Translations under genes and position numbers: made by a program
Part shown: positions 1 to 31,554 of the stretch, in pieces
Numbering within the stretch: position 1 is the first letter of the stretch
Layout: each line of letters opens with the position of its first letter
Notes under the pieces: model-generated
Databases searched by the model: none
Told to the model about the DNA's origin: nothing
The model's input: the letters and a program-made list of their open reading frames with translations, nothing else
From: Monosiga brevicollis MX1
Taxonomy: Eukaryota > Opisthokonta > Choanoflagellata > Craspedida > Salpingoecidae
Reading direction: 5' to 3'
Assembly: GCF_000002865.3 (NCBI RefSeq)
Contig: NW_001865051.1
Location: 15,277-46,830, forward strand
Length of the DNA stretch: 31,554 nucleotides

Positions 1-1185
1 TCAGCGGGGTGCGGGAGCACCGACAAAGGGATGGCGGGAAGGAAGAAAAGGAGCAGGAGGCAGAATGGATGCGAACGGTGGGCAGGGTGTAGAGGAGCGA
101 GAGACGGAGCAAAGGCGACGAGCAGCGAGAGCAGGAGCAGCAGCCAGAGGGGTAAAGGGGAGAAGAGGGTTGGGAACTGTACTGACGTTGTTCTTGGCTT
201 CAACATAAACACCGTGCTTCAACAGCATCTCCACCACCTTGTCATGACCGTAAGTGCAGGCATAGTGCAGTGGTGTCTGGCTATCCTGTGGGATGATGCA
301 TCAGTATGACGTACAGGTACAGCAGCAGCATCATCATCATCATCATCATGTGGTACAGGTGTAGTATCATAGGGGGGTAAAGGGGGAAAGAAAGAGGCAC
401 TGTACTGACGTTGTCCTTGGCTTCAACATAAACACCGTGCTTCAACAGAATCTCCACCACCTTGACATGACCGTAATAGCAGGCCCTGTGCAGTGGTGTA
501 CCGCCATACTGTGGGATGATGCATCAGCATGACGTACAGGTACAGCATCACCATCACCATCATCACCATTATATGGTACAGGTGCACCATCATAGGGGGA
601 AGAAGGCGAGAAGAGGGAGGTAGAGGTACTAACGCCGGTCTTGGCTTTAGCATCAGCACCGTGCTTCAACAGCATCTCCACCACCTTGACCTGACCGTTC
701 AAGCAGGCATAGTGCAGTGGTGTATTGCCATACTGTGGGATGATGCATCAGCATGACGTACAGGTACAGCATCAGCATCATCATCATCATGAGGTACAGG
801 TGCAGCATCATAGGGGGGTAAAGGGGGGAAGAGGGAGGTATTGTACTGACATCGTTCTTGGCTTCAGCATCAGCACCGTGCTTCAACAGCATCTCCAGCA
901 CCTTGTCATGACCGTAACGGCAGGCCTCGTGCAGTGGTGTATAGCCATGCTGTGGGAGGATGCAAACATGCAGTATATGTTATACCATAACGTCACCCCA
1001 TCCAGTGACATATTTAAAGTGTATCCAATAGCACACAATATAATAACAAACAGCATACGTACCTTATCTTTGTATTGGGCAGCATCTTGAATACGTTGTT
1101 GGTCCCAACTGGTCGACAGCTGCAACGCCTCTTGTGGATCTGATGAATCACACGCCCTGTACAGCTGCTTTCCATCATCACTCAT
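1..1185 (-). CDS. Ankyrin-repeat protein ANK-1 (5' part; runs off left edge)
   Basis: Five exons can be placed on the minus strand: 1185-1063 (41-residue leader), 949-851, 732-634, 508-410 and 285-187. Each of the last four is exactly 99 nt, phase 0 at both ends, and encodes one 33-residue ankyrin repeat with the TPLH motif near the start and LLKHG near the end. The start ATG at 1185 is chosen because the same leader (MSxDGxQLxxAC...DPQxAL...WDQQRIQ) begins the two other ankyrin genes here. The donor of exon 1 is GTACGT; most later donors are GTCAGT. Exons 4 and 5 differ at about 13 of 99 bases, mostly in the 5' half, so the duplications look recent. Ankyrin repeats are protein-binding scaffolds; no partner or catalytic domain is visible. 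The gene continues beyond position 1; the intron from 186 downward lacks the repeat seen in the other introns. Confidence 0.85.
187..960 (-). repeat. Tandem ~220-bp exon-plus-intron units inside ANK-1
   Basis: The same landmark (the LLKHG-coding stretch) occurs at about 221, 444, 668 and 885, giving spacings of 223, 224 and 217 bp. The unit is one ankyrin exon plus its following intron. The introns are also alike: a GTCAGT donor, a purine-poor tract, a short ATG/CAT trinucleotide run (about 326-348, 541-572 and 765-790), then a shared TGATGCATCATCCCACAG-type acceptor. Confidence 0.85.
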
Positions 1186-2524
1186 GGTAACGGTATCTCT
1201 CTCTATTCACCATCCGCTTCAAACCGCTTTGCTTGCTTCTCTAGCCACCACCAATTTTATGAGCCCCCTCCAAGTACAACTCGTCTGACAACCTAGAATT
1301 TGACAGGCGCGCGCCGTTTCCAAAACGGCAGCCGGTCAGCGGGCCCTTTGCTCTTCTCTGCCTGGTGCACCAAACGACTCACCTTTGGTTAACAGTTCTC
1401 GATGACAGTTGCGAGGACAGGTGTACTTGGTTGCCCAAGCGCACGTTGTCGACTGCGAGGTGAGATCAGTGGCCTCACAGAACGCAAAAAAATCAGGCAG
1501 CAGTGCTTTCAATCAAAACGTTCTGGCGTCGCCGCAAGACCCTGATCAGGTAAGTCCCAAACCAAGCACAAACGATCAGTCACCACGCACACACAAAGCA
1601 AGACACGTCAAGCAGCCCGCCGATGCCGATATCGAGACCGAGACCGCTGCCAAAGAAGAAGAAGAAGAAAAAGAAGAAGTCAAAGGCAAAGGGCAAAAAG
1701 CCAAAGAGGGAACGAAAATGCGAACAAACACACGTCTTCTTCTTTTTTAATTCTTTACTTTCGAGAAAAAGTTAATTCCAAAGCGCCCGTTAAGCTTGTT
1801 CGGATGGCGATTTCTTTGCGAGCATTGTCTCAAAGGCTCGCTGTGTAGGTCACAATCAGCTCATTGCCGTCAATGTCACAAGACCTTACGTGACCACACT
1901 TTGTGCAAAGCGAAGCCGACCAGAAAAAAAACCCCCAACTTACAGTTACATGTAGTAAAGAACAAACTCACACCACAACCCGCCTATTTTTTTCGCGGCG
2001 ACCCGCAGCTCGGCACGCAGCGATCAAGCCCCGAGTTTTCTCTGCCACAGGGGAAGCTGGAAAAAAGGGGGTGTGGACATCCAGCTGCTCATCCAGGAGC
2101 CAGCTTTGTGTGTTTTTGATATGGGACTGGCAGCCCTTGCCTATCAGACCCCAAAGCACCGAGACATACTGCTGATAAATTCGAACACAAGCGCACGCCG
2201 CTTCCCGAACAAACGCACAAAGAGAAAACTAAACCACGCTTGACGGTTGTATCTCGCTCTAGCAAGGGACCGGGATTTTACGCCAAGCCGCCCGTGGCGG
2301 CGGCTTGTTGAAGGCGAGCCATGAGTTGGCCGAGTCTGACGCAGGGCGCGACTAGAGTGTCGTTGACGAACCAGCCCTGATCGTCCGGGCTCCATCAAAG
2401 CAGATGGTGGCGAGGGCGCCCGGCATGTGCTACGGTCATGGCAAGGGAGCCGCCCGGCCGTCGTTGTAGCAAGAAGGCATGTACATACAGGGCGTACCTC
2501 TTGCGCCAGCGGAGACTTGGCTTC
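1186..2524. other. Intergenic / 5' region of ANK-1
   Basis: This region probably holds the ANK-1 promoter and an untranslated first exon. A good donor (CAAAG then GTGAGT, minus strand) ends at about 1384, and a possible acceptor lies just before the ATG. The block around 1317-1340 (tccaaaacggcagc) recurs upstream of ANK-2 at about 10467-10480. On the plus strand a lysine/glutamate-rich open stretch (1409-1750) is low-complexity and is not called a gene. Nothing else recognised. Confidence 0.5.
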
Positions 2525-2962
2525 CTACCGACCCATGTCGCCGTGCACGACAACGTGAAGGCTCGCGGTGGAATCTGGGCCGAGCGTGTCGTGAGTTGCA
2601 GAGGCGGGACCGCCGCAGGGCATGGCTTCATAGTTGCCAATGTCAGGTCCGGGCAGGATGAGCGTGACTTGGCTGTAGCCTGAAGGGCGAGGCTTTGAGC
2701 ATGTAGGTCCGACATCTCTGGCCACACCATAGCCGTTGTGCAGGACGTTGGGATTTGGGTCAGGCCCGTGCTGCTGGTCGTACAGTGGGTTTTGGCCTTG
2801 GTATTCATCGGGTACGTCTGGGGTAAAAGAGGGGTTGGTCCGAAGCTCAGCGCGCGGTCGTTGATGGGCAATGAGCATGACGGCCAGTAGCATCCCGAGC
2901 AGCAGGATACCTGTCACCAGACCAGCAATCAAAACAAGGTCCGCTTTTTTAGAGGAGGCCAT
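2525..2962 (-). CDS. Small single-pass membrane protein with tyrosine motifs (small gene A)
   Basis: Single exon of 145 codons plus stop. The ATG at 2962 has a good context (tccATGG). Residues about 8-32 form one hydrophobic helix with KK before it and basic residues after it. The rest is Pro/Tyr-rich and carries an NPxY motif (NPLY, residues 58-61), an S-x-Y-x-x-V sequence around Tyr96 that fits the ITIM pattern, and further tyrosines near 54, 78 and 111. NPxY motifs bind PTB domains, and ITIM-like motifs bind SH2 phosphatases when phosphorylated; choanoflagellates have rich tyrosine-kinase signalling, so an adaptor or receptor-tail role is plausible but inferred. The C-terminal part (GPDIGxYxxMP) is related to the small gene at 11202-11429. 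It could be the last exon of a larger receptor whose upstream exons I cannot identify. Confidence 0.55.
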   Translation of the reverse strand: MASSKKADLVLIAGLVTGILLLGMLLAVMLIAHQRPRAELRTNPSFTPDVPDEYQGQNPLYDQQHGPDPNPNVLHNGYGVARDVGPTCSKPRPSGYSQVTLILPGPDIGNYEAMPCGGPASATHDTLGPDSTASLHVVVHGDMGR

Positions 2963-3918
2963 GGACAATGGAGCGGTCGGGGGGCCAGCAAAGCGCCGGG
3001 GTGTGGATGTGGCCAGCAACGTGCTGGTTGTTGATACGGTATTGTCTTATCGTGGATTGAACCAGCTGCGGTTGGCAAGCATCCACAGTGACCAGAACAG
3101 AACAGGTGCACCATTGAGATGGCTGTAGAGACGCTCAGGGAAAGTGCAATCCGTGCCAGTCGGAGGTGTCACTACAAGCAAACAAGTCTGTCTGCCAAGA
3201 CATTGCCAAGGGCACGAAGCTCGCGCGGGCAACGCATGCCCCTCCCTCCCCCCCCGCCCGCAAAAAAAAAACGCAAAAAAAAAAAAAAAAACGGGGGGCA
3301 ACTCAGTACGTCAAGGTGTGTATGTTAGTCAGGGGATAAAGACTGTCGTAGTCCAGTAAATCAAAAATGCTCAAGCGGCATGTCCAACCATTTGGTAACG
3401 GCTGAGGCTCATTGTATCCAACACAGAGTGGTGTATACGTGTCTCTGGCGCTGCTTTGGTGACTATAGAATCTGCGGTCCTTCAGACGCAAGTGCCTCAG
3501 TGAAGCGACCCCTCAGCCCAAGCTTGGCACGACATACAAACATGCAGTCTCTGCTTGCTGTGATAGTTGTGGTTGAGAACAAATGCCAAGCCATCTCGGT
3601 GGCAGGAGCAATTACAACGTTCGACTGGAGGAACTACCCATGACGCTTTGCACACTTTCACAATTGATTGTCATTCGATTCTCGCGGAGTTTTAGGATAT
3701 GATCTGTCTGTGGTTAATTCACAAAGCAAACAGAGGAAATGGTCTACCAGGACCAAACTTATATCTCAAAGGCAGGAACAATCACAATGTTCGACAGGCT
3801 TCCTTGTCGAGCGCCTTATGCTGCAATGATTGATCACAATCTTATCTTCCATTGTGATCCAGCAGCCACTGGACATACGTCTATGCTAGTCCAATCTGTT
3901 AGTGCCCCATAGTGTCCG
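2963..3918. other. Intergenic region between small gene A and the ANK-2 3' end
   Basis: No convincing gene. It holds C-, A- and T-rich runs near 3240-3295 and an imperfect direct repeat: about 3596-3630 and 3766-3800 share GGCAGGARCAATYACAAYGT followed by TCGAC, 170 bp apart. Confidence 0.5.
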
Positions 3919-6900
3919 TCACAAGGGGCGTGAAAGTACCGCTTGATTCTCGGCTTGCAAGTTACCGAGGATAGACTTCAGGTCATCAAGCGCGTTCATT
4001 TCAAATAGTGTAGGCTCCACGCGCCAGCCGACACCGAAGAGAACCGCACTTGAAGCCCTGCAGTGCCTTCGTTGCTCAGCTATTATCAAACTTTGAACTA
4101 ACATTGGATGTTAGAAATGCAAAGTCAAAGCGTGCAAACGGAGCACAGCCGAGTCCAAGTCATCTTACATTTTGATACTGAGCTCTGATACGCCCTTGGC
4201 AAACGGCTGGCACGAAGCATCCTGCGGATCAGCTGATGTGATGCACACAGACGCTTTGAGTCACACCGCTGCGGCACTACGGCGCGACTTGTTAGCGTGC
4301 TTCTTACATCCAGATCGACTCGGCGTTTCTTGAGAATTCTGTCAAGTGGAGTCTTTCCGTCCTGCAGCATGCAGCATCAGTGGGTGCATCAGCCACCACA
4401 TTCATGCGTAAAAGATCAAACAAAGACCTCTTTTGCACATATACTAGCAAGGCACATAGCCAACGAACAAGATGCGACAAGCTTGGTGCAAACACACACA
4501 AAAAAAACAGAGTCAGTTGTCTCAGATCTAACCGAACTCAGCACATCAACATCCGCGCCGTGTTTTAGAAGCGCGGCTACGATGTTCTCATTGGTATAAT
4601 GACAAGCCACGTGAAGAGCTGTTGAGTCGTTCTGTCAAGCCAACACGCAAGGCAAAGCAACGACGCCTCTTGAGCGGGGCAGTCAAACCAAGGCAGTGCT
4701 TGCATTAACAACATGAAGCACATTCGTGTGGCGAAACAAAGAGGCGTATTCAAATGGCAAGTGCACAGCAGCAGGAGCTAGGAAAAGACAATATACTAGT
4801 GATGTTTAAAACGTTGAACACCATGGAAGGAAGAGCAGAGGATACTGACGACACATTTCGCTTCAATATCAGCGCCGTGTTTCAACAACATCTCCACCAC
4901 CTCCACATGGCCTCCACAGCAGGCAAAGAACAGCGGTGTACTGTTGCCCTGTGTTTGAACCACCGTCGCCACCACCACACACGTAGTTGCATCAGCATGC
5001 CCAGCAATACCATGATGAGACGAATTCCAGAACAGTTTATGCACAAGTACCTCATGCAAACTGGTGTGAAATAAAAGAGCCATCCACATCATTTAAAAAG
5101 AGAGACAGAGAGAGCAGGGAGAAAGAGGTAGGAACGAACCTCGTTCTTGGCTTCAGTATCAGCTTTACTTTCCAATAGAATCTGTACCACTTCCTTGTGG
5201 CCGAAAAAGGAGGCCCAATGCAGTGGTGTTGTGCCAAACTGGGGGTTGATTTGAGTCACCATTACCGTCATGGCCGCCGCAAGCGTAATTGCAGCATTCC
5301 GTGTGCCGCGGTGAGATGTCCAAAAAAGTTGGTATTCACGTATCACACGTGGAACGGGAGGAAATTGGAAGCGGTGGACTTCGACTGACAAAAACCAGCT
5401 GCAAACGGTGTTCTGACCTTGCCCTTGGCGTTGACGTTTGCACGGTGTTCTAATAGCGCCTTGACCATTCTTTTATAACCCTTTTGGCTGGCATTGTAAA
5501 GTGGCGTGCTGCCTTGCTGTGGTTTGATTCAACACCACCACCACGATCACAGGTGTGATTGCACACAAACCATGCGCATTGAAATCATAAAAAGAACACG
5601 ATAAAGATTTAAGTCGGTCCGACTTCTTCTCTGGCAAACCTCAAAGGTAAAAGAAGAGGAAGAGAAGCCAATCAGACCAAAAAAAGGAGGAAGGAGTTGT
5701 ACTGACTTTGCACGTGGCTTCAGAATTAGCACCATGTTGCAATAGCATGCGTGCCGCCTCAGCATATCCAAGCTGGGAGGTAATGTGAAGCGGTGTTTCG
5801 CCAGACTGTAGGTTGATGCAGCACCGGCATGACCGTCACACGCGGTTGCGCCATTCCCATGACCCACAGTCGTGAGATCTATTTGTACATCAGTTGATCC
5901 ACACGCAAAGACACGTGCAGAGCAGAATACAGACCAAAAGAAGCAAGCGGAAAAGAAAAGAAAAAAGCAGAGGAACCGGATAAACAGGGTTGGACTGACT
6001 TGGTTCCTGGCTTTATGGCTAGCGCCATGCTTGAGAAGTAGCTTAATCATTGTCACTTCCCCATGTCTGCAGGCGAGGTGCAGCAGCGTATTGCCAGACT
6101 ACGATAGGTTTACCATTATGGTGAGGTCACAGCAGCTTTTTTCAACAGGAAATGTCCAGTTTCACATGTAGACCTCAAGGAAGCAAAATAAAAAACGAGC
6201 AGTAGAGGAGAGGACAGTACTCACGGCATCCTTCACTTTTCGACTAAAGCCATGCTTGAACATCGCCTCCACCACACCCGCCCGCCCAGTATAGCAGGCG
6301 TTCCACAGAAGTGAATCACGGAGCTGTGGCGTAATTCAGCACCGCCACGTTCCCACACATGATTGGAGCGTTACCATGACCAAAGAATGTTGGGATAAGC
6401 GTGATAAAAAAATGAAGTGCAAATGCCTCATGGAGGAAAAAATGTAAAGCTTCGACAATAGGATGAGTGGCAGAAAAAAGTCAAGAACTTGCCTCGTGAC
6501 TAGCGTTGAAACCGTGCTTCAACAGCATCTCCACCACCCTCGGGTGATCGTGATAACAGGCAACGTGGAATGGCGTCCTGCCATACTGTCGTCATCAGAA
6601 ACGGCCAAAGTGCAGTGTCATCATTGGCGTGATAAGACGAACGATAGTGATGCTGAAGGCCTTCGTCTCTCTTCTTGGCTGGCTTGTGATACGACTGGGA
6701 TCATAAATAAGAGCAGGGCGTCGATAAAAGTTGCTACTAACCGAATCCTTTTCTTTGGTGTTAGCGCCGCGCTTCAACAAAACCTCTGCCACCTCTACAT
6801 GGCCGTGAATGGAGGCCTGATGCAGGGGTGTTCTGAAAAGCTATCGGGTCACAATCCGGTTCGGACACCAAGAACAACACCATCATAACCGACGTGATTG

Positions 6901-9900
6901 TGAACAAAATACCAACATGAGACAAAAAGCATTGTGGTAATAATGGGAGTGCCGTGTGCGTACAGATCAAACGGGAACAACAGGAATGCGGTCGCCATAG
7001 GAGAGAGGAAAGCCTCAAGCAAAACAGGCTGAGCATTCACCTTATCCAGAGCGTTTGAATCCGCGCCGTGGTCTAGCATTACTTCAACCGCCCCAACATC
7101 TGCATAAAGGCAGGCATCATGTAATGGTGTGTCACCATTCTATGGGGTGGATGTGCCACCGCACCAGTACAAATACAAACGTGGAGTTATAGATGCCCAC
7201 AGCACAGTGAGAGATGCATATCATACCAGCTGGTGGATAGGCACCGTATGCAGCCCTGCAGCCCGAGAGGGAGAACAAAGGAAGCAGTCGTGATCGCGGA
7301 CAGGAGGAAAACGGCACAGACCCCATTCTTGGCTTCAGGATCGGCGCCGTGCTCCAATAACATCTTGACCACCTTGATGCGGCTTTTGAAAGAGGCCTGG
7401 TGCAATGGGGTATTGCCATCCTTAAGGCCAAATCACAACGGCCGCCAAACACGCACATGATGAGACCCTGATGCGCCAACGCCATCGCAATCAAGTCCAA
7501 AGGGGAGACGATTATCGACATCAAACAAATAGCAACAAGAGCACAGCGAGTGGGACTGACAGTGTTCTCATCTTGAGCCCCAGCGCCATGCAACAGCATA
7601 TCCACAACCTTCCCATGACCTCTCATGTAAGCGTCGTGCAGCGGTGTATTGCGACGCTGTCAGTTCGTCCACCATCACCATACGGGGTGGTAGCGATGTC
7701 ATATCATACGGCATTATGTCAAGATGAATGCAAGTATGATGCATGCCTGCTTCTTGACACACGGGAGCGAGGGAAGACATCGACATGACGACGAGAAAAA
7801 AAAAAGAAGAAAAAAAAGGGACCGACCTCGTCTGTAGCTCGAGCATCAGCGCCGCGCAACAGCAGCATCCGCACAATTTCTGCCTGGCCATGGTAGGAGG
7901 CGCGGTGCAGTGGCGTTTTGCCGCCCTGTGGGTTGGTTCATCATTATCATCACCATCACAAATGTAGTTGCAGGGATGCCGACATCATGATGAGCTGCAC
8001 TTAATCCTGCCAATAAATACGCACGACATGCAGACCAGCAGAAAGACGAAATCTATCGAGTTCCAAACGTAGGGTAGAAGGCGACAGTTGTGACTAACCC
8101 AATTTTTAACCTGGATGTCAACGCCACGCGTCAGCAGCACCTCGCCGACCTCCACATGACCCTTGGTACAGGCATAATGCAGTGGCGTATCACCAGCCTA
8201 AAGTTGATCGCCATCGTTAAATGTAGCATGCCCAAGGCATGAGGATATAAGGCCCAAATCAGATGATGGCACATGCACTTCTTATGCACGGTAAAAGAAG
8301 AAAGACGAAAGCTATCAACGTCAAACAAAAGCAGTGCGGCAAGGAGGATGGGGCTGACCTCATCCTTGGCACTGGCATCAACACCGCCGTGCTGCAGTAA
8401 CGCCTCTACCACTCTCGCACGGCCATTGCAGCAGGCGCCGTACATTGGTGTACGGTCGTCCTCAGTTTTGGCATTGGCATCAACACCGTGTTCCAGCAAC
8501 ATGTCCACCACCGCCACATGACCATTGCAGCAGGCAGCATACAATGACATATTGCCGCCCCTGTCTCCGACGTCAACGCCGTGCTTCAGCAACATCTCCA
8601 CCACGCCAGCATGGCCATTGCGACAGGCACCGTACAATGGTGTATGACCGTCCTCATCATTGGCATTGGCATCCACGCCGTGCGTTAGTAACACCTCCAC
8701 CGCCCCCATATGACCATTGCAACAGGCACCGTACAAAGGCGTACTGCCGTGCTGTGGATTGAAGCACCGGCATAACCACCACGCACGTGGTTCCAGCATC
8801 AGCATACACCCCCCGAAAAGAATCATAACGATCACACCAGGTGGTGTATACACATGACACACAGACAACATTCAGACGTTAACTGCCGGCATTGACAAGA
8901 GCAGCGTGGCAACGAAGGATGCTGACCTCATCCTTGGCTTCGGCATCACCGCCGCTCTGCAGTAAGACACTAGCCACCTCCACGTGGCCGCTGGAGGAGG
9001 CATTGTTCAATGGCGTCATGCCACACTGTACGCCGACACACCACCACAACACAACCAAGACAGCCGACACATGTGCGGCGGCAGCATCGGCGTGACCCAC
9101 AAGATCACATTGAGAAAAAGCAGGGAAACAATAGTGGTCCTCGATCCAGACCCAGAACAAGAGGGAAGCAGGAGGATCAACAAAGAGAAGCAAGGGAAAA
9201 AAACGGTGGCGCTGACCTTGTCTTGGGCGTTAGCATCAACACCATGTTTCAATAGCGTTTTCACCACCTCCACGTGTCCAAGCGAACAGGCACCATGTAA
9301 TGGCGTGACATCATTCTGTGAATTGATTCACCACGGTACACCCACGGACGTCGAGTCGCATGCGTGACAGATGATGAAATAAATCTCAAAACCAGCTGGC
9401 GAGCCAGCACCGCGTGCAGAGCAACAGGGAGAAAGAAGCGGCCAGCCAAGATTAAAGACGTGGCAGGGAAAATGGGAGTACTGACCTCGTTCTTGGGTTC
9501 GGGTTCAGCGCCATGCTTCAGTAGCGTTTCCACCACCCCCACATGGCCTGTGGTACAGGCATAGTACAGTGGTGTCGTGCCACCCTGAAGGTCGATTCAA
9601 ACAGCCATCACCACCACCAGACGTGTTTGCAACATGGCCAGGTTATTACCATCGTGAGTTCCATCTTCCATCCATAAACCAGCTAGACGTCGAGAAGAGG
9701 GAAGCGTTGGGCTCGAAAGGAGAGTAACAAGAGGCGAAAGGGACTGACAATGTTTTTGACGTCGGCATCAGCGCCATGCTCCAACAACACGTTCACGACG
9801 TCCACACGACCTCTGCCGCTGGCATAGTGCAGTGGCGCAAAGCCACCCTACGTGTTCACAGCATCAACGTGCCCCATCATGTTGAGATGACCACCTGCTT

Positions 9901-10331
9901 CACAAGCAGGCGCATGCAGACCAACGACAAAAGCGTTCTACATCATACAAAAGAAAGCAGTCGGGGGATGATACTGACAATATTCCTGGCTTGAACATCA
10001 GCGCCGTGTTCCAACACCACCACGATCGCTCCCAGATGGCCATTGTCGCAGGCGTAGTGCAGTGGCGTATAGCCAAGCTGTGGGCACCATCACACGCACA
10101 CACAGTAGCACACATGCAGCTCTTCGTCAAATCAACATCGTGATCTGAATTGCACGTTCCCAGAATCAGTGACACAGACACCTCAACCAACATGGCACGC
10201 ACCTCTTCATCTTTGTAGACGGCAGCGGCTTGAATGCGCTGTTGATCCCAGCTTTCCAACAACCGCAGCGCCGCTTGTGGATCCGATGAATCACACGCCC
10301 TGTGCAGCTGATATCCATCGTCCAAACTCAT
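3919..10331 (-). CDS. ANK-2, 24-exon ankyrin-repeat protein, about 879 aa
   Basis: Exons (minus): 10331-10203, 10077-9979, 9847-9749, 9584-9486, 9315-9217, 9025-8927, 8751-8359, 8197-8099, 7925-7827, 7656-7561, 7420-7322, 7139-7041, 6840-6742, 6585-6493, 6323-6225, 6098-6000, 5805-5707, 5516-5418, 5238-5140, 4948-4850, 4631-4533, 4361-4308, 4221-4169, 4057-3919. Phases agree throughout and the frame is open to a TGA at 3921-3919. Exon 1 is the 43-residue leader shared with ANK-1. Exons 2-6 and 8-21 each encode one repeat (usually 33 residues; exon 10 is 32, exon 14 is 31). Exon 7 (393 nt) holds four repeats without introns. Exon 22 is a half repeat capping the array, and exons 23-24 encode a 63-residue non-repeat tail. 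Most donors are GTCAGT or GTCAGC; exon 14 uses GC (GAG then GCAAGT). No membrane or catalytic segment is seen, so it is probably a cytosolic scaffold. The last three exon boundaries are least certain. Confidence 0.8.
8359..8751 (-). repeat. Four ankyrin repeats fused in one exon
   Basis: One 131-codon open stretch codes for repeats of 33, 31, 33 and 34 residues. All four carry the unusual [GA]ACCNG or ACRNG core and a DxHTPLYG-like start, more like each other than like neighbouring single-repeat exons. This suggests expansion inside the exon rather than by exon duplication. Confidence 0.8.
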
Positions 10332-11201
10332 GGTCACGGGTCGCCATCAAACTCCCTATAGCACTCTGAGCACTCATCACAATGTCAGCTACAACAATGT
10401 ATTGTTGCACAAAAAAAAAAGAGTCTGACATTGGACAAGCGCAAAAAAAAAAAAAAAAAAAAATCTCCAAAACGGCAGCTGGCCAACCAACAGCAGAGCC
10501 TTGCTCACTCCCTTCCTGATCAGCTGAATTGAAGCGCAAGCTGCTCACCTTGATCCACCGGTGTTGTCGATATGCCCTTCTTCATTTGCACAGCGCACGG
10601 CGTTGACCAGCGTCATGTGAGGCGGGGGAAAGGGACAATGCTATCACAAACCAAAACAAGAAAAAAGAAAAGGCAGCGTCCGACGCGACTTACCTCGACC
10701 ACACACGCTCTAGCGTCGCCACAAGCGCCAAGAACCAGTTGTTCACCGCGTTGATCCTCAAGCAAACAAGCATACGCAATCAGGTTTGAATTCACACAGG
10801 AGCAGCCAGCGCAGGAGCACCACGACGCAAATTGGAGAAGGAGTCAAAAGAAAATGACAGTCAAATCATACAAGCAGTACGAAAAGAACAACAACAACAA
10901 CAGCAGCAGCAGCAACAGCAGCAGCAACAACAATCACAACACCAACGAAAAAGCTTTGAACAGCTGAATGACGGTTTCACATGTCATGAGCGTGTGAACA
11001 CTGCAAGCGCGTGAGCATGAGCGCAAGCAACCAACAAAGCTCGTCGCTGGCTACTCTCGCAGCTCAACATCGGCAAAACCCTTGGGGGAAAAAAAGAGTC
11101 CTTTAATGGCAAGGACACGTCGCATTGAAGAGGCACAACTATTCGGGTGCAACATCCGCACCGCTTGCTCCTAAAAGCATTCCGTCCTGCTGCTGAGTCC
11201 C
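10332..11201. other. Intergenic / 5' region of ANK-2 with CAA/CAG repeat
   Basis: Contains a 21-base A run (about 10443-10463), the block shared with the ANK-1 upstream region (about 10467-10480) and a good minus-strand donor (TCAAG then GTGAGC) at about 10550, matching the donor upstream of ANK-1. A second good donor (GTCGAG then GTAAGT) lies near 10692. These suggest untranslated or short upstream exons of ANK-2. A CAA/CAG trinucleotide repeat spans about 10887-10933. No ATG-started gene could be supported. Confidence 0.45.
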
Positions 11202-11429
11202 TCATGCAACACCGTGGGGGCATGCTGCGAAATTGGGGATGACCGCCTCTTGGATGGTAAAGGCTGTGCCGTCGTCGGGCATGACTGCGTAGAGGCCAAC
11301 GTCAGGTCCGGGGCGAGAGGCTCCAGGTACGAGCAAACGCTGATACATAGGAGGTCGGTGTGGAGCTCCAGCACCCTTGTCCTGTCGTTCTGCCCGGACA
11401 TGCATCTTTCCAAACCCTTCAAACTCCAT
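11202..11429 (-). CDS. Small gene B, paralogue of small gene A, 75 aa
   Basis: Single open frame from the ATG at 11429 to a TGA at 11204-11202. Its C-terminal half (LLVPG..RPGPDVGLYAVMPDDG) resembles LILPGPDIGNYEAMPCGG of the gene at 2525-2962. At DNA level the core aligned block (about 11265-11310 versus 2610-2660) differs at roughly 9 of 43 bases. Unlike gene A it has no hydrophobic helix. A TATAAAA sequence lies at 11452-11446, 17-23 bases before this ATG, so translation could begin at an internal Met instead. It sits 109 bases downstream of the PARP stop and about 0.9 kb upstream of ANK-2, the same order seen for gene A and ANK-1. Function unknown; it may be a truncated duplicate. Confidence 0.45.
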   Translation of the reverse strand: MEFEGFGKMHVRAERQDKGAGAPHRPPMYQRLLVPGASRPGPDVGLYAVMPDDGTAFTIQEAVIPNFAACPHGVA

Positions 11430-11445
11430 CACGACTAGTGGCTTC

Positions 11446-11452
11446 TTTTATA
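11446..11452 (-). promoter_or_regulatory. TATA-box-like element before small gene B
   Basis: A perfect TATAAAA on the minus strand in the 109-base gap between the PARP stop codon and the small gene B start. The spacing to the ATG is short for a canonical TATA box. Confidence 0.35.
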
Positions 11453-11537
11453 GCTGCTGCACTTTGATTGCGTTTTCCCATTTGAGATGTGACTCACCAA
11501 CGGCTCGATTGACAGAATGATCAAAGCACAAGCACGA

Positions 11538-14388
11538 CTAGACCGTATAGTAGATGACCAGCTCTGGATAGATCTGAGCATTTTCAAAAATGATAACTTC
11601 ACGAAATGCTCGAGGTCCATTAACAATGACCGAGTCATACCTAACGAGATAGAAAGCATGATGAGGCAGAGAGGGTCGGCATCAAGCCGCAAATAACGTC
11701 TTTCCACCTGCCTTTCATTGTTGCAGTCGTTTGGCGCGAGAAGCGGCGGAGCTAGGCTTGTAGAGGAGAAGCTCTGGGTGACGTGGGCACGACCCAGCAG
11801 AGTTCGCGTGATGATCAACATGTGCACCTTTTTGTCTCCGGGGCTTGTGTAAAGGTGCGCCTGTCCGTCATTCCAGGATGAGTGCCGGGAGGAGGGCTGG
11901 CATCGATGCGTACAAGGGTATCAATATTCTTGCTTACTTTGACGGGATGATCGGCTTGATAAATGCCATAACCATATCGATGGCAAGAGCTCTCGCCGGC
12001 AAAGCGGCAGTCAAGGCCCAGGCGTACAATCTTGTCACGCCTTGGAAGGTCAAATTTAAAGCCGTGAAAAAGCAGGCGCTCTTGACAGGGTTTGTCGCGG
12101 AGCAGAATAGGCTGGCCTGACAGCGCTTCCATTGTGGCCGTTTTGAGTTGATCGTAGTGTTTTTGATGTGAGATGATGCTTCCCAACATCTCACGTCGCT
12201 TGGCATTGTAGCGCTCCCACAATACGGGGTTCTGGACGCGCTGGACGCTGATGCTTGCCAACCCATTTTCATCGTCGTTCAGTCGCGTTAGAAGTTCGGT
12301 CACCTAGCCGTACTACCATGCCAGGGATGCGAGTCCATCAATCAAGCCAATCGGCTGTATCGCGCAACGCTCAATTCGTCGTGTTCTGTGAGAATAAACA
12401 GTCGTACCTCAGGGATTAGCTCGGGTGCATCACGCAGAATTTCAATGGCTGACCAGGCCTTTCCGACTTGGATAGGCAACTTGACTTGCACGGTAGCGCT
12501 CAAAAGGCTTGGCCGTTGCTTTGGTTCAGACGAAAGCAGAGCACGCGTTTCCTTGTAGAGGTCATTCGTTTGCTTACACATCTACAAGCGAATATGAGAT
12601 ATCATGCAAACCTAATCATGATATGCTTTTCAGGGGCAGCTGATACCAACCTCAGCAGCAAGATGTGGAAAGTCGCATGCACGCCCTTGCTCCCGTGGGT
12701 TCCAGCTACACCTTTCCACCACCTGATCCGTTGCCAACTGAGCAGGAGGTACTGTCTGCGAAAACATGTAGGTGTTGTAGAGAACGCAGCCAAAGGAAAA
12801 GGCATCCTGTGCCGGACGTGCGCCCACACTAAGCGCTTGAGGTTGCTATCAATGTTGGTTAGCAGTTTTTGACGATCCCAGCTAGCGCCATGCAGTGTGG
12901 CAACCATGTCCAGGGCCGCTGCAAGGTCCGTCGGTGGCGCCTCAGGCACCGTGGCAGGCTGCGCAGACGGAGCGGGACATGTTGCCAGTACGGTTTGGAG
13001 CTCGAGAAGTGCCGGCTTCAGATCAAACTGGTTTGCACAACCATGTAGATCTTTGATTACCGATTCTAGATTGTCGACGGTCAAACCCAGCTGGCTCAAG
13101 CGGCTGTTCAACGCTTTGGGCGCTTGCAGTGCCTGATCGAGCGCGCAAGTGGCCTGGGTGATAATCTTCTTGAAGGTGGTCCAGTCCACATCTGTCAAGT
13201 CGAGTGGCGCTCCGTCGATGATGGTTTGAATGTTTGCAACCGCCGTTCTGAGCTGGGGATCATGTTTCATCGCACCAACGACAAAGGCATCAAGGTGTGG
13301 GAGAGGATGACTGGTCGTCGCTTGGGGTAGAAAAGGCTTGAGGCAAGTTTCTACTGCCACTAGAGCAGAGGCCACAGTCTATTCGAGACACGTGGTGTCG
13401 TTGATCGTGACTAGGTCCGACGAAGGGATGGATAACAGCGGAACCCACGCAAGAAAAGCAGGAGGTTGGGTTGGCTCACCTGCAAGGTGGGTACGGGGCT
13501 AGGCAAGGGCGGTAGCCACACGGGTGACGCTTCTGACCCTGGCTGAGGAACAGGATTGGGAGGCCCTGCAAAGCGGACCCCGTGGGCGGCGAATACGGAC
13601 TTCAAGCCGTCGACATACTTGCTTTCATGCGCCAAGTCAAGAGGCGTCTGGCCGCTCTATGGGCCCACAGCGGCAGTCCCATGCGGGACACGAGCAGCAA
13701 AGTGCAATTGAATCATGTTGCAGCTGGAGGAAGTGCTCGAATGCACCAAAGTTGAGGTGAGGAGTAGAAACGTAGGGACAGGTTGTGGTTCTCACGTGGT
13801 CTTTGATGTCAGTGTCAGCTTTGTGTAGCAACAGGATGTTAACCAGCTCCATGTGGCCGCTACGGCAAGCATTGTGAAGAGGGGTACTGCCTTCCTGTTG
13901 ATTGTTTGCCGGCCCCACCAGATGTTCATAAAGCAATATATTCAGAGCATCAAGATGAGCCATACAAAATCATACACGAAAACGTGTTTGTGACGACATC
14001 AAAGCGCTGAGAAAAAAGGTCACACTGACGTAGCCTTTGGCGTTGGGATCAGCGTCGTGCTTCAGTAAGATCTTCACTACCTCCATAAAACCCATGACAC
14101 AGGCCATGTGCAGGGGTGTGTTGCCATTCTGCTCGCATGTTGAAGAAAAAAAAGAATGAATGTGTCTGCGGCACCATCTGAGACCAACCTCCTTCATATC
14201 CAAACACGCCATTGGGGTGTCGTGCAAGGCAACAAAACAGCATTTTTTTTTTTTTTTTTCAATCGCAAACGTACATGTCTGGTGTAAGCAGCCGCGGATT
14301 GAATGTGATGCAAAGTTTCCAAAAGTTGAAGCGCTCTCTGTGCGCTTGCACCACACGCATAATACAGCTCCTCCCCTTCGGAACTCAT
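11538..14388 (-). CDS. Ankyrin - kinase-like - PARP fusion protein, about 649 aa
   Basis: Exons (minus): 14388-14275, 14128-14030, 13894-13796, 13656-13480, 13378-12905, 12845-12651, 12581-12408, 12303-11938, 11860-11712, 11640-11538. Exon 1 is the leader shared with ANK-1 and ANK-2. Exons 2-3 each encode one 33-residue ankyrin repeat; exon 4 holds a last partial repeat and a Pro-rich linker. Exon 5 is helical and unrecognised. Exons 6-7 look like the end of a kinase C-lobe (DAFSFGCVLYN, then EPKQRPSLLSA about 70 residues later), but no N-lobe, HRD or DFG is seen. Exons 8-10 form a PARP catalytic domain: VQNPVLWERY, LLFHG (His524), YGYGIYQA (Tyr559), YTSPGDKK, LLGRAHV, YDSVIVNGPR and FREVIIFENAQIYPEL with Glu630 at the catalytic position. 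An H-Y-E triad is typical of poly-ADP-ribosylating enzymes using NAD+. The exon 9-10 intron appears to be GC-AG (GCAGGT). The exon 5-6 junction (59-nt intron) is the weakest. Confidence 0.8.
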
Positions 14389-14454
14389 CGTGGCGTGTTC
14401 GTAACAAAAAATCTTCTGCGTCAAATATCACCGATCAAATGAGCTTCTGAAACC
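14389..14454. promoter_or_regulatory. Compact divergent promoter
   Basis: Only 66 bases separate the start codon of the ankyrin-PARP gene (minus) from the ATG of the helical hypothetical gene (plus). Any promoter and 5' leader for both must lie here or overlap coding sequence, or further upstream exons exist. No TATA box is seen. Confidence 0.45.
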
Positions 14455-14706
14455 ATGGCTGCCCAGCAGCGGGACGTTGGACTGGTTGATGGCGGACTGG
14501 CCGACCATTGGACAAGAACAAGCCAAACCGTACCGGCTGCCAGACAGCAAGTCTTGGTTTCCCTTCAGGACCTGCAAAGGCAAATCAATGTACTAACCGA
14601 TGCCTGCCAGCCGCGAGATAGCGCGCAGCGCTTGATCGACACGTTGTCGTCTGCCGTGGGGGATCATAACAAAAAGATCAGTGCAGCAGACCTGGAAAGA
14701 CTCTAT
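14455..14706 (+). CDS. Hypothetical helical protein (5' exon)
   Basis: Starts at an ATG in good context (accATGG) and encodes 84 residues, rich in Gln, Leu and Ala and predicted by eye to be helical (LVSLQDLQRQINVL and later). A GTCAGTCAG donor follows LERLY at 14706; reading on instead gives a low-complexity tail with a lysine run to a stop at 14896-14898. A possible second exon begins near 14900 (KYPGG..) and stays open past 15230, but its acceptor is weak. I do not recognise the family. It shares a short divergent promoter with the ankyrin-PARP gene. Confidence 0.45.
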
Positions 14707-15538
14707 GTCAGTCAGTACCCCACCAGCAAAATAGCTTGGTGGAGTCAAAGGCCCAAGCCAGATCTTCGGCAGAAGCAGACTACGTGCACTGCCAGGCAAT
14801 TCAAACAACCCCCTTTCTACAAAAAAAAAAAATGGAAAATAAACCTGTTTGACATGGATCGAGCGAGCAACGCGACTGCACGACACAAGCAGGCTTAAAG
14901 TACCCTGGTGGCCACAATGAATCCCCAAAGTACAGCAATAAGTTTTCATCTGAAAAAGCGATGATCACGGTAGTGTTGAATGACACGACAACAACTGGAG
15001 CATTTGCTTCACAAGCTGTAGAAAGGTTGGGTTTTGGTTCGGACTGGGTCGTGCCTGCTTGTGATCGCACGCTTACAAGCAGGCACGATGCAAGCAGTCA
15101 TAATATGAAACAACAACAATGGAGCAGAGTCAAGATGAAAATAATGGAGAGCGTGCTTGGTGCTCAACGTGTCTTTGTGATACAAAGGAGTGAATTTTAT
15201 TGCTCAGTGTCAACCGGAACGCAGCAGCGCCATTGATGCTACGGCCTTGAGATCGCAGCACACCTGCTTCTGCTTCTGTCACTCAACCTCCAACAGCAGT
15301 TTACAACAACATCCCAGGCCCTGACAGAAGTGTCCCAAAAACGTCGAAAGTGCCTTGATCAATGTCATCATGATGACAAAAGGCTCCAGCGTAAGAAGGC
15401 TTGTGTGAGGCAGCTGGTTCTAGGTTGGCAGCGGCCTGGTGTGAGCAGGCGGGCTAGACTCGAACTGTGGGCGCATTTTTTCTTTAAATTGCTAGCTTGT
15501 GTGACTTGAGCATAGCTGAAGAGCATTTAAACGACAGG
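14707..15538. other. Uncertain region after the hypothetical exon
   Basis: May contain a second exon of the preceding gene (about 14900-15236, open on the plus strand) and the 5' flank of the dehydrogenase gene. No clear splice acceptor, RNA gene or repeat was identified. Confidence 0.35.
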
Positions 15539-16306
15539 ATGGCGTTGAAGTACGACTACAGTGGCCGCACGGCCTTTGTGACCGGCGCAGCATCAGGCAT
15601 GGGCTTGGCTGCCGCCGAGGGCTTTGCCCAGGCAGGTGCCAACGTGGTGTTGGTCGATCGCAACGAGGAGGCGTTGAGGAACGAGGCGAAAAAGCTGACG
15701 GATGCTGGCCACCGTGCCTTGGCCGTGGTCTGCGACGTTTCAAAGGAGGCGGACGTGGAACAGGCCGTGCAGCGCGCGGTGTCAGAGTTTGGCAGCCTGG
15801 ACGTGGCCTTCAACAACGCAGGCATCCAAGCTGATGCCCTGGAGCTGGCCGAGGTCAAGCTCGAGGACTTTGACCGCATGCTCTCGGTAAACCTGCGGGG
15901 CGTTTTTACATGCATGAAGTACGAGCTGGCCCAGATGCGCAAGCAGGGCTCTGGTTCCATCGTCAACAACTCGTCTCTGGGTGGCTTTGTGGGCGTTCCA
16001 GGCCGCGCCGCCTACCATGCAGCCAAGCACGGCATCCATGGACTGACCAAGACAGCCGGGCTTGAGTATGCTGCGCAGGGTATCCGCGTGAACGCTGTGG
16101 CTCCCGGCATCATTGACACGCCCATGGTGGCAGGCATGAAGCAGGCCGAGAAGGGCGTCATCGAAGACATGATGCGGGATGTGCCCATCAAGCGCTTGGG
16201 TACTGCCCAGGAGGTGGCCGCGGCCGTCCTGTGGCTTGGCAGTGATGCGGCCAGCTTTGTCGTTGGCCACGTGATCGCTGTGGACGGTGGCTACGTGGCA
16301 CGATAA
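15539..16306 (+). CDS. Short-chain dehydrogenase/reductase (classical SDR), 255 aa
   Basis: Intronless, ATG at 15539, TAA at 16304-16306, usual length for a classical SDR. The N-terminal Rossmann fold has TGAASGMG (residues 15-22); Asp40 at the end of the second strand suggests NAD(H) rather than NADP(H). NNAG is at 92-95, the structural Asn at 118, the catalytic Ser at 145/146, and YxxxK with Tyr159 and Lys163. APGIIDTPM and the terminal VDGGY are family features. It would oxidise or reduce an alcohol/ketone substrate that cannot be named from sequence; no targeting signal is evident, so it is probably cytosolic. Single-exon structure and strongly bacterial-style motifs, among neighbours with 2-24 exons, suggest acquisition from bacteria. 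An in-frame upstream extension lacks an ATG. Confidence 0.92.
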   Translation: MALKYDYSGRTAFVTGAASGMGLAAAEGFAQAGANVVLVDRNEEALRNEAKKLTDAGHRALAVVCDVSKEADVEQAVQRAVSEFGSLDVAFNNAGIQADALELAEVKLEDFDRMLSVNLRGVFTCMKYELAQMRKQGSGSIVNNSSLGGFVGVPGRAAYHAAKHGIHGLTKTAGLEYAAQGIRVNAVAPGIIDTPMVAGMKQAEKGVIEDMMRDVPIKRLGTAQEVAAAVLWLGSDAASFVVGHVIAVDGGYVAR

Positions 16307-17026
16307 GCAGTTTACTTCCTACCCCAACATGGAGCCTCCCCAAGCAGGCCGAGCCGACTTTGGAAGAAGTCACAACTTGAGCCTTGAATACATGAAAGCA
16401 ATTGAAATTCTTAAGCTTACAGCCTGATTGACACGCGCGCCTCCTCGGTACAAAAGCAGCAGTAGTAGGAAGGGATGGACCCTGCCTGGTCAAAGCAAAT
16501 GACACGCGCGCCTCCTCGGTGCAAAAGCAGCAGCAGTAGGTAGGGATGGGCCCTGCCTGGTCAAAGCCAAAGAAGAGAAAGTCTTATATTGCATGCATGT
16601 AGTTAGAGCAACAAAAAATAGACGGAGCGGTAAAAAAAAAAATTAAGACAAGGCCAACAGCACCATGTATTCCCATCTGGTCACCCACGATAGTACTAGC
16701 ATGGCCCAACATGGCTTAACTGCGGCGATCGGACGAGAGCCGGTGTATTCCATGTGGTATGACCGTTGGCGAGAGTAAATGTTATAAGTTTAAACATAAA
16801 AGCAAAAGTGCTTTCTCACCTTGAATGTTTTTTTGTTTTTGTTTTTTGGAGCCTTTTCACTTTTTTGCTTTTTTTTCGGCGGAGGAGTCGATCGACAGCC
16901 GACCTCTCTCCGAACTGATCATAGCGTCGGAGACCTTGCGCTTGGGCATAGGCATTGGAGACGAGCACGTGTGGTGAGCAGTGGTGGGCGCAGGCTGGCT
17001 GGTGTCTCATCTCAATTGGCGTCAGG
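16307..17026. other. Intergenic region between SDR and Cys-rich gene
   Basis: Apart from the 71-bp tandem duplication it contains short A and T runs (about 16633-16645 and 16828-16875) and no recognisable gene. Confidence 0.5.
16430..16571. repeat. 71-bp tandem duplication
   Basis: Two copies in direct orientation (16430-16500 and 16501-16571) begin GACACGCGCGCCTCCTCGGT and differ at only a few positions. They lie just downstream of the SDR gene. Confidence 0.9.
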
Positions 17027-17485
17027 ATGTCGCGGTACGGTAGCAACTGGGTGACTTCAGACCACACGGCTGCGTGCGACTGCTTGCTACGCTACGTGTG
17101 TTGTTGCTGCTGGTGTCGGCCGCGCCTGGAAGATGATCCTTGGTATCGCCCAGCGCTGTTGCGGATCAAAGTCCCGCGGGTTGGGGCGGGTTGGGGCGCC
17201 AACGGTGAAAAGGGGCCGCGCTTGACGGCAGAGCATGTCGTGGAACAGATGGTGGCGTGTGGCGGGCAGCACCGGGTGGGCTTGGTGGGCTTGGTGGGCA
17301 ACTGCACCTCGCGTCGGCTGATACAGCGGGCGGAGGTGGACTCGAGTACGGGCGAAGCCCAGCTGGAGGTGTTGCCAGACTTTGCCGACATTGTTCTGCA
17401 GCGTCTGTTGACGCAGCTCCAGACCAAAACGGGTCAGCGCATCGAGGTGGAGACCCTTCCGACTGAGCCTGAGGCTGAACACTAG
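17027..17485 (+). CDS. Hypothetical Cys-rich N-terminus protein, 152 aa
   Basis: Single exon, ATG at 17027 (aggATG), TAG at 17483-17485. The N-terminus holds a dense cysteine cluster (CDCLLRYVCCCCWC) followed by a charged segment, an arrangement typical of S-acylated, membrane-anchored proteins. The remainder is a plausible soluble domain ending in an acidic tail (LPTEPEAEH). Third codon positions are strongly G/C, as in the neighbouring real genes, which supports coding on this strand. The opposite strand is also open over much of this stretch (17087-17578) but reads as low-quality protein. Family not recognised. Confidence 0.5.
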   Translation: MSRYGSNWVTSDHTAACDCLLRYVCCCCWCRPRLEDDPWYRPALLRIKVPRVGAGWGANGEKGPRLTAEHVVEQMVACGGQHRVGLVGLVGNCTSRRLIQRAEVDSSTGEAQLEVLPDFADIVLQRLLTQLQTKTGQRIEVETLPTEPEAEH

Positions 17486-17860
17486 CATGCCTAGTCCCCT
17501 ACACGCAATGTCGCTGAGCGATAGTATCCCAAACCCCGGCCGTGCCCATTCGTGATTGAACGCACATCTAATTGACAAACCCGCGACGTTTTAATTTCTC
17601 TCTTCTCTCAACATGACTGCCATCCGGTGGTATCGCCAGTGCTTCTCCGACACATGTATAAACGCCAAATCCTCTTGCTCTTGTGTGTACCGAAAATTTG
17701 ACTTGAGACCAACGACCCAAGTCTCCTCTTCCTGAGGATCTTGCCTTCGTCTTGCGCTCCAGCGGGCGTGCTCTGATGCAAAGCTTCCTCTTTCTTTCTG
17801 CCCTGAGCTCTCTCTGGCGCGCTGACTCTATCTCAAACTCTCGAGCTCCAGTCAACTCTT

Positions 17861-17976
17861 TCTCTTTCTCTCTTTCTCTCTCTTTCTCTCTCTCTCTCAA
17901 ACTCTCTCTCTCTCAAACTCTCTCTCAAACTCTCTCTCTCTCTCTGTCTCTGTCTCTGTCTCTGTCTCTGTCTCTG

Positions 17977-18053
<77 letters not shown>
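17861..18053. repeat. CT microsatellite with a TCTCTG sub-block
   Basis: Imperfect then perfect (CT)n, interrupted at about 17940-17997 by a TCTCTG hexamer array, running directly into the gap. True length is unknown. Confidence 0.95.
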
Positions 18054-18216
18054 NNNNNNNNNNNNNNNNNNNNNNNNNNNNNNNNNNNNNNNNNNNNNNN
18101 NNNNNNNNNNNNNNNNNNNNNNNNNNNNNNNNNNNNNNNNNNNNNNNNNNNNNNNNNNNNNNNNNNNNNNNNNNNNNNNNNNNNNNNNNNNNNNNNNNNN
18201 NNNNNNNNNNNNNNNN
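18054..18216. other. Assembly gap (163 N)
   Basis: A run of unresolved bases directly after the CT microsatellite, presumably a collapse or sequencing stop at the repeat. Confidence 0.99.
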
Positions 18217-18285
18217 AGGACTGGGATTGGGTGTAGCTGATGCATCGGGGCTTGCTTTCCTTAGAACGTCTTTGCACCGTCGAAA

Positions 18286-19723
18286 ATGGAAACGGTTCCC
18301 GAGCCCACTGAGGGCCGCGGCAAGGTCAAGGCCTGGGCGACCATGCGGATCGTGTTTTACCTGGCGGCCATTCTGGGAGGTTTCACGGCCGCCGGTCTCG
18401 TGGGCACCACCAAGTTTTCATACCAGGACACCAAGGGGTGCATGCTCAGCGTGCGCCTGCACAACACCTCCTTGCTGGACTGTATCGACACCAAAAAGAC
18501 TTGTAGCACTGTGGATGACTGCCCCAAGGACTGGTATTGCGAGCAGGTCGTTGGTGCCAATCGCTGTGTGCCTCACTCTTGCTTCTCCATCGAGAAAGCG
18601 GACAAGCGGGTGCCTTGCAACTTTGTCGTGGCCTTTGGCAGCATTTCTAGCGCCTTTGCCATGCTCATGTTGGGCTTTAACCTTTACAAGCTCATTGAAA
18701 AAAGAGCCCAGCCTTTCAAGTATGCACGCGCCTTCCCCTGTGGACTTTAATCCCGTTTGCTCTGCGTCTCGCATTGGCCTCTCATCTTATTGCCTTGCTT
18801 TGTGCTTGTTTCTTCCCTTCTCTCTTCCCCTCGTCCCTGTGTCGTTTCCCTGCCTTGTCTCTCTGTCTCCGATCCGTGTGCCCTCGCCTCGCTCGTGACT
18901 CTCCATCTCGCTCGTGATGATCAGAACCACGGGCATCAATGTGGCCATGGCCATCCTCTCCTTCCTCATCATGATTGTCGCCGTGGCCATGGGCATTCTC
19001 CTGACCGTGGCACTGCACAAGACGTGTGAGAGGTGAGGTGTTAATCGCTGCGTCTGCTCTGCTCCGGCCGGCTTGTGTGATGTTCATCATCTATCCTCAT
19101 CCCCGTCTTGTCTGCTCTTGTTTTGCTTGTCAATCACCCAGCTTTGATCAAGTGGGCTATGACACCTGCGATGCCAACGCGCACGCCGTACTCAATGACG
19201 ATGGCAGTACGTCTTTTCCACGGCTCGGCCATGGTCATGTGCCCACCTCTGTGCATCTGTTTCTGGCTTACTGCGCTCACTTGATACCCGTTTTCCTCGC
19301 GTGGCACCCGCTTGACGAATGTTTAGAGCACATCTTTCCCAAGTTCCATGGTAAATTCAAGACGGCTAGCTATTTTGCTTGGATATCTGCCATCTCTTGG
19401 TTTATGCTCTCCTTCACTTCAATGATGCGGTGCGTCCGAGCCAATGTTCGGCGACCCTACCCCTACCATTCCACAATGGCCACACGGGGTCGGCCTCCCG
19501 GCCCTCTTCCCTTGCTTTGCTCTTCGCCTCTCACCCGCCATATGTACTGTATAGGTGGTGGCGCCGTCGTCGTGAGCCCGAAGTCCAGCTCGATCTTGAC
19601 GATGATGATCGCCAGCCCATTATTGATGATGGGCAGACGGATGCGCCCGGCGCCGAACCCGCGGCGGCACCAAACAACGATGACAACCCCTTTGCCACTT
19701 CGGAAAAGAACCCTTTTGAATAG
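18286..19723 (+). CDS. Four-helix membrane protein with C-terminal NPF motifs, 292 aa
   Basis: Exons 18286-18719, 18925-19032, 19142-19206, 19327-19429 and 19555-19723; phases match and the frame is open to TAG. Topology: short cytosolic N-terminus, TM1 (MRIVFYLAAILGG...), a luminal/extracellular loop with an N-glycosylation sequon (HNTS) and about nine cysteines including TCSTVDDCPKDWYC, TM2 (NFVVAFGSISSAFAML...), TM3 (INVAMAILSFLIMIV...), a second loop with two cysteines, TM4 (YFAWISAISWFMLSF), then a basic stop and an acidic tail. The tail has two NPF motifs (NPFATSEKNPFE), known ligands of EH-domain endocytic proteins, so cycling through endosomes is likely. Topology and the positions of a few residues recall TMEM179, but this assignment is tentative. 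Confidence 0.8.
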
Positions 19724-20023
19724 TTAGCTGCACCTGTGTCCCAACCCGTCATACTTGCAACGGCTTGCGCCCGGCGCACGCGCACCGCAACCGCTCAAGC
19801 TAGGTCCTGGCCAACGTGTCTGCACACGTTGACTCTTGTTGTCCTTTCGCACTTGATATCTTTTCCAATTGTTTGTTCTTGTTCTTCTTCTTCTTCGTCT
19901 TTTCATGTCTGTTTCTGAAGTTAAATACACGCGTACAGCGCCTCCACCTCGAGCACCCCGCCCTCCCCCTTGCCTGCTCTGCGCCCAACGATCTGATGAG
20001 ACACACCAATGAAACAACGCTAG

Positions 20024-20094
<71 letters not shown>

Positions 20095-20181
20095 CATGTT
20101 GTCAGCAAAAAAACAGCATAACAACCAGTTTTTTTCGTTTTTTGCTCAAACTTTGAAAAAAAAAAAAAAAACAGAGACACC
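19724..20181. other. Intergenic region with CA repeat
   Basis: 3' flank of the four-helix gene and 5' flank of the ARL13-like gene. It carries a perfect (CA)n microsatellite at about 20026-20091 and an A run shortly before the ARL13 start codon. No gene seen. Confidence 0.6.
20026..20091. repeat. (CA)n microsatellite
   Basis: About 33 uninterrupted CA units on the plus strand, roughly 90 bases upstream of the ARL13-like start codon. Confidence 0.97.
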
Positions 20182-22122
20182 ATGTTCTCGTTAATGCAGA
20201 ACGCGGCTCTGTCGTGTCGGGGCACGGGGCAGGCGCCACGCGAGACCAAGCTCATGTTTTTGGGGCTGGACAACTCGGGCAAGACCAGCCTCTTGGCCCT
20301 TCTCAATCGAGGTGTGTATCTCCTCGGCTGCTAAAGCAACAACGTCACCCCGTGCGCCATGATGCCCACGATTTGCTGTCACGCCGTGACCGATACGGGT
20401 AGAACCGCTGAGTGACGTGACCTCGACCATTGGATTCAATGCGGTCAAGCTACGCATCCTTGATCAGCCGTGCGAGGTTTATGATGTGGGTGGCAACGCT
20501 CGCATCCGCGACATTTGGCCCAACTATTTTGCCGAGGTATGTCACCAGCGGACCGTTGCGGAACAACGACATGGTCCAACCTCACACGCCCAGCCTTGAT
20601 CCTGACGCAGCTTTGCCTGCTGACATTGCAACAACGCATAACGGCCCGTGCTGCTGTGTAGGTCCACGGAGTCGTCTACGTGGTTGATGCTTCCGACGAG
20701 AGCCGGCTTAACGAGGCTCGCGACGCGCTCTGGAGTTCCCTTCAACACGACTACCTGTCTGGCAAGCCCGTGCTGGTTCTGGTGCGTTGGATCTCCGACC
20801 TACCCCCTTCCCGTCCCGTGCATGATCGCACCGTGCGCTGCACTGACCGATTTGTTGGCCCGGGTTTTACCTCTTTTGCTCATACCCCTGCTTCCGCAGG
20901 TAAACAAGCGTGATCTAACTGGGAGCATCGATAGTCGTACCATCGCGCAGCGACTGGCTCTTAATCAACTGGGTAAGCACAGCAGCCAGAAGTGTGGAGG
21001 GCCCAACAATCTGCAGCTCTAAGGGCAGCGGCTCTAACCATGCTTGACGCGGCTCATAGCATCAATGAAGAACAAATCTGTACTTCATGTGACCGACTGT
21101 ACCCTGACAGACAGCAAGCGGTCGCGCGTGGCCGTGCTGGATGGCGTATGTGCCATTCTGTCTTGATGTCTTGGTTGACCGCACCTCTGCTTCACTCACT
21201 GCTCTGCTACCATGGTATGGAATTGGGCCGTTTACAGTTTCGCTGGCTGCTACAGCGTGTGGAGGAGGACTTGGAAATACTTGAGCCTCGTCGCCGCGAG
21301 CAGTGTGCTCTTCAAGCCGAACAGGAGGCCCGTGAGAGGTCGGAGAAGCGGGAACGGGTGCGTCAGCAGCGGGAAGCACGGGCGCGCCAGCAAGAGCAAG
21401 ACGAACTTGCCGCACAGCGCCAGGTACAAAAGAGACGATGCTGTGTATAACTTGCATGTAGTTGGGCCCTACCTTGGCACCTGCTTGACTCTATCTGTGC
21501 ACATACAGGCCGAAACGGTGGAATTTTACGTCGCACCGTTGGTCCTGCTTGGTCAGTCCTGTTTGAGCCTTCTCCCCCCAAGCTCGTGCTAACAGCAAAT
21601 GATTCCTCATTCGAGGGGTGGGAAATGATGGTTCACAGAGAGGCTACAAGCTTCCATCCAAGCGAATCCACCCGCAGAGACCCGCCTTGCCTGGGACGCC
21701 ACCAGCGTGCCCTTGTATCGTGCCAGTTTAGAACACGGCTGGCTGACACTGTGCAAGCAAGCACGGCAGGGTGAGGCGTTTGGCTTGGCCACAGTGGCCC
21801 AGGCCATTGCCACCCACTACTGGCAAGCCATCGGTGGCATGGTGGGTCGACCGGTTGCAGTACACCCCAAGCCCGAGAAGAGCCAGTACTACCCTTTGTG
21901 TCTCACGTGTCCCTTTTTTGCCGTTTACGACAGGGCTCAGCACCCCTCGACTGGCTGGAACACGGCCCCTTTCGGCCAGCAGCTCAGGTATGATTGTGGT
22001 CCCCACGACCATCCTCTCCTCGCTTGTTTTGTACTCTCATTTTCTTTGACGTCCAGACCTCGCATGAAGTCTTTTGCGAATTACATCCGCCCTACAAGCA
22101 CTTGCCAGTACACGATGCTTGA
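20182..22122 (+). CDS. ARL13B: ARL13-like ciliary small GTPase with coiled coil, about 358 aa
   Basis: Exons 20182-20311, 20403-20536, 20662-20781, 20900-20972, 21060-21145, 21256-21423, 21509-21551, 21639-21841, 21934-21987 and 22057-22122, with consistent phases to a TGA. It starts MFSLM as human ARL13B does. P-loop GLDNSGKT, switch I (TSTIGFNAVKL), switch II (DVGGNARIRDIWPNYFAE), NKRD base-binding motif, then a charged coiled coil (EQEARERSEKRERVRQQREA) exactly where ARL13B has one, and a further ~115-residue C-terminal part not recognised. ARL13B acts in the ciliary membrane as an Arf-like GTPase and exchange factor for ARL3. The Cys near residue 12 may be an acylation site. The residue normally Gln in switch II is Asn here (Gly in human ARL13B), in keeping with weak GTP hydrolysis. 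The three last exons have the least external support, though their phases agree. Confidence 0.88.
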
Positions 22123-22809
22123 GTACAAGGACCTGTAGCCCAGATGCCTGCTTATTCCCTCCCACTTGACGCCGCTGTGCGGCCAACCCGTTTGGTTTGT
22201 AAATCTTCGAAATGGCTGGGGGGGTTTACACATACGCGCGCCCCAATGCCAAGTTCCTCCTCTTGAAGCCCGGGCGTAATTATATCCGATATACTTTTCA
22301 ATGTGGAGTGCATTGTGGAAAACGGTTGCAAGCTTCCTGACTTGATGAGCAGCCTTCTTCCACAATGTCAAAGCAAAATGAATGTGGTGCCAGGTGAACC
22401 AATGCAGACTTGAGATGAGTGGATTAGAAAAGACACATGGAACCAGAGGCCACATGTTAAGAGTGTGGATGACTGGGTCAAACGCCATGCGCTGACAAGG
22501 TGGTGAGGACGGTGACCACCCAGAAGGGGAGGGCCGCAACTGCACTACCCGCCAACATGACCAAAAAAAAAAAGCACAAAGCTAGCGCGCCAAACTCGCC
22601 GCTCTCGCCATTAGCAAGAGGCCGGCGCAAGGTGCCACGGGCAAGATGGGGTGAAAAAGTAGAAAAGCAGAGGGGAGATCATTACCGAGGCAAAAACATA
22701 ACACCGATGCCTGGGCAACACGGAATGCTGAATGCCTAGAGGGCAGAGTGTGCCTCTTTTCTCAAAAAGAACGGGGCACGGCATACACAAACGTTCAGGC
22801 AGCTCCGCT
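22123..22809. other. Convergent intergenic region
   Basis: Separates the ends of the ARL13-like (plus) and COX5B-like (minus) genes. Only an A run near 22563-22573 stands out; no gene or RNA recognised. Confidence 0.5.
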
Positions 22810-23707
22810 TTACCAGGAGATCTCCTCCTCGGTCTTCTGCAGCTGGAACCACTGGCCATCGGGACCCATGACCGGAGGACCGGCCTTGAGGTTGAAATAG
22901 GTGATGACCTCCGACTCGGGGTCCACTAAGCGAGGACAAGAAGAAAGCAGCCAAGAGTAAGGTGGAGCCAACAGACCAGCGTGCAGAGGGCTGCTGTGTG
23001 ATATGATTTTTTTTTTCTCGGGGGGCAAGGGGGGCCGTCAAAAGAAACAACGCAGCGATACATACCAACGCAGCCAACAATGCGCTCATCCACGTGCGAG
23101 GGGATCATGCGGGGGCTTTCCTTGGTGCCGACGGGGCCCCACTTGAGACCCTCGAGACCGAAGGGATCCTATACAAGTTTTGCAATAGAGCGACATGAAA
23201 CGGTGGTTGAGCCAGGATTCGAGTCACGTTTGTTAAAGAGGACATGGGCCATAGGCACAGGGTCAACGGCCAAGCCTGACCCTGGATACACACAGCAGAG
23301 CACATTAACACACCGAGTTGCCCTTGGCCATCTCGATCATCTCCTTGCGCTCCATGCCGGTGGCCTGCTCCCAGTTGTCAGGGATGCGGCCCTCAACGCC
23401 GTGCTCGACGGTGGCGGGGTCAGCAGTCTCAATAATGGCTGAATAAAATTGAGAGGCAAAGAAAGGCAACAGGGCCCAGCCAGGTGAGCCACAAGCTTAC
23501 AACAGTCGAGGCGACAAGTGTCCCAGAAACGAATCCGAAGCTGCTGCTGCTGCACAACAGGATACAAGAACGCAAAGACTCACTCTTGCGAAGAGCAGGG
23601 TCGACAGCGGGGGCCTGGTCAGCCTTGAGAGCACGAGCCACGGTCAGAGAGCGGGTCGAGCGGGCCACGAGACCGGCGCTACGACGGAGAACAGCAGCAG
23701 CCATCAT
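22810..23707 (-). CDS. COX5B: Cytochrome c oxidase subunit 5B-like (yeast Cox4 family), 155 aa
   Basis: Exons (minus) 23707-23584, 23438-23314, 23168-23066 and 22925-22810, phases consistent, stop at 22812-22810. The N-terminus (MMAAAVLRRSAGLVARSTRS) is an Arg-rich amphipathic mitochondrial presequence. The mature part has the family landmarks QATGMERKEMI, DPFGLEGLKWGPVGTKESP and RIVGCVG. It would be a nuclear-encoded subunit on the matrix side of respiratory complex IV. In most relatives the C-terminal domain binds zinc through four cysteines (VGCxC/G.. and RCPxCG). Here only the cysteine of VGC remains, and the CPxCG region reads GPPVMGPDGQWFQL, so the zinc site seems lost. A second Met follows the first directly; either may start translation. 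Confidence 0.85.
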
Positions 23708-24773
23708 CTTGTCGGATTTAGGAGAATGAAGAGGAAAAAAAAACGGTCTAATAGGGCGAGAGTGCGATGCGCAGCAAACAGATCAGCTCAAACAGCGCTC
23801 CTCCTATAGCATTGGCCACATTCGGGTACCAGGCACGGCAAAAAAAAAGCCAGCTGCAAGCAAGCCGCCAAACGTCTCTTCCATCCCCGCTGTGCGCCTG
23901 GCGACTCGAGGTTACACACTGACCCGACCCTCCTGAACCAACAACGGTCAGCTCAACCAGCCCCCTCAATCAGCAACCTGATCATGCCAAGACAAGCAGT
24001 CCCCTCATCAACCAGACCCACTGAACATGATCCCTCTCCGTGTTAACCCCATGTCCCAAAGGCGCTGCCATTTCACTCACTCTCGCTCTCTCTCTCTCTC
24101 ACACACACACACATAGACGTACTCGTGACAACAAAGAAATACCAAAGAGACAACCGCTAAAACCAAGGCCGTGAGGTCAGAGAATGGAGCAAGGTGGCCA
24201 GGTGCTTAGTGTTGAAATAAAGCCATATGTAGAGATGTGTTTCATTGAGAAACAAAAGAACCTTTCGCCACGGAGAACAAAAGAAACACTCCACACGCAC
24301 ACACACACACACACACAGAGCTGCTGGCCGCGATGCAAGGCAAGTGAATTTGTTGTATAGCTGAGGTGCTGATTTTTCCATCTTGCTTCATTGTAATTTT
24401 TGTTTGACTGGCAATGAGGTATTCTCGAACAACAGCCGTTCCCAACGCTTATCCGCTCTCCTCGTATTTTTTATTCTTTACTTTGAAGAGGTACGTACCA
24501 ACTTGCTCTTGCAACACGGAGAGATGACTCCAGCGCACAGCTCCGTCGTCGGGCGATGGGGGCAAGACACTGGCGCGGGAGCCGTCTGGCTGTGGCCAGG
24601 CTTCATTTGTTGGGGTTGGGATACAAACGTTTTGCCCGCGGGGCTGATGGTGTGATTGTGACGTTGGATCTTTGTTTCTTTCCTGGTGACATTCTCTTCG
24701 CGGTTGCTGACACACACGCTGTGCGTACACAAACACACCTCAGCAACGATCCGACACGTCAACAACAGCAGAC
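23708..24773. other. Divergent intergenic region between COX5B and OCIAD1
   Basis: About 1 kb holding both promoters. A CT-then-CA repeat lies at about 24085-24113 and a CA repeat at 24298-24317. A good plus-strand donor (GAAGAG then GTACGT) at about 24490 may end an untranslated first exon of the OCIAD1-like gene. No coding gene is supported. Confidence 0.5.
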
Positions 24774-25830
24774 ATGCAAGCCACGCAGCCAGCCCGCCCC
24801 GGTCCAGGCGGTGTATTAGGACCCAACTACGTACCCACAGCACGTGAACAAGAGGTTTTGAGCAATTGCAAGCGCGCCAGCCTCACTCGCGGTGTGGTCG
24901 GTGCTGGCTTGGGCGCCGCACTGGCTCATGTCGGTTCGTCTTGCACCGACCGACGTTTGCGCGTGGCCTTGCCCCTCAACCTATCATACCTCACTCCTTA
25001 TTCATCCCCACCTTCCCGCTTTCGTAGTCATGATGCGCCGCCAGCCTCGTCCAACCAATCTGACCCTCGCAGCCTGGTATACGGGCCTCGGGGCTTTTGG
25101 CTTTTACGCTGGAGTTGCAAGCTACCAGACACAGTGCATCCGCCAAATCCTTGAGCTGTCCGACTCTCCCATGGCTGATGAGTTGCGTGCCTTTATGAAT
25201 GCTGCCGAGCACGCTCCAGGACGCCACGCCTCACCAGGCGCTACCAGCACACCAGCCCCTACATACTCAACCATGCCGCAATCCGGCTACGGTTCTGCCT
25301 CCCAGCAGCTGGAACGAGAGCAACCAGCCCAGGCTGCGCCACCCGCACGCTACCAATACCCCTACCGTCAACAGCAGCAGCAACAACAGCAACCCGTGCC
25401 CCCGCAACCTACTGAGACCCTGTACAGTGACGAAAATGACTGGGCTGAACGGGCCCCACAAGCCCACGCCGTCGTTTCGAACAACACGACCAATGGAGCG
25501 CCCGCCGCGCCTGCCTCACCCTACACCGCGCTTCGGGAACAACAGCGTAGTCAATGGGCCACGCCCGCCTCTGCTTCACAGCCTTCACAGCAACCCAACC
25601 CCTATGCACGGGCGCCACCACCAGCAGCATCACCATATCACCAACCACAGCACCCTGAGCAGTCGCAACCCGACCAGTATTGGGGCGGTGCTCAATCGCC
25701 TGCACAGCCGCCGGCCTCCAACTATGGAGATCTCCACCAAGACCCCAGTCAACCACGGCCAACGTCTCCCTTGGACCGTCAACGCCTGACGCCGCGCTTC
25801 ACCAAGTATGGCGATCCCATTGATGAGTAG
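24774..25830 (+). CDS. OCIAD1: OCIA-domain protein (OCIAD1-like), about 320 aa
   Basis: Two exons, 24774-24933 and 25028-25830, joined in phase 1 through a GTTCGT donor and a TTTCGTAG acceptor. Residues about 20-115 match the OCIA domain: PTAREQEVLSNCKRAS, two hydrophobic segments (VVGAGLGAALAHV and WYTGLGAFGFYAGVASY), then QTQCIRQILELSDSPMADELR. In animals OCIAD proteins are mitochondrial inner-membrane/endosomal proteins linked to respiratory complex assembly and JAK/STAT signalling. The rest is a long Pro/Gln/Ser-rich disordered tail with a Q8 run, ending RFTKYGDPIDE; the KYGD ending is also found in animal OCIAD1. The tail makes it longer than the human protein (245 aa). Confidence 0.85.
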
Positions 25831-26052
25831 CTACCGACATAGACCTTATCCTGCAAAACGGTGCGCCTGGCCTTCATTCATGTCCAACCCTTTCCCGAAT
25901 TGACAATGAGAACATGCTTTGAGCTTTGAGACTTGAATATTTTGCATTCGATTGCTTTGTGTTTAAAGGGATGTCAAGGAATGGTTGTGCGCGACGCACA
26001 CAAGGCAACTCTCTCCAGAGCGGCCCGTTGCCTCCCCGGATAGACCATGCGC

Positions 26053-29542
<3,490 letters not shown>

Positions 29543-30249
29543 GACGTCGGTGTGCGTGTTGGTCTTCGGCTACATTCACATGAGCATGTTTGGATCAGCA
29601 CACACGCACATACAGACACACACAGACACAGAGAACAAGCCTCAAGACCTGAACGAGCGATACACACAGCCGCCGCCGCCGCCACTGCCGTTGCCGCCGA
29701 AACTTGATCAAGTCAGTGACTTACCTTTACTGCACGAAGAAGAAGAAAATGCCGTGTGGCGCTGTGGGATGTGACGTCGAACTTCGACGTTGGGCACCCA
29801 CGCGCACACAACGTGAGCCGTTTGGATGACACTGGAGTGTGACTTTGGTCGCACTTTGTGACATGTAAAGTGTGGTCAAGTGTGACTTGTGGGTGACGAG
29901 CGGAATGTGATATAGGTTGAACGAAGGTTTTTGGGTGTAAAATGATACAACTTTGCAAACGAAGATTTGGAGCCGATTCTGGTCACAACACCTGTTTCAA
30001 CCCGCTGAGCTGAGAAAAGGAACACACTTCTCACCGCATTCGCCATCTGCATTCAAAAACGTGAAAGGCCTTGCAGCGATGCGAGCAGCACACGCAGCAC
30101 ACACGCAGACGACAACTGGCGTTTCAGGTCAGGTGTCCACAGAATCTGAGCCACCCTGTCATGTCTTTGGCTTCTTTTTCCTGGATGCTGCATCCCTGAT
30201 GGGCTTGATCTAGCGCTCGACCAGAGCTTTGCACTCGGGTGACACTTAT
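29543..30249. other. 5' region of the helicase gene and 3' flank of CCDC25
   Basis: Contains a likely 5'UTR intron of the helicase (minus, 29724-29569: donor AAAG then GTAAGT, acceptor GAATGTAG). Further upstream, about 29830-29900 holds several GTGTGACTT / GTGACA-like repeats that may be promoter elements. No gene is supported. Confidence 0.45.
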
Positions 30250-31493
30250 TTACATAAAGTCATCCTCATAATCCTCGACTGAGACAGTTTGGTCCTTGTT
30301 GGTTGACATCTTATCGTCCTTCATCAGGGAAGAATATGACCTGCGTGCAACCCACCATCATGATCAGAGGGCTGTAAATTCACGGCGAGCGCGTTGGTCC
30401 CAGAAACTGGGTCCGAACGTACTGCAATTCTTTCATGCGTTCACGCTCAGCCTTCTCGTCCGCCTCGCGCGCGCGCTGGGCGGCCTCACGGCCCCTGCAA
30501 CGGTCACAATAAGTGCGGCAGGCAGATGTACCGCAAGCAAGGTGAGTGCACCACAAGAAGAGCGAGAGTCTTGTGTCATAAGCTATAATGGCGCGACGCA
30601 CTTTTGTCGGCGCACGTCTCGCTGCTGGCGAGCGGCTTGCTCGGCGCGCAAATCGGGATACCGTTCATCCTGAGTCGAATCGTGAGAGCACAATGAGGAC
30701 GACAGAGCACAATGAGGATGACAGAGCACAATGAGAACGACAGAGCCACCCGTGTTGCTGCAACATGCACGTCCAAAAAGAACACAAACCATTGTCTTCT
30801 TAAAGGCGTTGATCACGGCATTTTCGCGCTTCTCAACCAAAAACTTTTTAACCTGCAACCCCGCAACCAACCCGAGAGCACCCGGTTGGCGATGAGCGGC
30901 TGCATCGAGGAGTGGAAAGGCAGTGCTCACGGCACACCAGGTAGCCCTGAATCCAGACAGGGGCGTGGCTTACCTCGCGGTTGTTGTGAAAGCCAACCTG
31001 GCCGACCGCCATGTCAGAGGTCTTTTTCAGGTTGGACCATGGCGTGTACACCACGGACACGTTGTTTTTCTTGTTGCCTGCGTAGCATCATGCCCCCAGC
31101 CCCCGTTCAAGAAATACAAAACACAAGGTGTCCGCCAATGAGACCAGAGGCCTAGATCCGGATTCTTGCCAGTCTTGCATCAGCAACGTTGTACATACCC
31201 TCGATGCTGTTGGCCTTGACGAGCTGGCAGCACTGGTAAATGAGTTCTTCTGGCAGATCCTTCCAGCCCTTGATGGTGCCTTCTGGCAACCGCACGTAGA
31301 CGTGGGCTGAAGACAGCTTGTCAACGTGAAACCTACCAGGTGCAGCGTGGCGAGTGTTGAGACAAGGACAGCCCAACCCAGGTGTGGGGCATCCAAGCAG
31401 CATACCAGAGGTCATCAGACCAGCCATAGCTGATCAGGTCTTCGTTTTCGACCTTGTCTTTGCCCATGTAGATGAAATAGGTCGTGCCCTCGA
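30250..31493 (-). CDS. CCDC25: CCDC25 orthologue, NFACT-R/DUF814 family (5' end not resolved)
   Basis: Exons (minus) 31493-31406, 31332-31199, 31077-30974, 30852-30790, 30669-30602, 30494-30423 and 30340-30250, phases consistent, TAA at 30252-30250. The protein matches human CCDC25 along its length: [103 protein letters not shown], a charged coiled coil, [14 protein letters not shown] and an acidic EDYEDDFM end. The family shares the NFACT-R domain of ribosome quality-control factors; in mammals CCDC25 has also been reported as a membrane DNA sensor. The usual MVFYF start is missing, so the first exon probably lies right of the window; a local start at about 31521 through the acceptor is a weaker alternative. 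Confidence 0.93.
30686..30742. repeat. 19-bp minisatellite, three copies
   Basis: Three direct copies of GAGCACAATGAGGAYGACA (30686-30704, 30705-30723 and 30724-30742) inside a CCDC25 intron, differing at one or two bases. Confidence 0.9.
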
Positions 31494-31554
31494 CTACGCC
31501 ATCGAACGCGTGTGCGCACATCAACCCACACCAAGCACATCAAATCCAAAGCAT

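What the first reader, a model, noticed from the sequence alone, without database searches (positions are those of the whole stretch)
11538..14388. Ankyrin - kinase-like C-lobe - PARP architecture with intact H-Y-E triad
Tankyrases combine ankyrin repeats, SAM and PARP. This protein keeps ankyrin repeats and a triad-bearing PARP domain but replaces SAM with a helical region and what looks like only the last part of a kinase fold (SFGCVLYN ... PKQRPSL), without N-lobe or catalytic loop. A decayed or scaffold-only kinase lobe fused to an ADP-ribosyltransferase is unusual and could link phospho- and ADP-ribose signalling.
Basis: partly seen in the sequence, partly recalled or inferred. Interest (0 to 1): 0.75.

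Follow-up and report, generated by a model that had tools for sequence, protein, structure and literature searches.

The report
Broken copy of ankyrin-kinase-PARP gene
The gene is a damaged copy, with most of its kinase domain cut out, of a large and apparently undescribed choanoflagellate gene family whose intact members join ankyrin repeats, a protein kinase and an ADP-ribosyltransferase in one protein.

Summary
The observed parts are real, but their arrangement looks like damage. On the minus strand (14388-11538) lie ankyrin exons, part of a helical exon, a kinase C-lobe fragment and a PARP domain with H-Y-E. The genome is Monosiga brevicollis. I count 45 places with the C-lobe, the window included, and examined DNA of 37 plus one divergent copy. 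The 36 besides the window keep the kinase Lys, HRD Asp and DFD Asp, followed by PARP with the same intron positions. The window copy lost about 1.3 kb, including kinase subdomains I-VIII, out of frame. Of 13 frame-restoring GT-AG introns, one (143 nt) has a weak but family-range donor, so rescue by splicing is unlikely, not excluded. Its last intron starts GC, not GT. PARP exons still show purifying selection. The PARP resembles PARP12/15 more than tankyrase. The family is the real find: kinase and ADP-ribosyltransferase in one chain, found only in M. brevicollis within the limits of three protein searches; no paper that I found describes it, but two key papers are not held. Its proteins are deposited as uncharacterized.

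The parts
14275..14388 (-). exon 1, N-terminal cap MSSEGEELYYAC..., resembling the cap MSDDGKQLYWAC of paralogue P0006
   Evidence: donor GTACGT
14030..14128 (-). exon 2, ankyrin repeat 1
   Evidence: Pfam Ank; coordinates
13796..13894 (-). exon 3, ankyrin repeat 2
13480..13656 (-). exon 4, partial third ankyrin repeat and proline-rich linker
12830..13378 (-). first part of the helical region, homologous to residues 1-182 of the reference kinase exon
   Evidence: tblastn 54% to the reference; no Pfam family over its cut-off
12827..12830 (-). deletion junction: the reference has 1308 nt (436 codons: rest of the helical region and kinase subdomains I-VIII) here, the window has 2 nt; frame lost
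12651..12827 (-). kinase C-lobe remnant from helix F (VGARPAQDAFSFGCVLYN...)
   Evidence: 72.6% to the reference paralogue; DDR2 C-lobe
12408..12581 (-). end of kinase C-lobe (PKQRPSL) and linker
11938..12303 (-). PARP exon 1, triad H (12075-12061, LLFHG) and Y (11976-11950)
11714..11860 (-). PARP exon 2 (about two further bases belong to a split codon); following intron starts GC instead of GT
11541..11639 (-). PARP exon 3, triad E (11606-11586, FREVIIF); stop codon 11540-11538

Best explanation
The locus is a copy, broken by an internal deletion, of a family with 45 counted places in the choanoflagellate Monosiga brevicollis, whose intact members encode ankyrin repeats - helical region - protein kinase - PARP-type ADP-ribosyltransferase. 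Shown: gene order, shared exon-intron structure, the 1.3-kb loss of most of the helical region and of the kinase N-lobe, catalytic loop and activation segment, and the lost frame in the DNA. Inferred: the deletion is recent and the copy now makes no ankyrin-PARP protein (read straight, it gives a 421-residue ankyrin-helical protein with an out-of-frame tail of about 75 residues). Inferred for intact members: ankyrin repeats choose partners, the kinase and the adjacent PARP modify the same targets or regulate each other, and the number of copies reflects gene birth and death.
Against: The one passable candidate intron (12949-12807, 143 nt, donor score 3.5; 2 of 141 family donors score lower) lies within the family's size range, and three of the window gene's own ankyrin-exon donors score worse by the same matrix (-0.6, -4.5, -3.8), so splicing could still join the parts. 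No stop in the window copy's 319 C-lobe/linker/PARP codons or 187 aligned helical codons. dN/dS of its C-lobe, linker and PARP exons (mean 0.178, median 0.185, 36 pairs) is close to that of the other copies (mean 0.187, median 0.179, 630 pairs; mean 0.168 for the 356 with dS 0.8-2). So it has not drifted long, or part of it is still used. GC-AG introns can be functional (recalled). No transcript data.
Confidence: 0.68

Rival explanations
1. A kinase-less ankyrin-PARP protein is made: a new splice (best candidate 12949-12807, 143 nt) removes the junction and restores the frame, and the GC-AG intron is used.
For: Open PARP and C-lobe exons under purifying selection; 13 frame-restoring GT-AG pairs exist, 3 of them 98, 140 and 143 nt long; the 143-nt one has a donor within the family's range.
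Against: That donor is near the bottom of the family's range and the other 12 are below it; the same stretch is coding exon in the paralogues; a second odd splice site (GC) is needed.
Confidence: 0.18
2. Only the front part is still used: a truncated ankyrin-helical protein, acting as a partner or competitor of intact paralogues, with the PARP part orphaned.
For: Front exons have GT donors and no stop; straight reading is open for 421 codons.
Against: The last 75 or so residues are out of frame; the stop lies upstream of further introns, so decay of the messenger would be expected (general knowledge). The helical part shows somewhat raised dN/dS (0.33 against 0.25, 22 of 36 window pairs usable).
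Confidence: 0.1
3. Assembly error: two paralogues were joined or repeats collapsed, and the real locus is intact.
For: Dozens of similar copies; many lie near contig ends.
Against: The helical part and the C-lobe/PARP part are both among the most divergent of the 37 examined, so neither was borrowed from one of these copies.
Confidence: 0.1
4. Two separate genes: an ankyrin-helical gene and a downstream PARP gene with its own start.
For: The frame break separates them.
Against: Annotated paralogue proteins span ankyrin, kinase and PARP (5 of 6 scanned).
Confidence: 0.04

Closest known systems
Uncharacterized Monosiga brevicollis MX1 proteins such as MONBRDRAFT_33093, _34771, _30380, _39188
   Same: same kinase C-lobe and PARP parts; hits to the window protein have 54-62% identity over the aligned part
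   Different: they have the whole kinase domain; the window copy lost it
PARP12 and PARP15 (mono-ADP-ribosyltransferases)
   Same: nearest PARP sequences in the PDB (PARP15 1.9e-11 for a paralogue, PARP12 1.1e-9 for the window copy), including the VQN..LW..Y segment
   Different: the family has Glu at the third triad place, where these have Ile or Leu (recalled; consistent with the alignments); no ankyrin or kinase there (recalled)
Tankyrase
   Same: ankyrin repeats before a PARP domain with H-Y-E
   Different: no SAM found; kinase between in the paralogues; PARP less similar (best tankyrase-2 6.4e-6 for a paralogue, 2.7e-4 for the window)
Ankyrin-containing Clade 1 PARPs (for example of Dictyostelium)
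   Same: ankyrin plus PARP
   Different: described with WGR and PRD domains between (PMC2964712, passages); no such Pfam match here

Membership tests
M. brevicollis ankyrin-kinase-PARP family | helical, C-lobe and PARP exons in order with conserved intron positions | tested here: met
M. brevicollis ankyrin-kinase-PARP family | complete kinase domain | tested here: not met
   window copy lacks reference residues 183-618; so it is a descendant, not a complete member
Tankyrase | ankyrin repeats | tested here: met
Tankyrase | SAM domain | tested here: not met
   no SAM in Pfam: window at E up to 1, six paralogues at E up to 0.001
Tankyrase | PARP domain closest to tankyrase | tested here: not met
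   by phmmer against PDB sequences PARP12 and PARP15 score better; no tree was made
PARP (ARTD) | PARP catalytic domain with H-Y-E | tested here: met
   (sequence; the PARP part of the fold model was poor)
PARP (ARTD) | ADP-ribosyltransferase activity | not testable with these tools
   needs an assay
Protein kinase (window copy) | VAIK lysine, HRD, DFG, APE | tested here: not met
   all inside the deleted stretch
Protein kinase (paralogues) | kinase fold and Lys, HRD Asp, DFG Asp | tested here: met
Protein kinase (paralogues) | glycine-rich loop and Gly of DFG | tested here: not met
   loop reads like HYNQNHKVYKA; DFG reads DFD in 35 of 36 and DCD in one; activity is open

The most novel reading that the evidence does not exclude
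M. brevicollis has evolved a fast-changing family of dozens of two-writer enzymes, an active kinase and an active PARP12/15-like ADP-ribosyltransferase in one chain behind variable ankyrin arrays, working as a pathogen- or prey-sensing system; members can shed one writer at a time (the window copy lost the kinase and may still make an ankyrin-PARP protein, the C50 copy lost the PARP His and Tyr).
Probability: 0.25. Interest if true: 0.8.

Novelty: new variant of a known kind. Interest (0 to 1): 0.45.

Why it matters
A kinase and an ADP-ribosyltransferase in one polypeptide, kept under selection in dozens of copies in a close relative of animals, would be a direct physical link between two signalling modifications and an experimentally accessible case. 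It also adds a PARP of the PARP10-15 kind, with a Glu triad, outside animals. The window copy itself matters less; it warns that domain architectures read from a genome can be deletion products.

Tried and rejected
Tankyrase without SAM: rejected. Scaffold-only kinase lobe as a designed module: rejected, since the 36 other copies examined keep the kinase residues. Rescue splicing: my first scoring used 38 donors, trained and scored on the same set, and put all 13 candidates below the family (best -0.3, family minimum 6.3). The check with 141 donors scored leave-one-out widened the family range to -1.7 to 14.5 and put one candidate, 12949-12807, inside it at 3.5; I therefore raised the odds of the splicing rival and lowered those of the pseudogene reading. 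Candidates were sought only with donors in the helical exon, acceptors from about 12,833 to 12,760 and lengths up to about 520 nt. A 23-nt intron at the junction scores -9.0 and is shorter than any of 142 family gaps. Pseudogene of long standing: disfavoured; three stops would be expected after about 0.08 neutral changes per site and none is seen in 319 codons. Telomere link: one exact fourfold TTAGGG match in the assembly, on C29 (the tool warns that simple repeats may be skipped), so contig ends are not shown to be telomeres; family repeats can themselves break assemblies, so the excess near contig ends (17 of 41 within 50 kb, about 5.9 expected; 4 of 45 places dropped for lack of contig length) stays unexplained. 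First AlphaFold job (15 paralogues, P0005) was poor, mean pLDDT 41.6; the second (64 sequences, P0006) folded ankyrin and most of the kinase well and PARP badly, so the PARP fold rests on sequence. VIA-align listed only kinases for that model; other parts were barely tested.

Full report
What is there. On the minus strand between 14388 and 11538 the exons give an N-terminal cap, ankyrin repeats (two full, one partial), part of a helical region, a kinase C-lobe fragment and a PARP domain. Pfam scores Ank at E 5.4e-20 and PARP at 33.2 bits (cut-off 26.7) and lists no SAM. The C-lobe fragment alone is invisible to Pfam but matches the C-lobe of the DDR2 kinase at E 2.9e-5. The triad His, Tyr and Glu are in place by sequence; the Glu lies eight residues before the conserved Gln of the C-terminal motif.

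Where it is. The assembly has 39.47 Mb in 57 contigs. Proteins of the family returned by the protein search are named Monosiga brevicollis MX1, and some lie on contigs of the same length as contigs here (929,013 and 1,258,938 bases).

The family. The C-lobe peptide finds 89 matches in the genome, which I count as 45 places for its first half, the window included; the PARP peptide finds 59 matches. DNA was examined for 37 places, the window included, and for one divergent place on C50; the other 7 of the 45 were not examined. The 37 share a 3' half of five exons with the same intron positions; gaps between exons are 63-150 nt in 142 measured. In paralogues the C-lobe is the end of a full kinase domain. 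Across the 36 copies other than the window (misaligned window row set aside): catalytic Lys 36, helix-C Glu 35 (Asp in one), HRD Asp 36, first Asp of DFD 36. The glycine loop is replaced by HYNQNHKVYKA-like sequence, and DFG reads DFD in 35 and DCD in one. PARP His 37 of 37, Tyr 37 of 37, Glu 36 of 37. By the criteria, 31 of 37 pass; the six that do not are the window copy, C47, C17 (203255), C14, C7 (85592, run of N) and C7 (92232). C32 (325054) passes but has a break in the helical part. dN/dS medians among the other copies, for pairs with dS 0.3-2, are 0.10 for the kinase N-lobe and catalytic loop, 0.18 for the C-lobe, 0.16 for PARP and 0.25 for the helical region. Six annotated proteins scanned all carry Pkinase and PARP over the cut-offs, and five of the six also ankyrin repeats.

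The window copy. Against the reference paralogue (C28, 107646-114586) it lacks residues 183-618 of the kinase exon: 1308 nt replaced by 2 nt, taking the rest of the helical region and kinase subdomains I to VIII. The two sides are in different frames. Read straight, the front gives 421 residues, the last 75 or so out of frame. Within the limits told under Tried and rejected, 13 GT-AG pairs would restore the frame without a stop. Scored against 141 donors of the other copies, leave-one-out range -1.7 to 14.5, median 11.2, 12 of the 13 fall below the range (-3.9 and lower) and one, 12949-12807, scores 3.5, with 2 of 141 family donors below it. The window gene's own donors score 9.5, 9.1 and 2.5 for the first three introns of the 3' half and -0.6, -4.5, -3.8 and 5.2 for the ankyrin exons, which the matrix was not trained on. 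So rescue by splicing is unlikely but not excluded. The last intron starts GC where the other 36 copies have GT. The copy has the longest end branch of the family tree, 0.58 against a median of 0.11; its place in the tree is weakly supported.

Against long decay. Its C-lobe, linker and PARP exons have no stop in 319 codons and a dN/dS close to that of the others (mean 0.178, median 0.185 over 36 pairs; others mean 0.187, median 0.179 over 630, or mean 0.168 for 356 pairs with dS 0.8-2). By part, window pairs against others: C-lobe 0.152 against 0.18 (34 pairs), PARP 0.204 against 0.162 (25 pairs), helical 0.33 against 0.25 (22 pairs). So the break is recent, or some part is still used. Birth and death seem to go on in the family: one search lists six PARP remnants with in-frame stops (C14:166928, C9:76299, C9:44735, C7:96513, C9:104120, C9:165121), though stops in such matches can also be intronic.

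Relation to known proteins. By sequence against the PDB, the nearest PARP domains are PARP15 (1.9e-11) and PARP12 (3.7e-10) for a paralogue and PARP12 (1.1e-9) for the window copy; tankyrase-2 is weaker (6.4e-6 and 2.7e-4). All 21 hits for the window protein and 19 of 20 for the PARP region of P0005 (the other is an ostrich PARP10 at 1e-7) are M. brevicollis. In one search the first 21 of the 120 rows shown are M. brevicollis and no later shown row carries both kinase and PARP; 787 of the 907 hits were not shown. Searches scored only the candidates sharing most words, and each search takes only proteins of 0.55-1.75 times the query's length. So the fusion is not seen elsewhere, within those limits. 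No hit of the lengths searched corresponds to the window gene itself.

Literature. PMC4245714 (passages read) notes the ankyrin-PARP combination in M. brevicollis; its two uses of 'kinase' do not concern a fusion. PMC2964712 (passages) and PMC9688111 (passages) treat tankyrases; the latter detected none in M. brevicollis. [quoted passage not shown] brevicollis and S. rosetta. Ten searches (listed under Tried and rejected) gave no paper that I saw to describe a kinase-PARP fusion; most papers were seen only as listings. The M. brevicollis genome and tyrosine-kinase papers are not held.

Mechanism, inferred. Ankyrin repeats bind partners; kinase and PARP, joined by a short linker, act on the same targets or on each other. 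The resemblance to PARP12/15, which belong to a group with antiviral members in vertebrates (recalled), the copy number and the turnover suggest a defence or recognition role. None of this is tested. The C50 copy keeps kinase motifs but has Met and Trp where the PARP His and Tyr should be (read by eye), so the two activities may be separable.

Verdict. The window gene is most likely a casualty of gene turnover, with a minor chance of a spliced, kinase-less product. The family is worth study.

Noticed in passing
L070 (C50:1176900-1181000), minus strand: Most divergent family member examined (37% identity in the C-lobe, 36% in PARP): kinase motifs kept (AVK, HRD, DFD), but the PARP His reads Met and the Tyr reads Trp (by eye).
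   Followed up: partly
window 10331 to about 4900 and 1185 to 1, minus strand: Further ankyrin repeats behind the same kind of N-terminal cap ([25 protein letters not shown]); searches list no other family match on C44.
   Followed up: partly
family copies, 41 of 45 places with known contig length: 17 of 41 lie within 50 kb of a contig end, about 5.9 expected; copies cluster, and repeats may have broken the assembly.
   Followed up: partly
C48:575581-579475 and C48:650792-654686: Two nearly identical family copies 75 kb apart on one contig (end branches 0 and 0.0068), perhaps a recent segmental duplication.
   Followed up: no
kinase domain of the paralogues: DFG reads DFD (35 of 36) and the glycine loop lacks its glycines, although Lys and both Asp are kept in 36 of 36: an unusual kinase whose activity is open.
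   Followed up: partly
window 15488-16306, plus strand: Single open frame for a short-chain dehydrogenase-like protein in a genome whose other genes here have introns; could be a transfer from bacteria. Named by eye, not tested.
   Followed up: no
window 18054-18216: Run of N next to simple-sequence repeats: an assembly gap or a masked stretch.
   Followed up: no
P0033 (metagenome protein, 525 aa): PARP-only protein with 33% identity to part of the family query; the only shown non-Monosiga row with a PARP domain, a possible protist relative of the PARP domain.
   Followed up: no
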